64,000 nt of DNA from Brachybacterium endophyticum (GTDB lineage: Bacteria > Actinomycetota > Actinomycetes > Actinomycetales > Dermabacteraceae). The notes under the pieces are model-generated. The model had not been told where the DNA came from. It was given only the letters and a program-made list of their open reading frames with translations, and did not search any database. Location of the stretch: assembly GCF_003130585.1 (NCBI RefSeq), contig NZ_QFKX01000005.1:186001-250000 (forward strand), written 5' to 3'. Below are positions 1-64,000 of the stretch, piece after piece (position 1 is the first letter of the stretch; the number at the start of each line of letters is the position of its first letter). The position numbers and the translations under genes were made by a program.

Positions 1-464
1 AGGTCGGCCCGGAGCAGGCGATCGCCCTGCTCGAGCAGTACTGGGGGAGGGATCTCTCGGAGTTCGACCCCGACGGGCCGCTGCCGGACGTCAAGCCCGA
101 GGTCTCCGAATCCGGTGTCACACGAGGCGCCGGTTTCCAGTTCAAGAAGGCCGAGGAGCTCACGCGCGAGTGGCGCGAGGAGGCGGCCGAGAAGGGGCTG
201 TCGATCCTCGAGTTCGCCCGCTCGCGTCAGGGCTCCCGCGGCAGCACCTTCGCCGGTTCCTACGACGGCGTCGCCGACCGCCTCGCCGAGTACGCCCGGT
301 ACGGCGCGGTCGACGGGCTGAACATCACGCCGTGGCTGGTGCCCGGCGGACTCGACGACATCGTCGACGAGCTGGTCCCGCGCCTCCAGGAGCGCGGCGT
401 CTACCCGACCGAGTACACCGGGTCGACGCTGCGGGAGAACCTCGGGCTGCCGCCGCTCGACTGA
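1..464 (+). CDS. Luciferase-like FMN-dependent monooxygenase, C-terminal part
   Basis: The reading frame enters from the left edge (first full codon at base 3) and ends at TGA 462-464, giving 153 residues of a C-terminus. The closing segment, with a GVYPTEY block followed by TLRENLGLPPLD, and the preceding DGLNITPWLVPGG stretch are typical of the NtaA/SnaA/DszA group of flavin-dependent monooxygenases. These are TIM-barrel enzymes that oxidise small substrates with reduced FMN supplied by a separate reductase. The substrate cannot be told from this end. The start and the flavin-binding N-terminus lie outside the window. Confidence 0.8.
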   Translation, partial: VGPEQAIALLEQYWGRDLSEFDPDGPLPDVKPEVSESGVTRGAGFQFKKAEELTREWREEAAEKGLSILEFARSRQGSRGSTFAGSYDGVADRLAEYARYGAVDGLNITPWLVPGGLDDIVDELVPRLQERGVYPTEYTGSTLRENLGLPPLD

Positions 465-522
465 GGGGTTGGTCGGGCCCGGAAACAGGGGTGGGCCCGG
501 GTTGGGGCCGGGACAGGGCTGG

Positions 523-570
523 CCTGGGCCGGAGCCGGCCTGAGCCGGGGCCGGCCTGAGCCGGGGCCGG
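523..570. repeat. Three tandem copies of a 16-bp GC-rich unit
   Basis: The unit CCTGAGCCGGGGCCGG occurs exactly at 539-554 and 555-570, and with two mismatches at 523-538. It lies in the 191-bp gap after the monooxygenase stop, upstream (in plus-strand sense) of the convergent HAD gene. Each copy contains the self-complementary CCGG core, so it can fold. No gene is seen in 465-655. It may act as a terminator-like or slippage-prone element; the function is unknown. Confidence 0.8.
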
Positions 571-655
571 CTGGTCCCTCCGAAGCCCTGGTGACCTCAT
601 GACCCGGTGGGGGAGACCAGCAAGCCCGGGGTCCCCGCTTCCCGGCCGCGTTCCC

Positions 656-1357
656 TCACGCTCGGGTGAGCCGCACCGCCCGCCACCCGAACTCCTCGGC
701 CGCGCGCACGTGGTTCGCGCTGTCGTCGAGGAAGGCGACGGCTCGGCGCGGGATGGTGCGCCCGAGCACCTGCTGGATGCGTCGGTGCCCGGCCTCGAAA
801 GCTTCCTGATCGGGCTTGATCGCGCCGAGCTCGGCCGAGTTCAGCACGTGGTCGCCCTGCACGTCGAGCAGCTCGCGCAGTCCCGCATCCCGTCCAGCGG
901 TCGGACCCGCGGTGGGTTGCTGCTGCTCGGACGCCCGCAGCTCTGCGATCTCCTGCCGCACGCGGTCGGTCCCGTTGGTGAAGACGAAGACGTCTACGTC
1001 GCGCGACTGTGCGTCGACGAGGGCAGCGAGGACGTCGGGGTCCAGGTGACCTCTCTCCGCGGCCCAGGTGGAGACGGCGTGATGTGCTGCCTCGGGTTCT
1101 GCACCCCGGCGGATCAGCTCGGCGACGTTCGACTCGCGCCACTGCGCGTGGGTGGTGCGGCCACGCGTGACGTCCTCCAGGAGGGGATTGCGCAGGATCG
1201 CCTCGAACACGGCCCCCGACCCGAGACCCAGCTCGGTGCCAAGCCGATCCCACAGCGCGGAGTCGAAGACACGGAGCACACCGTCGAGATCGCTGACGGC
1301 GACCTCGAGGTCGGGGTCGGCGAGGAGCACGCGGAAGTCGTCGAGACCGTCGGGCAT
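656..1357 (-). CDS. HAD-superfamily (HAD-IA) hydrolase
   Basis: A 233-residue protein with all four haloacid-dehalogenase motifs in order: DLDGVL with the Asp nucleophile pair at 23 and 25, TNG at 127-129, the Lys of IKPD at 181, and FLDDS with Asp 211/212. This predicts a Mg-dependent phosphatase or related hydrolase acting on a small cytoplasmic substrate that cannot be named. The frame is open up to 1426, but a -10-like TATCCT ends 6 bp before the ATG at 1357, so I take the shorter form as a leaderless start; the longer form would add 23 low-complexity residues. It reads towards the monooxygenase. Confidence 0.8.
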   Translation of the reverse strand: MPDGLDDFRVLLADPDLEVAVSDLDGVLRVFDSALWDRLGTELGLGSGAVFEAILRNPLLEDVTRGRTTHAQWRESNVAELIRRGAEPEAAHHAVSTWAAERGHLDPDVLAALVDAQSRDVDVFVFTNGTDRVRQEIAELRASEQQQPTAGPTAGRDAGLRELLDVQGDHVLNSAELGAIKPDQEAFEAGHRRIQQVLGRTIPRRAVAFLDDSANHVRAAEEFGWRAVRLTRA

Positions 1358-1363
1358 CTGCAC

Positions 1364-1369
1364 AGGATA
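1364..1369 (-). promoter_or_regulatory. -10 element, leaderless start of HAD gene
   Basis: TATCCT on the minus strand ends 6 bp before the ATG at 1357. No near-consensus -35 was seen. Confidence 0.5.
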
Positions 1370-1493
1370 GGGCGTCGCCTCGACCGATCCGCCCGCGAAG
1401 GAAGCCGAGGGGGCCGGCGGCAGCACCTGCCCGGACGACCCGCGGGACGCACGGGACGCCCCCGAATCGACGGGACGACCCCGGACGCACGGA

Positions 1494-1518
1494 AGCCCCC
1501 ACCGTGATGGTGAGGGCT
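1494..1518 (-). terminator. Hairpin downstream of rpmB
   Basis: Arms at 1494-1503 and 1509-1518 form a 10-bp stem in the minus-strand transcript (one G-U pair) with a 5-nt loop. It lies 52 bp after the rpmB stop. No U-tract follows, as is common in actinobacteria. Confidence 0.55.
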
Positions 1519-1570
1519 CCGAGGTGAATCCCGAGGGGTCACGCGGCCACGCGGGCCGGGCGGGTCCTGC

Positions 1571-1768
1571 TCAGGCGCCGACCTTCTGCACCTTGCCGGC
1601 CTTGAGGCAGGAGGTGCAGACGTTCATGCGCGTGGGGGTGCCGTTGATCACGGTGCGCACGGTCTGGATGTTCGGGTTCCAGCGGCGCGAGGTGCGGCGG
1701 TGCGAGTGGGACACGCTCTTGCCGAAGCTCGGGCTCTTGGCGCAGATGTCACACGTGGAAGCAGCCAC
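1571..1768 (-). CDS. rpmB: Large ribosomal subunit protein bL28, zinc-binding (C+) form
   Basis: A 65-residue basic protein with the bL28 signature ([16 protein letters not shown]) and two CxxC pairs, CDIC near the N-terminus and CTSC near the C-terminus, marking the zinc-binding C+ paralogue. The start is GTG at 1768, preceded by AGGAG 7 bp upstream; the open frame upstream has no L28 similarity. Actinobacteria often keep both C+ and C- copies and repress one under zinc sufficiency through Zur. I do not see a clear Zur box here. It is divergent from recG, a common actinobacterial arrangement. Confidence 0.95.
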
Positions 1769-2069
1769 TGTCGTCTCCTGAAGTCGAATCGTTGCGGGTG
1801 CCTCACCCGACGGACGCGTCCCGGCCGACGCTCGATCGTCGGAGGTCCCGCATACCGTGGTCGACCACAGGGCATGCGGTCGCGCAAGGCAACTCCGACA
1901 GCATAGCCCACGGGTGTGGTCGGTCGGAACCGGGCAGAGGCTCGTGCGCTGTGGATTCAGACACAGCCGCCCTGGTAGGTGGCACCATTGTCTCGCAGCC
2001 GCGCGCGGCGGTGCAGGCCATTGCGCCCGACGCAGCACGACAGCCACGACAGGTACGAGGGGAGGCGCG
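1769..2069. other. Divergent intergenic region rpmB/recG
   Basis: 301 bp without a gene. On the minus strand TATGCT at 1900-1905, with TTCCGA 18 bp upstream, is a possible rpmB promoter giving a leader of about 125 nt. For recG a Shine-Dalgarno-like GAGGGGAGG lies just before the ATG; its promoter is not clear. The DAK2-type gene often found between these two genes in other actinobacteria is absent. Confidence 0.5.
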
Positions 2070-4325
2070 ATGGCAGCGGGCACGAACGGAGCGAGCCGGG
2101 CCGCGGGCACGACACGTCGCTCCTCCGGAGTGCCCGAGCTCGGGGAGATCCTCACCGACACCGAGCTGAAGGCCCTGCGTCAGCAGGGGGCCGAGGACCT
2201 CGACGACATGCTGCGGCTGATCCCCCTGCGTCACGTGATCCCCGGTCCCATCAGCAGTCTGCGGGATCTGCACGAGGGCCAGGACGTCAGCGCGATCGTG
2301 GACGTCGTCGACTCGCGCACCCGGCGCATGAAGCGTCGGCCGGGTTCGATCCTCGAGGTGCTGGTCAGCGACGGCACGGACCGTCTGACCCTGACGTTCT
2401 TCCTGCCCAAGGACCACCAGGTGCGCTGGCACCAGGAGCGGCTCGCCACCGGCACCCGGATCGTCGTCTTCGGCACCGTCCACTTCGATGAGCGCTACAA
2501 CCACGGCGCACCGCAGATCACCAACCCCCGCTACGACCTCGTCGGTGCCAGCGAGGAGGCGCTCGTCACGGCGATGCGACCGATCCCCGTCTACTCCCTG
2601 CGCGGTCGCACCAAGCAGAGCACCATGCGGGCCGCATACTCCAAGGCCGTGGAGTACGCGGGCCAGCTGACCACGATCCTGCCGCCCACCGTCCTCGCCG
2701 CCCAGCACCTGCCCACGCTCGGCGAGGCGATGCGCAAGGTCCACGCCCCGCACACGGCCGACGAGATCGCCGAAGGCATGCGTCACCTCGTGATCGAGGA
2801 GGCGTTCGTGCTGCAGACGATCTTCGCGCAGCGGCGGGCCCTGGACGCGCGCACCCCGGCGCCGGCCCTGCGCGCCGACGATCCCCTACAGGGGCTCCTG
2901 GACGCCCGCCTGCCGTTCACGCTCACCGAGGAGCAGGCCGAGGTCGGCGAGGCGATCCGTCATCAGCTGGCGCGCTCGCACCCCACCAACGTGCTGCTGC
3001 AGGGTGACGTGGGATCGGGCAAGACGGTGGTCGCCCTGCGCGCGATGCTGCAGGCCGTCGACTCCGGATACCAGGCCGTGCTCCTCGCCCCCACCGAGGT
3101 CCTCGCCGAGCAGCACCACCGGACCATCCGTGGCCTGCTCGGCGACCTCGGCGCGGCCGACCACATGCATGCGCATCCCGATGCCACCACCGTGCGCCTG
3201 CTCACCGGGTCCCAGCCCACCGCGGAGCGACGGCGGACCCTGCTGGACATCACCAGCGGCACCGCCGGCATCATCGTGGGCACCCATGCGGTGCTCACCC
3301 AGAGCGTCGAGTTCGCCTCCCTGGGCCTGGCGGTGATCGACGAGCAGCACCGCTTCGGCGTCGACCACCGGCGCCGGCTGCGTGCCAAGGGGCCCGAGGG
3401 GCAGAGCCCCCACGTGGTGGTGATGACCGCGACCCCGATCCCACGCACGGCGGCCCTCGCCACGGCAGGTGACCTGGACGTGCTCAGCCTGCGGCAGATC
3501 CCCGCCGGACGCCCCGGTGTGTCCTCCTACGTGGTCCATGAGCAGGACCCCAGCTGGGAGGCGCGGATGTGGGAGCGCACGGCCGAGGAGATCCGCCAGG
3601 GCCGGCAGGCCTTCGTCGTCTGCGCGCGCATCGACGACTCGAGCGGCCGCGGCTCGTCCGACGACCTGCTGGAGTACATCGGTCCGGGCGATCTCGCGGG
3701 CATCCCGGGGATGGATCCGCGCAGCGTCACCGACACCGCCGAGCGTCTCGCCTCGCGTCCCGAACTGCAGGGAGTCCGGATCGGGATCCTCCACGGACGT
3801 CTCTCGGGGCAGGAGAAGCAGGACGTCATGGATGCGATGGTCGCCGGGGAGGTCGACCTGCTGGTCGCCACCACCATGATCGAGGTGGGCGTGGACCTGC
3901 CCAACGCCTCGGTGATGATCGTGCTGGACGCCGAACGGTTCGGTGTCTCCCAGCTGCACCAGCTGCGCGGTCGGATCGGCCGCGGCGAGTACCCCGGCAT
4001 CGCGTTCTTCGACACCCGCGCCCCGCACGGATCGGAGGCCTCCGATCACCTCACCAGCGTCGCCGCCACCACCGATGGCTTCGCCCTGGCGGAACTGGAC
4101 ATGCAGCGCCGCGGCACGGGCGACCTGGTGGGGGAGGAGCAGTCCGGTCTGCACCGCACCCTGCGCTACCTCGACGTGGTGCGGGACTCCGAGATCATCG
4201 CCCGCGCCCGCAACGACGCCTTCGACCTCGTGGCCGGGGACGTGGAGCTCGAGGACCACCCGCAGCTTGCCGCCGCCGTCCAGCGCCGTCTGCGCGACGC
4301 CGACCCGAACGTCGAGAGGAGCTGA
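2070..4325 (+). CDS. recG: ATP-dependent DNA helicase RecG
   Basis: A 751-residue protein of normal RecG length. RecG remodels stalled replication forks and branch-migrates Holliday junctions. The N-terminal wedge/OB domain is followed by a superfamily 2 helicase core: Walker A GDVGSGKT at about 312-319, DEQH box at about 423, MTATPIPRT motif III, and the C-terminal [10 protein letters not shown] and QLRGRIGRG motifs. The ATG at 2070 is chosen because GAGGGGAGG lies just upstream and the frame before it does not look like protein. rsmD follows one base after the stop, so the two are probably co-transcribed. Confidence 0.97.
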
Positions 4326-4326
4326 G

Positions 4327-4902
4327 ATGCCGCGCATCATCGCCGGTGCCCTGGGTGGGCGCACCATCCCAGGCCCGCCCGGCAAGGGCACGCGTCCCAC
4401 CTCGGACCGGGTACGTGAAGCCCTGTTCTCCCGCCTCCAGGGATGGGACGCCATCACGGGCGCCCGCGTCCTCGACCTCTACGCGGGCACCGGGGCCCTC
4501 GCCTTCGAGGCCCTCTCCCGTGGCGCCGCGTCCGCGACGCTCGTGGAGATGCACGGTGCGACGGCGCGGCAGCTGCGCCGCACCGCTGCGGAGCTCGGTC
4601 TCGAGGACCGCTGCGACGTGCGCGCCGCGAAGGCCGAGCAGGTGGCAGCCTCCCTCGCGGAGACCGCGGGGCCCAGTGACATCTTCACCCTGGTCTTCCT
4701 GGACCCGCCCTACGAGGTGGCGACCGAGACCCTCGAGCAGCTGCTGGTCACGGTGCGCCCCGCCCTCACGGACGATGCCCTCGTCGTGATCGAGCGCTCG
4801 AGCAGGAGCCGGCCGATCGAGTGGCCGGGCGGTTGGGCCGATGACGGCGCCAAGGCCTACGGCGAGACGGTCCTGCAGTACGGCGGGCCGCAGACGGACT
4901 GA
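4327..4902 (+). CDS. rsmD: 16S rRNA (guanine-966 N2)-methyltransferase RsmD
   Basis: A 191-residue Rossmann-fold methyltransferase. It opens with MPRIIAGALGGR, typical of RsmD, carries the SAM-binding DLYAGTGAL loop at about 50-58 and the catalytic DPPY motif at 126-129. The enzyme adds a methyl group to N2 of G966 in the 30S subunit. It starts one base after recG; the pairing recG-rsmD is conserved in actinobacteria, where coaD usually follows, but here coaD lies 16 kb away. It converges on a GNAT gene with an 18-bp gap. Confidence 0.95.
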   Translation: MPRIIAGALGGRTIPGPPGKGTRPTSDRVREALFSRLQGWDAITGARVLDLYAGTGALAFEALSRGAASATLVEMHGATARQLRRTAAELGLEDRCDVRAAKAEQVAASLAETAGPSDIFTLVFLDPPYEVATETLEQLLVTVRPALTDDALVVIERSSRSRPIEWPGGWADDGAKAYGETVLQYGGPQTD

Positions 4903-4920
4903 TCGTCGAGCGCCGACCGG

Positions 4921-5466
4921 TCAGCGGGACATGCGGATCTCCCGCAGATCCCCGAGGGACGCATCGACGGTGACGCCGCCGTCGGCCGCGAACCCGACCT
5001 TCTCGTAGAAGCGCCGGGCGCGCGGGTTGGCCTCCACCACCCACAGGTAGGCGGGACGATCCCCCAGCAGGTCCGCGACCATGGCCTGGGCGAGCCCGCT
5101 CCCATGACTCGACGCGAGGACGTTGAGGGTCTGCAGCTGCACAGACCGAGGAGCGTCCTCGTCGAGAGCGGGACCGATCATGAGGAAGCCGAGCGGTGCG
5201 CCGCCGGGCCGGCGACCGATGCGGATGCGCTCGTGCAGCAGGTCGGCATCCCACGTCTCCAGGATCCGGTGCCACATGCTGCGGCGGCGCTCGAGAGCGG
5301 CGTCGTCGAAGGCGGCCTGCGGGACGATCCCCGCATAGGCCTCGCGCCAGGCCTGGTTGTGGACCTCGGCGAGGGCGTCCGCATCGGCGAGGACGGGGAC
5401 GTCGAGGCGGAAGGAGGGTTCGTCCGCACTCGGGCGGGGTGAGGAGCAGGCATCGGCGGGCGTCAC
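4921..5466 (-). CDS. GNAT family N-acetyltransferase
   Basis: About 181 residues with the GNAT fold signature: an acetyl-CoA pyrophosphate-binding loop (SSHGSGLAQAMV) and the C-terminal NPRARRFYEKVGF motif common in RimI-like members. The substrate is unknown. The frame is open to a GTG at 5490, but a minus-strand GATACT lies 7 bp before the GTG at 5466, suggesting a leaderless start there; the first 20 residues are weakly conserved in either case. It lies next to a VOC gene on the same strand, 87 bp apart. Confidence 0.75.
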   Translation of the reverse strand: MTPADACSSPRPSADEPSFRLDVPVLADADALAEVHNQAWREAYAGIVPQAAFDDAALERRRSMWHRILETWDADLLHERIRIGRRPGGAPLGFLMIGPALDEDAPRSVQLQTLNVLASSHGSGLAQAMVADLLGDRPAYLWVVEANPRARRFYEKVGFAADGGVTVDASLGDLREIRMSR

Positions 5467-5553
5467 GTGCGTCAGTATCGCCGAATGCACGCCAGGCGGC
5501 TCCTACCCGGTCCCGCCCACCTGTGGCGCACTGACCTCGACGGGGCCGCGGCC

Positions 5554-5928
5554 TCAGCCCCAGTTCTTCTCGTCCGTGAGGCAGAAGGCGTGGCCTGCGG
5601 GATCCTGCAGCACGATCCAGGACTCACCGGGCTGTGGATCGACCCGTGTCGCGCCGAGCTCGACGCACCGGGCGGCCGCGGCCTCCGGATCGGTCACGGC
5701 CAGGTCGAAGTGGAATTGTTTGCGGCCGTCGTCAGGCCAGCTGACAGGTTGGAGGTCGGGGATGCGACCGATGCCGAGCGCGCTGCTGGGGCCGGCGAGC
5801 ATCGCGTACTCCTCCTCGAGGACCGTGATGGGCCAGCCCAGCACTCCGGACCAGAAGTGGGCCAGGGGAGCGGTCTCGGCGGCGTCCAGGGTGATCATGG
5901 CGAGGCGGGCCAGTGCGGTGTCGTTCAT
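5554..5928 (-). CDS. VOC-superfamily (glyoxalase-like) protein
   Basis: A 124-residue single-domain protein with the paired beta-alpha-beta-beta-beta layout of the vicinal oxygen chelate fold: LDAAETAPLAHFWSGVLGW at the start, and DPEAAAARCVELGAT followed by WIVLQDPAGHAFCL in the second half. Such small proteins are often metal-dependent enzymes or drug-binding proteins; the function is not predictable here. The ATG at 5928 is 81 bp from the start chosen for the divergent AraC-type regulator, so the regulator may control it. Confidence 0.8.
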   Translation of the reverse strand: MNDTALARLAMITLDAAETAPLAHFWSGVLGWPITVLEEEYAMLAGPSSALGIGRIPDLQPVSWPDDGRKQFHFDLAVTDPEAAAARCVELGATRVDPQPGESWIVLQDPAGHAFCLTDEKNWG

Positions 5929-6009
5929 GCGTGCCAGACTGCCGCCATGGGCGCCGGCGCGGATTGGACGAACGCGACATCCGCTCGCGGTCATGTCCCG
6001 CCCGCCCAC

Positions 6010-6825
6010 ATGTACGGCCATGTCCTGCGTCCCGAGGACCTGTTGGGGCGCGCGGTCTACGGGTCCGCTGTGCCCGCTCCCTCGCTCACCCCGTGGGTGG
6101 AGCGTTACTGGTCCGTGCGGTGGGAGCTCGGCCCCGGGGAGATGTTCCCCGTCTCGACCCTCGATGATCCGTCGCTCCATCTGACGATCGAGCGCGGGGG
6201 CGTGCGACGCGACGGCACCGATGGGGCGGGGGACTGGATAACCGGCCCTGTCACGCGCGGCCGTTTCGACGTGCAGCTCACGGGATCGGGCAGCGTGCTG
6301 GGGGTCAAGTTCGCCCTCGGCGGCACCACGGCGTTCGTCCATGCCGACCTGCGTGCACTGCGGGATCGCACCGTGCCCGCCTCCGACTGGTTCCCCGACA
6401 CATCGGGCTCCCTCCACGGCATCGGTGATCTTCCGGCCGATGCGGAGCAGGCAGCCCCTCGCCTCGATGCCTGGCTGATGGCAGCGCATCCTGCCGACTC
6501 CCACGAGATGCCCGCGGTGCGACACGTCCTGGCCCTGCTCGAGGATCCACGGACACGGACCCTCGCCGAGCTCGAGGAGCGCTCAGGGTTCTCCGCGCGG
6601 TCTCTCCAGCGCCTGGTCGACCGGAACCTCGGTGTCGGGGTGAAGCGGATGCTGATGCGGGCACGGGTGATCGATGCGACCGCTGCGATCGACCACGGTG
6701 ATCCGCGGACGCTCGGACAGCTCGCCCTCGACCTCGGCTGGTTCGACCAGTCCCATTTCATCCGGGACTTCCGCGCGGTCACGGGTGAGACCCCGGCGCG
6801 CTACGCCGGGCGTCTCAGGGGATGA
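6010..6825 (+). CDS. AraC-family transcriptional regulator
   Basis: A 271-residue protein. The N-terminal half (WVERYWSVRW, with LHLTIERGG) resembles the DUF6597-type ligand-sensing domain found in many AraC proteins. The C-terminal half is a double helix-turn-helix: LAELEERSGFSARSLQRLV and LGQLALDLGWFDQSHFIRDF, ending in GETPARYAGR. The ATG at 6010 leaves room for a promoter; an in-frame ATG at 5947 would leave only 18 bp to the divergent VOC gene. The last 11 bp overlap the 3' end of fdhD on the other strand. Confidence 0.85.
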   Translation: MYGHVLRPEDLLGRAVYGSAVPAPSLTPWVERYWSVRWELGPGEMFPVSTLDDPSLHLTIERGGVRRDGTDGAGDWITGPVTRGRFDVQLTGSGSVLGVKFALGGTTAFVHADLRALRDRTVPASDWFPDTSGSLHGIGDLPADAEQAAPRLDAWLMAAHPADSHEMPAVRHVLALLEDPRTRTLAELEERSGFSARSLQRLVDRNLGVGVKRMLMRARVIDATAAIDHGDPRTLGQLALDLGWFDQSHFIRDFRAVTGETPARYAGRLRG

Positions 6826-7720
6826 TCGCGGGCGCTGCTGCGACGTCGTCCGCCGCGTCCTCGCCGGCACCGGGAGCGGCGCCCGGAGCGAGCACGCGCG
6901 CGGCGTGGGTGTAGACGTTCAGCCGCGGTCCCCGCACGAAGCCCAGCAGCGTCAGCCCTGCCTCGTCGGCGAGCTCGACGGCGAGGGACGACGGGGCGGA
7001 GACGGCGGAGAGGACGGGGATCCCGGCCATCACGGCCTTCTGCACGAGCTCGAAGCTCGCTCGCCCGGAGACCTGCAGGATCGTTCCGCGGGCGGGCAGT
7101 CGGCCCTTCTGGGCGGCCCACCCCACCACCTTGTCCACGGCGTTGTGCCGGCCGACGTCCTCGCGCAGCACGAGCAGCTCGCCGTCGGCGGTGAACAGCC
7201 CTGCGGCATGCAGACCGCCGGTCTTGTCGAACACGTCCTGGTGCTCGCGCAGTGTCTCCGGGAGCGAGGCGATCAGCTCGGGGGTGAGGCGGAGATCCTC
7301 ATCCGTCACCCCGAAGGCGGAGACCGTGCGCACCGCGTCGATGCTCGCCTTCCCGCACACCCCGCAGGAGCTCGTGGTGTAGAAGTTCCGCTCGGTCGCG
7401 GCATCCGGCGGCGGCACGTGCGCGGCCAGGGACACGTCCAGGACGTTGTACGTGTTCGCCTCGCCGCCGAGGCCCGTGCCCGGGCCGCCGCAGTGGATCG
7501 CCGTGAGGACGTCGCCGCCGTCGCGGATGATCCCCTCGGAGAGGAAGAATCCTGTGGACAGCTCGACGTCGTGGCCGGGCGTGCGCATCGTGACCGCGAC
7601 CGGCCGGCCGTCGGCGCGGATCTCCAGCGGCTCCTCGACGGCGAGCGTGTCGGGCCTGCGGGTGGTCCCGGAGTCCAGGCGGATCCGGGTCACCGGCCGC
7701 TTCGCGGTGATGCGTCCCAT
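6815..7720 (-). CDS. fdhD: Formate dehydrogenase accessory sulfurtransferase FdhD
   Basis: A 301-residue FdhD. The protein passes sulfur from a cysteine desulfurase to the bis-MGD molybdenum cofactor so that formate dehydrogenase becomes active. The sulfur-carrying CGVCGKAS loop is at about 119-126, and the EDVGRHNAVDKV and GRASFELVQKA blocks are present. It is the last gene of the mop-modA-modB-modC-fdhD unit, starting 4 bp after modC, which ties molybdate uptake to cofactor use. No formate dehydrogenase gene is in the window. Confidence 0.95.
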   Translation of the reverse strand: MGRITAKRPVTRIRLDSGTTRRPDTLAVEEPLEIRADGRPVAVTMRTPGHDVELSTGFFLSEGIIRDGGDVLTAIHCGGPGTGLGGEANTYNVLDVSLAAHVPPPDAATERNFYTTSSCGVCGKASIDAVRTVSAFGVTDEDLRLTPELIASLPETLREHQDVFDKTGGLHAAGLFTADGELLVLREDVGRHNAVDKVVGWAAQKGRLPARGTILQVSGRASFELVQKAVMAGIPVLSAVSAPSSLAVELADEAGLTLLGFVRGPRLNVYTHAARVLAPGAAPGAGEDAADDVAAAPAIIP

Positions 7721-7724
7721 GCCC

Positions 7725-8879
7725 TCAGGGTACGTCGAGGCCGACGAGCCGCAGGGAGCGAGGCGCGAAGCCCAGGCGCGAGCCGACCACGGGGAGACCC
7801 TGCCCGGCGACCTCGGTCGCACGCTGCGTCGTCACGTCCGCGATCAGGCCGTTGTCGGCCTCCACGAGCACACGGCCGGCGCTCGCGCGCACGCCGATCA
7901 CCCGGCCGGGCACGGAGGCGAGGGATGCGTCCGCCGTGCCCGGCAGCAGCTCCACGTCGGTGGGGGAGGCGATGCCGAGAGCGCGCACGCCGCGGCGCGG
8001 CGGGGAGCCCGGGTCAGGGCGCCCGGGCAGCAGGACGCCCTCGACCCGCAAACCCTGCGCGCTGGTCTCGCCCTCGATCGCTCCGAATCCGGCCAGTCGG
8101 GCGCCGAAACGACTGCGCGGAGCAGTCACAAGGTGCTCGGGGGAGGCCTGCTCGCGGACGCGGCCTGCCTCGAGCACGAGGCAGGTGTCGGCCAGGTCCC
8201 ACGCGTCGCTGAGCTGGTGGGTGACCAGGACTGCGGTGGTGCCCGTGCGGGTGAGCTCCCGGTCCAGCATCCCGCGCACCCGCGGCACCGTTTCGGCGTC
8301 CAGGGCGGCGAAGGGCTCGTCGAGCAGGATCACCGACGGCCCGGCGGCGAAGGCGCGCGCGAGGGCGACCCGCTGCTGCTGACCGCCCGAGAGCCGGTAC
8401 GGGCGCTGACGGGCGTGATCCGTCAGGTCCACGCGCTCGAGCCACTCCAGGGCGAGGTCGCGGGATGCTCGTCGGCCCGAGCCACGCGACCGCGGACCGA
8501 AGGCGACGTTGCCCACCAGGTCGAGGTGGGGGAACAGCAGCGGGCGCTGTTCGAGCAAGGTGATGGCTCGGCGGTGGGCGGGGACGCTGCGGCGACCGGG
8601 AGCATCGAGGACGCGCTCGGTCGCGGCCTCGCCCAGGGAGATCCGACCGGCGCTCAGAGGAACCGTGCCGGCGAGGGCCCCGAGGATCGTGGACTTCCCC
8701 GCCCCGTTCGCACCGAGCAGCGCGAGACGCTGACCGGGGGCGAGCGTGAGATCGGCACGAACCGTGAAAGCGGTCCGCTCGACCTCGATCTGCGCGGAGA
8801 GCCCCGAGCCTCGATGCGTCGTGCCGCCGCTCCTCGGGCCTTCGTCCGTCGCGCCCGTCCCCCTCGCGCCTGTGCTCAT
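7725..8879 (-). CDS. modC: Molybdate ABC transporter ATP-binding protein ModC
   Basis: A 384-residue ABC ATPase with Walker A GANGAGKS at 56-63, the LSGGQ signature at 163-167 and Walker B LLDEP at 185-189. The last 130 residues form an extra TOBE/Mop-like module, as in ModC, which binds molybdate and can damp transport. The N-terminus carries about 28 extra low-complexity residues. The ATG overlaps the modB stop (ATGA), so the two are translationally coupled. It powers molybdate import with ModA and ModB. Confidence 0.93.
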   Translation of the reverse strand: MSTGARGTGATDEGPRSGGTTHRGSGLSAQIEVERTAFTVRADLTLAPGQRLALLGANGAGKSTILGALAGTVPLSAGRISLGEAATERVLDAPGRRSVPAHRRAITLLEQRPLLFPHLDLVGNVAFGPRSRGSGRRASRDLALEWLERVDLTDHARQRPYRLSGGQQQRVALARAFAAGPSVILLDEPFAALDAETVPRVRGMLDRELTRTGTTAVLVTHQLSDAWDLADTCLVLEAGRVREQASPEHLVTAPRSRFGARLAGFGAIEGETSAQGLRVEGVLLPGRPDPGSPPRRGVRALGIASPTDVELLPGTADASLASVPGRVIGVRASAGRVLVEADNGLIADVTTQRATEVAGQGLPVVGSRLGFAPRSLRLVGLDVP

Positions 8880-9664
8880 CGCACGGCCTCCTCCCGCCAG
8901 GAACGCAGCCCGGCGACGATGACGATGGCGCTGATCAGCAGCAGGAGGGACAGGGCCAGGGCGGAGTCCTGGCTCACGCCCACCCCGTTGTAGGCGGTGT
9001 AGATCGCCAGCGGCATGGTGCGGGTGATGCCCTGCGAATTACCGGCGAACAGGGCTGTCGCGCCGAACTCGCCCATGGCGCGGGCGAAGGCGAGCACCGT
9101 CCCGGCCACCAGCCCGGGCGCCACCAGCGGCAGCGTCACTCGGGTCAGCACCCTCCAGCGGTTCGCCCCGAGCGAGGCCGCTACCCACTCGTGCCCCTGC
9201 CCGGACGTGCGCAGCACCCCCTCGAGAGTGATGACCAGGAAGGGCATCGCGACGAACGTCTGGGCGACCACGACACCCGCCGTCGTGTACGGCAGGGACA
9301 GCCCGGTGGCCTCGAAGATCGGTCTTCCCACCACGCCGGAGCGCCCCAGCAGCGAGAGCAGCGCGAGGCCGCCCACCATGGGCGGCAGCACCAGCGGCAC
9401 CATCACCGCCGCCCGCAACACCGCGGCCAGGCGTGCGGAGGCCCGCGCTATGACGAGTGCCAGAGGGAAGCCGAGGACCAGACAGGCGAGCGTCGAGCAG
9501 GCCGCCGTCAACAGCGACAGCCACAGTGCCTGCAGCGTCGTCGGCGAGAGCAGGTCCTCCCCGAGCGTGGACCAGCGCACGCGGGTGAGCATCCCCGCGA
9601 GCGGCAGCACGAGCACGGCCAGGCCCGCTACGGCGATGCCCCGCAGCCAGACCGGTGTGCTCAC
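8876..9664 (-). CDS. modB: Molybdate ABC transporter permease ModB
   Basis: A 262-residue integral membrane permease with about six hydrophobic helices and the permease EAA-like loop (EWVAASLGANRWRVLTRVTLP), followed by FARAMGEFGATALFAGN, a sequence typical of ModB. The start is GTG at 9664, overlapping the modA stop as GTGA. It forms the channel across the cytoplasmic membrane for molybdate delivered by ModA. Confidence 0.95.
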   Translation of the reverse strand: MSTPVWLRGIAVAGLAVLVLPLAGMLTRVRWSTLGEDLLSPTTLQALWLSLLTAACSTLACLVLGFPLALVIARASARLAAVLRAAVMVPLVLPPMVGGLALLSLLGRSGVVGRPIFEATGLSLPYTTAGVVVAQTFVAMPFLVITLEGVLRTSGQGHEWVAASLGANRWRVLTRVTLPLVAPGLVAGTVLAFARAMGEFGATALFAGNSQGITRTMPLAIYTAYNGVGVSQDSALALSLLLLISAIVIVAGLRSWREEAVR

Positions 9665-10482
9665 GGCGCGCCGAAGCCTGCGTCGTGCAGGACCTTCTGG
9701 CCGTCGTCCGAGAGCAGGAACTTCTCGAAGACCTTCCCGCCCTCGGCGTGCTTCGCTTTCGTCGGGACCGCGACCGGGTACTTGTTGACCGCCTGCTTCG
9801 ACTCGGGGAACTCGACGCCCTCGAGCTTGTCGCCCGCGGCCTTGATGTCGGTGGTGTAGACCAGGCCGGCGTCCGCCTCGCCCTGCGAGACCCGGTTGAC
9901 CACGCTGGTCACGTTCGTCTCCTCGCTGACAGGCTTCAGCGTGGTGCCGGTGGCCTTCTCGACGGTGTCGGTCGCCTGACCGCACGGGACCTCGGAGGCG
10001 CAGGTGACGAGCGAGGTCCCCGTGGCGGTGAGGTCGTCGAAGGAGGTGATCTTCTTCGGGTTGCCGGGAGCGACGGCGATCTCGAGCGTGTTGGTCGCGA
10101 AGATCTCCGACGAGTCGGTGATCCCCGCCTTCGTCAGCGGATCGAGACTCGCCTCGGAGGCGAAGGCGAGCACGTCGACGTCGGCGCCGTCGATCGCCTG
10201 GGTCGCGAGGGCCTGCGAGCCGTCGTAGTCGATGGGGGCGATGTCGTACTCGGGGTGGGCCGTGGTGAAGGCCTTCGCGACGTCGTCGAGAGGGCCCTGG
10301 AGCGATGCGGCCGCGAAGATCGTGATGGTCTGCTTCACGTCCTCCGTGCCGGCATCGGATCCCTTCGAACCCTCGGAGCTGCCCCCGGAGCAGCCCGCGA
10401 GGGCGAAGGCCGACACGGTCAGCACGGCCCCGAGCGTGCGCAGACGGGTGACGATGCGAGGCGATGCGGATGTGCTGAGCAT
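9661..10482 (-). CDS. modA: Molybdate-binding lipoprotein ModA
   Basis: A 273-residue periplasmic-type binding protein. The first 31 residues are a lipoprotein signal peptide with a FALAGC lipobox, so Cys31 should carry the lipid. The mature part begins with a Ser/Gly-rich linker, then TITIFAAASL, the usual ModA opening that supplies oxyanion-binding serines. AAGGA lies upstream of the ATG at 10482. It starts 23 bp after the mop gene and is the second gene of the molybdate operon. Confidence 0.95.
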   Translation of the reverse strand: MLSTSASPRIVTRLRTLGAVLTVSAFALAGCSGGSSEGSKGSDAGTEDVKQTITIFAAASLQGPLDDVAKAFTTAHPEYDIAPIDYDGSQALATQAIDGADVDVLAFASEASLDPLTKAGITDSSEIFATNTLEIAVAPGNPKKITSFDDLTATGTSLVTCASEVPCGQATDTVEKATGTTLKPVSEETNVTSVVNRVSQGEADAGLVYTTDIKAAGDKLEGVEFPESKQAVNKYPVAVPTKAKHAEGGKVFEKFLLSDDGQKVLHDAGFGAP

Positions 10483-10505
10483 GAGGAGTCCTTCGGGATG
10501 GGGGA

Positions 10506-10907
10506 TCAGGAAGTGGCCGACGGCGTCTCGACGATCACCGTGGTGGCCTTGACGACGGCGGTGGCGAGGGATCCGACCTCGAGACCGAGCTCGTCCGCAG
10601 CCTCGGAGGACATCAGGGAGACCACGCGGTGCGGGCCGCACTGCATCTCGACCTTCGCCATCACGGTGTCGCGGGTGATCCCGGTGACGATGCCGACGAA
10701 GCGGTTGCGGGCGGAGGACCCCCGTCGCACGGGGTCGGTCTGGCCGTTGCCGGAGGCCAGGCGGCGGGCGAGGTCGGCACCCTCGACGACGGTGCGTCCC
10801 GACTCGTCCCGGCTGGAGGGGAGTGATCCGGCATCGATCCAGCGCCGCACCGTGTCGTCGCTGACGCCCAGCAGCGGAGCCGCCTCGCTCACGCGGAATG
10901 TGGTCAT
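10506..10907 (-). CDS. HTH-TOBE molybdenum-pterin binding protein, likely molybdate-responsive regulator
   Basis: A 133-residue protein with two parts. Residues 1-50 (FRVSEAAPLLGVSDDTVRRWIDAG) are an excisionase/MerR-like helix-turn-helix. Residues 66-128 are one TOBE/Mop domain (NRFVGIVTGITRDTVMAKVEM), which binds molybdate or tungstate in oligomers. The family is often called a molybdopterin-binding protein, but the DNA-binding half suggests a molybdate sensor that acts on DNA. It heads the modABC-fdhD operon and is divergent from moeZ. A paired inverted motif at 10929-10971 lies just upstream and is the obvious target. Confidence 0.88.
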   Translation of the reverse strand: MTTFRVSEAAPLLGVSDDTVRRWIDAGSLPSSRDESGRTVVEGADLARRLASGNGQTDPVRRGSSARNRFVGIVTGITRDTVMAKVEMQCGPHRVVSLMSSEAADELGLEVGSLATAVVKATTVIVETPSATS

Positions 10908-10928
10908 GGCCCTAGTACACCACTGGAG

Positions 10929-10971
10929 CCGCATCTGCGCGCTCCCAGGGAGTCACGAGCCGCAGATGCGG
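10929..10971. promoter_or_regulatory. Paired operator between divergent molybdenum operons
   Basis: Arms CCGCATCTGCG (10929-10939) and CGCAGATGCGG (10961-10971) are perfect inverted copies. Each arm is also a near-palindrome, CGCA-NN-TGCG, and the two centres are 31 bp apart, close to three helical turns. The element sits between the mop start (10907) and the moeZ -10 box (10988), so one bound regulator could control both operons. Confidence 0.7.
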
Positions 10972-10987
10972 GTGGGTGCGGCGAGAC

Positions 10988-10993
10988 TACGAT
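10988..10993 (+). promoter_or_regulatory. -10 element, leaderless start of moeZ
   Basis: TACGAT ends 6 bp before the ATG at 11000 and 17 bp after the right arm of the paired operator, so a protein bound there would cover the -35 region. Confidence 0.6.
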
Positions 10994-10999
10994 GGATTC

Positions 11000-12070
11000 A
11001 TGCCTCTGCCGCCGCTCCTGGACCCCGTGGACGCGCTCCCTCCCGGTGAGGCGGAGCGGGCGTCGCGACAGCTGCGTCTACCCGAGATCGGCGAGGTGGG
11101 GCAGCGGCGGCTCGCCGCCGCGAGGATCGCGGTGGTCGGCGCCGGCGGACTGGGATCCCCGGTCCTGCAATACCTCGCCTCGGCCGGCGTCGGTCGACTC
11201 GGCATCATCGACTTCGACCGTGTCGAGTCCACCAACCTCCAGCGCCAGGTCCTGTTCGGGGTGGAGGACGTCGGTCGCCCCAAGGCCGAGGTCGCGGTCG
11301 CACGACTCGCAGGTCTCTCCCCGCACACGGATCTGCGCCCGCACCTCACCCGGCTCGATCCCACGACCGCCCCGGATCTCCTCGCCGACTACGACCTCGT
11401 GATCGACGGGACGGACACCTTCGCCACGCGCTACGCCATCGCGGATGCCTGCGAGGCCCTCGGGATCCCGCTGGTGTGGGGCTCGGTGCTGCGCTTCGAC
11501 GCCCAGGCCACGGTCTTCTGGTCCGCGCCGACCGCCGGCCCGGCCATCACGCTGCGCGACGTCTTCCCCTCCGCTCCGGATCCGGCGCTCGTGCCCAGCT
11601 GCGCCGAAGCGGGCGTGATCGGTGCGCTGTGCGGACAGCTCGGTGCGATCCTCGCGATGGAGGCCATCAAGCTGATCTGCGGGATCGGTGACTCGCTGCT
11701 GGGCCGGATGCTCGTGCTCGATGCGCTCGGCGCCCGCACGCGGGAGGTGCCCCTGACGGCCGCGGAGCGCAGCCGCCCGATCCCGCGGGTCGATGTCGCC
11801 GCGGCCGAGCGCGAGGGCGCCCTGTTCCTGGACGTGCGCGAGGACGCCGAGGTCACCTCCGGGATGCTGCCCGGTGCCCTGCACATCCCGCTCGCCCGGG
11901 TGCTCACCGACCCCGCTCAGGTCCCCGTGGATCGGTCGGTGGTCGTCTACTGCCAGCGGGGTCCGCGCTCACGCGTCGCGGCGCACGCCCTGGCCGCAGC
12001 ACACCCTCGGGCCGACATCCGCGTCCTGGCCGGAGGCTACGGCGACGTCACCCCGGTCGGGGCCTCATGA
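11000..12070 (+). CDS. moeZ: MoeZ-type adenylyltransferase/sulfurtransferase (ThiF + rhodanese)
   Basis: A 356-residue fusion. Residues 20-250 are a ThiF/MoeB domain with the nucleotide loop VVGAGGLGSP at 45-54, DFDRVESTNLQRQ at 71-83 and the conserved Cys201 in PSCAEAG. Residues 270-356 are a rhodanese domain with active-site Cys318 in VYCQRGPRS. It adenylates the C-terminal glycine of MoaD and then adds sulfur. The first zinc CxxC of E. coli MoeB is absent (AITLRDVFP there), as in other actinobacterial MoeZ proteins I recall. A GTG at 10976 in frame is an alternative, less likely start. Confidence 0.93.
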   Translation: MPLPPLLDPVDALPPGEAERASRQLRLPEIGEVGQRRLAAARIAVVGAGGLGSPVLQYLASAGVGRLGIIDFDRVESTNLQRQVLFGVEDVGRPKAEVAVARLAGLSPHTDLRPHLTRLDPTTAPDLLADYDLVIDGTDTFATRYAIADACEALGIPLVWGSVLRFDAQATVFWSAPTAGPAITLRDVFPSAPDPALVPSCAEAGVIGALCGQLGAILAMEAIKLICGIGDSLLGRMLVLDALGARTREVPLTAAERSRPIPRVDVAAAEREGALFLDVREDAEVTSGMLPGALHIPLARVLTDPAQVPVDRSVVVYCQRGPRSRVAAHALAAAHPRADIRVLAGGYGDVTPVGAS

Positions 12071-13290
12071 TCCCCTGGGAGCAGCACCGCGCCCGCCTGG
12101 TCGACGCCGTACGGCGCCTCCCTGCCGACCAGGTCGACCTCGCCGCCGCGCGCGGTCTCGTCACCGCTGAGGAGGTGCGCACCCGGCACCCCGTGCCGCT
12201 GTTCGACAACTCGGCCATGGACGGGTTCGCGGTCCGCGCCGAGGACGCCGGCGAGGGCGCGCGGCTGCGCGTCACCGCCGACGTCCCGGCCGGCAGCTCC
12301 GAGGACCCGCCCGTCGGCCCCGGTGAGGCGGTACGGATCATGACCGGCGCGCCGACGCCGACCACGGCCGATGCGATCGTCCCCATCGAGGACGTCGAGC
12401 TCGAGGACGCCCCCGACACCCACGGCCGGCACACCCCGGACGCCCCGCCGGCCTGGATCACCGTGCGCAGGACTCCCCGACCCTCGGCACACATCCGCCG
12501 CGAGGGCGAGGACACCCCCTTCGGGGACGTCGCCGTGGCGGAGGGCGTCGAGCTCACGCCGTGGCGGCTCGCGGCGGTGGCGTCGGCCGGGTACTCGCGG
12601 GTAGCCGTGGTGCGCCGACCCCGGGTCGCCGTGCTCTCGACCGGGTCCGAGCTGGTCGCACCCGGCGAGCCGCTCGGTCGCGGGCAGATCCCGGAGTCCA
12701 ACTCCGTCCTGCTGGCTGCGGCCCTCGAGGCCGACGGATTCGAGGTGGCCGAGGTGAGCTGGTGGCGTGACGAGGACGGTGACGAGCTGGCCCGTCACGT
12801 CGAGGCTCTCGAGGCCGATGCCGCGATCGTCAGCGGTGGGGCGAGCGTCGGTGCCTTCGACGTCGCCAAGCACGCGCTCGGCCCGCTGGGTGTGCGCTTC
12901 GAGAAGGTCGGCATCCAGCCCGGCAAGCCCCAGGGGTTCGGACTCGTGGACGGGGTGACGCCCGTGTTCTGCCTGCCGGGGAATCCCGTGGCGGTCGCCG
13001 TCTCCTACGAGATGTTCGTGCGCCCGGCGCTGCGTGCCCTCGCGGGCCACCACGATCTGCTGCGGCCGGTCGTCACCCGTCGTGCCCGCAGCTCCTGGCG
13101 CTGCCCGGTGGGGCGCGCCCAGGCGCTCCCGGCCATCATGGACGAGCACACCGTCGCGCCCGCCAGTGCGGGTGGCAGCGGCTCGCACCTGGTGGTCTCC
13201 CTCGCGGCCGCCGAGCATCTGGCGCTCGTTCCCGCCGCCACCGACCGAGTCGACGAAGGAGACGAGATCGACGTCATGGTGCTCTCATGA
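12067..13290 (+). CDS. moeA: Molybdopterin molybdenumtransferase MoeA
   Basis: A 407-residue MoeA that inserts molybdate into adenylated molybdopterin. It shows the FDNSAMDGFAV motif near residue 45, GEAVRIMTGAPTP, then the MoCF-binding domain with STGSEL, SGGASVGAFD (usually SGGVSVG) and KPGKP/PGNPVA-type loops. An insert of about 15 polar residues lies after VPIEDVEL. The ATG overlaps the moeZ stop (ATGA) and its own stop overlaps moaC in the same way, so the operon is tightly coupled. Confidence 0.95.
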   Translation: MIPWEQHRARLVDAVRRLPADQVDLAAARGLVTAEEVRTRHPVPLFDNSAMDGFAVRAEDAGEGARLRVTADVPAGSSEDPPVGPGEAVRIMTGAPTPTTADAIVPIEDVELEDAPDTHGRHTPDAPPAWITVRRTPRPSAHIRREGEDTPFGDVAVAEGVELTPWRLAAVASAGYSRVAVVRRPRVAVLSTGSELVAPGEPLGRGQIPESNSVLLAAALEADGFEVAEVSWWRDEDGDELARHVEALEADAAIVSGGASVGAFDVAKHALGPLGVRFEKVGIQPGKPQGFGLVDGVTPVFCLPGNPVAVAVSYEMFVRPALRALAGHHDLLRPVVTRRARSSWRCPVGRAQALPAIMDEHTVAPASAGGSGSHLVVSLAAAEHLALVPAATDRVDEGDEIDVMVLS

Positions 13291-13817
13291 ACCACAGCGA
13301 CCCCCGGGATCGCAGTTCCCTTCAGCCGGAGGACTCCGCATCCCAGCCGTTCACCCACCTCGACGAGGACGGCCGCGCCCGCATGGTCGACGTCACCGAG
13401 AAGACGCCCACCGTGCGCAGCGCGACAGCGCGAGGGGTGGTCACCTGCACGCCGGAGATCGTGTCCGCCCTGCGCGACGGGACGGTCCCCAAGGGGGACG
13501 TGCTCGCCGTGGCGCGGATCGCCGGGATCCAGGCCGCCAAGCGCACACCCGAGCTGCTGCCGTTGGCCCATGTGATCGGTGTGCACGGAGCGGTCCTCGA
13601 CGCGGAGATCACCGAGGGCGGGGTCGAGCTGCGGGCGACCGTGCGCACGGCAGACCGTACGGGGGTGGAGATGGAGGCCCTGACGGCCGTCTCCGTCGCT
13701 GCGCTGGCCGTCGTCGACATGGTGAAAGGCCTGGACAAGTCCGTGGCGATCGACCGCATCGAACTGGTGGAGAAGACCGGCGGCAAGAGCGGCAGGTGGC
13801 GGCGGGCCGAGAGCTGA
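13287..13817 (+). CDS. moaC: Cyclic pyranopterin monophosphate synthase MoaC
   Basis: A 176-residue MoaC. It converts the MoaA product into cyclic pyranopterin monophosphate, the first stable cofactor precursor. The signature GVEMEALTAVSVAALAVVDMVK is present at about 126-147, including the Asp and Lys of DMxK. In the usual LCHP block this protein has LAHV, keeping the His but not the Cys or Pro. The first 30 residues are polar and probably disordered. Confidence 0.94.
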   Translation: MNHSDPRDRSSLQPEDSASQPFTHLDEDGRARMVDVTEKTPTVRSATARGVVTCTPEIVSALRDGTVPKGDVLAVARIAGIQAAKRTPELLPLAHVIGVHGAVLDAEITEGGVELRATVRTADRTGVEMEALTAVSVAALAVVDMVKGLDKSVAIDRIELVEKTGGKSGRWRRAES

Positions 13818-13882
13818 GGGACCCTGCCGCAGCGCCCCTCCCACACCTGGAATGATGGACGAGCCCGCGCCCGGACGGGGCC

Positions 13883-13924
13883 GTTCGTCATCCACCGTTC
13901 GTCATCGAACGTTCGTCACCGAGC
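13883..13924 (+). repeat. Three 14-bp direct repeats upstream of DUF6457 gene
   Basis: Units starting GTTCGTCATC, GTTCGTCATC and GTTCGTCACC begin at 13883, 13897 and 13911, exactly 14 bp apart, in the 119-bp gap after moaC. The last unit runs up to the AGGAG of the next gene. They could be repeated protein-binding sites or a slippage product. Confidence 0.75.
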
Positions 13925-13936
13925 AGAGGAGATCCC

Positions 13937-14245
13937 ATGCCCCGCGAGACACCTCCCGAGGTCGACGACTGGATCGAGCGGCTCGCGCCCGCCCTGGACC
14001 TCGATCCCCAAGATGTCGCCACGAACCGGCTGCTGGGACTGACCGGCCAGGTCGCCCACGGCGTCACCCGCCCCGCAGGCCCTGTGACCACCTACCTGCT
14101 GGGACTGGCGGTGGCGAGCGGCCGGGACCTCGAGGACGCGGCCGGCGTCGTCACCACGCAGCTGGCCGCCTGGAAGGACGAGCACCCCGCCGAGGGTGAC
14201 GAGACCGACGGCATTCGGCCCGGCCCGGAGGGCAGCCGGTCATGA
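13937..14245 (+). CDS. DUF6457 domain protein of the molybdopterin operon
   Basis: A 102-residue, mostly helical protein with WIERLAPALDLDPQDV, a GLTGQVAHGVTRPAGPVTTYLLGLA core and a polar tail. I recognise it as DUF6457, a small domain found in actinobacterial molybdopterin loci and sometimes fused to MobA-like proteins. No catalytic motif is visible. AGGAG lies 6 bp before the ATG. Its stop overlaps the moaD start (ATGA), so it is made together with MoaD; an accessory role in cofactor assembly is inferred only from position. Confidence 0.85.
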   Translation: MPRETPPEVDDWIERLAPALDLDPQDVATNRLLGLTGQVAHGVTRPAGPVTTYLLGLAVASGRDLEDAAGVVTTQLAAWKDEHPAEGDETDGIRPGPEGSRS

Positions 14246-14481
14246 GGGTGCGCCTGTTCGCGGGCGCCGCCGACGCCGCCGGGACCGAGGAGACACAGCT
14301 GACGGGCCCGATGGAGCTCGGCGAGCTGCGCCGCCGTCTGGAGGAGAGCCACGGACCGGAGTTCGCGCGCGTGCTCGGCCTGTGCTCCCTGCTCGTGGAC
14401 GGCACCCGCACCGACCAGGACGCAGCGGTCATCGGCGAGGACGCCACGGTCGACGTGTTGCCACCCTTCGCGGGCGGCTGA
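14242..14481 (+). CDS. moaD: Molybdopterin synthase sulfur-carrier subunit MoaD
   Basis: A 79-residue ubiquitin-fold protein ending in Gly-Gly (VLPPFAGG). The terminal glycine is adenylated and thiocarboxylated by MoeZ, and the sulfur is then given to the pterin by the MoaD-MoaE complex. MRVRLFAGAADAAGT is a typical MoaD opening. It is the last gene of the rightward moe/moa unit and faces moaA with a 76-bp gap. Confidence 0.93.
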   Translation: MRVRLFAGAADAAGTEETQLTGPMELGELRRRLEESHGPEFARVLGLCSLLVDGTRTDQDAAVIGEDATVDVLPPFAGG

Positions 14482-14557
14482 TCCGAGCAGCTTGCCCCCG
14501 CCGGACGCTGTCGAAGCCGGTCGAGCCGAGATGCTCGAGTCGCAGCAGGCCCGGATC

Positions 14558-15667
14558 TCAGCCCCCGATCGCGGACATCGGCCGGTCCGGCTGCAGGAAA
14601 CCGGGGTCGTCGATCCCGTGCCCGGGGCGCTTGGCCCCGATGCTCGCGCGGATCATCCACGCCACGTCCTCGTCCGAACCGCCGGAACGCAGAAGCGTGA
14701 GGAGATCCGACTCCTCCCGCGCGAACAGGCAGTTGCGCAGCTGGCCGTCGGCCGTGAGCCGCACCCGGTCGCAGGCACCGCAGAAGGGTGCCGTCACCGA
14801 GGCGATGACGCCGACGGTCGCGTCGGTGCCCTCGACCGCGAACACCTCGGCGGGGCTGGATCCGCGGTCGCCGACGGGAGTGAGCGTGAACTGCTCGGAG
14901 AGCTTCTCGAGGATCTCCTCGCCGTCGACCATCGTGTGACGCGACCAGACGTGACCCGCGTCCAGCGGCATCTGCTCGATGAAGCGCAACTCGGCCTCCT
15001 GGTCGATGGCGAAGCGCAGCAGGTCGCAGAACTCGTCGTCGTTGACCTCACGCATCGCGACCGCATTGATCTTCAGCGGACGCAGTCCCGACTCACGCGC
15101 GGCGGCGATGCCCTTCTGCACGGCGGAGAAGCGCTCGCGCCGGGTCAGGGTCGTGAAGCGCTCGGGGTCGACCGTGTCCAGGCTGATGTTCAGCCGTGCG
15201 AGCCCCGCATCCTGCAGATCCTCCATGACGCGGTCCAGACGGATCGCGTTGGTCGTCATCGAGATCTCCAGCGGACCCTGCGGGCCCTCGATCGCGTGGA
15301 GACGGCGTACCACCTCGACGATGTCCGGCCTCAGCAGCGGCTCCCCGCCGGTCAGCCGCACCTCGACGATGCCGAGCCGGGCGAGGACCCGGGCGACCCG
15401 CTCGATCTCGTCGGTGGTCAGGACGTTCTCCTTGGCCAGCCACGGCAGGCCCTCGGCGGGCATGCAGTAGGTGCAGCGCAGGTTGCACTTGTCGGTCAGC
15501 GACACCCGCAGATCCCGGTGAACGCGCCCGAAGCTGTCCACCAGCGGGCCGTCCCAGACGTCGTCGGACGCGGGGGGCCTCGTCGGGGCCGACGGGGAAT
15601 CGGCCGTGCGCACCCGGACGGTCGGGGTGGGCAGCGCGACGGGCGTGGGGTGGACGGCGGTGCTCAT
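14558..15667 (-). CDS. moaA: GTP 3',8-cyclase MoaA (radical SAM)
   Basis: A 369-residue radical SAM enzyme that rearranges GTP in the first step of molybdenum cofactor synthesis. The N-terminal iron-sulfur motif CNLRCTYC is at 61-68, and the second cluster is bound by CGAC and a later Cys in RNCLF. The protein ends in Gly-Gly, needed in MoaA for the C-terminal tail that enters the active site. About 40 extra N-terminal residues rich in Pro and Thr precede the conserved DSFGR. The ATG at 15667 overlaps the moaE stop (ATGA). Confidence 0.96.
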   Translation of the reverse strand: MSTAVHPTPVALPTPTVRVRTADSPSAPTRPPASDDVWDGPLVDSFGRVHRDLRVSLTDKCNLRCTYCMPAEGLPWLAKENVLTTDEIERVARVLARLGIVEVRLTGGEPLLRPDIVEVVRRLHAIEGPQGPLEISMTTNAIRLDRVMEDLQDAGLARLNISLDTVDPERFTTLTRRERFSAVQKGIAAARESGLRPLKINAVAMREVNDDEFCDLLRFAIDQEAELRFIEQMPLDAGHVWSRHTMVDGEEILEKLSEQFTLTPVGDRGSSPAEVFAVEGTDATVGVIASVTAPFCGACDRVRLTADGQLRNCLFAREESDLLTLLRSGGSDEDVAWMIRASIGAKRPGHGIDDPGFLQPDRPMSAIGG

Positions 15668-16104
15668 GCGCTCGCTCCTGGTGCGAGGGAACCCAGGCCG
15701 ATCCACTCGGCGGTGCCGTCGGCCTCGACCTGGCGCTTCCACACCGGCAGGCGCTCCTTGACGCGCTCGACGACCTCGCGGGAGATCGTGAAGGCGGCGT
15801 CACGGTGGCGGCTCGAGACGGCGGCCACGATCGCGGTCTCGCCGACGGCGAGGAAGCCGATGCGATGGGAGACGGCGATGCGCACGTCCGGGGCGTCGCA
15901 GGTCGCCGCGATCTGACCCAGCAGGCGCTCGGCATCGGGGTGGGCGGAGTAGTCCAGCCGCTCGACGGTGCCGCCGGCTTCCGGGTCGTTGTCGCGCACC
16001 GTGCCCACGAACACGGCCGTCGCTCCGGCGTGAGGAGAGGCGACGGCATCGAGGTGCGCCGAGATGTCCAGCGGCGCGTCGGTCAGCGCGGCGGAGATGA
16101 TCAC
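15664..16104 (-). CDS. moaE: Molybdopterin synthase catalytic subunit MoaE
   Basis: A 146-residue MoaE, which transfers two sulfurs from MoaD to the pterin. It has ATAVFVGTVRD near the N-terminus, the SHRIGFLAVGE strand and the ERLPVWKRQ active-site segment with its lysines. The start is GTG at 16104, overlapping the mog stop as GTGA; its own stop overlaps moaA. MoaE and MoaD are thus in separate, convergent units. Confidence 0.94.
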   Translation of the reverse strand: MIISAALTDAPLDISAHLDAVASPHAGATAVFVGTVRDNDPEAGGTVERLDYSAHPDAERLLGQIAATCDAPDVRIAVSHRIGFLAVGETAIVAAVSSRHRDAAFTISREVVERVKERLPVWKRQVEADGTAEWIGLGSLAPGASA

Positions 16105-16586
16105 CGGTGATCGCCTCCCCGCACCTGGTCGGCGACGTGGGAGGCGACGGCGAGGATCACGGGCATGCCGTCCTGCACGGCGCCGGGGGAACCCGCCACG
16201 TTCACGATCAGGCTGCGACCGCGGACCCCCGCGACGCCGCGAGAGAGCATCGAGGCGGGCAGCTGATCCGCGACCATCGCTCGCAGACGCTCCGCGATCC
16301 CCGGGACCTCGCGGTCCAGCAGCTGGAGGGTCGCCTCGGGGGTGACGTCCCGCGGGCCGAGGCCCGTCCCGCCGCTCGTGACGATCAGGGCGTCGCCGCG
16401 CTCGGCAGCGGTGAGGATGGCGGTGGTGATCGCCTGGGCCTCGTCGGGAACGACGACGGCGGTCACCGACCAGCCGTCCTGCTCGAGCAGACGTGCACCG
16501 ATCGGGCCCGAACGATCCTCTCGTGACCCCTCCGCGCTGCGGTCGGACACGGTGATCATCGCTGCTGATCGCTCCGCGTGCTCCAT
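16101..16586 (-). CDS. mog: Molybdopterin adenylyltransferase, MogA/MoaB family
   Basis: About 161 residues of the MoCF-biosynthesis fold: TSGGTGLGPRDVTPEAT (substrate loop) and VAGSPGAVQDGM. The enzyme adenylates molybdopterin before MoeA inserts the metal. It heads the mog-moaE-moaA unit. A TACGAT box ends 7 bp before the ATG at 16586, suggesting a leaderless start; an in-frame ATG at 16595 lies within that box. It is divergent from the clpP pair. Confidence 0.92.
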   Translation of the reverse strand: MEHAERSAAMITVSDRSAEGSREDRSGPIGARLLEQDGWSVTAVVVPDEAQAITTAILTAAERGDALIVTSGGTGLGPRDVTPEATLQLLDREVPGIAERLRAMVADQLPASMLSRGVAGVRGRSLIVNVAGSPGAVQDGMPVILAVASHVADQVRGGDHR

Positions 16587-16593
16587 GCCTTCC

Positions 16594-16599
16594 ATCGTA
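16594..16599 (-). promoter_or_regulatory. -10 element, leaderless start of mog
   Basis: TACGAT on the minus strand, 7 bp before the ATG at 16586; the same hexamer as at moeZ. Confidence 0.55.
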
Positions 16600-16632
16600 G
16601 TGGCGCGGCGTGCGTCGGTGGGAAGAGGCGAT

Positions 16633-16651
16633 CGCGCCGCTCAGCTGCGCG
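16633..16651. promoter_or_regulatory. Imperfect palindrome between mog and clpP
   Basis: Arms CGCGCCGCT and AGCTGCGCG flank a single C with one mismatched pair. The left arm differs at one base, and the right arm at two, from the palindrome at 18683-18703 in front of the ClgR/PopR-like gene, but the spacer is 1 bp instead of 3. It could be the site through which that regulator acts on clpP. Confidence 0.4.
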
Positions 16652-16715
16652 CCCGGGTCGCGAAGCCGCCGCGGTGGGCACCGCTGTCGACGCCGACGAG
16701 GGCTCCGCCGAGGGC

Positions 16716-16745
16716 GGATCAGCGCAGCGTGGATCCGCACAGCGC
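16716..16745. repeat. 15-bp imperfect tandem repeat upstream of clpP
   Basis: GGATCAGCGCAGCGT (16716-16730) is followed directly by GGATCCGCACAGCGC (16731-16745); three mismatches. It ends 43 bp before the clpP ATG in the 202-bp divergent region. Confidence 0.6.
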
Positions 16746-16788
16746 GGAGACTCGACCAACGGCGCATCCGAGGGGCCAGGGTCACCAC

Positions 16789-17463
16789 ATGACCACTGCA
16801 CACACATCCCGGACGGCCAGCGCCGACGACACCTCGACCCCGCTGCCGGCTCTCGCCGAGCGCACGGCAGGGGGCCTCCTGCATCAACGGATCCTGCTGC
16901 TGGACAAGGAGCTCGACCAGGACAACGGCGCCCGGCTGTGCGCCCAGCTCGTGCTGATGGCCGCGGAGGACCCCGGCCGCGACATCACCCTGCTCATCAA
17001 CTCACCGGGCGGCCTCGTGCCCGCGATGCTCGCGATCGGAGACCTCATGGATCTCGTCCCGTGCGACGTGCGCACCGTCGCCCTCGGCATGGCGTACAGC
17101 GCCGGTCAGTTCCTGCTCACCCAGGGCACGCCCGGGAAGCGCTTCATCCTCCCGCACGGCCGGGTCCTCATGCACCAGGGGTCCGCCGGCTTCGGCGGCA
17201 GCGCCGCCGACATCGAGCTGCAGGCCGAGGACCTGCGACGTGGGCGCGACCTCTTGATCGACATCACCGCCGAGCGCACCGGCCGCTCCCGCGATCAGAT
17301 CGCCCGCGACTCCGAGCGAGACCGCATCTGGGAGGCCCAGGACGCCGTGGTCTACGGCTTCTGCGACCACGTCCTCGACGACCTGTCGCAGGTCCTCCCG
17401 TTCCCGCCGGGGCAGGGTCGCCGGGGCACCGCGGGGATCGTCGCGGAAGGAGACGCCCGATGA
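16789..17463 (+). CDS. ATP-dependent Clp protease proteolytic subunit, intact triad
   Basis: A 224-residue ClpP-family serine protease subunit. Aligned by eye with E. coli ClpP, the catalytic residues are kept: Ser104 in AYSAGQF, His129 in LMHQG and Asp178 in ERDRI. The oxyanion-side block NSPGG at 71-75 is present. It works as a ring with a partner and an AAA+ unfoldase such as ClpC or ClpX, neither of which is encoded here. The first 24 residues are a polar extension. The stop overlaps the start of the second subunit (ATGA). Confidence 0.93.
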   Translation: MTTAHTSRTASADDTSTPLPALAERTAGGLLHQRILLLDKELDQDNGARLCAQLVLMAAEDPGRDITLLINSPGGLVPAMLAIGDLMDLVPCDVRTVALGMAYSAGQFLLTQGTPGKRFILPHGRVLMHQGSAGFGGSAADIELQAEDLRRGRDLLIDITAERTGRSRDQIARDSERDRIWEAQDAVVYGFCDHVLDDLSQVLPFPPGQGRRGTAGIVAEGDAR

Positions 17464-18050
17464 GCAGCTACACGATCCCTTCCGTCACCGAGCGCACCTC
17501 CCAGGGCGCGGAGCGCAGCGCCGACGTGTTCTCCCGGCTGCTCAGCGACCGGATCGTCTATCTGGGGACGCCGGTCGACGACGGGGTCGCCAACACCGTC
17601 ATCGCCCAGATCCTGCACCTGGAGAACGATGCGCCCGACCGGCCCATCCAGCTGTACCTCAACTCCGAGGGCGGCGACGCGCAGGCGGTGCTCGCGATCC
17701 ACGACGCCCTGGACTACGTGCGCAGCGACGTCGCCGTCACCTGCATCGGCCAGGTGGTCGCCGCGCCCGTGGTGCTGCTGGCCGCCGGGACACCGGGGAT
17801 GCGCGCCGTCCTCCCGCACGCCCGCGTGGTCCTGCATCCCCTCGAGGCGAGCGGTCGGGGCGCCGTGCCCGACCTGATCCTCGCCACCCAGGAGATCGAG
17901 AGAGTGCGCCGGGAGCTCGAAGCCGTGATCGCCGAGCACAGCGCGACGGACCTCGCGACCGTACGGGCCGATCTGGAGCGGGAGCGGGTGCTGGATGCGC
18001 AGGCGGCCGTCGACTACGGGCTGGCCGATCACGTGTTGCGACGCAGGTGA
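17460..18050 (+). CDS. ClpR-like, probably inactive ClpP-family subunit
   Basis: A 196-residue ClpP homologue. The position of the catalytic Ser is Ala101 (GQVVAAP instead of GQAASMG), and the catalytic Asp is replaced by Glu175 (ERERV for ERDRF). His126 is kept (LHPLE). It should fold as a ClpP ring subunit but not cut peptide bonds, like ClpR proteins of cyanobacteria and plastids. Translational coupling to the active subunit suggests a fixed mixed complex. The same reading frame stays open for 77 codons after the TGA stop, covering an apparent gene remnant. Confidence 0.9.
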   Translation: MSSYTIPSVTERTSQGAERSADVFSRLLSDRIVYLGTPVDDGVANTVIAQILHLENDAPDRPIQLYLNSEGGDAQAVLAIHDALDYVRSDVAVTCIGQVVAAPVVLLAAGTPGMRAVLPHARVVLHPLEASGRGAVPDLILATQEIERVRRELEAVIAEHSATDLATVRADLERERVLDAQAAVDYGLADHVLRRR

Positions 18051-18284
18051 GCTCCCGGCACGTTCACCCTGGCGCTGGTCCTCCTCGGCACCCCGCGCGA
18101 GGTCGCGCTCCGTCGGCTCACGGCGAGGCGCGGGGAGCACCCGGACGACGTCGTGCTCGACCCGGAGACCGCGCTCCGCTATCACGCCGCATTCGAGGAG
18201 CCGGTCGGGTCCGAGGGATTCGACGCGGTCCACCGCGTGCGACCCGGGGACCCACCGGGATCGTTCGAGCTCAGGCGACTTTGA
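18051..18284 (+). pseudogene. Remnant of a C-terminal protein segment, possibly a P-loop kinase
   Basis: After the ClpR stop the same frame continues without a start codon to TGA 18282-18284. The 77-residue translation (for example LVLLGTPREVALRRLTARRG, then HPDDVVLDPETALRYH) has normal actinobacterial codon use and looks like the end of a nucleotide-kinase-like ATPase, which I infer only from general similarity. It has no ribosome-binding site and overlaps the last 14 bp of the regulator gene on the other strand. It is best read as a decayed gene 3' end; readthrough of the ClpR stop is the less likely alternative. Confidence 0.4.
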
Positions 18285-18645
18285 GGAGCGTGCCCCCGGG
18301 CATCGTGGAGGGCGAAGCAGTCAGCGGGATGCCGGCCGGGCCCGACCGCGACGTCCTCGAACCGGTCCGGCCCGTCAGGTCCAGGACGACGGCCGTGCGC
18401 GGTCCGACGACGGCGGAATCGGCCACACGTCGCCCCGCCTCGAAGACGCTGATCCCGAGCGCACCGGTGATCGCGGACAGCACCTCGCTCGAGGGGTCCT
18501 TCTGACCACGTTCGACATCGGAGAGGTGCTGCATGCTCACACCGCTCGCCTCGGCGAGCCGCGCGAGCGTCAGACCTTGGCGGCGGCGCTCGCGGCGCAG
18601 GGCCGCTCCGACCAGTTCGCGCAGCAGCGGTTCGGTGGCATCCAT
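18271..18645 (-). CDS. ClgR/PopR-like XRE-family activator of clp genes
   Basis: A 124-residue regulator with an XRE helix-turn-helix (LARLAEASGVSMQHLSDVERGQKDPSSEVLSAITGALG) very close in pattern to ClgR and its Streptomyces paralogue PopR, known activators of clp operons. The C-terminus ends in Leu-Lys-Val-Ala; short Ala-ending tails make ClgR and PopR targets of Clp itself. It faces the ClpP pair. A TAGCCT box 6 bp before the ATG suggests a leaderless transcript, and a strong palindrome lies centred 48 bp upstream. Which of ClgR or PopR it equals cannot be settled here. Confidence 0.8.
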   Translation of the reverse strand: MDATEPLLRELVGAALRRERRRQGLTLARLAEASGVSMQHLSDVERGQKDPSSEVLSAITGALGISVFEAGRRVADSAVVGPRTAVVLDLTGRTGSRTSRSGPAGIPLTASPSTMPGGTLLKVA

Positions 18646-18651
18646 GAACGG

Positions 18652-18657
18652 AGGCTA
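18652..18657 (-). promoter_or_regulatory. -10 element, leaderless start of ClgR/PopR-like gene
   Basis: TAGCCT on the minus strand, 6 bp before the ATG at 18645; no good -35, which fits control by an activator. Confidence 0.55.
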
Positions 18658-18682
18658 CTGCGGCGTGCACGCGAGCACAGTC

Positions 18683-18703
18683 CGCTCCGCTGTCAGCGGA
18701 GCG
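18683..18703. promoter_or_regulatory. Palindromic operator upstream of ClgR/PopR-like gene
   Basis: Arms CGCTCCGCT and AGCGGAGCG are perfect inverted copies around GTC; two further outer bases pair after one mismatch. The core reads CGCTGACAGCG on the minus strand, which fits the ClgR core pattern CGCYNANRGCG as I recall it for Corynebacterium. The centre is 48 bp upstream of the predicted start site, a usual place for an activator. Confidence 0.6.
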
Positions 18704-18767
18704 AACAGAACCGTCCGGAGCACTGCATGACGACGCGTCGCTGGGCCCCTCAGGCCCCCGGAATGGA

Positions 18768-19640
18768 TCACGACGCCGTCTGCGTCCCCAGCACGGCGAC
18801 GAGCTCGAGCTTCTGCGCGGCCCCCGTGCGCGGGGGCGCGGTGATCACGAGCAGCACCTGCGAGGCGTCCTCCGTGAACAGCGCCTGGCAGTCCACCTCG
18901 ATCTCCCCGACCTCGGGATGCACGAGCACCTCGTGGTCCTCGAAGCGCTGTGCGACCACGTGCGCATCCCACAGCTCACGGAACTCCTCACTGATCCCCG
19001 CGAGCTCACGGGCGAGAGCGCCGGCGCGGGAGCGCGGGCCCATCGAGCCGTAGGCCGCTCTCAGGGTCGCGGCCAGAGCCCGGCTGCGCTGCGCATGGTG
19101 CTCCGGCGGGTAGATGCCCCGAGTGGTCTCCGGGCTCGCGAACCACCGGTAGATCCCGCTGCGCTCCCACCCCGTCAGCTGCGAGGCGTCGCCGAACAGC
19201 GCCCGCGCGGCGTCGTTCTGCACGAGCGGCTCGTCGAGAGCCGAGAGGATCATCGCCGGGGTGTCGGAGAGCCGGTCGAGCACCCGCAGCAGAGCCGGCG
19301 AGACGTGGTCGGCGACGGCGAGACGGTCGGGTGCGCTGTGACCTGCGACATGGAAGAGATAGTCGCGCTCGTCGGCGGTGAGGCGGAGAGCGCGGGCGAG
19401 CGCGACGAGCATCTCGGAGGAGGGCTGCGGTCCGCGGCGCTGCTCGAGCCGGCTGAGGTAGTCCACGGACATCGCCGCGAGCTGAGCCACCTCCTCGCGG
19501 CGCAGGCCCGGCGTGCGGCGACGGGCACCGAGGGGGAGGCCCACGTCGGCGGGGGAGATGCGGTGACGACGGCTGACGAGGAAGGCAGCCAGAGCTTCAC
19601 GATCCATCCCGCGTCGTTCATCCATCCGGTCCACGTCCAT
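18768..19640 (-). CDS. MmyB-like helix-turn-helix regulator
   Basis: About 290 residues. An N-terminal XRE domain (TPGLRREEVAQLAAMSVDYLSRLEQRRG) is followed by the MmyB-type ligand-binding domain with ALDEPLVQNDAARALFGD and HVVAQRFEDHEVLVHPEVGE. This family usually controls a divergent dehydrogenase or detoxification gene, matching the SDR gene here 101 bp away. A GATACT box 7 bp before the ATG at 19640 supports that start; ATGs at 19625 and 19607 are alternatives. Confidence 0.88.
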   Translation of the reverse strand: MDVDRMDERRGMDREALAAFLVSRRHRISPADVGLPLGARRRTPGLRREEVAQLAAMSVDYLSRLEQRRGPQPSSEMLVALARALRLTADERDYLFHVAGHSAPDRLAVADHVSPALLRVLDRLSDTPAMILSALDEPLVQNDAARALFGDASQLTGWERSGIYRWFASPETTRGIYPPEHHAQRSRALAATLRAAYGSMGPRSRAGALARELAGISEEFRELWDAHVVAQRFEDHEVLVHPEVGEIEVDCQALFTEDASQVLLVITAPPRTGAAQKLELVAVLGTQTAS

Positions 19641-19647
19641 GGCATGC

Positions 19648-19653
19648 AGTATC
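19648..19653 (-). promoter_or_regulatory. -10 element, leaderless start of MmyB-like regulator
   Basis: GATACT on the minus strand, 7 bp before the ATG at 19640. Confidence 0.45.
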
Positions 19654-19741
19654 CCGGAGCGGGAACGTCGCAACCAGGGATCCGTGATCCCCCGATCGAC
19701 CCTCTCTGGTGCGCTCCCGCAGCGGGTGCGAGGCTCCCGAC

Positions 19742-20500
19742 ATGGACATCACCGGACACACCATCTTCATCCCCGGCGCCACCAGCGGCCTCGGGCTCGC
19801 CCTCGCCCTGCGGCTCCAGGCTCGCGGCAACACCGTCATCATCGGTGGGCGCCGGACCGAACTGCTCGAGAGCCTGTCGCTCGAGCATCCTGGCCTCGAC
19901 ACCATCCGCCTGGACACCACCGATCCGGAGAGCATCCGGAGCGCGACAGCCGAGGTCCTCTCCCGTCACCCCGACCTGGACATGCTGATCGCCATGGCAG
20001 GGATCATGCAGGCGGAGGACTGGACCAGGTCCGAGGGGCTGCTGGAGACGGCCGAGGCGATCGTGACCACCAACGTGCTCGGCCCCATCCGCCTGATCGC
20101 GGGGCTGCTCGACCACTTCGTCGCGCGCGGCGACGCGACGATCATGACGGTCTCCTCCGGGCTCGCCTTCACGCCCCTGAGGATCACCCCCACGTACAAC
20201 GCGTCCAAGGCGGCCATCCACATGCTCAGCGAGTCGATCCGCCTGCAGCTGGAGGGCACGGGGGTGCGCGTCCTCGAGCTCGAACCGCCGGCCGTGCAGA
20301 CCGACCTGATGCCCGGGCAGGCCGAGAGCGAGCGCGCGATGGGGCTGGACGCCTTCGCGGACGAGGTCATGGACATCCTGGAGACGGACCCCGAGCCGCG
20401 GGAGATCCAGGTCGAGACCGTGAAGGTCCTGCGGTACGCCGAGATCCGGGGTGAGTACCCGCAGGTCATCGAGGCCCTCAACGCGAGTCACGAGGACTGA
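19742..20500 (+). CDS. SDR-family oxidoreductase (DltE-like)
   Basis: A 252-residue short-chain dehydrogenase/reductase. The cofactor loop GATSGLG is at about 12-18, GGRR follows the second strand (favouring NADP), and the catalytic YNASK plus the upstream SSG serine are present. It resembles the DltE/YciK-like group of unknown substrate. The divergent MmyB-like gene is its likely regulator. Confidence 0.88.
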   Translation: MDITGHTIFIPGATSGLGLALALRLQARGNTVIIGGRRTELLESLSLEHPGLDTIRLDTTDPESIRSATAEVLSRHPDLDMLIAMAGIMQAEDWTRSEGLLETAEAIVTTNVLGPIRLIAGLLDHFVARGDATIMTVSSGLAFTPLRITPTYNASKAAIHMLSESIRLQLEGTGVRVLELEPPAVQTDLMPGQAESERAMGLDAFADEVMDILETDPEPREIQVETVKVLRYAEIRGEYPQVIEALNASHED

Positions 20501-20548
20501 CCGTGCTCACCTCCCGGTGATCCACACCGGTGCACGCCCCGCACTGAG

Positions 20549-20554
20549 TACGGT
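20549..20554 (+). promoter_or_regulatory. -10 element, leaderless GTG start of GNAT gene
   Basis: TACGGT ends 6 bp before the GTG at 20561. Confidence 0.5.
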
Positions 20555-20560
20555 TGCCGC

Positions 20561-21196
20561 GTGAGCACCACCCTGGGCGACCTCGATTGGCCCTTCCGCA
20601 CCGACCGTCTCGTGCTGCGTCGCGCGCGCAGCGAGGACGCCGACGCGATCTGGGACTGGTACCAGCGGCCCGATGTCCACGAATGGACCTCGGGCCGCCC
20701 CCACAGCCTCGAGTACCACCGGCAGCGGTGGGAGGAGGGGCTGCCCTGGCGGATCGTGGGGGAGCGGTCTCCGCACGGCGGAGCGGGCGCGGGGACGTGC
20801 GGCGAGATCGCGGCGACGGGGCTCATCACCACCCTGGACCCCTGGGGGCAGGAGGCCGTTCGCTCACGCACCCGGCACACCATGGCCGAGCTCGGCTGGG
20901 TCATGCATCCGGACCACTCCGGGCAGGGGCTGGGCACCGAGTTCGCCCGCGAGCTGCTATGCATCGCGATCGCCGAGATGGGCCTGCGCCGGGTCACCGC
21001 CCTCTGTTTCGCCGAGAACCGCGCCTCCTGGCGCATCATGGAGAAGATCGGCATGCGCTGCGAGGGCACCCACCGCGCGGACAGCCTGCACGTCACCCGC
21101 GGGTGGGTGGACTCGATGACCTGGGCCGTCCTCGCCGAGGAATGGCACGCCCAGCAGGCGGGCCCGGACACTCCCCGGCAGGACCCGACCCAGTAG
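20561..21196 (+). CDS. GNAT acetyltransferase, RimJ/RimL-like
   Basis: A 211-residue GNAT protein starting at GTG. FRTDRLVLRRARSEDADAIWDWY and the later LGWVMHPDHSGQGLGTEFARELL and RVTALCFAENRASWRIMEKIGMR blocks match the RimJ/RimL group that acetylates N-terminal or small-molecule amines. The target is unknown. Its TAG stop forms part of a possible -10 box for coaD, 11 bp downstream. Confidence 0.87.
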   Translation: MSTTLGDLDWPFRTDRLVLRRARSEDADAIWDWYQRPDVHEWTSGRPHSLEYHRQRWEEGLPWRIVGERSPHGGAGAGTCGEIAATGLITTLDPWGQEAVRSRTRHTMAELGWVMHPDHSGQGLGTEFARELLCIAIAEMGLRRVTALCFAENRASWRIMEKIGMRCEGTHRADSLHVTRGWVDSMTWAVLAEEWHAQQAGPDTPRQDPTQ

Positions 21197-21199
21197 GGT
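21194..21199 (+). promoter_or_regulatory. -10-like element before coaD
   Basis: TAGGGT, beginning with the GNAT stop codon, ends 8 bp before the coaD ATG. Confidence 0.35.
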
Positions 21200-21207
21200 C
21201 TGAGGTC

Positions 21208-21699
21208 ATGAGCACAATCGTCCTGCCGGGCTCCTTCGATCCCTTCACCCTCGGTCATCTGGATCTGGCGCGGCGCGCGGCCGGCCTGTGCAGCCGCTTG
21301 ATCATCGCGATCTCGCACAACCCCAGCAAGAAGGGGCTGCTCTCGCTGGAGGCACGTCAGCAGGCGATCGACGAGACCGTGCGCGCCGAGGGGCTGGACC
21401 GGACGGTGACCTCGGAGGTCCTCCCGCAGGGCCTGCTCGTGGACTTCTGCCGCGAGCACGATGCGCAAGCCGTGGTGCGCGGCATCCGCGGACAGATGGA
21501 CCTCGCCTACGAGGAGCCGATGGCCCGCATGAACCAGCATCTCGCGGACGTGGACACCGTCTTCCTGCTCACCGACTCCCGCTACGCCCACATCTCCTCG
21601 ACCCTGGTGCGCGAGGTCTCCCACCTGGGCGGCAGCGTCGAGGACATGCTTCCGGAGGCCTCGCGCCGGGCGCTCGACTCCGCGCTGTCCTCCTCCTGA
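21208..21699 (+). CDS. coaD: Phosphopantetheine adenylyltransferase CoaD
   Basis: A 163-residue nucleotidyltransferase that makes dephospho-CoA from 4'-phosphopantetheine and ATP. PGSFDPFTLGHLDLARRA carries the T/HxGH ATP-binding motif near residue 15, and ISSTLVREV is the second nucleotide motif. The VVRGIRGQMDLAYEE block is typical of CoaD. In many actinobacteria it follows rsmD; here it precedes yceD-rnc-mutM. Confidence 0.96.
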   Translation: MSTIVLPGSFDPFTLGHLDLARRAAGLCSRLIIAISHNPSKKGLLSLEARQQAIDETVRAEGLDRTVTSEVLPQGLLVDFCREHDAQAVVRGIRGQMDLAYEEPMARMNQHLADVDTVFLLTDSRYAHISSTLVREVSHLGGSVEDMLPEASRRALDSALSSS

Positions 21700-21811
21700 C
21701 CGGCGCGCTGCCGGCTCCCGACCGCCGTGTCGCAGCCGGACAGGGCCGCGATGGACGTCGGACCGCTCACCCCGGTCCGCGCGCCCCGCGACCCGTGGTG
21801 CCTCCCGCTCG

Positions 21812-21817
21812 TATCCT
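21812..21817 (+). promoter_or_regulatory. -10 element, leaderless GTG start of yceD
   Basis: TATCCT ends 7 bp before the GTG at 21825. The 125 bp between coaD and this gene hold no other gene. Confidence 0.55.
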
Positions 21818-21824
21818 TGGGGGC

Positions 21825-22445
21825 GTGAACATCTCCACCAGCATCCCTGCGCCCGATGACCTCGATCTGCGCTTCGAGGTCGTGGACCTGATCGGCAAGC
21901 CGGGTTCCCACCGCCACGTGGAGCGTGCCGTGACGATTGCCGACCAGACCGTCGGCAACCTCGCCCTCACCGTCCCCACCGGAGAGACCATCCAGGTCGG
22001 GGCGGAGCTCGAGTCCGTGGTCGAGGGGATCTACGTCGGCGGCACCGTGCAGGCCCGCGTGAGCGGCGAGTGCTCCCGCTGCCTCGACCCGCTCGAGCGC
22101 GAGGTCGATGCCCGCATCGACGAGCTCTTCAGCTACCCCGAGAAGGTCAAGGCGGACGAGGAGGAGGACGTCCCCACCCTCAGCGGCGACGAGGTCGACC
22201 TGGGGCCGCTCGTCCACGACGTGATCGCCCTCGAGTCCGATGACCGGCCGCTGTGCAAGCCCGAGTGCATGGGCCTGTGCGCCCAGTGCGGGGCGCGACT
22301 GGAGGACGACCCCGACCATCACCACGAGGACATCGACCCCCGCTGGGCAGCACTGAGCGGCCTGCTGCCGGACGAGGGCGACTCCCCGGCGGACGGGACC
22401 GACGCCGGCAGCTCGCCCGAGGACCGCGCCGACGGGCAGCGCTGA
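21825..22445 (+). CDS. YceD family (DUF177) protein
   Basis: A 206-residue acidic protein with the DUF177 cysteines: CSRCLDP, then CKPECMGLCAQCG. YceD proteins are linked to 23S rRNA maturation and are usually next to rpmF. Here no rpmF lies between it and rnc: the rnc ATG overlaps its stop (ATGA). The last 40 residues are a polar, acidic tail. Co-expression with RNase III fits a role in rRNA processing. Confidence 0.88.
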   Translation: MNISTSIPAPDDLDLRFEVVDLIGKPGSHRHVERAVTIADQTVGNLALTVPTGETIQVGAELESVVEGIYVGGTVQARVSGECSRCLDPLEREVDARIDELFSYPEKVKADEEEDVPTLSGDEVDLGPLVHDVIALESDDRPLCKPECMGLCAQCGARLEDDPDHHHEDIDPRWAALSGLLPDEGDSPADGTDAGSSPEDRADGQR

Positions 22446-23197
22446 TGGCGCGCGCCCGGAAGACGACCTCAGCGAAGGACCCGCAAGAGCTGCTGGCCAC
22501 CCTGCCGCTGTTCCCCGATCAGGGCGCGCAGCTCACGCAGTCCGGTCTGCTGGACCTCGCCCTGACCCACCGCTCCTACTCCTACGAGCACGAGCAGATC
22601 CCGCACAACGAGCGTCTGGAGTTCCTCGGTGACGCCGTTCTGCAGCTCGCCGTCACCGAGGAGCTGTACACCGTGCACCCCGGCCTGCCGGAGGGCGACC
22701 TCGCGAAGCGCCGTTCGGCGACGGTCAACACGCGCGCTCTCGCCCTCATCGGCCGACGCATCCACCTGGGCTCCTACGTCAAGCTCGGCCGCGGCGAGGA
22801 CCTCTCGGGAGGGCGCGACAAGGCGTCGATCCTCGCCGACACGATGGAGGCGCTGATCGGCGCCGTGCACCTCTCCTGCGGCCAGGACGTCTCCCGCCGC
22901 TACGTGCTGGACCTGCTGCGACCGCTGCTGGAGAGCGACGAGATCCTCGAGGCCGGGTACGACTTCAAGACCCGCCTGCAGGAGATCGCGGCGGAGACCG
23001 GCACGGTGCCGATCTACGAGATCACCGAGGCCGGTCCCGAGCACGCCAAGACCTACACCGCCGAGGCCACCATCACCGGCGTCGTCACCGCGAGCGGGCA
23101 GGGAGCCTCGAAGAAGGACGCCGAGCTCGCCGCCGCCCAGCATGCGGTGCGCAGCGTCCTGGACGCGCGCGGCGAGACCGTGCTGCCGCGGGGCTGA
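22445..23197 (+). CDS. rnc: Ribonuclease III
   Basis: A 250-residue RNase III that cuts double-stranded RNA, including rRNA precursors. The signature HNERLEFLGDAVL is at about 60-72, DTMEALIGA supplies the second metal-binding acidic pair, and the C-terminal double-stranded RNA-binding domain ends with GASKKDAELAAAQHAV. The ATG overlaps the yceD stop. Confidence 0.97.
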   Translation: MARARKTTSAKDPQELLATLPLFPDQGAQLTQSGLLDLALTHRSYSYEHEQIPHNERLEFLGDAVLQLAVTEELYTVHPGLPEGDLAKRRSATVNTRALALIGRRIHLGSYVKLGRGEDLSGGRDKASILADTMEALIGAVHLSCGQDVSRRYVLDLLRPLLESDEILEAGYDFKTRLQEIAAETGTVPIYEITEAGPEHAKTYTAEATITGVVTASGQGASKKDAELAAAQHAVRSVLDARGETVLPRG

Positions 23198-23201
23198 GGC
23201 C

Positions 23202-24218
23202 GTGCCCGAGCTGCCCGAGGTCGAGGTCGTCCGGGGTGGCCTCGCGCCACACGTCGACGGGCGCACGATCGAGCGCGTCGAGGTCCTCGAGCAGCGCTCC
23301 CTGCGCCGCCAGCAGGGTGGCCCCGAGGCCTTCGCGCGGACCGTCGAGGGGACCCGCGTGGCGCGCCTGGAGAGGCGCGGGAAGTTCCTGTGGTGGCGCC
23401 TGCAGGACGCTGCGGGTCAGGAGACCGGACAGGCGCTGATGACCCACCTGGGCATGAGCGGGCAGCTGCGCGTGCGGACCGGCGCGTCGGTGCCGTCGCC
23501 CGCACAGGCCTCCGCGACGGACGGCACGGGCGCCGTGCTCCTGCCGCCACCCGATCCCGCGGCGGGCGAGCCCCGCGGCGAGGGACCGGCGAGCGATCCG
23601 CACGTCCACCGGCGCGTGGTGCTGCACCTCGAGGGCAGCACCCTCGTGGACTTCGTTGATCAGCGGATCTTCGGTGGACTGTGGACGAGCCCCCTGGTCG
23701 CCACCGAGGACGGCCTGCCCGCGAGCGACGGCTCGCCGGACGACCTGCTGCCCGAGGACGTCGCCGGCATCGGCCGCGACCTCCTGGATCCCTCCCTGGA
23801 CCGCGACGCCGCGATCGCGGTGCTGCGCACCCGCCGGGCACCGGTCAAGGCGCTGCTGCTCGATCAGTCCCTGATCAGCGGGATCGGCAACATCTACGCC
23901 GACGAAGGGCTCTGGAGCGCCCGCACCCGCTACGACACCCCCGGCAACGCCCTGACCAGGGGTCGCGCAGTGCGGGTCCTGGAGGGCACCGAGGCGGTGA
24001 TGCGCCGCGCCCTGGACGTGGGCGGGACGAGCTTCGACTCCCTCTACGTCAACGTCGACGGACGCTCCGGCTACTTCGCCCGGTCGCTCGCGGCCTACGG
24101 ACGCGAGGGCGAGCCCTGCCCGCGCTGCGGGGGAACGATCCGCCGTGCCGTGCTGCAGCAGCGCTCCTGCTTCTACTGCCCGGCGTGTCAGCGGCCGCTG
24201 CGGGTCTCGTCCCGGTAG
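23202..24218 (+). CDS. mutM: Formamidopyrimidine-DNA glycosylase MutM
   Basis: A 338-residue Fpg. The start is GTG at 23202, so after Met removal the N-terminus is PELPEVE with the catalytic proline. The lysine in RRGKFLWW, the GIGNIYADE helix and the C-terminal zinc finger (CPRC and CPAC) are present. A polar insert of about 40 residues rich in Pro, Gly and Ala lies between LGMSGQLRV and the HRRVVLHLEG strand, making the protein longer than usual. It removes 8-oxoguanine. It starts 4 bp after rnc. Confidence 0.95.
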   Translation: MPELPEVEVVRGGLAPHVDGRTIERVEVLEQRSLRRQQGGPEAFARTVEGTRVARLERRGKFLWWRLQDAAGQETGQALMTHLGMSGQLRVRTGASVPSPAQASATDGTGAVLLPPPDPAAGEPRGEGPASDPHVHRRVVLHLEGSTLVDFVDQRIFGGLWTSPLVATEDGLPASDGSPDDLLPEDVAGIGRDLLDPSLDRDAAIAVLRTRRAPVKALLLDQSLISGIGNIYADEGLWSARTRYDTPGNALTRGRAVRVLEGTEAVMRRALDVGGTSFDSLYVNVDGRSGYFARSLAAYGREGEPCPRCGGTIRRAVLQQRSCFYCPACQRPLRVSSR

Positions 24219-24247
24219 CTCGTCGCCGGCCCCGGTGAGCACCTGCC

Positions 24248-24901
24248 TCACTGCAGGATCGTCCCGATCGAGGCGATCAACCCGCCGCCCAGGAAAGCGC
24301 TGATGCCGATTACCAGCGGGGCGTTGTGCATGGTGGCGCCCTCACCGAGCGCATGGTGGGTGACCGCGTGGCCCTTCCCCCGTCGCAGCAGGGCGCGGTT
24401 GACGGGCCATGCGGCGAAGAAGGCGATGGTCAGGGAGATCGGCATCGAGAGCCAGAACAGCGGATCGGGCAGCCCGGCGTCCATCGCCCCGGGGATCACC
24501 AGCATGACGAGGTTGTCCACGATCTCCATGGTCGCGATCGAGATCGTGTCGGCGGCGAGCACCAGGCCGAGCGCGGCAGCGACGCCGATGCCGCCGCGCA
24601 CCAGGGGCAGGGCCGAGAGGGAGTAGCCGAACACGAACGCCAGGGCGATCGACAGCACCGTCGTCGGCAGATTGGCCCATCCGGCCGCGGCACCGACCAT
24701 CAGCCCGACGATCTCCCCGATGGAGCAGCCGGTCAGGCAGTGCAGGGTCGCGCCGACCGCCATCTGCGACATGTCGTGGGACTGTGAGGAGCCCTGCTCC
24801 CCGCCGTCGTGGTGGACGCCGTCGTGGTGCGCGGCGCCCCCATGATCGCCCTCGTCGCGTCGCTCGTGAGCGGGTGTCCCGCTTGGGGTCGGATCCTCCA
24901 C
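24248..24901 (-). CDS. DUF4396 membrane protein with His-rich N-terminus
   Basis: A 217-residue membrane protein. The first 45 residues are polar and rich in His, Asp and Glu. Then come LHCLTGCSIGEIVGLMVGAAAGW and about four to five hydrophobic helices, which I recognise as DUF4396. The two cysteines and the His cluster suggest metal contact, but the function is not known. The start is GTG with GAGGAGG upstream. It is divergent from the response regulator; TACCAT on the minus strand about 50 bp upstream may be its -10 box. Confidence 0.8.
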   Translation of the reverse strand: MEDPTPSGTPAHERRDEGDHGGAAHHDGVHHDGGEQGSSQSHDMSQMAVGATLHCLTGCSIGEIVGLMVGAAAGWANLPTTVLSIALAFVFGYSLSALPLVRGGIGVAAALGLVLAADTISIATMEIVDNLVMLVIPGAMDAGLPDPLFWLSMPISLTIAFFAAWPVNRALLRRGKGHAVTHHALGEGATMHNAPLVIGISAFLGGGLIASIGTILQ

Positions 24902-25061
24902 GGCAGCCTCCTCGTCGCGCTCGGTCTCTCGCCACCGGCCTGCGTCGATGGTAGGACCTGGGCACTCGAGAGCGTCCCAGTGGGCTGCGCTACCGTGATG
25001 ATCGGACGACAGGTCGCACTGGCCGTCGGCGGCCCCACGCTCAGGACCTGGAGGTGACCCG

Positions 25062-25676
25062 GTGGTCGAGGCTCCGATCTCGGTGATGCTCGTGGACGAC
25101 TACGAGGTGGTGCGCCGAGGGATCGCGACGGTCGTCGACGCGGATCCGCGACTGCGCATCGTGGGGGAGTCGGGAAGCGTCGCCGAGGCCGTGCGGCGTC
25201 TGCCGGCGATCCGCCCCGAGGTGCTGGTGGTGGACCTGCAGCTGCCCGACGGCACCGGGATCGACGTGATCCGGGAGGCGCGCGCCCTCGCCGAGGCGAC
25301 CCGGATCCTCGTGCTCACGAGCTTCGACGACGAGCCGGCGGTCCTGGAGTCCCGTGCGGCCGGTGCCGAGGGCCTGATGCTGAAGTCCGCTCGCGCGGCG
25401 GACATCGTGGCGGGGATCCTGACCGTCCACGAGGGCGGCAGCATCTGGCCCGAGGATCGCCCCTCCGAAGGGCCGGAGCTGTCGGCCTCGGACCGCAGGA
25501 TCGTCGAACTGATCGGTGACGGTCACTCCAACCGGGAGATCGCCGAGCAGCTCGGGATCGCCGAGAAGACCGTGAAGAACCGCGTGACCGTGATCCTTCA
25601 GGCCCTGGGCCTGCAACGCCGCACCCAGGTCACAGCGATGGTGGCCGCGAGACGGCGCGCCGGCTGGAAGCCCTGA
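25062..25676 (+). CDS. NarL/FixJ-family response regulator
   Basis: A 204-residue two-domain regulator. The receiver has the acidic pair DD at 12-13, phospho-acceptor Asp58 in VVDLQLPD and the Lys of LMLKS. The LuxR-type helix-turn-helix lies at about 137-200 (ELIGDGHSNREIAEQLGIAEKTVKNRV). GTG start with GGAGGTGA upstream; a TACCGT about 60 bp before the start is a possible -10. Its 3' end faces the histidine kinase gene with 12 bp between them, and the two probably form one system. Confidence 0.93.
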   Translation: MVEAPISVMLVDDYEVVRRGIATVVDADPRLRIVGESGSVAEAVRRLPAIRPEVLVVDLQLPDGTGIDVIREARALAEATRILVLTSFDDEPAVLESRAAGAEGLMLKSARAADIVAGILTVHEGGSIWPEDRPSEGPELSASDRRIVELIGDGHSNREIAEQLGIAEKTVKNRVTVILQALGLQRRTQVTAMVAARRRAGWKP

Positions 25677-25688
25677 GACACGCCGGGC

Positions 25689-26822
25689 TCACGCCGGTGG
25701 CAGCGTCACCCGCCAGTTGATCATCGTGCCCGGCTCCAGGGAGATCGCGTCGACCCAGCCCTGGTGCCTGCGCGCTCGGCTGGACATGTTCGCCAGGCCG
25801 CTGCGGCGGCTCACTCCCGGATCGATCCCGCGCCCGTTGTCGGAGACGGCGACCTGGACCACGCGGTCCACACCCTCGGAGAACAGCGTCACCGACACGG
25901 CGACGGCGCTCGCGTGGGCATGACGGGCCGCGTTCGCCAGGGCCTCACGGACCACGGCGACGACGTCCTCGGCGATCTCCTCGGGGACCTCGGCGTCCAT
26001 CTCGGCGGGCACCCGCGGCAGGCGCAGCGCGGGGGCGAAGCCGAGGCCGGCGGTCGCCAGGCCCGCCTCGTGGCGCAGACGTTCGGTGAGCGTCGCCGCG
26101 CTGCGCTCGCGGCGCAGGGACTGCACGATCTGTCGGATCTGCGCGACGGCGGTCTCGATGCCGAGCAGGGACGTCTCCACGGTGCGGCGGATCGAGGCGT
26201 TGGAGACCGCGCCCGCGGCGCCGTCCAGGGCCGAGGTCAGCGCCTCGAGCTCCATGCCGACGGCGAAGAGCTCCTGGATCGCGAGGTCGTGGAGGTCGCG
26301 CGCGATGCGTCGGCGCTCGTCGTCCAGGTCCTGCTCCCCGGAGCCACGACGGTCATCCAGAGAGAGGGAGATCAACAGGGCGAGCGGTTCGAGAGCCGTG
26401 CGCGCGTGCTCCAGGGTCGCCGCACCGTCCGTGTCCAGGACGAGCAGCGCGCCCACGCCCTGCTCGCCGGCCTCGACGATCTCGGCGACGGCACTCCAGG
26501 CGGTGCCCTCCAGTTCTAGCTCGCGGACCGCGCCCACGCCGGTCGGATCCGTCCCGGCCAGGGCCGCGTGCAGCGCGCTGCCCGTCGGGACCGCTGCTCC
26601 CAGCAGGGAGGGCACGGACAGGCCGTGGGCGACCTCGAGGGCCCAGGCGCCCGGGCCCTGCGGCAGCACGAGGGCGGCGGTCGATGCGCCCGTCCGGTCC
26701 GCCGCCGCGCGGACCAGGAGGTCCAGGAGGTCCTCGACGTCGCCCCCGGCGGCGACGGCCGCCGCGAGGTCGTGGAGGCTGGCGTCGGCGGGAGAGGGCG
26801 GCATCGGTTCGCTCGCACTCAC
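25689..26822 (-). CDS. GAF-domain sensor histidine kinase, last gene of the cyd operon
   Basis: A 377-residue cytoplasmic kinase without membrane helices. Residues 17-155 look like a GAF sensor domain. The dimerisation block RRIARDLHDLAIQELFAVGMEL carries His178, and the C-terminal ATPase has NAARHA and DNGRGI. The pattern is close to DevS/DosT-type kinases, some of which sense oxygen or redox state through GAF domains; ligand binding cannot be read here. The GTG start overlaps the cydC stop (GTGA), so it is made with cytochrome bd. Confidence 0.92.
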   Translation of the reverse strand: MSASEPMPPSPADASLHDLAAAVAAGGDVEDLLDLLVRAAADRTGASTAALVLPQGPGAWALEVAHGLSVPSLLGAAVPTGSALHAALAGTDPTGVGAVRELELEGTAWSAVAEIVEAGEQGVGALLVLDTDGAATLEHARTALEPLALLISLSLDDRRGSGEQDLDDERRRIARDLHDLAIQELFAVGMELEALTSALDGAAGAVSNASIRRTVETSLLGIETAVAQIRQIVQSLRRERSAATLTERLRHEAGLATAGLGFAPALRLPRVPAEMDAEVPEEIAEDVVAVVREALANAARHAHASAVAVSVTLFSEGVDRVVQVAVSDNGRGIDPGVSRRSGLANMSSRARRHQGWVDAISLEPGTMINWRVTLPPA

Positions 26823-28564
26823 GGCATCCTCCTCAGCTCGCTGGTGCCGTCGGGCCGGATCCGCAGCACGGGCGTGCCGGCCGGGATGGCTTCCTGACGA
26901 TGGGTGACCACGACGGTACTGGTCCCGACCGGGAGCAGCGAGCCGTCGGTGGGGTCGAGGAGACGGCGCAGCAGATCGTCCCCGCGGGCGAGATCGAGAT
27001 GCTCGGTGGGCTCGTCGAGCAGCGTGATCGGGGCCGCGCGCACCACCGCGCGGGCCAGCAGCAGGCGGCGGCGCTCCCCTCCGGAGACGGTGGTGCCGTC
27101 CGCGCCGAGCATCGAGTCCAGGCCCCGGGGCAGCATGCCCAGCCAGTCCGCGAGCCCGACGGCGTGCAGCGCCTCGAGGCAGACGTCGTCGGTGACGCCG
27201 CTGCGCACCACCCGCAGGTTCTCGCGCAGCGTGGTCGCGAAGACGTGGGCGTCCTCCGGGTAGGCGATCATGCGCTCACGCACGGTCTCCTCCGGCAGGT
27301 GGGCGAGGCCGGAGCCGTCGAGCGAGACGCTGCCGGCGACCGGCTCGAGGAGCCCGGCCAGGGTCAGCAGGAGCGTCGTCTTGCCTGTCCCCGACGCGCC
27401 GACGACAGCCATGCGCTCCCCGGGCGCCAGGTGCAGATCCAGGGCGCGCACGCGGACGGCCTCCGGACCGTACCCCGCATGCAGTCCGCGGGCCTCGAGC
27501 ACGGGGGCTCGAGCGGACCCGGGCGCGGTGCCGCGGCCCCGATCGGCTCCGGTCCACGCGTCCGGGGCCCTCGTGGCGCCCTCGGTCGGGGCCGCAGGAT
27601 CGGTCTCGAGGGCGTCAGGGCCGACGGCCGCCGCGAGCCTGCCGGCCGCAGCGCGGGAGCGGGCGAGCTGCGAGGCGGCGGCGGGCAGCGTGGTGACGGC
27701 CTCGAAGCTGCTGAGCGGCAGCAGCAGGAGGACCCCGACGGCGCCGGCGCTCGCGCCGCCGCCCATCCAGGCGGCGCCCGCCGCGACCACCGAGCCGAGG
27801 AGGGCGAGGACCATCACCGCGGGGACTGTGGCGGAAGCCAGGGCCGAGGGCAGTGCCGCCCGGTCGATCGCCGCGTCGTGCGCCCGCTGCGCCCGCGCCA
27901 GGCCCTCGAGCCGCCCCTCCAGGCGGCCCTGGACCCGCAGCGCGCTCGCATCGTCCAGGACCTCGAGGGCGTCGGCCGTGAGGTCGGAGCGGGTGGTGAC
28001 CACGGCCGTCTCGGTGAGGCGCGCGGCGCGATGGGCGGTGATCGGCGCCAGCACGCCCGCCATCAGCAGCGCGATCAGCATGCACAGCGCCGCCGGGATG
28101 CTGAGCGGGAGGATCGTGACCACCACGGCGCCGGCCATCACGAGGGCGACGAGCCCTGGGACGATCGCGCGGATCACGAGATCGCCGAGCTCCTGGGCGT
28201 CGTCCCCGAGCCGTGCCAGCAGGTCCCCGCGACGCATCCGGGCCAGGGAGTCGTCGCGCCGTCTCGCCAGCGCGATGTACAGGTTCGTGCGCAGCGAGAC
28301 CACGCCGCGCAGGGCGACGTCGTGGGTGAGCATCCGCTCGGCCCAGCGGAACACCCCGCGGGAGACGCCGAGACCGCGCACCGCGACCACGGCGACCGTC
28401 AGGTCCAGCACGTTCGGCATCGTCCAGGCGGTCGTGATCAGCCAGGCCGAGACCGCCGCGAGGGCGAAGGCCGCACCGAGCGTCGCGGAGCCGGCCGCGA
28501 CCGCTGCCGTCAGACGCGCGGGCGGGATCTCGAGCATGCCGAGCAGGCGGCGCAGCGGGGTCAT
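26819..28564 (-). CDS. cydC: ABC exporter subunit CydC
   Basis: A 581-residue half-transporter: about six membrane helices, then an ATPase with Walker A GASGTGKT, signature VSGGERRR and Walker B LLDEPTEHLD. CydDC exports cysteine and glutathione and is needed to assemble cytochrome bd. A Pro/Ala-rich linker of about 50 residues separates the two halves. The ATG overlaps the cydD stop. Confidence 0.95.
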   Translation of the reverse strand: MTPLRRLLGMLEIPPARLTAAVAAGSATLGAAFALAAVSAWLITTAWTMPNVLDLTVAVVAVRGLGVSRGVFRWAERMLTHDVALRGVVSLRTNLYIALARRRDDSLARMRRGDLLARLGDDAQELGDLVIRAIVPGLVALVMAGAVVVTILPLSIPAALCMLIALLMAGVLAPITAHRAARLTETAVVTTRSDLTADALEVLDDASALRVQGRLEGRLEGLARAQRAHDAAIDRAALPSALASATVPAVMVLALLGSVVAAGAAWMGGGASAGAVGVLLLLPLSSFEAVTTLPAAASQLARSRAAAGRLAAAVGPDALETDPAAPTEGATRAPDAWTGADRGRGTAPGSARAPVLEARGLHAGYGPEAVRVRALDLHLAPGERMAVVGASGTGKTTLLLTLAGLLEPVAGSVSLDGSGLAHLPEETVRERMIAYPEDAHVFATTLRENLRVVRSGVTDDVCLEALHAVGLADWLGMLPRGLDSMLGADGTTVSGGERRRLLLARAVVRAAPITLLDEPTEHLDLARGDDLLRRLLDPTDGSLLPVGTSTVVVTHRQEAIPAGTPVLRIRPDGTSELRRMP

Positions 28565-30297
28565 CGGCTCTCACCCGCCTCGACCTCGGCCGACGTCCCG
28601 ACCGAGGACCCGAGTGCCGCCGGCGCCGACTCCTCTTCTGTCGTGGGTGCGATCTCGCTGACGACGTCCGCCACCTCGAGCAGCGGGGAGCGGTGGGCGA
28701 TCAGCACGACGGTACGGCCGGCGGAGTGCAGGGACCGCACCAGCTCGAGGACTCTCTCCTCGCTCGCCCCGTCGAGATGCGCGGTGGGCTCGTCCAGGAT
28801 CACCACGGGTGCGGGGGAGAGCAGCGCCCGTGCCAGCGCGAGGCGCTGGCGCTCCCCGAGGGACAGGCCGTTGCCGCCGCGCCCGAGCGGTGCCTCCCAG
28901 CCGCGCGTCGCGACGACGTCGTCGAGGCCGGCTGCGCGCGCCGCCTCCTCGAGAGCCTCCTGGCCGGTCCCCTCGGGGGCGACCTCGGCGAGCACGGAGC
29001 GGATCGTGCCGAGCGGCAGCACCGGGCGCTGCGGCAGATGGACGAGCTGGGTGTAGAAGCTCTGCCGACGCACCGAGCGCACGTCGTGCACGGAGCCGTC
29101 GGTCGTGACCACCTCGGCCCGGCCGTCGTCGGGCTCGAGGAGTCCGAGCAGCACCTGCACCGCGGTGGTCTTGCCGCTGCCGCTGGGGCCGGCGATCGCG
29201 TGCACGGTGCCGGGCCGGATCTCGAGGGAGGCCCGGTGCGGGGCGAGGCCGTCCCGGGAGCGGACCGACACGTCCACCAGGCGCAGGGTCGAGGTGCGCA
29301 GGTCCGGGCAGTCGACGGTGCCGTCGGCCGGGACGGGCTCGGCGAGCACGTCGAGGGAGGCGGAGACGGCGGCGACGCCGTCCGTCGAGGCGTGGAACTG
29401 GGCACCGACCTGCCGCAGCGGGAGGTAGACCTCAGGGACGAGCACGAGCACGGCGATCGCCGGCGCCAGCTCCATCTGTCCGTAGACCAGGCGCATACCG
29501 ATCTCGACGGCGACGAGGGCCACGCACAGCGTCGCCAGCAGCTCGAGGACCATGGAGGAGAGGAAGGCGAAGCGCAGCGTTCCCATCGTGGAGCTGCGAT
29601 GGCGCTCCCCGAGGTCACGCACCATCGTCTCGGGACCCTTCTGCCGGCCCAGCGCTCGCAGGGTGGGCAAGCCCTCGACGAGATCCAGCATCTGCGCCCA
29701 CAGGCTGCGGGTGTCGGCGAGGAGGCGTTCGGAGCGGCCGACGGTGAGCTTCCCGATCAGGATCATGAACAGGGGGACCAGCGGCAGGGTGACCGCCGCG
29801 ACCAGGGCGCTGAGCGGGTCCTGCCACAGGATCGTCACGAGGACGAGGGGCGTGACCGTGGCCGAGAGCAGGAGCTGGGGCACGTAGCCGACCAGATAGG
29901 GACGGAGGTTCTCGACGCCGGTGGTGGCGAGGGTGGTGAGGTCGGCGCCGCGTCCGGCTGCGGCGCGCGGTCCCAGACGCGCCCCATGCTCGACGAGTCG
30001 TCCGCGCAGGTCGGCGATCGCGTCGGTCGCGGCCCGGTGGGCGGATCGCTGCTCGGCGAGGACGGCGAGAGCGCGGACCATGAGTGCGAGGACGAGGCCG
30101 ACGAGGAGACCAGGGGCATCTGTCGGGGAGCGGTGATGGACGAGGAGGTCGGAGCCCAGGTGGGCGAGGATCAGAGCGGTGGCGATCACGGCCGCCGCCT
30201 GCACGAGGCCGAGGGCGGTCGTGCGCAGCACGTGGACACGGGCGGCGCGGACCTCGCGCAGCAGGCGCGGGTCGAGCGGGGCGCGGCTGATGCTCAC
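28561..30297 (-). CDS. cydD: ABC exporter subunit CydD
   Basis: A 578-residue half-transporter with an N-terminal membrane domain and an ATPase with Walker A GPSGSGKT, a divergent signature LSLGERQR and Walker B ILDEPTAHLD. It pairs with CydC. The start is GTG at 30297, overlapping the cydB stop (GTGA); longer open frame upstream is the shadow of cydB. The last 30 residues are a polar tail. Confidence 0.95.
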   Translation of the reverse strand: MSISRAPLDPRLLREVRAARVHVLRTTALGLVQAAAVIATALILAHLGSDLLVHHRSPTDAPGLLVGLVLALMVRALAVLAEQRSAHRAATDAIADLRGRLVEHGARLGPRAAAGRGADLTTLATTGVENLRPYLVGYVPQLLLSATVTPLVLVTILWQDPLSALVAAVTLPLVPLFMILIGKLTVGRSERLLADTRSLWAQMLDLVEGLPTLRALGRQKGPETMVRDLGERHRSSTMGTLRFAFLSSMVLELLATLCVALVAVEIGMRLVYGQMELAPAIAVLVLVPEVYLPLRQVGAQFHASTDGVAAVSASLDVLAEPVPADGTVDCPDLRTSTLRLVDVSVRSRDGLAPHRASLEIRPGTVHAIAGPSGSGKTTAVQVLLGLLEPDDGRAEVVTTDGSVHDVRSVRRQSFYTQLVHLPQRPVLPLGTIRSVLAEVAPEGTGQEALEEAARAAGLDDVVATRGWEAPLGRGGNGLSLGERQRLALARALLSPAPVVILDEPTAHLDGASEERVLELVRSLHSAGRTVVLIAHRSPLLEVADVVSEIAPTTEEESAPAALGSSVGTSAEVEAGESR

Positions 30298-31382
30298 TCC
30301 TGCTCGAAGGCCGCGCGGTACCCGCGGCGCGCCCTCTCGAACAGCCCGTCCTGGTCCGAGTCCGTGCCCTCGACCCGATGGCGGAACACCCAGTAGGCCC
30401 AGATCTGGTACGCGATGACGAGGGGCAGGAAGATCGCCGCGGAGATCGCCATCACCCCCAGGGTGTGGCCGCTCGAGGACGCGTTCGCGACGGTGAGCGA
30501 GTTCGCCGCCCGGTTCGCCGCGGGCATGACGTAGGGGAACAGGCCGCCGAACAGCTGCACACCCGCGGCGGCGATCGCGATCGCGCTCGCGGTGAAGGCG
30601 AGTCCGGTGCGGCGGGCCAGGTTCGCCGGGATCACGGCGAGCAGGCCGAGCGCTGCGATCACCAGCGGGATCCAGGTGAGCGCGGTGTGGGAGGCGGTGA
30701 GCTGCTCCCACACCAGGAACACCCCTGCAGCGATCAACGTCGGCACGACGAGGATCGAGGCGAGCCGTCGGGCGTCGGAGCGCAGCGGGTCACGGGTGCG
30801 CAGGGCGAGGTAGAGGGTGCCGTGCAACCAGAACAGCAGCACGAACACGATCCCGCCCAGCAGGCCGAAGGGGGAGAGCAGGCCGAGCATCGAGGTGGTC
30901 ACCCAGCTGCGCTCGTCGATCGAGACGCCGGCGACGATGTTGGCGAAGGCCACGCCCCACAGCAGCGCCGGAAGCAGCGCGGTGATCACATGGACGACGT
31001 CCCAGGCGGTGCGCCAGCGGTGGCCCTGCTCCTTCTCCCGCCACTTGAAGGCGCACACGCGCAGGATCAGCGAGAGCAGGATCAGCAGCAGCGGCAGGTA
31101 GAAGCCCGAGAACAGCGTCGCGTACCACTCGGGGAAGGCCGCGAACAGGCAGGCGCCGCCCGCGATCAGCCACACCTCGTTGCCGTCCCACACAGGGCCG
31201 ACTGTCTTCAGGATGGTGCCGCGACGCTCGCTCGCCGCGGCGCCGCGACCGCGCCCCAGGGCGGCCACGTTCATGCCGACGCCGAAGTCGAAGCCCTCGA
31301 GGACGAAGTAGGCGGTGAACATCAGGGCGATCAGGCAGAACCAGAGCGTCTGCAGGGCAGTGGGCTGGAGCAGGAGATCCAT
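30294..31382 (-). CDS. cydB: Cytochrome bd ubiquinol/menaquinol oxidase subunit II
   Basis: A 362-residue membrane protein with about eight to nine helices. LEGFDFGVGM near residue 30 and GPVWDGNEVWLIAGG near residue 62 are the CydB signatures. With CydA it forms the high-affinity terminal oxidase that reduces oxygen without proton pumping. It follows cydA by 12 bp. Confidence 0.97.
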   Translation of the reverse strand: MDLLLQPTALQTLWFCLIALMFTAYFVLEGFDFGVGMNVAALGRGRGAAASERRGTILKTVGPVWDGNEVWLIAGGACLFAAFPEWYATLFSGFYLPLLLILLSLILRVCAFKWREKEQGHRWRTAWDVVHVITALLPALLWGVAFANIVAGVSIDERSWVTTSMLGLLSPFGLLGGIVFVLLFWLHGTLYLALRTRDPLRSDARRLASILVVPTLIAAGVFLVWEQLTASHTALTWIPLVIAALGLLAVIPANLARRTGLAFTASAIAIAAAGVQLFGGLFPYVMPAANRAANSLTVANASSSGHTLGVMAISAAIFLPLVIAYQIWAYWVFRHRVEGTDSDQDGLFERARRGYRAAFEQE

Positions 31383-31394
31383 GACGTCGCCGCC

Positions 31395-32951
31395 TCAGTA
31401 GTCGAAGGACAGGGTCGGGGTGTCGAGCTCCTGGGTCTTCCGGTCCCGCCGGGGGATCGGTATGCCCTTCAGAGCCGCACGGCGCATCAGCCCGAACCAG
31501 AGCACGGCGAGCACCCCGTAGACCACCGTGAAGCACACGAGCGAGGCGATCACCGTCGCCGAGCCGTGGGGCGAGACGCCCTGCTGGGTCATCAGGTGCA
31601 CGGTGGGGTCCTCGGGATTCGGGACCACCACCCAGGGCTGGCGGCCGATCTCGGTGAACACCCAGCCGGCGGAGTTCGCCAGGAACGGCATGGGGATCGC
31701 GAGCACCGCGAACCACCGGAAGAGGTTCGAGCCGCTGGTGCGGGCGTTCTCACCGCGCCCGCGGGTGATCCACAGGGCCCAGAAGGCGAGGATCGCGCTG
31801 AAGCCGGCGAGCCCGATCATGAGGCGGAACGACCAGTAGGTGACGAACAGGTTCGGACGGTAATCGGCCTGATGGGTGTCCCCGTGGACGTCGGTGACGG
31901 TCTCCCCGAACTGCTGCTGGTACTGCGGCTGCAGCTGGTCGACGCCCTGCAACGTGGAGTCGAAGGTGTGGGTGGCCAGGAAGGAGGTGACGTTCGGGAT
32001 CTCGATCAGGTGGGTGACGCTCGAGCAGTCCTGGGCGAAGGCGTCGGGGCCGCCCACCGTGAGGATCGAGAAGTCCGCCCCGGTCTGGGTCTCGCACAGC
32101 GCCTCGGCGGAGGCCATCTTCATCGGCTGCTGCTTGAACATGATCTGGCCCTGGAGGTCCCCGGAGATCACGAGGGCGAGGCCGGCGATGAACATCGCGA
32201 TGACGCCGAAGCGCAGGGCCGGGCGGAAGACGGTGCGCGCCTGGGTGTCGTGCGCGGCGCCCTCCTCGGTGGTCAGTCCGATCTCGCGGGCCTTGTTGTG
32301 GTGGATCACCATGTGCCAGGCGGCGACACCGGTCACGAACGCCGCCGCCACCAGCCAGGCCCCCGCGACCACGTGGGGGAACGCGGCGAGGGTGGTGATG
32401 TTCGTGAGCACCGCGAACAGACCGCCCTTGTCGGGGTCGAGCTCGGCGCGTCCGGTCTGCGGGTTCAGCGACGCCCCCACCGGGTGCTGCATGAACGAGT
32501 TAGCGGCGACGATGAAGTACGCCGAGGCGGTGGTGCCCAGGGCGACGCACCAGATGGTCAGCAGGTGGATCTTCTCCGGGAGCTTCCCCCAGCCGAAGAT
32601 CCACAGACCCAGGAACACCGACTCCAGGAAGAACGCCGCCAGCCCCTCGAGGGCGAGGGGCGCACCGAACACGTCACCCACGAACCGTGCGTATTCCGAC
32701 CAGTTCATGCCGAACTGGAACTCCTGCACCAGCCCGGTGGCGATGCCGATCCCGAAGTTGACGATCAGCATCGAGCCGAAGAACTTCGTCAGCCGCGTCC
32801 AGGCGTCCTTGCGCACCGCGTCGCGCGAGCGCATCGCCACGGTCTGCATGATCGCCACGAGCAGCGACAACCCGATCGTGAGCGGGACGAACAGGAAGTG
32901 GTAGACGGTCGTGATCCCGAACTGCCACCGAGCGAGGTCGAGGGCTTCCAT
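31395..32951 (-). CDS. cydA: Cytochrome bd oxidase subunit I
   Basis: A 518-residue subunit that carries hemes b558, b595 and d. His18 in TVYHFLF matches the conserved axial ligand of E. coli His19; PHVVAGAWL supplies the second His, and GRQPW marks the end of the quinol loop. The Q-loop is the short type. AGGGAG lies 6 bp before the ATG. It is the first gene of cydA-cydB-cydD-cydC-kinase, an arrangement for low-oxygen or stress respiration. Confidence 0.97.
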   Translation of the reverse strand: MEALDLARWQFGITTVYHFLFVPLTIGLSLLVAIMQTVAMRSRDAVRKDAWTRLTKFFGSMLIVNFGIGIATGLVQEFQFGMNWSEYARFVGDVFGAPLALEGLAAFFLESVFLGLWIFGWGKLPEKIHLLTIWCVALGTTASAYFIVAANSFMQHPVGASLNPQTGRAELDPDKGGLFAVLTNITTLAAFPHVVAGAWLVAAAFVTGVAAWHMVIHHNKAREIGLTTEEGAAHDTQARTVFRPALRFGVIAMFIAGLALVISGDLQGQIMFKQQPMKMASAEALCETQTGADFSILTVGGPDAFAQDCSSVTHLIEIPNVTSFLATHTFDSTLQGVDQLQPQYQQQFGETVTDVHGDTHQADYRPNLFVTYWSFRLMIGLAGFSAILAFWALWITRGRGENARTSGSNLFRWFAVLAIPMPFLANSAGWVFTEIGRQPWVVVPNPEDPTVHLMTQQGVSPHGSATVIASLVCFTVVYGVLAVLWFGLMRRAALKGIPIPRRDRKTQELDTPTLSFDY

Positions 32952-33365
32952 GGTGCTCCCTGGGGCGAGGGTGCGACGTGCGAGTGCGCCGCTTGTGGAA
33001 CCACAGTAGGACCGCCCGTGAGCGGTCCACAGGGACGATGGTCCTCTCCCGGAGCCGGGGATCTGCCGGATGGGTCACGCTCCGGGGATCGGCTCGTGAT
33101 GCGGACGGGGTCCGCGCCTGGGCACCGACGCTGTGCCATACTGCCGGGAGCGCTCTTCCTCCGCGCACCCGGGGGAAGAACCTCTTCGGAGTCGGACCTG
33201 CCGCGCACCGATACCGCGCTTCGCGCGATCGTGATGCGTCGAGCTGCCGACATCGCCGCGCTCCCCGACGGGAGCTGCGCGCCGAGGAGGGCGAACGACT
33301 TCCGTCCATCAGGACGATGACCGCAGGGCCCGGGGTGCGACGGACCCTCTATGAGGAGCAGCCCC
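32952..33365. other. Divergent intergenic region cydA/rne
   Basis: 414 bp without a supported gene. The cydA-proximal end holds the promoter/palindrome cluster at 32994-33031. The rne-proximal end holds GAGGAG before the rne ATG. I see no clear rne promoter; the middle part is GC-rich with several short inverted repeats. rne mRNA often has a long regulated leader in bacteria, which would fit. Confidence 0.5.
32994..33031 (-). promoter_or_regulatory. cydA promoter overlapped by two palindromes
   Basis: On the minus strand TACTGT (33003-33008) is a likely -10 box 51 bp before the cydA ATG. It overlaps the palindrome TGTGG-NN-CCACA (32994-33005). The spacer up to the weak -35 is filled by a second palindrome, GGACCGC/GCGGTCC with a 6-bp loop (33009-33028). 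Both suggest a repressor site. Neither fits the Rex (TGTGAANNNNNNTTCACA) or CRP patterns well. Confidence 0.55.
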
Positions 33366-36300
33366 ATGGCTGAGGACATCAGCACCCCCGGATCGTCGAC
33401 GTCGTCGGAGAGCACCAGCAGCGGGAGGGCGAAGCGTCCGCGTCGGCGCGCCGGCTCCCCGGCGGGCGCCCCCCAGCACACCGACACCCCGAACGCCACC
33501 GCTGCGGCACAGGCGCACACCACGGTCGCCGGGCAGCAGACCACCACGGACGCGCCCGTCGAGACTCCCGCGCCGGCCGCGGCGCCCACGCGCCGTCGTC
33601 GCCGCGCCGCCGGGGCCCCGGCAGGCCCTCCGAGCGCACCGGTCGAGCCCGCCGCGGAGCAGAGCGCTCCCGCGGATCAGGCTCCCGAGTCCGTCCCCGA
33701 GTCCGAGCCCGTCGCTCCCGAGGCCGCACCGGCTGCAGCCGCTCAGGAGGAGCAGACCGAGGACGCCGCCGGCACCGCCGTCGAGCCGTCCACCGGCGCA
33801 TCCGAGGACGAGGGCGAGGAGCAGGAGAGCTCGGAGACGGAGGAGCCCGAGGAAGCAGGCATCGCCGCGGACCTCCAGGCCCTCGCGGACCGTCGGGCCG
33901 ACGCTCCCGTGCAGGCTCCCGAGCGCACCGGCCGCGAGCAGTCGCAGATCGACTTCGCCTCTCTGATCTTCCAGGCCCCCACCTCGGAGTCCCGCACGTC
34001 GGTCCCCGAGCAGAAGGGCTCCGAGGAGGAGCACGAGGGAGGCAGCTCCGAGCTGTCCTTCGGCACCGCAGCCAAGGGCACCCGCCGGCGTCGGGCGACC
34101 CGCCCGCAGGCCGAGGCGAACGCCCCCGAGGAGTCGGCCAGCAGGGCGACCACCGCGCCCGAGGGCACCGACGACGGTTCCGAGGAGGACACCTCCGCGG
34201 AGGACCAGCAGCAGGACACCCAGGACCGCGATGAGGACGGCAAGTCCTCCTCCTCGCGCCGTCGCCGTCGCCGCGGAGGCCGTGGACGCCGTGGTCGTGG
34301 CCGCGGCGAGGATTCCCAGGACGCCACCGAGGACTCCCAGGACGGCACCGAGGACGAGGACTCGGAGTCGTCGGGCGAGAAGCGCCGGTCCCGCAAGGAC
34401 TCCGAGGAGAAGGCCGAGAAGCAGGACGACGCGGCGGACAAGAACGAGCAGGACAAGGACGAGCAGGGCTCCGAGGAGTCCGGCGCGGGCAGTTCGAGCT
34501 CGCGTCGCCGTCGCCGTCGCCGCCGCTCCTCCTCGTCGTCGTCGTCCTCGGACAACGGTCCTTCGCCCGATGATCCGCCCAACACGGTGGTCAAGGTGCG
34601 CGAGGCCCGCGACGAGGTGAAGGCCGTCAAGGGCTCCACCCGTCTGGAGGCCAAGAAGCAGCGGCGCCGGGAGGGCCGCGATGCCGGACGCCGCCGCAGC
34701 GTGATCACCGAGGCCGAGTTCCTCGCCCGCCGCGAGTCGGTCAAGCGCTCCATGGTGGTGCGCGAGCGCAAGGGCAGCATCCAGATCGCCGTCCTCGAGG
34801 ACGACGTCCTGGTCGAGCACTACGTCGCCCAGAAGTCGCACACCTCGATGGTCGGCAACGTCTACCTCGGCAAGGTCCAGAACGTGCTGCCCTCGATGGA
34901 GGCCGCGTTCGTCGACATCGGCAAGGGCCGCAATGCCGTGCTGTACGCCGGCGAGGTCAACTGGGACGCGGTCGGGCTCGAGGGCCAGCCGCGCCGCATC
35001 GAGCTCGCGCTCTCGAGCGGGGACCCGGTGCTCGTGCAGGTCACGAAGGATCCCATCGGCCACAAGGGTGCGCGTCTGACCAGCCAGATCTCCCTTCCCG
35101 GTCGCTACGTCGTGTTCGTGCCGGGTGGTTCGATGACGGGCATCTCGCGCAAGCTGCCCGACGCCGAGCGCTCACGGCTGAAGAAGATCATGAAGCAGGT
35201 GATCCCCGAGGACGCCGGCGTGATCGTGCGGACGGCCGCCGAGGGTGCGAGCGAGGAGGAGCTCACCCGCGACGTCGAGCGCCTGCGCAAGCAGTGGGAC
35301 AAGATCCGGAAGGCGCAGAAGTCGAAGTCGGCGCCCGCCTCGCTCTCCGTCGAGCCCGACCTCGCCATCAAGGTGGTCCGCGACGTCTTCAACGAGGACT
35401 TCACCTCGCTGGTCGTCGAGGGCGACCATGCGCACAAGGAGATCCACGAGTACGTCTCCGACGTGGCCCCGGACCTGCTCGAGCGACTCACCCAGCACGT
35501 GGGCGAGAAGGACGTCTTCGCCAAGCACCGCGTCGACGAGCAGCTGCTGAAGGCGATGGACCGCAAGGTCTTCCTGCCCTCCGGCGGATCGCTCGTGATC
35601 GACCGGACCGAGGCCATGACCGTGGTCGACGTCAACACCGGCAAGTTCACCGGCGCCGGTGGCAGCCTCGAGGAGACGGTCACCAAGAACAACCTCGAGG
35701 CGGCCGAGGAGATCGTCCGCCAGCTGCGTCTGCGGGACATCGGCGGGATCATCGTCGTTGACTTCATCGACATGGTGCTCGAGTCCAACCGCGACCTGGT
35801 GCTGCGTCGTCTCGTGGAGTGCCTGGGCCGCGATCGCACCAAGCACCAGGTCGCCGAGGTCACCTCGCTCGGCCTCGTGCAGATGACCCGCAAGCGGGTG
35901 GGAGCGGGCCTGGTCGAGACCTTCTCGACCACCTGCGAGCACTGCGCGGGCCGCGGCATGATCGTCGACCTCGACGGGGTGAGCCATCAGCACCAGGCCC
36001 CCAAGGAGGACGAGGGCGGAGGCAAGGGCTCGCGTCGCCGCAAGGGCAAGTCCAAGGGCGGCAACGGCGGCGGGTCCTCGAACGCGCAGAGCTCCGCGGA
36101 CGAGTCGGAGGAGGCCGCGGGCGAGCGCTCGGGCGACGTCCACCGTCTGGAGTCCGACAGCGAATCACGGGCCCTCGCCCGCGCCACGATCGCCTCGATC
36201 GCCGCGGCCACCGGCTCCAAGGAGCACCCGGAGGTCGTCGTCGACGGGGAGGTCGTCTCCGTCCAGGGCGAGACGTCCGAGGAGCAGTCGGGCGCGACGG

Positions 36301-36425
36301 CGTTTGAGGAGCCCGGCGCCACCGCGTCCGAGGCGCCCACCGCGGAGGACCAGGCGGACACGCCGGAGCGGGCGACCGAGGTCACTCCCGCGGACCAGGG
36401 CGCGGAGCGCTCCGGCGACGCGTGA
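33366..36425 (+). CDS. rne: Ribonuclease E/G with long disordered N-terminus
   Basis: A 1019-residue RNase E/G. Residues 1 to about 440 are disordered: Ala/Pro/Glu-rich, with basic blocks such as SRRRRRRGG and acidic blocks of Glu/Asp/Ser. An S1 domain begins near 468, the catalytic aspartates sit in DVNTGKF near 755 and DFIDM near 800, and the zinc-link is CEHC near 857. The C-terminal 150 residues are again low complexity. Actinobacterial RNase E carries its partner-binding arms on both sides of the core. The ATG at 33366 is preceded by GAGGAG; an ATG at 33351 lies in that site. Confidence 0.96.
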   Translation: MAEDISTPGSSTSSESTSSGRAKRPRRRAGSPAGAPQHTDTPNATAAAQAHTTVAGQQTTTDAPVETPAPAAAPTRRRRRAAGAPAGPPSAPVEPAAEQSAPADQAPESVPESEPVAPEAAPAAAAQEEQTEDAAGTAVEPSTGASEDEGEEQESSETEEPEEAGIAADLQALADRRADAPVQAPERTGREQSQIDFASLIFQAPTSESRTSVPEQKGSEEEHEGGSSELSFGTAAKGTRRRRATRPQAEANAPEESASRATTAPEGTDDGSEEDTSAEDQQQDTQDRDEDGKSSSSRRRRRRGGRGRRGRGRGEDSQDATEDSQDGTEDEDSESSGEKRRSRKDSEEKAEKQDDAADKNEQDKDEQGSEESGAGSSSSRRRRRRRRSSSSSSSSDNGPSPDDPPNTVVKVREARDEVKAVKGSTRLEAKKQRRREGRDAGRRRSVITEAEFLARRESVKRSMVVRERKGSIQIAVLEDDVLVEHYVAQKSHTSMVGNVYLGKVQNVLPSMEAAFVDIGKGRNAVLYAGEVNWDAVGLEGQPRRIELALSSGDPVLVQVTKDPIGHKGARLTSQISLPGRYVVFVPGGSMTGISRKLPDAERSRLKKIMKQVIPEDAGVIVRTAAEGASEEELTRDVERLRKQWDKIRKAQKSKSAPASLSVEPDLAIKVVRDVFNEDFTSLVVEGDHAHKEIHEYVSDVAPDLLERLTQHVGEKDVFAKHRVDEQLLKAMDRKVFLPSGGSLVIDRTEAMTVVDVNTGKFTGAGGSLEETVTKNNLEAAEEIVRQLRLRDIGGIIVVDFIDMVLESNRDLVLRRLVECLGRDRTKHQVAEVTSLGLVQMTRKRVGAGLVETFSTTCEHCAGRGMIVDLDGVSHQHQAPKEDEGGGKGSRRRKGKSKGGNGGGSSNAQSSADESEEAAGERSGDVHRLESDSESRALARATIASIAAATGSKEHPEVVVDGEVVSVQGETSEEQSGATAFEEPGATASEAPTAEDQADTPERATEVTPADQGAERSGDA

Positions 36426-36458
36426 TGCGTTCCACAGCTGTACAGCAGTGAAAACGCA

Positions 36459-36493
36459 GGTCGGACCGGTCATGTGCCTTGACCGGTCCGACC
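36459..36493 (+). terminator. rne terminator hairpin sharing bases with the rplU -35 box
   Basis: Arms GGTCGGACCGGTCA (36459-36472) and TGACCGGTCCGACC (36480-36493) give a perfect 14-bp stem with a 7-nt loop, 34 bp after the rne stop, preceded by a short A-run. There is no U-tract. The right arm contains most of the TTGACC -35 box of the next promoter. Confidence 0.75.
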
Positions 36494-36507
36494 GCGCCTC
36501 GTAGGCT
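36479..36507 (+). promoter_or_regulatory. rplU-rpmA promoter
   Basis: TTGACC (36479-36484), a 17-bp spacer and TAGGCT (36502-36507): the clearest vegetative promoter in the window. Transcription should begin near 36514, giving a leader of about 170 nt before the rplU GTG. Confidence 0.75.
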
Positions 36508-36607
36508 GTCCCTCGGCGCAGAACGCGTCGATCGTCGTTCCCGGCCGCAGGGTCGGCGGAGCTGCGACCTTCCCGGTCGCGCACCCGACCCGGTCGTCAC
36601 CCGCCCA

Positions 36608-36638
36608 GCACTCCGCCCCAGGAGTGCGCGAGGCGGAG
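36608..36638 (+). promoter_or_regulatory. rplU leader with two mutually exclusive stems
   Basis: GCACTCC (36608-36614) can pair with GGAGTGC (36621-36627), while CTCCGCC (36611-36617) can pair with GGCGGAG (36632-36638). The two stems share bases and cannot form together. They lie about 50-75 nt before the rplU start and may be a ribosomal-protein autoregulatory leader. Confidence 0.4.
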
Positions 36639-36683
36639 CGGTGGGAGGCGACGACCCAGTACGAACCAAGATGGAGCAGTGAC

Positions 36684-36992
36684 GTGGTGTACGCAATCGT
36701 CCGCGCAGGCGGTCGTCAGGAGAAGGTGTCGGTCGGCGACACCATCGTGATCAACCGCGTCACCGGCGAGGCGGGCCAGAGCGTCGACTTCACCCCCGTC
36801 CTGCTGGTGGACGGCGACACGGTGACCTCGACCAAGGACGACCTCGCGAAGGTCACCGTCTCGGCGGAGAAGGTCGAGGACCTCCGCGGTCCGAAGATCC
36901 GCATCCTCAAGTACAAGAACAAGACGGGCTACAAGAAGCGTCAGGGCCACCGCCAGGAGCTCACCCGTCTGAAGATCACGGGCATCGCCTGA
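36684..36992 (+). CDS. rplU: Large ribosomal subunit protein bL21
   Basis: A 102-residue bL21: [18 protein letters not shown] at the start and the [15 protein letters not shown] signature near the end. The start is GTG at 36684 (a second GTG follows at 36687), with GGAGC 7 bp upstream. It is co-transcribed with rpmA 38 bp downstream and binds 23S rRNA in the 50S subunit. Confidence 0.97.
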
Positions 36993-37030
36993 GCGTCGCC
37001 CCTCAAGGCTGAACGAGAGAAGGTTCTTCC

Positions 37031-37285
37031 ATGGCACACAAGAAGGGCGCAAGCTCCTCGAAGAACGGTCGTGACTCCAACGCGCAGCGTCTGGGCGTCA
37101 AGCGCTTCGGCGGCCAGCAGGTCGGCGCGGGCGAGATCATCATCCGCCAGCGCGGCACCCACATCCACCCCGGTGCCGGCGTCGGCCGCGGCAACGACGA
37201 CACGCTGTTCGCCCTCACCGAGGGCACCGTCGAGTTCGGCCGCAAGCGCGACCGCAACGTCGTCAACGTGATCGCCGGCGCCTGA
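37031..37285 (+). CDS. rpmA: Large ribosomal subunit protein bL27
   Basis: An 84-residue bL27 with [20 protein letters not shown] at the N-terminus, which reaches the peptidyl-transferase centre, and the [20 protein letters not shown] signature. GAGAAGG lies 8 bp upstream. There is no N-terminal cleavable extension. A strong terminator follows. Confidence 0.97.
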
Positions 37286-37316
37286 GTCCCTCAGGCTGCC
37301 AGGCAGCACACCTCAT

Positions 37317-37346
37317 GAAGGGGCGGAGCACCAGCTCCGCCCCTTC
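37317..37346 (+). terminator. Terminator after rpmA
   Basis: Arms GAAGGGGCGGAGC and GCTCCGCCCCTTC form a perfect 13-bp stem with loop ACCA. It separates rplU-rpmA from obgE; no U-tract. Confidence 0.8.
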
Positions 37347-37406
37347 GTGCATCCCGCGGGCCTCCACGCCCGCGGGCCCGACCCCACCGAGCAGGAGACC
37401 CTTCCC

Positions 37407-38939
37407 ATGGCCACCTTCGTCGATCGCGTCGTCCTGCACGTCACCGGCGGTGACGGCGGGAACGGCGCCGCCTCCATCCGCCGCGAGAAGTTCAAGCCGC
37501 TGGCCGGGCCCGATGGTGCCAACGGAGGCCGAGGAGGAGACGTCGTCCTCGAGGTCGATCCCTCCACGACGACCCTGCTGAGCTACCACCACAAGCCCCA
37601 CCAGCGCGCGCTCTCCGGGGACTTCGGCAAGGGCGACCTGCGCCACGGCGCCAACGGCGAGGACCTGGTGCTGTCCGTCCCGGACGGCACGGTGGTCGCC
37701 GACAAGAGCGGCGCCGTGCTGGCGGACATGATCGGCGCGGGGACCCGCTTCGTCGCCGCGCGCGGCGGCCAGGGCGGACTGGGCAACGCCGCGCTCGCCT
37801 CCCCAAAGCGCAAGGCGCCCGGCTTCGCCCTGCTGGGGGAGCCGGGGGAGGAGCGCAGCCTCGTCCTCGAGCTCAAGAGCGTCGCCGACGTCGCCCTCGT
37901 GGGGTACCCCAGCGCGGGAAAGAGCTCCCTGATCGCGGCGATGAGCGCTGCCCGCCCGAAGATCGCCGACTACCCCTTCACCACCCTGGTTCCCAACCTC
38001 GGCGTGGTCCAGGCCGGCGAGCACCGTTTCACCATGGCCGACGTCCCTGGACTGATCCCCGGTGCGAGCAGCGGGAAGGGTCTGGGACTGGACTTCCTGC
38101 GCCACATCGAGCGCTGCCACGTCATCGTGCACGTCCTGGACGCGGCCGCGCTGGAGTCCGACCGTGACCCGGTCGGCGACCTGGAGACGATCGAGAGCGA
38201 GCTCACCGCCTACGCGCAGCGCCTCGACGAGGAGACCGCCGAGCGCACACCGCTGATGGAGCGCCCGACGGTCGTGGTGCTCAACAAGACCGATCTGCCC
38301 GACGGCTCGGACATGGCAGACCTCGTGCGGGAGAAGCTCGCCGAGCGCGGCGTGCCCGTCTTCGAGGTCAGCGCCATCTCCCACAAGGGTCTGCGCGAGC
38401 TCGGCTTCGCCCTCGGCGAACTCGTCGAGACGGCACGCGAGGAGCTGCCCGCCCTCGAGCCGGCACCGATCGTGATCACGCCGCGCTCCCGTGACGACAA
38501 GGGCTTCGCCGTCGTCACCGAGCAGTACGACGGCGCGAACGCGTTCCGCGTGATCGGCGACAAGCCCCAGCGCTGGGTGCGCCAGACCGACTTCAGCAAC
38601 GACGAGGCCGTGGGCTTCCTCGCCGACCGGCTCGCCCGGCTGGGCGTCGAGGAGGAGCTGTACCGTGCGGGAGCCGTGGCCGGCAGCACGGTGCTGATCG
38701 GTCCTGGACAGGACGCCGTGGTCTTCGACTGGGAGCCCACAATGGTGGGAGGCGCCGAGCTGCTCGGCCGCCGCGGCACCGATCGCCGCCTCGAGGACCA
38801 TCACCGTCCGACCCGTGAGGAGAAGCGGGAGGATCAGCGTGAGCGCGTCGCATCCCGCATGCAGCGGATCGAGGCGATGGAGGAGGAGCGCCGCGCCGGG
38901 CACTGGGCCGACCCGACGATCGACGACCAGGAGGACTGA
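37407..38939 (+). CDS. obgE: GTPase ObgE/CgtA
   Basis: A 510-residue Obg GTPase of 50S assembly and stress control. The glycine-rich Obg fold comes first ([16 protein letters not shown]), then the GTPase domain with G1 GYPSAGKSS near 165, G3 DVPGLI and G4 NKTD, then the OCT domain ([27 protein letters not shown]) and a charged tail of about 60 residues typical of actinobacteria. AGGAGA lies before the ATG. The proB gene starts 2 bp after its stop. Confidence 0.96.
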
Positions 38940-38941
38940 GC

Positions 38942-40153
38942 ATGCCCACGACCATCGACGAACCGCACCAGCCCGCGCGCCTGCAGGCCCGCACCGACAT
39001 CCCCGGGCCTCGTCGAGCCGTGGTCAAGATCGGCTCCTCGAGCCTCACCCGCGAGGACGGTCATCTCGACGAGACCGGCCTGCGGATCATCGCCGACCAG
39101 ATCGCCCACCTCCTGGAGGACGGCTGGGACGTCGTGGTGATCTCCTCCGGCGCGATCGCCGCGTCTCTGCGTCCCCTCGAGCTCGATGCCCGCCCGAAGG
39201 ACGTCCCCTCCCAGCAGGCGGCCGCGAGCGTCGGTCAGGCACTCCTGGCCACGGCGTGGTCCGCCGCCTTCGGGGCGCACGGCCGGATCACCGGGCAGGT
39301 GCTGCTCACCGAAGCAGACGTCATCCGCCGCGAGACCTACGGCAGCGTGCGCACGGCCCTCGAGGCGATGCTCGAGCTCGGCGTGATCCCGATCGTCAAC
39401 GAGAACGACACCACCGCGACCCACGAGATCCGCTTCGGCGACAACGACCGTCTCGCCGCCCTCACCTCCCAGCTGCTGGGGGCGGACCTGCTGGTGCTGC
39501 TCACCGACGTCGACGGCCTCTACACCAAGAATCCGGCGGAGCCCGATGCGGAGCGCCTCAGCGTCGTCGAGGACTTCGCGGCGCTGACCGGCGTGAACGT
39601 CGGATCGGTGGGGTCGTCGGTGGGCACCGGTGGCATGGTCACCAAGCTCGACGCCGCCCACCACGCCGCCAGCACCGGCACCGCGACCCTGCTGACCGCC
39701 GCCGAGAACTTCGGGCGCGGGGTCGCAGGGGAGGACGTCGGAACCTTCTTCCCCGCCCAGCAGGGTCGCCGGCGTTCCCGCCTGGTGTGGCTGCGCTACG
39801 CGACCCGTGGTGCCGGAACGCTGGTCGTGGACCAGGGGGCGGCCGATGCGCTGCGCTCCCGCCGCCGCTCCCTGCTCGCCGTCGGCATCGCCGAGGTGGA
39901 CGGAGCGTTCCCCGCCGGGGTGCCGGTGGACGTCGCCGCCCCGGACGGCGAGGTGATCGCCCGAGGCCTGGTCACCTACAGCAGCGAGGACCTGCGCGCG
40001 ATGGCGGGACTGACCACGAAGGAGCTGCGCGCACGCATGGGCGAGCGCTACGGCCGCTCGGTCGTCCACCGGGACGACATGGTGCTGATGACCTCGCCGG
40101 TCGCCGAGGCGACCGGCGGGGGCGGGGCCTCCTCGAAGAAGGAGCGGAAGTAG
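38942..40153 (+). CDS. proB: Glutamate 5-kinase
   Basis: A 403-residue gamma-glutamyl kinase, the first enzyme of proline synthesis. The kinase domain shows VVKIGSSSLT, VISSGAIAA, NENDTT and GTGGMVTKLDAA; the C-terminal PUA domain covers roughly 295-375. The start lies right after obgE, so translation is probably coupled. proA, the next pathway gene, is 1.1 kb away beyond rbsK on the opposite strand. Confidence 0.96.
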   Translation: MPTTIDEPHQPARLQARTDIPGPRRAVVKIGSSSLTREDGHLDETGLRIIADQIAHLLEDGWDVVVISSGAIAASLRPLELDARPKDVPSQQAAASVGQALLATAWSAAFGAHGRITGQVLLTEADVIRRETYGSVRTALEAMLELGVIPIVNENDTTATHEIRFGDNDRLAALTSQLLGADLLVLLTDVDGLYTKNPAEPDAERLSVVEDFAALTGVNVGSVGSSVGTGGMVTKLDAAHHAASTGTATLLTAAENFGRGVAGEDVGTFFPAQQGRRRSRLVWLRYATRGAGTLVVDQGAADALRSRRRSLLAVGIAEVDGAFPAGVPVDVAAPDGEVIARGLVTYSSEDLRAMAGLTTKELRARMGERYGRSVVHRDDMVLMTSPVAEATGGGGASSKKERK

Positions 40154-40156
40154 AGG

Positions 40157-40176
40157 CCGGGTCCCGCGGGGCCCGG
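40157..40176. terminator. Hairpin between convergent proB and rbsK
   Basis: CCGGGTCC (40157-40164) pairs with GGGCCCGG (40169-40176) with one G-T pair. It fills most of the 30-bp gap and could stop transcription in both directions. Confidence 0.5.
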
Positions 40177-40183
40177 GAGGTTC

Positions 40184-41170
40184 TCAACCGTTCCCGGGCA
40201 GGCCCTCGCCCTCGCGCGGGTAGCTGGACTGGGCGCCGTCCCGGGTGACCGAGGCCGCCGCGACACGGGTCGCGAAGCGCGCCGCGTCGACGAGGGCGGC
40301 GTCCTCGGACAGACGCACCGCGAGGGCCCCGACGAACGCGTCGCCCGCGCCGGTCGTGTCCACCGCGTCCACGCTCAGCCCGGGCGCCTCCTGCAGGTCC
40401 CAGCCATCCGCCGTCGGCGTGCCGACGAGCGCGCCGGCGGCGCCGAGGGTGAGGACGAGCGTGCGGATCCCCGCCTCGTGCAGCGCCCGGGCGAGGTCGG
40501 CGGGGGAGAGGCCGTCGACGCTGCCGGGCCCCGCGGTGAGCTGGGCGAGCACGAGCGCTGCCTCGTGCTCGTTGACCACGAGCGGGTCCGCCGAGCACAG
40601 CACCTCCGCATCGAGCTCCAGCACCGGGGCCGGGTTCAGGATCACCCGGCCCGTGGCCAGGCGCGCGGCGGCCTCGATGCCCTCCCGGGGGATCTCGCCC
40701 TGGAGCACCACCACTCGCGCGGAGGCGATGACCTCGGAGCATGCGCCCACGGCGTCCGCGTCCATCGCGCCGTTCGCGCCCGGGACCACGACGATCGTGT
40801 TCTCGCCGTCCTCGGAGACCGTCACCACCGCGAGCCCCGTCGGCCCGTCGACCCGGCGCACCGCCGTGAGGTCGGCGCCGCTGCCCTCGAGCACGGAGAG
40901 GGCATCGGAGGCCATGGCGTCGGTGCCCACGGCACCGACCATCGCCACCCGGCCTCCCATCAGAGCGGCCGCGGCCGCCTGGTTCGCACCCTTCCCTCCC
41001 GGGCGCACCTGGCCGCCGGTGCCGTGCAGGGTCTCGCCCGGGCGGGGATGACGAGAGACCCGGGTGCTGAGGTCGGCGTTGATGGAGCCGACCACGACGA
41101 TAGGGGCGGAGGCCCCGGACTCCGAGGGGAGATCGGTCGGACCGGCAGCAGGGCGGACGGAGTCGTTCAT
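40184..41170 (-). CDS. rbsK: Ribokinase (PfkB family)
   Basis: A 328-residue sugar kinase. VVGSINADLSTRV and GGKGANQAAAAALMGG are the ribokinase N-terminal motifs, and DTTGAGDAFVGALAVRLS holds the catalytic Asp and anion hole. It phosphorylates ribose or a similar sugar. About 22 extra N-terminal residues precede the fold. A GACAAT box 6 bp before the ATG may give a leaderless start. It separates proB from proA and has no sugar transporter nearby. Confidence 0.92.
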   Translation of the reverse strand: MNDSVRPAAGPTDLPSESGASAPIVVVGSINADLSTRVSRHPRPGETLHGTGGQVRPGGKGANQAAAAALMGGRVAMVGAVGTDAMASDALSVLEGSGADLTAVRRVDGPTGLAVVTVSEDGENTIVVVPGANGAMDADAVGACSEVIASARVVVLQGEIPREGIEAAARLATGRVILNPAPVLELDAEVLCSADPLVVNEHEAALVLAQLTAGPGSVDGLSPADLARALHEAGIRTLVLTLGAAGALVGTPTADGWDLQEAPGLSVDAVDTTGAGDAFVGALAVRLSEDAALVDAARFATRVAAASVTRDGAQSSYPREGEGLPGNG

Positions 41171-41245
41171 GCCCTGATTGTCCCGCACCGCCGAGGTCGA
41201 TATCGCCGTCGGCGGACGCCGCTGGGGTTCGCGGGGCGGTCCCTC

Positions 41246-41251
41246 TAGTCT
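41246..41251 (+). promoter_or_regulatory. -10 element, leaderless start of proA
   Basis: TAGTCT ends 6 bp before the ATG at 41258; the GGAG in between is too close to serve as a ribosome-binding site. Confidence 0.55.
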
Positions 41252-41257
41252 GGAGTT

Positions 41258-42679
41258 ATGGACGAGACGACGACATCGACGCCCATCACGAACACCGCGG
41301 CACCGGCCGGGGCCGCCCCCTCGGTCGCGCCCGCTGCCGCGAGCGGTGACAGCAGCGCGCAGGCCCCGAGCGCCGGCGATGCCTCGACGCCCTCCGTCGA
41401 GAGCGCCGTGCTGGAGGCCGCAGCACGCGCGAAGGACGCCCAGCCCGCTCTCGCCGCCCTCAGTCGCGAGCGCAAGGACACCATGCTGCGCGCGATGGCC
41501 GATGCCCTCGTGGCCCGCGACACCGAGATCATCGAGGCCAACGCTCGCGACATCGCCGAGGCCGACGCCACCGGGATCGAGGCCGGTCTGCGGGACCGCC
41601 TGCTGCTGGACTCCGACCGCGTGGCGGCGATCGCGCAGCAGTTGCGCGACGCGGCATCCCTTCCCGATCCCATCGGCGAGGTGGTGCGCGGCGGGCTGCT
41701 CGCCAACGGCCTCGAGCTGCGCGAGGTGCGAGTGCCCCTCGGCGTGATCGGCATGATCTACGAGGCGCGCCCCAACGTGACCGTGGACGCAGCGGGACTC
41801 TCGCTGAAGGCCGGCAGCGCCGTGGTGCTGCGCGGCGGCTCGGCCGCTCTGCACTCCAACACCGCACTGATCGCCGTGCTCCAGGACGTCCTGGAGGAGC
41901 AGGGACTGCCGCGGGACCTCGTGGTCGGCATCGACGAGCACGCGCGCGCAGGGGCCGACGTGCTGATGCGCGCCCGCGGCCTGGTGGACGTGCTGATCCC
42001 GCGCGGCGGAGCGGGCCTGATCCGTCGCGTCGTCGAGACGGCGAAGGTGCCGGTGATCGAGACCGGCACCGGCACCACGCACGTCTTCGTCGACGCCTCC
42101 GCCGACGTCGAGCAGGCCGCCGCCATCGTCGAGAACTCCAAGACCCAGCGGATCGGCGTGTGCAACGCGCTCGAGACGCTGCTGGTGCATCGCGATGCCG
42201 CCGAGCAGGCGCTGCCCGAGATCGCGAGCGCTCTGGCCCCGCACGGAGTCACCCTCCACGCCGACGAGACCGCGCAGGGCATCCTCTCCCGCGCCGAGGG
42301 CGCCGACTCGCGGCCCCATCCGGTCGTGGTCCCCGCGACGGAGGAGGACTGGGAGACCGAGTACCTCTCGCTGGACCTCGCCGTGCGCGTGGTCGAGGAC
42401 ATCGACGAGGCGATCGCCCACATCCGCCGCTACTCCTCGGGGCACACGGAGTCGATCCTGACCCGCGACCTCGCCTCCCAGCGCCTGTTCACCACGGCCG
42501 TGGACTCGGCGGTGGTGATGGTCAACGCGGCCACCCGCTTCTCCGACGGCGCCGAGTTCGGCTTCGGCGCCGAGATCGGGATCTCCACCCAGAAGCTGCA
42601 TGCCCGCGGGCCGATGGGTCTGCCCGAGATCACCTCCACCAAGTGGATCGTGATCGGCGAGGGCCATGTGCGCCCCTGA
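41258..42679 (+). CDS. proA: Glutamate-5-semialdehyde dehydrogenase
   Basis: A 473-residue gamma-glutamyl phosphate reductase, second step of proline synthesis. The catalytic Cys is in [10 protein letters not shown], and [19 protein letters not shown] and the C-terminal [14 protein letters not shown] block are typical. The first 45 residues are an Ala/Pro/Ser-rich extension not seen in most family members; if translation began later the protein would have standard length, but the leaderless promoter points to 41258. Confidence 0.95.
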
Positions 42680-42795
42680 TCGCTCGGGCGGGGGCCGCCC
42701 CTGAGAATCCGCGCACGACGCGGACGGCCGACGGGGCCGAGCCCGCGCAGGCTATGGGATGATGGGCGCGTTCACGTTCATCGAAAGGTGCACTC

Positions 42796-43017
42796 ATGCT
42801 CGACCACGTCATGATCCTCGCCGAGGGTGCTTCTCACGCGGAGGAGGGCGGCGTCCCGCCGATCCTCGTCGGCGGAGCCATGTTCATCGGCCTGCTAATC
42901 CTCCTGGGCATCACCTACCTGTTCAGCGGCCAGAACCAGCGCCCCGCGAGGGGGCACGGCAGCTCGCATGAGCGCGAGGGCCAGGGGTCGACGTCCTCGG
43001 ACTCCACCCGGCACTGA
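42796..43017 (+). CDS. Small single-pass membrane protein
   Basis: A 73-residue protein with a polar N-terminus containing His and Glu (MLDHVMILAEGASHAEEGG), one hydrophobic helix (about 22-43) and a basic, Ser-rich tail. AAAGGTG lies 6 bp before the ATG. It is the first gene of the nadD-rsfS-phosphatase group; nadD starts 3 bp after its stop. I do not recognise a family with a known function. Confidence 0.7.
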   Translation: MLDHVMILAEGASHAEEGGVPPILVGGAMFIGLLILLGITYLFSGQNQRPARGHGSSHEREGQGSTSSDSTRH

Positions 43018-43020
43018 CGG

Positions 43021-43629
43021 ATGGAGGGCCAGCGGCGACGGATTGGCGTGATGGGCGGGACGTTCGACCCGATCCATCACGGCCACCTCGTGGCCGCCAG
43101 CGAGGTGCAGAGCGTCTTCGGTCTCGACGCGGTCGTCTTCGTCCCCACCGGCCGGCCGTGGCAGAAGGCCGAGAAGGACATCTCGGACCCGGAGCACCGC
43201 TATCTGATGACGGTGGTCGCGACGGCGGCCAATCCCGTGTTCACGGTCTCGCGCGTCGACATCGACCGCCCCGGCGCGACCTTCACGATCGACACCCTGC
43301 GGGACCTGCACGACCAGCACCCCGATGCCGACCTGTTCTTCATCACCGGTGCGGACGCCCTGCAGTCCATCCTCACCTGGAAGGACACCCGGGAGATCTT
43401 CGAGCTGGCGCACTTCGTGGGGGTCACCCGACCGGGCCACGAGCTCGAGACCGAGGGGCTCCCCGCCGACCGCGTCACCCTGATCGAGGTCCCCGCGATG
43501 GCGATCAGCTCGACGGACTGCCGCGAGCGCGTGGCCGCCGACCAGCCCGTGTGGTACCTGGTGCCCGACGGCGTGGTCCAGTACATCAACAAGTACGCCC
43601 TGTACACAGGAGGTGACGGCAATGAGTGA
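43021..43629 (+). CDS. nadD: Nicotinate-nucleotide adenylyltransferase NadD
   Basis: A 202-residue enzyme that makes nicotinate adenine dinucleotide in NAD synthesis. [13 protein letters not shown] at 11-23 holds the HxGH motif, and [11 protein letters not shown] is the second ATP-binding motif. The first seven residues before the fold are basic. Its last 8 bp overlap the next gene, which has AGGAGGTG inside nadD. Confidence 0.96.
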
Positions 43630-44512
43630 GAGCGACGCCGAGCAGTCGACCCGACGCCACGGACGCCGAGCACGTCGGCTCACGCCGGAGGAGACCGCCC
43701 AGCAGCAGGTCCTCGCGGCCCAGCACACCGGGGAGCAGCCGCGCACCTCCGCGTCACCCTCGGAGCCGTCGCACGACGAAGCCGGGCCCGCCGATGCGGC
43801 TGCCGCGTCCGCGGGCAGCTCCCATGTCGACGAGGGCACGAGCAGCTCGGCCCTTCCCGCCGGCAGGCCCGCCTCCCGCGGTGCGGTCGCGCCGCCCACG
43901 GCCGACGCCCCCGTCCCCAAGCTCCGCAAGTTCGGCAAGCGCGCCCGCATCGTCGAGGTCGAGCCGGATCCGGACGAGGCGCGCGACGACGCGACGGCCG
44001 GCGACACGGACGGCTCGGCGCAGAGCAGCGGCGAGAACGCCGCGGCGGCCGACGGGGCTGCGGAGGCCGACGGGGCCGGCGCCTCACGCGGCGAGCACTC
44101 GAGCGCCGGGGGCCACGCCCCCGCGAGCGCGTCGCGGTCCACGTCCGGTCCCGCCGCATCCGCGCCCTCGAGCTCCTGCACGTCCACCGCCACCATCGAA
44201 CGGGACGCCGACGGCGTCGAGCTCGGCGAGCTCACCGTCTCCGAGGCGCCGGGCCCCAAGCCCGCGCCCCGCTTCGAGGGTCGTGTGCTCAGCCGCCCGG
44301 AGCAGGGCCGGGGACGGCCCCTGCTGTGGATCGTCTGGGTGCTGATCGCCCTCGCCATCATCGCCCTAGTGGTCCTGCTCGCCACGGGCGTCCTCGGCCC
44401 CGGCTCCGCCCAGGCGCAGGGTCTCGCCGATCATCTCTACGGTGCGGCCGCCGCAGCCGATCCGTCCCCGTCACCCGCCACTCTCTCCGACCTGGAGGTC
44501 ACCTCCGCGTGA
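43622..44512 (+). CDS. Single-pass membrane protein with disordered cytoplasmic region
   Basis: A 296-residue protein of unknown function. Residues 1 to about 235 are low complexity (Ala, Ser, Glu, Asp, Gly) with one basic island ([20 protein letters not shown]). One hydrophobic helix follows ([20 protein letters not shown]), then a short outer tail. The basic start [12 protein letters not shown] is reminiscent of actinobacterial envelope-linked proteins found between nadD and rsfS. A perfect AGGAGGTG lies 6 bp before the ATG. The stop overlaps the rsfS start (GTGA). Confidence 0.75.
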
Positions 44513-44913
44513 GCGCTTCGCCCGAATCCCTCGACCTCGCCCGCGCTGCCGCGCAGGCCGCCTCCGACAAGCTCGCCGGGGAGGTCATCGGCCTGGACGT
44601 CTCCGAGCAGGTCGTGATCACCGACGTGTTCATCGTCTGCAGCGGCTCGTCCGAGCGACAGGTCAGCGCCATCGTCGGCGGCGTCGAGGAGGAGCTCATC
44701 AAGGAGCACTCACGCAAGCCGCTGCGCCGGGAGGGGGAGCGCGACGCCCGGTGGGTGCTGCTCGACTACGGCGACATCGTCGTGCACGTCCAGCACTCCG
44801 AGGACCGCGCCTTCTACGCCCTCGAGCGCCTCTGGCGCGACGCGCCCGTCGTCGACCTTCAGCTCGACGAGCACCACGGTCCCGAGGCGGACGGATCCGG
44901 CGCCCCGGCATGA
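44509..44913 (+). CDS. rsfS: Ribosome silencing factor RsfS
   Basis: A 134-residue RsfS (Iojap/DUF143) that binds uL14 and blocks subunit joining during starvation. The DVSEQVVITDVFIVCSGSSERQVSAI and LLDYGDIVVHVQ blocks match. GTG start overlapping the previous stop; its own stop overlaps the phosphatase start. nadD-rsfS linkage is very conserved. Confidence 0.95.
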   Translation: MSASPESLDLARAAAQAASDKLAGEVIGLDVSEQVVITDVFIVCSGSSERQVSAIVGGVEEELIKEHSRKPLRREGERDARWVLLDYGDIVVHVQHSEDRAFYALERLWRDAPVVDLQLDEHHGPEADGSGAPA

Positions 44914-45545
44914 GCGATCCTCGCAGCCGGCTGCTGCTGGTCCGCCACGGGGAGACCGACCACAACCGCGAGGGGCGCCTGCAGGGACAGGTGGACATCC
45001 CCCTGAACGCGACCGGTCGGGACCAGGCCCGTGCGATCGGCCGGACCCTGGCCGGCCACCACTTCGACGCCGTGCTCAGCTCCCCGCTGGGGCGCGCCCG
45101 CGACACCGCCCAGGTGATCGCCGAGGCATGCGGCCTCAGCGACATCGAGATCGAGCCCGGCGTCATCGAGCAGAGCTTCGGGTCCTGGGAGGGACTGACC
45201 GGGGAGCAGATCCGGACGGACTGGCCGGATCTCCACACCCGCTGGCGGGCGGGTCAGCCGGTTCCGGGCGTGGGGATCGAGGACCGCGCGGTGGTGGGGG
45301 AGCGGGTCGCCGCCGCATGCCTGCGCGCTCTCGAGGAAAGGCCCGGCGGGACGGTGCTCGTGGTCTCCCACGGCGCGGCGATCCGCGCGGGCGTGACCGC
45401 CCTGATCGGGCTCGACCCGCGGGCCTTCCACGGCATCGGCGGGATGGGGAATTGCCACCGCAGCCTGCTCGAACCCTTGCGCAGCGATGCCGACGGACTG
45501 CTGATGAGGTTGCTGTCACACAACGTCCCACCCGATTTCACGTGA
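44910..45545 (+). CDS. Histidine phosphatase family protein (phosphoglycerate mutase-like)
   Basis: A 211-residue protein with LLLVRHGETDHN at 8-19 (phospho-His13), the SSPLGRARDTAQV block and VVSHGAAIRA with the second His. Such proteins after rsfS in actinobacteria are phosphatases of sugar phosphates or similar; some act on glucosyl-3-phosphoglycerate. The exact substrate is unknown. The ATG overlaps the rsfS stop. Confidence 0.9.
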   Translation: MSDPRSRLLLVRHGETDHNREGRLQGQVDIPLNATGRDQARAIGRTLAGHHFDAVLSSPLGRARDTAQVIAEACGLSDIEIEPGVIEQSFGSWEGLTGEQIRTDWPDLHTRWRAGQPVPGVGIEDRAVVGERVAAACLRALEERPGGTVLVVSHGAAIRAGVTALIGLDPRAFHGIGGMGNCHRSLLEPLRSDADGLLMRLLSHNVPPDFT

Positions 45546-45559
45546 TGCTGGGGAGCCTG

Positions 45560-45565
45560 TAGACT
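45560..45565 (+). promoter_or_regulatory. -10 element for tRNA-Ala
   Basis: TAGACT, 53 bp before the mature tRNA 5' end; -35 not clear. Confidence 0.4.
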
Positions 45566-45618
45566 CATCGAGTCGTTGCGGCGGACCGAGAGGTCAGAAC
45601 CGCTCCGGCACCCGATAC

Positions 45619-45691
45619 GGGGCTATGGCGCAGTTGGTAGCGCGCTTCCATGGCATGGAAGAGGTCAGGGGTTCGATTCCCCTTAGCTCCA
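45619..45691 (+). tRNA. tRNA-Ala (anticodon GGC)
   Basis: A 73-nt cloverleaf. Acceptor GGGGCTA pairs with TAGCTCC (one G-U), discriminator A; anticodon stem CTTCC/GGAAG with loop ATGGCAT, giving anticodon GGC; T-arm GGGGTTCGATTCCCC. CCA is not encoded. Confidence 0.96.
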
Positions 45692-45722
45692 CTCGAGAAA
45701 CCGTGAGACAGTGACTCGTGTC

Positions 45723-45752
45723 GAAGGCCCCCACCGGATGGTGGGGGCCTTC
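45723..45752 (+). terminator. Terminator after tRNA-Ala
   Basis: Arms GAAGGCCCCCACC and GGTGGGGGCCTTC form a perfect 13-bp stem with loop GGAT, 31 bp after the tRNA. Confidence 0.8.
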
Positions 45753-45790
45753 GTCGTCCGAGCGGCCCCGGCCCCGAGAGCGAGGAGCAT

Positions 45791-48346
45791 ATGGACACCG
45801 AATCCGAGCGCCCGCGGATCGACCGCATCTCAGTGCGCGGAGCGAGCGAGCATAATCTGCGCGACCTCGACGTGGACATCCCCCGCGACACGGTGGTCGC
45901 CTTCACGGGCATCTCGGGATCCGGGAAGTCCTCGCTCGCCTTCGGGACCCTCTACACCCAGTCCCGTCAGCGCTATCTCGAATCGGTCTCGCCCTATGCG
46001 CGTCGGCTGATCGATCAGGGCGCCGCACCGCGGGTGCGCCGCATCTCCGGACTGCCACCCGCGGTGGCCCTGCGCCAGCAGCACAGCGCCGGCTCCCGCT
46101 CCTCGGTGGGGACGGTCTCGAGGATCTCCAACGTGCTGCGCATGCTCTTCTCCCGCTCCGGCACCTATCCCGAGGGTTACCGGCCCGCGGACCTCGCCGG
46201 ATCCTTCCCACGGGATGCCGCCCCGCTGGACTCCGACAGCTTCTCGCCGAACACGGCCGTGGGCGCCTGCCGGGTGTGCTCGGGACTGGGGCGACAGCTC
46301 CAGGTCGACGAGTCACTCCTGGTGGGGGATGCGGACCTCAGCATCGAGGACGGCGCCATCGCCGCCTGGCCAGGTGCCTTCGGCGGCAAGAACTACCGCC
46401 GCATCCTGCGGATCCTCGGCGTGGACGTCGACGCCCCCTTCCGGAGCCTCCCGGCCGGGACCCGCCATTGGGTCCTCACCACCGACGAGCAGCCGACGGT
46501 GGCGGTGGACCGGCGTTACAAGGGCACCTACATGAGCCCGAAGCGGTGGGTCGAGCACACGTTCAAGGACTCGCCCTCGGCGCGGAACCGCGCCAAGGCC
46601 GCCGCGTTCATGTCCGACCAGGTGTGTCCGGCCTGCCACGGCAAGCGACTGAACCCCGAGGCCCTCGCCGTCACCATCGCCGGGCACGACATCGCCGAGG
46701 CCTCCCAGCTGCCGCTCGTGGACCTGCGGGAGCTGCTGGCGAGCGCCCGCACCCATCCCGACACCCAGGAGCTCGCCGCCGAGCGGCACCAGGCCGCGCT
46801 CGCCCTCGTCGACGTGCTCGAGGAACACCTGGCGACCCTCATCGACCTGGGGCTCGGCTACCTCGCCACCGGCCGTCCCACCTCGACCCTCTCCAGCGGA
46901 GAGCTGCAGCGCCTCCACCTGGCCACGCAGCTGCGCAGCGGACTGTTCGGCGTGCTGTACGTGCTCGACGAGCCCTCCGCCGGCCTCCACCCCAGCGACA
47001 CCGAGCTGCTGCTGGACGCCCTGGCCCGCCTGCGGGACGAGGGCAACACCGTCTTCGTCGTCGAGCACAGTGCGACCCTGATCCGCTCCGCCGAGTGGAT
47101 CGTGGACATGGGCCCCGGGGCCGGGCGCTACGGAGGCGACGTCCTGTTCAACGGGCCCGCCGAGGGGCTGGGCGACGTCACCGGCTCGGCGACGGCCCGT
47201 TATCTGCGCGAGGACCCACCCGTCGTGCCCGGGCCACCCGCCCCGCGCACCCCGAGCGGTTGGATCACCGTGCACGGCGTCACCGGCCACAACCTGGACG
47301 GGGCCGACGTGCGCCTCCCGCTGGGCGCTCTCAGCGCGATCACGGGCGTGTCCGGATCGGGCAAGACCAGCGTGCTCACGGTGCTGGCCGACGCCGTCCG
47401 CGATCGGCTCGACGAGTCCCCCGCCGACGACACGGAGAGCACCGCCGGCGAGTCCGCGACCGATGCGCTCACCGAAGGCGTGCCGCTGTGGGACCTCGGC
47501 GTCGACGAGCTGCACAGCACCTCGGCCGAGGGCCTGGAGGCGATCGACCGTCTGGTCGTCGTCGACCAGAAGCCGATCGGCCGCAGCTCCCGCTCGAACC
47601 TCGCGACCTACACCGGTCTCTTCGAAACGGTGCGCCGCCTGTTCGCGAGCCTGCCGGCGGCGAAGGAGCGCGGCTTCGGCGTCGGGCGCTTCTCCTTCAA
47701 CCAACCGCAGGGACGCTGCCCGCACTGCCTGGGCGACGGCGTGGTCAGCATCGAACTGCTCTTCATGCCCACCGAGACCACCACCTGCCCCGTGTGCCGG
47801 GGCCGGCGCTACAACCCCGAGACCCTCGAGGTCGAGTACCGCGGGCACAGCATCGCCGACGTGCTGGCCATGAGCGTCGACGACGCCGCCGAGCTGCTCG
47901 CCGACGTCCCCGCCGCACACCGCATCCTGCAGCTGCTGACCGGCATCGGTCTGGGCTACGTGTCGCTGGGGCAGAGCGCCCCGACGCTCAGCGGGGGAGA
48001 GGCTCAGCGCATCAAGCTGGTCTCCGAGCTGCATCGCGCCCCGCGCGGGCACAGCCTCTACCTGCTGGACGAGCCGACCACGGGATTGCACCCGGCCGAC
48101 ATCGACCTGCTGATCGGCCAGCTGCAGAAGCTCGTGGACGGCGGCAGCACCGTCGTGATCGCCGAGCACGACGTGCGCACCCTCGCCGCCTGCGACCACC
48201 TGGTCGACATGGGACCGGGCGCCGGGGACGACGGAGGACAGGTGATCGCCGAGGGCACGCCCGATGCCGTCGCCACGACGGAGCACAGCCGCACCGCACG
48301 CCACCTGCGGGCGGCGGTCGAGAAGCGACGCGCAGCCGCCGGCTGA
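45791..48346 (+). CDS. UvrA-like ABC ATPase (UvrA2/DrrC type)
   Basis: An 851-residue protein with two ABC modules as in UvrA but about 100 residues shorter than typical UvrA. First Walker A GISGSGKS at 40-47, with a divergent signature LSSGELQRL and LDEPSAGLHP; second Walker A GVSGSGKT, canonical LSGGEAQRI and LDEPTTGLHP. Zinc-type CxxC pairs (CPACHGKRL, CPHC, CPVC) are present. The shorter N-terminal region suggests the UvrB-binding domain is reduced, as in UvrA2 and in DrrC, which removes DNA-bound drugs. GAGGAG precedes the ATG. Confidence 0.9.
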   Translation: MDTESERPRIDRISVRGASEHNLRDLDVDIPRDTVVAFTGISGSGKSSLAFGTLYTQSRQRYLESVSPYARRLIDQGAAPRVRRISGLPPAVALRQQHSAGSRSSVGTVSRISNVLRMLFSRSGTYPEGYRPADLAGSFPRDAAPLDSDSFSPNTAVGACRVCSGLGRQLQVDESLLVGDADLSIEDGAIAAWPGAFGGKNYRRILRILGVDVDAPFRSLPAGTRHWVLTTDEQPTVAVDRRYKGTYMSPKRWVEHTFKDSPSARNRAKAAAFMSDQVCPACHGKRLNPEALAVTIAGHDIAEASQLPLVDLRELLASARTHPDTQELAAERHQAALALVDVLEEHLATLIDLGLGYLATGRPTSTLSSGELQRLHLATQLRSGLFGVLYVLDEPSAGLHPSDTELLLDALARLRDEGNTVFVVEHSATLIRSAEWIVDMGPGAGRYGGDVLFNGPAEGLGDVTGSATARYLREDPPVVPGPPAPRTPSGWITVHGVTGHNLDGADVRLPLGALSAITGVSGSGKTSVLTVLADAVRDRLDESPADDTESTAGESATDALTEGVPLWDLGVDELHSTSAEGLEAIDRLVVVDQKPIGRSSRSNLATYTGLFETVRRLFASLPAAKERGFGVGRFSFNQPQGRCPHCLGDGVVSIELLFMPTETTTCPVCRGRRYNPETLEVEYRGHSIADVLAMSVDDAAELLADVPAAHRILQLLTGIGLGYVSLGQSAPTLSGGEAQRIKLVSELHRAPRGHSLYLLDEPTTGLHPADIDLLIGQLQKLVDGGSTVVIAEHDVRTLAACDHLVDMGPGAGDDGGQVIAEGTPDAVATTEHSRTARHLRAAVEKRRAAAG

Positions 48347-48415
48347 CGTCGAGCACCCCCACCGGCTCCTCCGGGCTGCGACAGGCGGCTGCGACGTCCG
48401 CCGGAGGGCTCGACG
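48347..48415. terminator. Nested inverted repeats between convergent genes
   Basis: CGTCGAGC (48347-48354) pairs with GCTCGACG (48408-48415), and inside it CCTCCGG (48368-48374) with CCGGAGG (48401-48407). It fills the gap between the UvrA-like gene and the cysteine-synthase-type gene and is a likely bidirectional terminator. Confidence 0.6.
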
Positions 48416-48423
48416 GGCAGGTC

Positions 48424-49467
48424 TCAGACGCTCGGGTGCTCGAGCGACTCGGCGAGCTCCCGGCGGACCTCCTCGGGCACCAGGGAGGTCTGCTCCTCGA
48501 CGTCGAAACCGTGCTCGCGCATCCAGTCGTCCGCGAAGATCTTGCCGAGGTAGCCCCGGCCATGATCGGGGAGCACCGCGACGACGACCGCCTCGGCGGG
48601 CAGCTCCCGCGCCGCCCGCAGCGCCGCGACGACGGTCATGCCGCTCGATCCGCCCACCAACAGCCCCTCCTCGCGGGCGAGCCGTCGGGTCATCGCGAAG
48701 GACTCGGCGTCGTGGACGCGGTGGAAGGCGTCCACGATCACGGGGTCGAAGGTCTCGGGGAAGAACGTGAGCCCGACGCCCTCGACGAGGTTGGCGTGGA
48801 CCTGGTCGGGATCCGAGGGGTCGGCCGAGTAGACGGATCCCTCGGGATCCGCGCCGATCACCTGGACGCGCCCCTCGGACGCCTCCTTGAGGAACCGGCC
48901 CGCTCCCGTGATCGTCCCGCCGGTCCCGATGCCGGCGACCAGGTGAGTCACCGTCCCGTCGGTGTCGCGCCAGATCTCCGGGCCCGTGGTCTGGAAGTGG
49001 GCCAGCGGCCCGCCCTGGTTCACGAACTGGTTGGGCTGGAAGGCACCCGGGATCTCGCGGGTGAGGCGGTCGGCCACGCTGTAGTAGGAGCGAGGGTCCT
49101 CCTTCGCCACGGCGGCGGGTGTCACCACCACCTCGGCTCCGTAGGCGGTGAGGATCGCCCGGCGATCCGCGCCGACCTTGTCGGGCACCACGAAGACCGT
49201 CCGGTAGCCGCGCTGCTGGGCGATCAGAGCCAGCCCCACACCGGTGTTCCCGCTCGTGGGCTCGACGATCACGCCGCCCGGGCGCAGCCTGCCCTCCCTC
49301 TCGGCCGCGTCGATGATGGTGCGAGCGATGCGGTCCTTGGAGGACGCACCGGGATTGAGGTACTCGACCTTGGCCAGGACGGTCGCGTCGATCCCCTCGG
49401 TGACGCGACGCAGACGGACCAGGGGAGTGGAGCCGACGAGATCGGCCACGGAATCGGCGTAGTGCAC
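48424..49467 (-). CDS. Cystathionine beta-synthase-type PLP enzyme without CBS domains
   Basis: A 347-residue fold-type II PLP enzyme. Lys44 in SSKDR is the cofactor lysine, EPTSGNTG at 69-76 binds substrate, and GIGTGGTITGAG holds the phosphate. The C-terminal FADDWMREHGF is typical of cystathionine beta-synthase rather than CysK. Actinobacterial Cbs usually has two regulatory CBS domains after this point; here the gene ends and only 77 bp remain before the next gene, so they are truly absent. GTG start with GAGGA 6 bp upstream. Confidence 0.88.
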   Translation of the reverse strand: MHYADSVADLVGSTPLVRLRRVTEGIDATVLAKVEYLNPGASSKDRIARTIIDAAEREGRLRPGGVIVEPTSGNTGVGLALIAQQRGYRTVFVVPDKVGADRRAILTAYGAEVVVTPAAVAKEDPRSYYSVADRLTREIPGAFQPNQFVNQGGPLAHFQTTGPEIWRDTDGTVTHLVAGIGTGGTITGAGRFLKEASEGRVQVIGADPEGSVYSADPSDPDQVHANLVEGVGLTFFPETFDPVIVDAFHRVHDAESFAMTRRLAREEGLLVGGSSGMTVVAALRAARELPAEAVVVAVLPDHGRGYLGKIFADDWMREHGFDVEEQTSLVPEEVRRELAESLEHPSV

Positions 49468-49583
49468 GGACGTTCCTCGGGTAGGACCAGGCTGTACCGC
49501 AGCGCACCGGCGGTGCGTGAGGGGTCAACCGTAAGCATCGCGCCGTCGGCGGCCAAACGGTGGCCGGCGTGAGCGAACTCCCT

Positions 49584-49603
49584 CGCGCGGGTGCGCCCGC
49601 GCG
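49584..49603 (-). terminator. Hairpin downstream of DUF6314 gene
   Basis: CGCGCGGG (49584-49591) and CCCGCGCG (49596-49603) form an 8-bp stem with a 4-nt loop, 40 bp after the stop on the minus strand. Confidence 0.45.
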
Positions 49604-49642
49604 GGTGAGCCCGCTCGGCGGCGTCGTGGTCGCGTGGCGGCG

Positions 49643-50065
49643 TCAGCTCAGGGTGCTGCGGATGCTCAGGTCCTTCCGAGGCCCCCGTACGTGCCAGGTC
49701 ACGTGCCAGCTCCCGTCCCCGGGCACGTCGATGCGTCCGTCGTAGACGTCGCTCCCGCACGGATGCACCACCTGTGTGCCCGGCGCCCAGGAATGGAACT
49801 CACGGCCGTCGGCGAACAGCACCATCCATCCCTCCACCCGTTCCTCGACGAGCAGCTCGCGGCTGACCGGGATGCGGCTGCCGTCACCGCGCACCATGGT
49901 CCCGGTCTCGGTCCACGCCACTCGTCCGTCCTCCCGCCGGGAGAGCTCGGTGCTGCCGGTGACGTGCAGCCGCTCGCCGGAGGCTCGGTCCTCGATGGTC
50001 CGGGTCAGGGTCCAGGTGCCCAGCAGGTCCGGCGGTGTGGTCCGCTGGGATGCAGCGGCCGTCAC
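49643..50065 (-). CDS. DUF6314 family protein
   Basis: A 140-residue beta-rich protein. It opens with LLGTWTLTRTIEDRASGE, followed by strands with regular turns, and ends DVYDGRIDVPGDGSWHVTWHVRGPRKDL. I recognise this as DUF6314, a lipocalin-like domain whose function is unknown. The GTG at 50065 overlaps the stop of the upstream membrane-protein gene (GTGA), so both are co-expressed. Confidence 0.75.
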   Translation of the reverse strand: MTAAASQRTTPPDLLGTWTLTRTIEDRASGERLHVTGSTELSRREDGRVAWTETGTMVRGDGSRIPVSRELLVEERVEGWMVLFADGREFHSWAPGTQVVHPCGSDVYDGRIDVPGDGSWHVTWHVRGPRKDLSIRSTLS

Positions 50066-50646
50066 CGGGGCCGGCCCTCGCTCCCGTCGGCCGGCGCCGC
50101 TCCCTGGCGTGCGTGCCATGCCTCGCGCCGACGCGCCCGCTCGGCCTCGTCGGCCTCGCGCGTGCCGCGCACCCAGCGGCTCGACGCGGGCAGGTACAGG
50201 AGGACGAGGACCGCGATCCACAGCAGGATGGTCGGCGCGAGGCCGTTGCCGGCGTTGTAGAAGATCTGGCCGAGGACGAGGAACGTCAGCCACGTCCTCG
50301 TGCCGGTGCCGACGCTGCGGGGGAGCCGTGCGACGAGCACGGCGACGATGGCGAGGACCATGAGATGCACCAGCGCGATGATGACGCTGACGAACGATGC
50401 ACCCAGTTGCTGGCCGGTCGGCGAGACCCCGGTGAGAGCCCCGCGAACGGCCATGAGCACGACGCCGATCACCGACAGCGCGAGCGCGATCCAGCTGATC
50501 ACCACCGCCGCGGTCACCGTGCCGGGGGCCCCGGGGCGTTGCACGGGGGAGCTCGTCCCCTGGGCCGACCCCTGGCCGCGCTGAGCTGCGGGTGTCGGTG
50601 CGGGTGCCGGTCCGGTCGGCAGGTGCTGGTGCTGCTGGTCGCTCAT
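50062..50646 (-). CDS. Four-helix membrane protein of unknown function
   Basis: A 194-residue protein: a Gln/Pro/Ala-rich N-terminus of 40 residues, about four hydrophobic helices between 43 and 152, and an Arg/Glu-rich cytoplasmic tail. No family recognised. A TAGCCT box ends 6 bp before the ATG at 50646, suggesting a leaderless start. Confidence 0.75.
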   Translation of the reverse strand: MSDQQHQHLPTGPAPAPTPAAQRGQGSAQGTSSPVQRPGAPGTVTAAVVISWIALALSVIGVVLMAVRGALTGVSPTGQQLGASFVSVIIALVHLMVLAIVAVLVARLPRSVGTGTRTWLTFLVLGQIFYNAGNGLAPTILLWIAVLVLLYLPASSRWVRGTREADEAERARRREAWHARQGAAPADGSEGRPR

Positions 50647-50652
50647 CCCTCG

Positions 50653-50658
50653 AGGCTA
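50653..50658 (-). promoter_or_regulatory. -10 element, leaderless start of four-helix membrane protein
   Basis: TAGCCT on the minus strand, 6 bp before the ATG at 50646. The 280 bp up to the MFS gene at 50927 hold no other gene that I can support. Confidence 0.5.
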
Positions 50659-50926
50659 GCGGCCGGGACGCACGCCGGCAGCGGTTCACCGCCCGCGGTG
50701 GAAAAGCCCGTGACATCCGGGCCGCCACGCGGGAATACTTCCCCGGGCGCCGACGTTCCCCGAGGTGCCGTTCCGCGCAGATGCCTGGCGCCGGATCCGG
50801 CGCTGTCGTCATCGGGGCGGCCCGTACCTCGTCACCGTCACCCCATCGCCGATCCCGACGCGCTCGAGGATCCTCCGACACCGCGTCCCACGCTCCGGCG
50901 TCCGCCGCCCTGACCCCAGGAGAACG

Positions 50927-52444
50927 ATGTCCTCCTCCGATGCCTCCCGCACCGCGCCGTCGGCACCCGAGATCGACCCGCAGGGGATGCGGGTGATCTG
51001 GCTGCTGCTGATCGCCGCCTTCGTCGCGATCCTCAACGAGACCACGATGGCGATCGCCATTCCGCACCTGAACGCCGACCTGGGCGTCGCTCCCGAGAAC
51101 GGCCAATGGCTCACCAGCGGGTTCATGCTCACCATGGCCGTGGTCATCCCGACCACGGGTTTCCTGCTGCTGCGCCTGACCACACGGCAGGTCTTCCTCG
51201 CCGCGATCACCGCCTTCTCCCTGGGCACCCTGATCTGCCTGACGGCGCTGGGCTTCCCGCAGCTGCTGGTGGGAAGGGTCGTGCAGGCCGTCGGCACCGG
51301 CATCATGATGCCGCTCCTGATGACCACCATCATGAACGTGGTCCCCGCCCACTCCCGCGGCCGGATGATGGGCCGCGTGGGCCTCGTGATCTCGCTCGCC
51401 CCCGCCATCGGCCCCACCCTGTCCGGTGCCGTCCTGGACACCCTCGGGTGGCGCTACCTGTTCGGGATCGTGCTGCCGATCGCCGTGATCGCCCTGCTGC
51501 TCGGCGCCCGCTGGATGACGAACCTGGGGGAGACGCTCCGCGTGCCCCTGGACGTGCTCTCCGTCGTCCTCTCCGCGCTCTCCTTCGGCGGGATCGTCTA
51601 CGGGCTGAGCCTGCTGGGCTCCGCCGAGTCCGCGGGGTCCGGAGGCGGGGGCTCCACGCTGCCCGGCCTCGGTGCGGCCGGATCGGCCGCGGTGCTGATC
51701 ATCGTCGGCCTGGTCCTGCTCGCCCTGTTCAGTCTGCGCCAGATCTCGCTGCAGCGCCGTGACGACGCCCTGCTGGACCTGCGGGTCTTCCTCTCGCGGA
51801 ACTTCACCCTCTCGGTCGTGATCATGGGCGTGGTCGCGATGGCGATGTTCGGGACCCTGACCCTGCTGCCGCTGTACCTCCAGAACGTGGCGGGGCTGGA
51901 CGCGCTGCTGTCCGGTCTGATCCTGATGCCCGGCTCGATCCTGATGGGCGTGCTGGGCCCGTTCATGGGCAGGCTGTACGACAGTCACGGCCCGCGGGTG
52001 CTGCTGATCCCGGGCACCATCGTGGTGGCGGCCTCGCTGCTGTTCTACTCGACGGTCGGCGAGGACACCGCCTGGCCCGTGCTGATGGTCGTGCAGACCG
52101 TGATGTCGGTCGGGCTGGCGATGACCTTCACCCCGCTGTTCTCCGCCTCGCTCGGCTCGTTGCGCCGGCGTCTGTACTCCCACGGCTCCGCGGCCCTGAA
52201 CACCCTGCAGCAGGTGGGCGGCGCGGCCGGTGTCGCGGTGCTGATCGGCCTGTACTCCTCGATCCTGCACCAGGGGGAGGCCGAGGGCCTGAGCACGAGC
52301 GCGGCCGGGGCCCCCGGCGCCCGAACGGCCTTCCTGGTCGCCGGGATCATCGCGCTGGTCCCGGTGGTGCTGGCCTGGTTCGTCCGCGCTCCCGAGGAGA
52401 ACGAGGAGACCGACGCCGAGGTCCCGCTCGAGGCCGTGGCCTGA
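50927..52444 (+). CDS. DHA2-family MFS drug exporter
   Basis: A 505-residue membrane protein with about 14 helices, as in the EmrB/QacA/LfrA group of proton-driven exporters. LNETTMAIAIPHLNADLG and GRVVQAVGTGIMMPLL are typical, the latter matching motif C-like and helix-5 patterns. AGGAGA lies 3-4 bp before the ATG. No regulator gene of the TetR or MarR type is next to it. The substrate is unknown. Confidence 0.9.
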   Translation: MSSSDASRTAPSAPEIDPQGMRVIWLLLIAAFVAILNETTMAIAIPHLNADLGVAPENGQWLTSGFMLTMAVVIPTTGFLLLRLTTRQVFLAAITAFSLGTLICLTALGFPQLLVGRVVQAVGTGIMMPLLMTTIMNVVPAHSRGRMMGRVGLVISLAPAIGPTLSGAVLDTLGWRYLFGIVLPIAVIALLLGARWMTNLGETLRVPLDVLSVVLSALSFGGIVYGLSLLGSAESAGSGGGGSTLPGLGAAGSAAVLIIVGLVLLALFSLRQISLQRRDDALLDLRVFLSRNFTLSVVIMGVVAMAMFGTLTLLPLYLQNVAGLDALLSGLILMPGSILMGVLGPFMGRLYDSHGPRVLLIPGTIVVAASLLFYSTVGEDTAWPVLMVVQTVMSVGLAMTFTPLFSASLGSLRRRLYSHGSAALNTLQQVGGAAGVAVLIGLYSSILHQGEAEGLSTSAAGAPGARTAFLVAGIIALVPVVLAWFVRAPEENEETDAEVPLEAVA

Positions 52445-52491
52445 GCATCCCTGTGCACCCGCTCCCGAGCCCGCGCTCAGCGGCCCGGCGC

Positions 52492-52497
52492 TATCGT
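52492..52497 (+). promoter_or_regulatory. -10 element, leaderless start of HAD gene
   Basis: TATCGT ends 8 bp before the ATG at 52506. Confidence 0.45.
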
Positions 52498-52505
52498 CGC
52501 TGAGC

Positions 52506-53279
52506 ATGGATGACGCTCCGACCCTGGGACTCGACCTCGACGCCACCTTGATCCACGGCGCCCTGGGCACCGTTATCGCCGACCTCGGCCGCGACATCGA
52601 GGTCGAGCAGGGCATCGCCGGGATCCACGACCAGGTGATCGCCGAGGGGCACCGCCTGGTGGGGGAGGACCCTGCCCTCGCCTACGACTGGCAGGCCACC
52701 GTGGCGCGCATCTGCGCCACACGCGAGGCCGTCGTGCCCTTCGACATCGCCGAGCGTCTCGCCGAGGTGGCCGACGAGCGCACGCTCCTGCTCGAGGACG
52801 CGACCGTCCCCGTCCTGCGCACGATCGGCGCCCGGGGCTGGAGACGGGTCGTGCTGACCAACGGCTGGCGCCGCTACCAGGACCCCGCTCTGCGCGCGGT
52901 GGGACTGACCGAGGTGATCGACGACGTCGTCACGGCCGACGCCGTCGGCGCCCCGAAGCCCGCCGCCGCGATGTTCGCGGCGGCACGGGGTGAGCACGGC
53001 GGAGGGCTCGTCCACCTCGGCGACCGCCTGGACGACGACGTGCTCGGCGCGCACGGCGCCGGCGCGCGAGCGATCCTGTACTGCCCCTGGGCGCCGACCG
53101 CCGTGCACGGCCCCTGCGACGAGGTCGGGCAGGGCGCCCTGCGGGGCTTCCTCCGCGACCTCGCGCAGCGGCAATCGGCACGGGTGCACCCCGCGGATCC
53201 CCAGGTGCGGCCCGATGCGGTGATCACCACGATCGAGGACCTCCCGGCGCTGCTGCCGGCCTTCGCAGAACCCGTCTGA
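52506..53279 (+). CDS. HAD-superfamily hydrolase
   Basis: A 257-residue protein with HAD motifs: DLDAT (first Asp as nucleophile, at about 10), LTNGW, the Lys in GAPKP and GDRLDDDVLGA. Cap region between the first two motifs is helical. Substrate unknown. It stands alone between the MFS exporter and the siderophore-interacting protein. Confidence 0.8.
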   Translation: MDDAPTLGLDLDATLIHGALGTVIADLGRDIEVEQGIAGIHDQVIAEGHRLVGEDPALAYDWQATVARICATREAVVPFDIAERLAEVADERTLLLEDATVPVLRTIGARGWRRVVLTNGWRRYQDPALRAVGLTEVIDDVVTADAVGAPKPAAAMFAAARGEHGGGLVHLGDRLDDDVLGAHGAGARAILYCPWAPTAVHGPCDEVGQGALRGFLRDLAQRQSARVHPADPQVRPDAVITTIEDLPALLPAFAEPV

Positions 53280-53424
53280 GACCGCTCCGGGACAACTCTC
53301 CACGGCCAGTCCTCAGCCGCCCGGCGGGAGCTGATCCGAGGAGGCGCCGCACCCGGTGCCGGACATGTCCCCACACGGCGTGCGACCTGCACCGCAGCCA
53401 TGGATCGGACTCCGCCGCCTGCCG

Positions 53425-53430
53425 TAGAGT
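53425..53430 (+). promoter_or_regulatory. -10 element, leaderless start of siderophore-interacting protein
   Basis: TAGAGT ends 7 bp before the ATG at 53438. No DtxR/IdeR-like box was obvious. Confidence 0.5.
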
Positions 53431-53437
53431 CGAGGAC

Positions 53438-54295
53438 ATGACGCATGCGAACGGACCGGACACTCCCGCCGCGGAGCAGGACGAGCGCCCCCAGCGCCCC
53501 AAGCGCGTGCAGGCGGTGCTCGAGGTCATCGGCAAGCAGCGGATCACCCCGAATCTCTTGCGGGTGGTGCTGGGCGGCGAGCAGGTGAGCCTGCTGCGCG
53601 ACAACGACTGCACCGACAAGTACGTGAAGCTGCTGCTCGCCCAGCCGGGCAGCGGCCTTCAGCCTCCCTACGACCTGGAGGGCCTGCGCGAGAGGGCGCC
53701 CGAGTCCCTGCCCTCGCGCCGCACCTACACCGTGCGCCACTGGGACCGCGAGAAGGGCCAGATCACGCTGGACTTCGTCATCCACGGGGAGGGCACCATC
53801 GACGGCATCGCGGCGGCCTGGGCCGATGCCGTGCTGCCCGGCGACGTCATCGCCGTCAGCGGCGCGGGCGGCAAGTACTCGCCGAACCCCGACAGCGGCT
53901 TCCACCTGCTGATCGGCGACCATTCCGCGCTGCCGGCGATCTCCTCGGCCCTGGAGGCCATGGATCCCGCCGCGCGCGGCGTGGCCCTGATCCACCTCGA
54001 CCACGCGGAGGACAGGCAGGAACTCGACCACCCGGCAGGCATCGACGTGCGATGGGTGCAGGGCGAGCGATCCCAGCTCGTCGACGAGGTCGCAGAGCTC
54101 GAGATCCCGACCGACGACGTCCAGGTCTTCGCGCACGGGGAGCGCGGTGTCATCAAGCAGATCCGACGGAACCTCGTGAAGGAACGGGGCATCGAGAAGT
54201 CGCGGGTCTCGATCTCCGCCTACTGGGCCGACGGCCGCATCGAGGACCAGTTCCAGGCCGAGAAGCGCGAGCCCGTCGGCCGCATCGAGGACTGA
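53438..54295 (+). CDS. Siderophore-interacting protein (FAD-dependent ferric reductase)
   Basis: A 285-residue SIP-family flavoprotein that releases iron from ferric siderophores by reduction. The FAD-binding RRTYTVRHWD motif is near 90, the GPGGK-like loop reads GAGGKYSP, and the C-terminal NAD(P)H domain has LLIGDHSALPAISSALEAM and the AYWADGRIEDQF end typical of the family. The tag gene follows by 6 bp. No siderophore transporter is nearby. Confidence 0.92.
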   Translation: MTHANGPDTPAAEQDERPQRPKRVQAVLEVIGKQRITPNLLRVVLGGEQVSLLRDNDCTDKYVKLLLAQPGSGLQPPYDLEGLRERAPESLPSRRTYTVRHWDREKGQITLDFVIHGEGTIDGIAAAWADAVLPGDVIAVSGAGGKYSPNPDSGFHLLIGDHSALPAISSALEAMDPAARGVALIHLDHAEDRQELDHPAGIDVRWVQGERSQLVDEVAELEIPTDDVQVFAHGERGVIKQIRRNLVKERGIEKSRVSISAYWADGRIEDQFQAEKREPVGRIED

Positions 54296-54301
54296 GCGGC
54301 G

Positions 54302-54988
54302 ATGGACGAGACCGCGGGTGAGCCCCTGCAGGAGCTGGTGATCGGCGAGGACGGGCTGGCCCGACCTCTCTGGGCGAGCAGGCACCAGGACCTGCAGGAC
54401 TACTACGACCATGAATGGGGGATGCCCCTGTACGGCGAGGACGAGGTGTTCGAGCGACTCGCCCTCGAGGGCTTCCAGTCCGGCCTCTCCTGGGCGACGA
54501 TCCTGCGGCGGCGCGAGGGGTTCCGGCGCGCCTTCGCCTGCTTCGATCCCGACGCGGTCGCCCGCTTCGACGAGGACGACGTCGCCCGGCTGCTCGCCGA
54601 CGAGGGAATCATCCGTCACCGCGGGAAGATCGAGGCGACCATCGCCAACGCGCGGGCCGCCCTCGCCCTGCGCGGCACCGAGGGGATCGGAGCACGCGGC
54701 GACCTGCCCGCGGGCTCCACCCTCGCCGATCTGGTGTGGTCCTACCGGCCCCCTCGCAGCCCGGCGCCCCGGACCTTCTCCGAGGTCCCCACCACCTCCG
54801 AGGAGTCCCGAGCGCTCGCCCGGGAGCTGAAGAGCAGGGGCTTCCGCTTCGTGGGCCCCACCACGATGTATGCGCTGATGGAGGCCCTGGGCATCGTCGA
54901 CACCCACCTGGTGGGCTCCCACCGTCGTGGCAGCTCCGGGCTGTGGGACGAGAGCGGCGCACCCCGGGATCGCACCGGAGCGGACTGA
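54302..54988 (+). CDS. tag: DNA-3-methyladenine glycosylase I (Tag) with altered zinc site
   Basis: A 228-residue Tag that removes 3-methyladenine. YYDHEWGMPLYGEDEVFERLALEGFQSGLSW and GIIRHRGKIEATI match the family. In E. coli Tag zinc is held by Cys4, His17, His175 and Cys179; here the matching positions are Pro22, His37, His202 and Ser206, so both Cys ligands are lost. The N-terminus has about 20 extra residues and the C-terminus about 20. Confidence 0.9.
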   Translation: MDETAGEPLQELVIGEDGLARPLWASRHQDLQDYYDHEWGMPLYGEDEVFERLALEGFQSGLSWATILRRREGFRRAFACFDPDAVARFDEDDVARLLADEGIIRHRGKIEATIANARAALALRGTEGIGARGDLPAGSTLADLVWSYRPPRSPAPRTFSEVPTTSEESRALARELKSRGFRFVGPTTMYALMEALGIVDTHLVGSHRRGSSGLWDESGAPRDRTGAD

Positions 54989-55085
54989 CAGGACCCCGTC
55001 GGACGGACACACGCGGTCACACTGCTGGGACCGGCGCCGCCGTGCGCGCCACAGTGGGGGAGTCCGTTCCACGGGAGGAGAGGTC

Positions 55086-56405
55086 ATGTCGACGCAGGCT
55101 GTGCATGCCGGATGGGACGCCCGCGGGGAGCACGGACCGATGGTGCCCCCGGTCTACGCCACGTGCGCCTACGCCCACCCGTCGCACGACTCCCTGAAAG
55201 CGCTGTTCGCGCGCGAGACCAAGGGGTTCGCCTACTCCCGCTCGGGCAACCCCACCACCCGGGTGCTCGAGGAGAGGATCACGGCGCTGGAGGGCGGCGT
55301 CGATGCGATCGCCGTGGCCAGCGGCCAGGCCGCCATGACGATCGCCCTGTGCGCGCTGCTCGAGCCGGGCACGCACGTGGTGGCCTCCTCGCGCCTGTAC
55401 GGCGGGACCACGGAGCTGCTCGACGACACCCTCGCGGACCTGCGGGTCGATTGGACCGCCGTGGACCCCGCGGATCTCGACGCCTGGCGCGCGGCGCTCC
55501 GTCCCGAGACCCGCGTGCTGCTGGTGGAGTCGATCGCCAACCCCGGGGCCGAGCTCGCCGACATCGACGCGATCAGCGAGATCGCCCATCGGCACGGGGC
55601 GGTCGTGGTCGCGGACTCGACCCTCGCCAGCCCCGCGCTCTACCGGCCGGGAGAGCACGGCGCCGACGTCGTCGTCCACTCGGCCACGAAGTACCTCGCC
55701 GGCCACGGCGGGACCTTCGCCGGTCTGCTCGTGGACACGGGCTGCTTCGATCCGCGGCGATGTCCCGAGCGCTGGCCCCGACTCACGGAGCCGAACTCCC
55801 GCTTCCATGTCACCTTCGCCGACGAGTACGAGCGCGGAGGATCCGGCCTGATCGCCTATGCACGTGCGAAGTACGTGACCGACTTCGGGGCGACCCTTCC
55901 CGCCCAGAGCGCACGCGAGGTCCTCGTCGGCATCGAGACCCTCGACCTCCGACTCGAGCGGATCAGCGCGAGCGCGCTGAGCATCGTCGGGGCCCTGCAG
56001 GACTCGCAGGGCATCGAGCGGGTCAACCACCCCAGCTCCCCGGGCCGCCCCGACCGTCACCTGCTCGCGCGGGACTTCCCGCAGGGTGCCGCAGGGGTGT
56101 TCTCCGTGGACCTGGCCGGAGGGGAGGTGGCAGCGGCCGCCTTCTGCGACGCGCTCGAGCTGTTCTCCCTGGCCGTCAACATCGGTGACGTGCGCTCTCT
56201 CGTCTGTCATCCGGCGAGCACGACCCACGTGCACCTGCGCGAGGAGCAGCGCGCCGCCTGCGGGGTCGGGCCCGGAACGGTGCGCCTCAGCATCGGGCTC
56301 GAGGACGTCGAGGACCTGCTCGCGGATCTCGGACGCGGGCTCGCAGCCGCTCGAGGAGCCGCTGCCGGGGAAGCACTCAGCTCCCGGAGCGCCGCCCTCG
56401 TGTGA
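55086..56405 (+). CDS. Cys/Met-metabolism PLP enzyme (O-acetylhomoserine sulfhydrylase-like)
   Basis: A 439-residue fold-type I PLP enzyme. The cofactor Lys202 is in HSATKYLAGHG, ASGQAAMTIAL binds the phosphate, and YSRSGNPTTRVLEERI is the family signature. HPASTTH and ACGVGPGTVRLSIGLED near the end are typical of homoserine sulfhydrylases and methionine gamma-lyases, so the exact reaction is open. GGAGGAGAGG precedes the ATG. Its last 29 bp overlap the zinc-ribbon gene on the other strand. Confidence 0.88.
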   Translation: MSTQAVHAGWDARGEHGPMVPPVYATCAYAHPSHDSLKALFARETKGFAYSRSGNPTTRVLEERITALEGGVDAIAVASGQAAMTIALCALLEPGTHVVASSRLYGGTTELLDDTLADLRVDWTAVDPADLDAWRAALRPETRVLLVESIANPGAELADIDAISEIAHRHGAVVVADSTLASPALYRPGEHGADVVVHSATKYLAGHGGTFAGLLVDTGCFDPRRCPERWPRLTEPNSRFHVTFADEYERGGSGLIAYARAKYVTDFGATLPAQSAREVLVGIETLDLRLERISASALSIVGALQDSQGIERVNHPSSPGRPDRHLLARDFPQGAAGVFSVDLAGGEVAAAAFCDALELFSLAVNIGDVRSLVCHPASTTHVHLREEQRAACGVGPGTVRLSIGLEDVEDLLADLGRGLAAARGAAAGEALSSRSAALV

Positions 56406-56583
56406 ACTTCTTGACCCGCTCGAACCAGCCGGCGGTGGCCACGGCTCCGCCGACCCCGCCGTTGACGGCGCCGCCGACCGATGCCGCGGTGAGACGGTCC
56501 GCGCAGCGCGAGCACAGGGTGCGGCCCGTGATCGATGTCCGGGCCGTGCCTCGGATCTTCTGTCGGCACTGTTCGCATCGCAT
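56377..56583 (-). CDS. Small zinc-ribbon protein
   Basis: A 68-residue protein with two CxxC pairs, Cys3/Cys6 (CEQC) and Cys24/Cys27 (CSRC), then a Gly/Ala-rich hydrophobic stretch and a basic tail (WFERVKKFTRGRR). It looks like a small zinc ribbon possibly anchored by one short helix. No known function. It overlaps the 3' end of the PLP-enzyme gene by 29 bp. Confidence 0.65.
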   Translation of the reverse strand: MRCEQCRQKIRGTARTSITGRTLCSRCADRLTAASVGGAVNGGVGGAVATAGWFERVKKFTRGRRSGS

Positions 56584-56675
56584 GGGTCCGATGGTGCCAG
56601 ATCTCCACCCCGAGCGTCCGCGATCGACCGGGTGTTCCTCGGGCGCCGGGTCGTCCTCGGTCGGACGGCCTGTGG

Positions 56676-58169
56676 TCAGGCGCCAGGACCGAGCTCCGGC
56701 AGCCGCCGGATCCCGAAACTCTCCCGCAGCACTCGCCGGGCGGCGTGCAGACCGCTCATGCCGTGCACACCCGGCCCGGGCGGCGTCGCCGAGGAGCACA
56801 GCCACGCGCCGGTGTCGCCCAGTCGATAGGGGTCCCAGGCGGCCGTCGGCCGGACCACCAGGTGTGCGAGGTCCGCGCGGCCCTGGGTGATGTCACCGCC
56901 CACCAGCGAGCGATTGTGCCGGGACATCTCCGCCGCGGGGATGCCGTGCGCGGCGACCACGAGGTCCCGCACCCCCGGGGCCGCCTCTTCCAGGCGCTGC
57001 AGCACGGCCTCGGTCGGGTCGCGCGGGTCCCCGAGCGGCACGTGCGCGTACGCCCAGATCGGCCGGAGGCCGTCCACCTCACGCGAGGGGTCCACGAGTG
57101 TCGGGTCGCTCAGCAGCACCATCGGCTTCTCGGGCATGCGGCCGGCGGTGACCTCGAGCTCTGCGCGCTCCATCTCCGCTCGGGTCCCGCCCAGGTGCAC
57201 GGTCCCGGCGCGTCCGACGTCCGGGTCTTTCCAGGGGATCGGGCCGGAGAGCACCAGGTCGACGGTGGCGGCGGCGGCGCTGCCGGCGGGGAAGCGACGG
57301 ATCGCCCGCGCAAGTCTGCGCGGTGCCCTCGTGGCCAACATCCGCAGGGCGACGTGGGCCGGCGTGTCCAGGAGGACGGCGCGGGAGGGTGGCAGCTCCC
57401 GCAGGTCGCGGACGGGGGAGTCCGTGAGCACCTCGCCCCCGTGGGCGCGCAGGTCCTCCAGGAGCGCGGCGGTGATCGCCTGCGACCCGCCGACGGGGAT
57501 CGGCCAGCCCGGCCCGTGTGCGAGCGCGGCGAGCATGATCGCCGTCCCGCCCGCACCGAGCGAGGGCAGCGGGCTGATGGTGTGGGCGGAGACGCCCGTC
57601 AGCAGGGCCCGGGCACGTTCGGTGCGCAGCGAGAGGTCCCAGGCGCGGGATCCCTGGGCGAGGGTGCCCAGGCCCAGGGCCGCGGCGGTGGCCAGTCCGC
57701 GAGGGGACAGGGTCTGCGGCGGGATCGAGCGCTTGTCACCGAGGGCCAGCGCGGCCAGCGCGCCCGGGTTCGCGGCCGCGACGCCGAGCAGGCGCCGCCA
57801 GGCCGGACCGTCCCGTCCCAGGTCGGAGGCGGTGCGCTCGAGGTCGTGCCACGCGATCGCAGCGGGCTCGTCGGTCAACGGCTGGGCGTAGGAGGCCTCC
57901 GGGACCACGAGCTCGACCCCACGGGAGGGAAGGTCGAACGCGCCCAGGAACGGGCTCGCGATCGCGAGAGGATGGACGGCCGAGCAGATGTCGTGGACGA
58001 TCCCCGGGGCGAGCCCCAGGTCGATCGTGCGGGCACCGCCGCCGGGCACGTGCTCGGCCTCGTGGACCTGCACCGACAGGCCCGCACGGGCGAGCACCAC
58101 CGCCGCGGCCAGCCCGTTGGGGCCGGAACCGACGACGACGGCGTCCGGGCTGCTGGCGGCCGAGGTCAT
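56676..58169 (-). CDS. Phytoene desaturase-like FAD-dependent oxidoreductase
   Basis: A 497-residue flavoprotein. AVVVGSGPNGLAAAVVLARAGLSVQVHEAE is the Rossmann FAD motif at 10-39, and the C-terminal LCSSATPPGPGVHGMSGLHAARRVL is the conserved end of the CrtI-like NAD(P)/FAD family. No carotenoid genes are nearby, so the substrate is open. A TAGGCT box 7 bp before the ATG suggests a leaderless start. Confidence 0.88.
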   Translation of the reverse strand: MTSAASSPDAVVVGSGPNGLAAAVVLARAGLSVQVHEAEHVPGGGARTIDLGLAPGIVHDICSAVHPLAIASPFLGAFDLPSRGVELVVPEASYAQPLTDEPAAIAWHDLERTASDLGRDGPAWRRLLGVAAANPGALAALALGDKRSIPPQTLSPRGLATAAALGLGTLAQGSRAWDLSLRTERARALLTGVSAHTISPLPSLGAGGTAIMLAALAHGPGWPIPVGGSQAITAALLEDLRAHGGEVLTDSPVRDLRELPPSRAVLLDTPAHVALRMLATRAPRRLARAIRRFPAGSAAAATVDLVLSGPIPWKDPDVGRAGTVHLGGTRAEMERAELEVTAGRMPEKPMVLLSDPTLVDPSREVDGLRPIWAYAHVPLGDPRDPTEAVLQRLEEAAPGVRDLVVAAHGIPAAEMSRHNRSLVGGDITQGRADLAHLVVRPTAAWDPYRLGDTGAWLCSSATPPGPGVHGMSGLHAARRVLRESFGIRRLPELGPGA

Positions 58170-58176
58170 GGGAACG

Positions 58177-58182
58177 AGCCTA
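58177..58182 (-). promoter_or_regulatory. -10 element, leaderless start of FAD oxidoreductase
   Basis: TAGGCT on the minus strand, 7 bp before the ATG at 58169. Confidence 0.5.
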
Positions 58183-58217
58183 GACGCCTGCCGCGGAGCG
58201 GGGTGAGGCGAGGGGCC

Positions 58218-60011
58218 TCAGGCCTCCGTGTCGAGCCTGTCGAGCTCCTCGTCGACGACCTTCGGATCGAGCTTCACGAAGATCGGCGAGGGCTTGGCGA
58301 CCGGACGCCCGACCTCGACCTCGCGGTGCTCCCAGGCCGGGACGCCGGTGTAGTCGCCCGTGATGATCGCGTAGGAGGGGCCGCCGTCGAGATCGTCGAC
58401 CTCTCGTGCTTCCGGCAGCGGAGCGATCACGCGCGCACCGCCCAGCGCCTTCTCCACCTGGTTCGCGGAGAAAGGCAGGAACGGCGAGAGCAGCGTGTTC
58501 AGATCGGTGACGGCCTGGGCGAGCACGTGCAGCACCGTGCGCAGGCGCTCCTGCTGCTCCGGGGCCTTGAGCTTGAAGGGCTCGGTCTCCGAGACGTAGC
58601 GGTTCGCCTCGCCCACCAGGCGCATCGCCTCGGCGATGGCGGCTCGCTGCCGGTGGATCTCGATCAGATGGCCGACGGTCGTGAAGCCCTCGCGGATCTG
58701 GTCGAGGAGTGCGCGGTCGACGTCCTCGAGCTCACCGGCCGCGGGGATCTCCCCGACGTTCTTCGCGATCATCGCCGCGGTGCGGTTGACGAGGTTGCCC
58801 CACCCGGCGACCAGCTCGTTGTTGGTGCGCGAGACGAACTCCGACCACGTGAAGTCGGCGTCCTGGCTCTCCGGACCCGCCGCGGAGATGAAGTAGCGCA
58901 GTGCGTCGGGCTGGTAGCGCTCCAGGACGTCCCGCACGTAGATCACGATGTTCTTGGACGAGGAGAACTTCTTGCCCTCCATCGTGAGGAACTCGCTGGA
59001 GACCACCTCGGTGGGCAGGTTCAGCTCGCCGAAGCGGCCCGGCTGTCCGCCCTTGTCGCCCTTGCCGTTCTGCGCGATCAGCTCGGCGGGCCAGATCTGC
59101 GAGTGGAAGACGATGTTGTCCTTGCCCATGAAGTAGTAGGTGAGGGCCTCGGGATCGTTCCACCACTTCCGCCAGGCCTCCGGATCGCCCTGGCGGCGCG
59201 CCCACTCGATCGAGGCCGAGAGGTAGCCGATGACGGCGTCGAACCAGACGTACAGGCGCTTGGTGGGCTGGGACTCCCAGCCCGGCACCGGGATGCCCCA
59301 GTCGATGTCGCGGGTCATCGCGCGCGGCTTGATGTCCTTGAGGATGTTCTGGCTGAAGCGGATGACGTTCTGGCGCCACAGACCGGTCGCCTCGCGCTCG
59401 TCGAGCCAGCGACCCAGCTCCGCGGCCAGCGCCGGCAGATCCAGGAAGTAGTGCGTGGTCTCGATGAACTCCGGCGTCTCCCCGTTGATGCGGGAGACGG
59501 GGTCGATGAGGTCGGTCGGGTCCAGCTGGTTGCCGCAGGCGTCGCACTGGTCGCCGCGCGCACCCGGCGTGCCGCAGATCGGACAGGTGCCCTCGATGTA
59601 GCGATCGGGCAGCGTGCGACCGGTCGAGGGAGAGACCGCCCCGGAGGTCGTCTGCTCGAGCATGTAGCCGTTGTCGCGCACCGCGACGAACATGTCCTGC
59701 ACCACCTGGTAGTGGTTGCGGGTGGTGGTGCGGGTGAACAGGTCGTAGGACAGGCCGAGTGCGACCAGGTCGTCGACGATGATCCGGTTGTTGCGGTCGG
59801 CGAGCTCACGGGCGCTCACGCCCTCCTTGTCCGCCTCCACCAGGATCGGCGTCCCGTGCTCGTCGGTGCCGGAGACCATGAGCACGTCGTTGCCCGCCAT
59901 GCGCATGTAGCGGGAGAAGACGTCGGAGGGGACGCCGAAGCCGGCGACGTGACCGATGTGGCGGGGACCGTTGGCGTACGGCCAGGCGACCGCGGACAGG
60001 ACTGTGCTCAT
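58218..60011 (-). CDS. metG: Methionine--tRNA ligase
   Basis: A 597-residue class I aminoacyl-tRNA synthetase. HIGH is at 18-21, GTDEHG near 48, a zinc knuckle CPIC/CDAC near 140-158, and KFSSSKN replaces KMSKS. The anticodon-binding helical domain follows. There is no C-terminal EMAP/Trbp111 domain, so it should act as a monomer. The ATG at 60011 begins [15 protein letters not shown]; the open frame upstream is not similar to MetRS. It is divergent from the UGPase gene, 85 bp apart. Confidence 0.97.
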
Positions 60012-60019
60012 GGTCCCCG

Positions 60020-60025
60020 ATTCTA
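60020..60025 (-). promoter_or_regulatory. -10 element before metG
   Basis: TAGAAT on the minus strand, 8 bp before the ATG at 60011; the closest match to TATAAT among the leaderless candidates. Confidence 0.55.
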
Positions 60026-60084
60026 CGGACCCGCCGGGCCCCCGCGGACCCGACGTGCCGCAGGAGGGGTTCGGTGAGGACCGA

Positions 60085-60090
60085 TACGCT
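60085..60090 (+). promoter_or_regulatory. -10 element, leaderless start of UGPase
   Basis: TACGCT ends 6 bp before the ATG at 60097. Confidence 0.5.
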
Positions 60091-60096
60091 GGCCGC

Positions 60097-61476
60097 ATGA
60101 GCACCCAAGGCCTTGCCGCAGCACAGCAGAAGATGCGCGACGGGGGCGTCGCCCCGACGGCGATCGACGTCTTCTCCCGCTACTACCAGCAGCTCGAGGA
60201 GGGCGTGACCGGATCGATCCCCGAGGACACGATCCAGCCCTACCTGGACCCGCCGCGTCTGGACGACGTGACGATCGACCCCTTCCAGGCGAAGGAGGCG
60301 TTCGACCGCCTCGCCATCATCAACCTCAACGGCGGCCTGGGTACGTCGATGGGCATGGACCGCGCGAAGTCCCTGCTGCCCGTGCGGGACGGGAAGTCGT
60401 TCCTGCAGATCATCGTCGAGCAGGTGCTCGCCGCCCGGCGCGGCACCGGCTCGTCCCTGCCGCTGCTGTTCATGGACTCCTTCCGCACCCGCGACGACAC
60501 GCTCGCGGTGCTCGAGCAGTACCCCGACCTGCCCGTGGGCGATCTCCCGCTGGACTTCCTGCAGAACAAGGAGCCCAAGCTGCGGACCGACGACCTCACG
60601 CCCGTGAGTTGGGGCGCCGATCCCGATCTCGAGTGGTGCCCGCCCGGTCACGGCGACCTCTACACCGCCCTGCAGACCTCGGGCGTGCTCCGGAAGCTGC
60701 TGGATGCGGGGTACCGCTACGCCTCGGTCTCGAACTCCGACAACCTGGGGACCCTGCCCAACCCGGTGCTCGCCGGCTGGTTCGCCGCCTCCGGCGCGCC
60801 CTACGCCGCCGAGCTGTGCCCGCGCACGCCCGCCGACCGCAAGGGCGGGCACCTGGCCGTGCGTCGTTCGGACGGTCGCCTGATCCTGCGGGACACGGCG
60901 CAGACGCCCGAGGAGGAGATGGACTTCTTCACCGACGAGCACCGCCACCCCTTCTTCCACACCAACAACCTCTGGCTCGACCTCGAGAAGCTCGACGAGG
61001 TGCTGCGCGCGAACGACGGCGTGATGCCGCTGCCGCTGATCCGCAACACCAAGACCGTCGACCCCTCCGACAAGACCAGCCCGGAGGTCTACCAGATCGA
61101 GTCCGCCATGGGCGCGGCGATCGAGGTGTTCGAGGGCGCGAGCGCGATCGTCGTCGGCCGGGATCGCTTCCTCCCCGTCAAGGCCACCAGCGACCTGCTG
61201 CTGGTCCGCTCGGACGCCTACGAGCTCGACGAGAAGCAGGCGCTCGTCCAGCAGGTGGAGTCGGCGCCGAGCGTCTCGTTGGACTCCGATCACTACAAGC
61301 TGATCGGCGACTTCGACGCCCGCTTCCCCCAGCGCGTCCCGTCGCTGAAGGAGGCCACCTCGCTGCGCGTCGAGGGGCGACACACCTTCGGGAAGGACGT
61401 CGTGGCGCGGGGCGATGCCGTGGTCGGTCCGGACGACCCGGAGCAGATCCCCGACGGGACCGTGCTGGGCGGCTGA
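60097..61476 (+). CDS. UTP--glucose-1-phosphate uridylyltransferase, eukaryotic type
   Basis: A 459-residue UGPase of the large family also found in plants and animals, unlike the short bacterial Gal[20 protein letters not shown] at 77-93 is the nucleotide-binding loop, SVSNSDNLG and the FHTNNLW strand line the active site, and a short left-handed beta-helix ends the protein. It makes UDP-glucose for glycans and trehalose or glycolipids. Confidence 0.93.
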
Positions 61477-61495
61477 GCGCCCGCCGAAGAGCCAC

Positions 61496-61532
61496 GAGGG
61501 CCCCGATCCGCAGCGTGCGGGTCGGGGCCCTC
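61496..61532. terminator. Bidirectional terminator between UGPase and acyltransferase
   Basis: GAGGGCCCCGA (61496-61506) pairs with TCGGGGCCCTC (61522-61532), and the stem extends inward by TCCGC/GCGGG to a 5-nt loop. Confidence 0.8.
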
Positions 61533-61593
61533 CGTGTCCGTGCGCAGGGTCCGCGTGCGCAGGACCCGCGTGGGAGGCGGTGGCGTGCCGGGG

Positions 61594-62916
61594 CTACGGC
61601 TTCGTCGCGGCCGGCGCCGTGCTGCGTCCCTCCGGCTCGCGCACCAGGAACTTCTCGATCGGGGGAGAGGTCACCCAGGAGAGCGCACGCACGACGGGGC
61701 CGCGCGAGAGGAGCACCACCAGGGCGAGCGCCATCGCCACCGCGATCACCGTCTGCCAGTCCTTCGTGACCGCGTCCGACCACTCGAGGTTCCTCGGGAT
61801 CTGCAGCAGAGCCGCGTGGGCCAGGTAGATGGTCAGGGACTGCACGCCGATCTCGGTGTACCAGTGGTGGCGCCGCGGGGAGACCATCACCACGGCGAGG
61901 GAGAGCACCGTCCCGCAGATCAGCACCATGATCCGGGTGACGACCCCGTACCAGGCGGCCACGTCCATGTCGGCGTAGCTGCGGGAGAGGGTGAAGATGT
62001 CGGTGCTGAACATCCCGTGGGTGAGGACGGCGACGAGGAAGGCGCCCACCAGGGCGACCGCTCCGATCGCGCGCGCACCGGGCAGGTCGCGCAGCTTGCG
62101 CAGGTGCTCGGGGGTGGCGACGAAGCCGAGCACGAAGAACGGCAGGAAGCTGAGCACGCGGGCCCAGGTGAGCTCCGTCCCGACCTGCGAGTCCAGCGGG
62201 GCGATCACCGAGATGGCGACGGCGAACACGAGGGGGTAGCGCAGCACGCGCAGCACGGGCGTGAACAGCCGCCAGAAGACCAGCGCGAGCAGGAACCACA
62301 TCGTCCACGACGGGTCCCACAGGCTGATCGAGATCGGCTTGCCGTCGATCACGTTGTTCTCGACGGTGTGGATGACCTGGAAGATCAGGTAGGGGATGAG
62401 CATGCTCGTGAGCAGGCGGGCGACCTGGCGCGGCTCACTGCGGTAGGAGCGCGAGAGGAACCCGGTGATGACCACGAACGCCGGCATGTGGAAGGAGTAG
62501 ATCCACGTGTAGACGATCTCCGCGAGCGGGGTGTGGATCTGCTCGAGCGTGTGGCCGACCACCACGAGCGCGATCAGGATCGCGCGGGCGTTGTCGAGCA
62601 GCGGGTCGCGGGCCTTCTTCTTCGGAGCGGGCGATGCGGCCTCCGGCCCCTGGGGCGACGCTGCCGGTTCCGGCGGGGGTGTCGGCGCCGCCTGGCCGGA
62701 CGTGGGAGCCGCCTGCTGGGAGGACGCCGACGCCGCGGCCGGTGCGCTGCTCGTGCTGCGCCGCTCCACGGCGGGCCCCTCCGAGCGGTGGGAGCGCGGG
62801 GCTCGCCGCGGCCGGGTGACCGAGGAACGCTGCGGGACGGGCCGCTGAGCGGCGCCCGCACCTCCTGGCTGATCCTGCTCGGAGGACCCTGGGGGTGGAT
62901 CCGTCTGTCCGGACAT
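61594..62916 (-). CDS. Membrane acyltransferase (Acyltransferase_3, fucose 4-O-acetylase-like)
   Basis: A 440-residue protein. Residues 1-105 are disordered (Pro, Ala, Ser, Gln) with a basic end (PKKKARD). Then LLDNARAILIALVVVGHTLEQ opens the acyltransferase-3 fold with its conserved His, followed by about ten membrane helices. Such enzymes O-acetylate cell-surface sugars or lipids. AGAAGGA lies before the ATG at 62916. It is convergent with the UGPase, which supplies UDP-sugars, but a functional link is only suggested by position. Confidence 0.88.
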   Translation of the reverse strand: MSGQTDPPPGSSEQDQPGGAGAAQRPVPQRSSVTRPRRAPRSHRSEGPAVERRSTSSAPAAASASSQQAAPTSGQAAPTPPPEPAASPQGPEAASPAPKKKARDPLLDNARAILIALVVVGHTLEQIHTPLAEIVYTWIYSFHMPAFVVITGFLSRSYRSEPRQVARLLTSMLIPYLIFQVIHTVENNVIDGKPISISLWDPSWTMWFLLALVFWRLFTPVLRVLRYPLVFAVAISVIAPLDSQVGTELTWARVLSFLPFFVLGFVATPEHLRKLRDLPGARAIGAVALVGAFLVAVLTHGMFSTDIFTLSRSYADMDVAAWYGVVTRIMVLICGTVLSLAVVMVSPRRHHWYTEIGVQSLTIYLAHAALLQIPRNLEWSDAVTKDWQTVIAVAMALALVVLLSRGPVVRALSWVTSPPIEKFLVREPEGRSTAPAATKP

Positions 62917-62967
62917 GGCCGTCCTTCTGCTCGGGGGGCTGCATGGACGGGCCGATGCTAGGACTCG

Positions 62968-63000
62968 GTGGCGGCGCGGCCCAAACCGCCGCGCCGCCAC
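62968..63000 (-). terminator. Terminator after putA
   Basis: GTGGCGGCGCGGC (62968-62980) and GCCGCGCCGCCAC (62988-63000) form a perfect 13-bp stem with a 7-nt loop, 6 bp after the putA stop on the minus strand. Confidence 0.7.
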
Positions 63001-63006
63001 GTGGGA

Positions 63007-64000
63007 TCAGTCGCGTCCGCGCTCGTAGCCGCGGCCGCCCGTGACGTCGAGCCGCTCGGGCAGGATGTTGCCGTAGCGGTGGTCGGTCGCGCTGATCGCC
63101 TGCTCGTGCAGGAAGCTCAGCAGCTCGATGCGACCGCTGGCCGTGACGGCTCCCCGGAACAGCGCCACCTCGACGCGCCGCGAGATCGCCTCCAGCAGCG
63201 CCTCGTCGGCCGTGCCGACGAGCCGGATCCGCGTGCGCTCGAGGGTCTCGACCCGCTCGGCGAAGTCCTCGGCGGACTCGACGCGGACCTCGACGCCGGA
63301 GCCGGCATCGGCCGAGGCGATCTCGCGCAGTGCCTCCTCGGCCACGGAGACCTCGATGTCCGCGCCGACGGTGCGGGCGGCGTGCAGCACGCGGCGCAGC
63401 TCGACGGCGCGGGAACCCTCGGCGGCGCGGACCACGGTCGGGATCTGCACGTACCGCAGCACGTTGATCTCGCCGTGCAGGTCCTGGGGATCCCGGGCCA
63501 CGAAGGTGCTCGCCCAGTGCGCACGGTCCGAGGTCCGCGCGGTGGTCAGCCACGCCTCCTCGTCACGGATCGTGCCGTCGGGCGCGCGGCGGCCGACGAC
63601 GTCCGAGGCGTCCATCAGGTGCACGAGGTAGTTCGGGCCGCCGGCCTTCGAGGTCTCGCCGATCGCGGAGCGCTTCCAGCCGCCGAACGCCTGGCGCTCG
63701 ACGATGGCGCCGGTGATCCCGCGGTTGACGTACAGGTTCCCGGCCTCGACGTGCTGGGTCCACCAGGCGATCTCCCCGTCGTGCAGGGAGTGCAGGCCGG
63801 CGGTGAGCCCGTAGGCCGTGCCGTTCTGGATCGCGGTCGCCTCCTCGAGGGTGTCCGCGTTGACGATGCCCAGGATCGGTCCGAAGTACTCGGTGAGGTG
63901 GTACTCCGAGCCCTCCTTCACACCCTCGCGCACACCGGGGCTCCACAGCAGGCCGCTGTCGTCGAGCATCTGCGGCTGGGCGAGCCAGCGCTCCCCGTCG
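63007..64000 (-). CDS. putA: Proline dehydrogenase/P5C dehydrogenase PutA, C-terminal part
   Basis: The frame is open from the right edge of the window to the stop at 63007, giving 331 residues. TEYFGPILGIVNADTLEEATAIQNGTAYGLTAGLHSLH and VEAGNLYVNRGITGAIVERQAFGGWKRSAIG are the C-terminal half of the aldehyde dehydrogenase domain of bifunctional PutA. About 180 further residues form the PutA tail domain. It oxidises proline to glutamate, the reverse of the proB-proA pathway found 22 kb away. The catalytic Cys and the proline dehydrogenase part lie outside. Confidence 0.9.
   Translation of the reverse strand, partial: DGERWLAQPQMLDDSGLLWSPGVREGVKEGSEYHLTEYFGPILGIVNADTLEEATAIQNGTAYGLTAGLHSLHDGEIAWWTQHVEAGNLYVNRGITGAIVERQAFGGWKRSAIGETSKAGGPNYLVHLMDASDVVGRRAPDGTIRDEEAWLTTARTSDRAHWASTFVARDPQDLHGEINVLRYVQIPTVVRAAEGSRAVELRRVLHAARTVGADIEVSVAEEALREIASADAGSGVEVRVESAEDFAERVETLERTRIRLVGTADEALLEAISRRVEVALFRGAVTASGRIELLSFLHEQAISATDHRYGNILPERLDVTGGRGYERGRD

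Follow-up and report, generated by a model that had tools for sequence, protein, structure and literature searches.

Gene organization of the accessory clpP locus

The window analysed in this work is a 64,000-nucleotide stretch of a Brachybacterium endophyticum contig, taken from an assembly of 3.55 Mb in 17 contigs. It carries two clpP genes on the forward strand: clpP-A (16789-17463, 224 aa), encoding a ClpP3-type, catalytic subunit, and clpP-B (17460-18050, 196 aa), encoding a ClpP4-type, predicted inactive docking subunit. The two genes are joined by an ATGA overlap, as described in the first-pass annotation of this DNA, and the same overlap was found in 19 of the 20 congeners. A popR-like gene for a putative activator (18271-18645, reverse strand, 124 aa) runs convergently towards the pair. 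In the spacer between clpP-B and this gene (18051-18284, forward strand), the clpP-B frame stays open for 77 codons past its TGA. The ends of the two genes overlap by 20-29 nt in 15 of the 20 congeners, and the regulator lies on the strand opposite to the pair in all 21 Brachybacterium loci.

The accessory pair was present in 21 of the 38 Brachybacterium genomes searched, including its own. As its description as accessory had implied, a separate main clpP1P2 is located elsewhere in the genome (C10:593415-594702), and both of its subunits carry the Ser-His-Asp triad (SHD). The locus is therefore a second bicistronic clpP pair beyond clpP1P2, as in the clpP3-clpP4-popR backup system of Streptomyces.

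ClpP-B is a conserved, predicted pseudoprotease in Brachybacterium

Both proteins matched the Pfam family CLP_protease (178 bits for clpP-A and 183 bits for clpP-B; cut-off 20.2). In the alignment, Ser104, His129 and Asp178 of ClpP-A correspond to S97, H122 and D171 of E. coli ClpP. The same columns of ClpP-B hold Ala101, His126 and Glu175, and the flanking columns contain no gaps. Both residue assignments of the first-pass annotation were thus borne out. The double substitution is not confined to one genome: Ala101 and Glu175 were each found in 21 of 21 loci (the window and 20 congeners). Residue 126 was His in 17 of these and Arg in the other 4.

The median dN/dS was 0.26 for clpP-B (210 pairs, median pairwise dS 0.56), 0.31 for clpP-A (190 pairs, L039 left out) and 0.51 for the regulator, all of them rough values since dS is high. 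Mean column identity was 85% for ClpP-B (21 rows) versus 67% for ClpP-A (16 rows, variable tails included). The clpP-A gene of B. halotolerans (L039; L056 is the same assembly) contains an in-frame TAG and was kept out of the A counts; L038, L039, L043, L050 and L053 were omitted from set A2. Given the fixed Ala101 and Glu175, the purifying selection and the separate SHD/SHD clpP1P2, ClpP-B therefore looks like a conserved pseudoprotease rather than a decaying gene.

By sequence, the best solved relatives of ClpP-A were 6pbu_A and then chains named proteolytic subunit 1. Those of ClpP-B were chains of the Streptomyces hawaiiensis ClpP system (8xn4, 8xop and 8xon; the source organism was looked up for 8xn4), a Staphylococcus chain and M. 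tuberculosis ClpP2. A structure model of ClpP-B from a 72-row alignment reached a pLDDT of 90.9, spanned residues 5-196 and gave Z scores of about 29 to ClpP chains. An earlier model, built on the 21 Brachybacterium rows alone, had low confidence (pLDDT 58.7, below 50 in the active-site region) and was discarded. The modelled ClpP fold, together with the aligned Ala/His/Glu, supports the proposal of the first-pass annotation that an active subunit is paired with a ClpR-like, probably inactive one. ClpP-B scored 143.9 against NF009203 (cut-off 359) and 124.8 against NF009204 (cut-off 263), two models which we take to stand for cyanobacterial-type Clp, and reached the cut-off of none of the ten NCBIfam models listed.

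Distribution of degenerate second subunits

The search was extended to 296 Actinomycetes genomes by using a ClpP-A profile as query, so that selection on ClpP-B was avoided. Among the matches listed, 88 loci (L172-L259) were taken; exclusion of L172 (the window itself), L190 (no clpP-B in range) and 11 loci with a B score below 200 bits left 75. These 11 low-scoring pairs and the own main pair made up a housekeeping-type set (n = 12), in which A was SHD in 12/12 and B in 10/12, with L252 cut at a contig end and L257 reading TQE.

ClpP-A was SHD in all 75 surveyed accessory loci among the matches listed. ClpP-B had a broken triad in 60 of them and an intact one in 15, so inactivity of ClpP-B is apparently not obligatory for the system. 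Still among the matches listed, the 60 broken triads divide into 38 without Ser (Ala in 16, Glu in 10, Gly in 7, Trp in 4, Phe in 1), 16 that retain Ser but not His (Gly in 15, Asp in 1) and 6 in which Asp alone has changed; by analogy with Listeria ClpP1, the Asp-only lineages may be conditionally active. The 60/75 is no phylum-wide rate, as the loci are those that scored highest for likeness to Brachybacterium ClpP-A among the matches listed, which leaves distant and possibly intact pairs under-sampled. A further set of named loci was drawn from the best 80 of 256 matches; its seeds contained the Glu175 motif, so its share of Glu is biased. L140 and L141 (SHD/SHD, no regulator match) were omitted.

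All 15 loci of one group, f5, carried His to Gly (SGD or SGE) among the matches listed. ClpP-B of Streptomyces fungicidicus (L136) is likewise SGD, and f5 is probably Streptomyces-like, judging by its operator and its likeness to S. fungicidicus. In an 82-row tree, the 75 representative ClpP-B rows were set apart from 7 ClpP2-type outgroup rows with an SH-aLRT of 100. Five Streptomyces-like rows, assigned through f5 by resemblance, fell among the 75, so that the family would be that of ClpP4. With the three catalytic columns removed before tree building, the intact and broken states needed at least 6 changes by parsimony on this quickly built tree, in which 20 of the 79 inner branches are starred and 27 open. 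The direction of change is beyond proof by parsimony, but intact triads are seen in the outgroup and on several early branches. Taken together, loss of catalytic residues from ClpP4 is a trend that reaches beyond Brachybacterium, and the residues affected vary between lineages.

Largely complementary losses of cutting and docking residues

Docking and catalytic positions were compared in 163 accessory loci among the matches listed, namely the window, 13 of the 20 congeners, 70 named, 75 surveyed and 4 plasmid loci; all counts out of 163 below have this scope. ClpP-A was SHD in 163/163, while the ClpP-B triad was intact in only 21/163. At E. coli position 62, ClpP-B had Tyr in 162/163, and at position 82 it had Tyr or Phe (145) or His (18). 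Position 82 of ClpP-A was aromatic (Tyr, Phe or Trp) in 6/163, versus 12/12 of the housekeeping-type pairs. At position 62, ClpP-A retained Trp, Tyr or Phe in 131/163 (Tyr in 38), so the loss of docking by ClpP-A outside Brachybacterium would be partial. In the window, ClpP-A reads Thr/Leu/Leu at positions 60/62/82 and has no axial-loop motif; Tyr66 and Tyr86 of ClpP-B are the counterparts of positions 62 and 82. An axial-loop profile matched the extended N-termini of 159/159 ClpP-B and 0/159 ClpP-A (the same loci without the four plasmid ones); this profile was built from the ClpP-B sequences that it scored.

The pocket positions are counterparts of those mutated in S. hawaiiensis ClpP2 (E. 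coli Y74/Y76/F96). In that system, ClpP2 S131A was reported to keep full activity and changes in the ClpP2 pocket to abolish ATPase-dependent degradation (PMC9765437). The losses in ClpP-A and ClpP-B are, by these residues, largely complementary, and the accessory pair seems to have carried a ClpP1/ClpP2-type split to completion: A would cut and B would dock.

No Clp ATPase gene was found in the locus itself, and the three ClpB_D2-small proteins of the genome are all encoded away from it. The description of the locus as a self-contained module therefore had to be given up. ClpB_D2-small proteins numbered exactly three in 33 of the 38 Brachybacterium genomes, four in three and two in two. A dedicated ATPase was considered and rejected: the counts are alike whether the accessory pair is present or absent, which means that no ATPase partner accompanies the pair.

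The regulator and its operator boxes

The regulator contains an HTH_3 domain, and its top NCBIfam match is ClgR (62.7 bits, under the cut-off of 170), in line with its initial naming as a ClgR/PopR-like protein facing the pair. As an adjacent HTH regulator of ClgR-paralogue type, it is predicted to be an activator. Its C-terminus reads LLKVA. The first-pass annotation had singled out the terminal Val-Ala as a degron-like tail; the window protein does end in Lys-Val-Ala, but the usual form is Ala-Ala, found in 20 of the 21 Brachybacterium regulators, with the window as the exception. Overall, 147/155 tails were AA and 5/155 VA, and the rest were AV, AS or AR. A convergent ClgR-type regulator was located downstream in 62 of 70 named loci and in 69 of 75 surveyed accessory loci among the matches listed.

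Three abutting 15-bp boxes upstream of clpP-A form a predicted PopR operator. Box 1 (16704-16718, TCCGCCGAGGGCGGA) agrees with TCYGCC-N3-GGCRGA at 12/12 positions and box 3 (16734-16748, TCCGCACAGCGCGGA) at 10/12. The imperfect box 2 between them (16719-16733, TCAGCGCAGCGTGGA) is alone under the scan threshold and was placed by the 15-bp register of the congeners. A lone PopR-type box, TCCGCTGACAGCGGA on the regulator strand, lies at -55 upstream of the regulator (18686-18700), and one such box was observed at -55 or -56 in 21/21 Brachybacterium loci. Boxes of at least 9/12 spaced by 15 or 30 bp preceded clpP-A in 19 of the 21, the exceptions being L035 and L049; for L050, taking a later ATG as the start places the boxes at -71/-56.

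The PopR site of S. lividans, given in a review as TCTGCC-3N-GGCGAATCTGCC-3N-GGCAGA (PMC9775585), was matched exactly in S. fungicidicus L136, and two Streptomyces-like loci (L228 and L239) share the pair of boxes of that locus. Boxes of at least 10/12 were found upstream of clpP-A in 63/70 named loci (shuffled mean 7.1), in 73/76 surveyed loci among the matches listed (shuffled mean 6.4) and in 1/12 low-scoring housekeeping-type pairs (shuffled mean 1.3). Upstream of the regulator, they were present in 50/65 named loci and in 55/68 surveyed ones among the matches listed (shuffled means 6.8 and 7.0).

Searches for a wider regulon gave no usable candidates. The pattern CCGC-N5-GCGG was uninformative, since it matched the own genome 730 times versus 1134 for its backward control. 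A tandem pattern gave scattered matches in 31 of the 38 genomes, many clearly away from clp loci, and left the window array itself unmatched. The most striking match, a box array in the congener G017, whose genome matches PF00574 just twice, was rejected: it sits inside a reading frame for a putative ABC-ATPase, FtsE-like to judge from its context, and neither a clpP nor a regulator match was found there.

A probable PopR-controlled, asymmetric backup core

Because the locus and the type of operator match those of Streptomyces and the regulator tail is related, the window locus is identified as clpP3-clpP4-popR. We regard it as probable that it is the orthologue of this backup system and encodes an asymmetric, PopR-controlled core in which B docks and A cuts. 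Orthology, gene order, conservation of the operator, genus-wide substitutions, selection and the largely complementary losses are read from the sequences compared. For ring composition, lack of ClpP-B activity, degradation of the regulator and conditional expression, we infer the following. The activator (PopR) would carry a C-terminal Clp degron and be broken down by the housekeeping ClpX/ClpP1P2. Failure or overload of this protease would let the regulator switch on clpP-A and clpP-B through the abutting 15-bp boxes, and the one box upstream of the regulator gene suggests that it also controls itself. In S. lividans, PopR is reportedly degradable by ClpP3/ClpP4 too, and this would make a second loop. 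The product would be an asymmetric double ring. Its ClpP-B ring, with catalysis lost and the axial loop and hydrophobic pocket kept, would dock a shared ATPase (ClpX or ClpC), and its ClpP-A ring, with reduced docking parts, would do the cutting. In Streptomyces, PopR is reported to be degraded by ClpP1P2 and to activate clpP3P4 when ClpP1 or ClpP2 fails (PMC9765437, PMC12607617). The feedback loop that the first-pass annotation had placed inside the module would accordingly not close there, as PopR degradation in Streptomyces depends on ClpP1P2 (PMC9765437).

Counted against this explanation were the intact ClpP-B triad in 15/75 surveyed loci among the matches listed, the partial loss of docking by ClpP-A outside Brachybacterium, the retention of His126 in 17/21 Brachybacterium ClpP-B, the Val-Ala tail of the window regulator, and a report that S. 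cattleya 'ClpP4' co-expressed with ClpX in E. coli shortened the half-life of an antitoxin (PMC4989188). The last is ambiguous owing to the numbering and to the host ClpP.

Other assemblies were also considered. A and B might alternate within each ring, as in the Synechococcus ClpP3/R rings, which are described as three ClpP3 and four ClpR in alternation (PMC4673316), and sequence alone does not give ring composition. Such mixed heptamers seem unlikely, however: A is ClpP1-like in having no axial-loop motif and B is ClpP2-like in having loop and pocket, ClpP1 and ClpP2 are known to differ in the N-loop (PMC4416901), and the Streptomyces ClpP1P2 core is reported as asymmetric, with ATPase and ADEP on opposite sides (PMC9765437). 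Somewhat less likely again is that A or B mainly joins the housekeeping ClpP1 or ClpP2, which would make B a modulator of the main protease. The ATGA overlap (window and 19/20 congeners) and the largely complementary losses fit A with B instead, although S. hawaiiensis ClpP-ADEP is reported to disrupt ADEP-activated ClpP1 complexes and to form an active complex with ClpP2 (PMC12607617).

That ClpP-B still works as a peptidase through an unconventional site is very doubtful, because its Ser column offers no nucleophile (Ala in 21/21), its His is Arg in 4/21, and the Ser position holds Gly, Trp, Glu or Phe in other lineages. What speaks for such a site is the largely kept His126, the fact that Glu can in principle substitute for Asp, and the reported case of a Listeria ClpP1 whose Asp is replaced by Asn and which is brought into alignment within ClpP1P2 (PMC9765437). 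The loss of catalytic residues would also suit a decaying or bystander gene. We consider this the least probable reading of all, for B is conserved more than A in both column identity and dN/dS, and its axial loop and docking residues hardly vary over the 163 loci among the matches listed.

Implications of a degenerate ClpP4

As far as the literature search went, the system itself is known and the generality of its dead second subunit is new. The original observation in the first-pass annotation holds, then, while the idea of a new module gives way to the Streptomyces clpP3-clpP4-popR system. In the parts of the open-access literature covered, with the original S. lividans papers of Viala outside its scope, no statement was found that ClpP4 is degenerate or systematically inactivated. 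We lean slightly towards the view that an actinobacterial ClpR evolved repeatedly in parallel through complementary degeneration of ClpP3 and ClpP4, giving a half-active, one-sided core, Streptomyces ClpP4 included; the ClpP3P4 backup core would therefore have one catalytic ring only. If so, this core would not be hit in the usual way by ADEP or active-site poisons, and in work with ADEP or beta-lactones ClpP4 should not be assumed to be a protease. ClpP3P4 has been reported as ADEP-insensitive (PMC12607617).

The advantage of mixed ClpP cores with dead subunits has been said to remain 'unclear' (PMC4673316). The accessory loci offer many natural replicates: the inactivating residues vary, some relatives keep the triad, and the cell also contains an active housekeeping pair. 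For Streptomyces, strains deleted for clpP1P2 and a readout for ClpP3 are available (PMC9765437). Thus the evolution of dead subunits would be testable there.

Comparison with known systems

The closest parallel is the Streptomyces clpP3-clpP4 operon with PopR (Viala et al. 2000, 2002, cited in PMC9765437, PMC12607617 and PMC9775585). Both loci hold an accessory bicistronic pair beside clpP1P2 in the same gene arrangement, with a ClgR-paralogue regulator, an alanine-type tail and tandem 15-bp boxes. They differ in that the second subunit has lost His in the Streptomyces-like loci and has Ala/Glu at the Ser/Asp positions in Brachybacterium, and in that the window regulator ends in Val-Ala, unlike Streptomyces PopR.

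As in cyanobacterial ClpP3/ClpR and plastid ClpP/ClpR, a catalytic ClpP is combined with a catalytically dead homologue, here in a presumed mixed core. The nearest relatives found were actinobacterial (best 80 of 256). The loss in ClpP-B looks independent of that in cyanobacterial and plastid ClpR, since the dead state lies inside an actinobacterial clade with intact members, in the 82-row tree of accessory ClpP-B and ClpP2-type outgroup rows. To our knowledge, PopR control has no counterpart in the cyanobacterial or plastid Clp cores.

In Listeria, too, one member of a heteromeric ClpP pair, ClpP1, has a degenerate triad, but there only Asp is changed and the subunit is reported to be active within ClpP1P2 (PMC9765437), while Brachybacterium ClpP-B has no nucleophile. 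The division of labour resembles that of the housekeeping Streptomyces ClpP1P2, in which ClpP1 is described as cutting, ClpP2 as docking the ATPase and the ClpP2 Ser as dispensable (PMC9765437), and that of M. tuberculosis, where ClpP2 docks the ATPase (PMC4416901). Unlike the housekeeping ClpP2-type subunits (SHD in 10/12), most accessory pairs have this split fixed in their sequence.

Genomic setting of the accessory cassette

As in the window, mog and moaA neighbour the accessory clp cassette in three of the 20 Brachybacterium congener loci compared (L039, L041 and L052), and neither gene lies near it in the other 17, within the stretches fetched. This distribution suggests that the cassette occupies differing genomic places across the genus.

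The gene ends of clpP-B and the regulator overlap in 15 of the 20 congeners. Directly after the clpP-B stop codon of the window, a 77-codon stretch without a stop (18051-18284) continues in the clpP-B frame. No likeness to this spacer was found in the corresponding gaps of L039, L041, L043, L051 and L052. The open stretch may be a gene remnant. In B. halotolerans (L039/L056), clpP-A is interrupted by an in-frame TAG, which may reflect either a sequencing error or a recent loss; clpP-B and the regulator at this locus look intact.

Related elements outside the cassette

The second subunit of another ClpP pair (L257, genome G277) carries a TQE triad and scores under the accessory threshold; it is a further degenerate ClpP, not of the accessory family. 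An array of PopR-box-like 15-bp repeats was also observed in the congener genome G017 (C79:13771-13875, L266). It was ruled out as a clp-locus operator, because it is located not at a clp locus but inside an open frame whose putative product is an ABC-ATPase, FtsE-like to judge from the gene's context.

A second XRE-type regulator gene with an MmyB-like ligand-binding domain adjoins the popR-like gene in the window (18768-19673, minus strand). The main ClgR-like regulator of the same genome (L261, G000:C10:700468-700701) ends in VGAY and, unlike the accessory regulator, is without an alanine tail.
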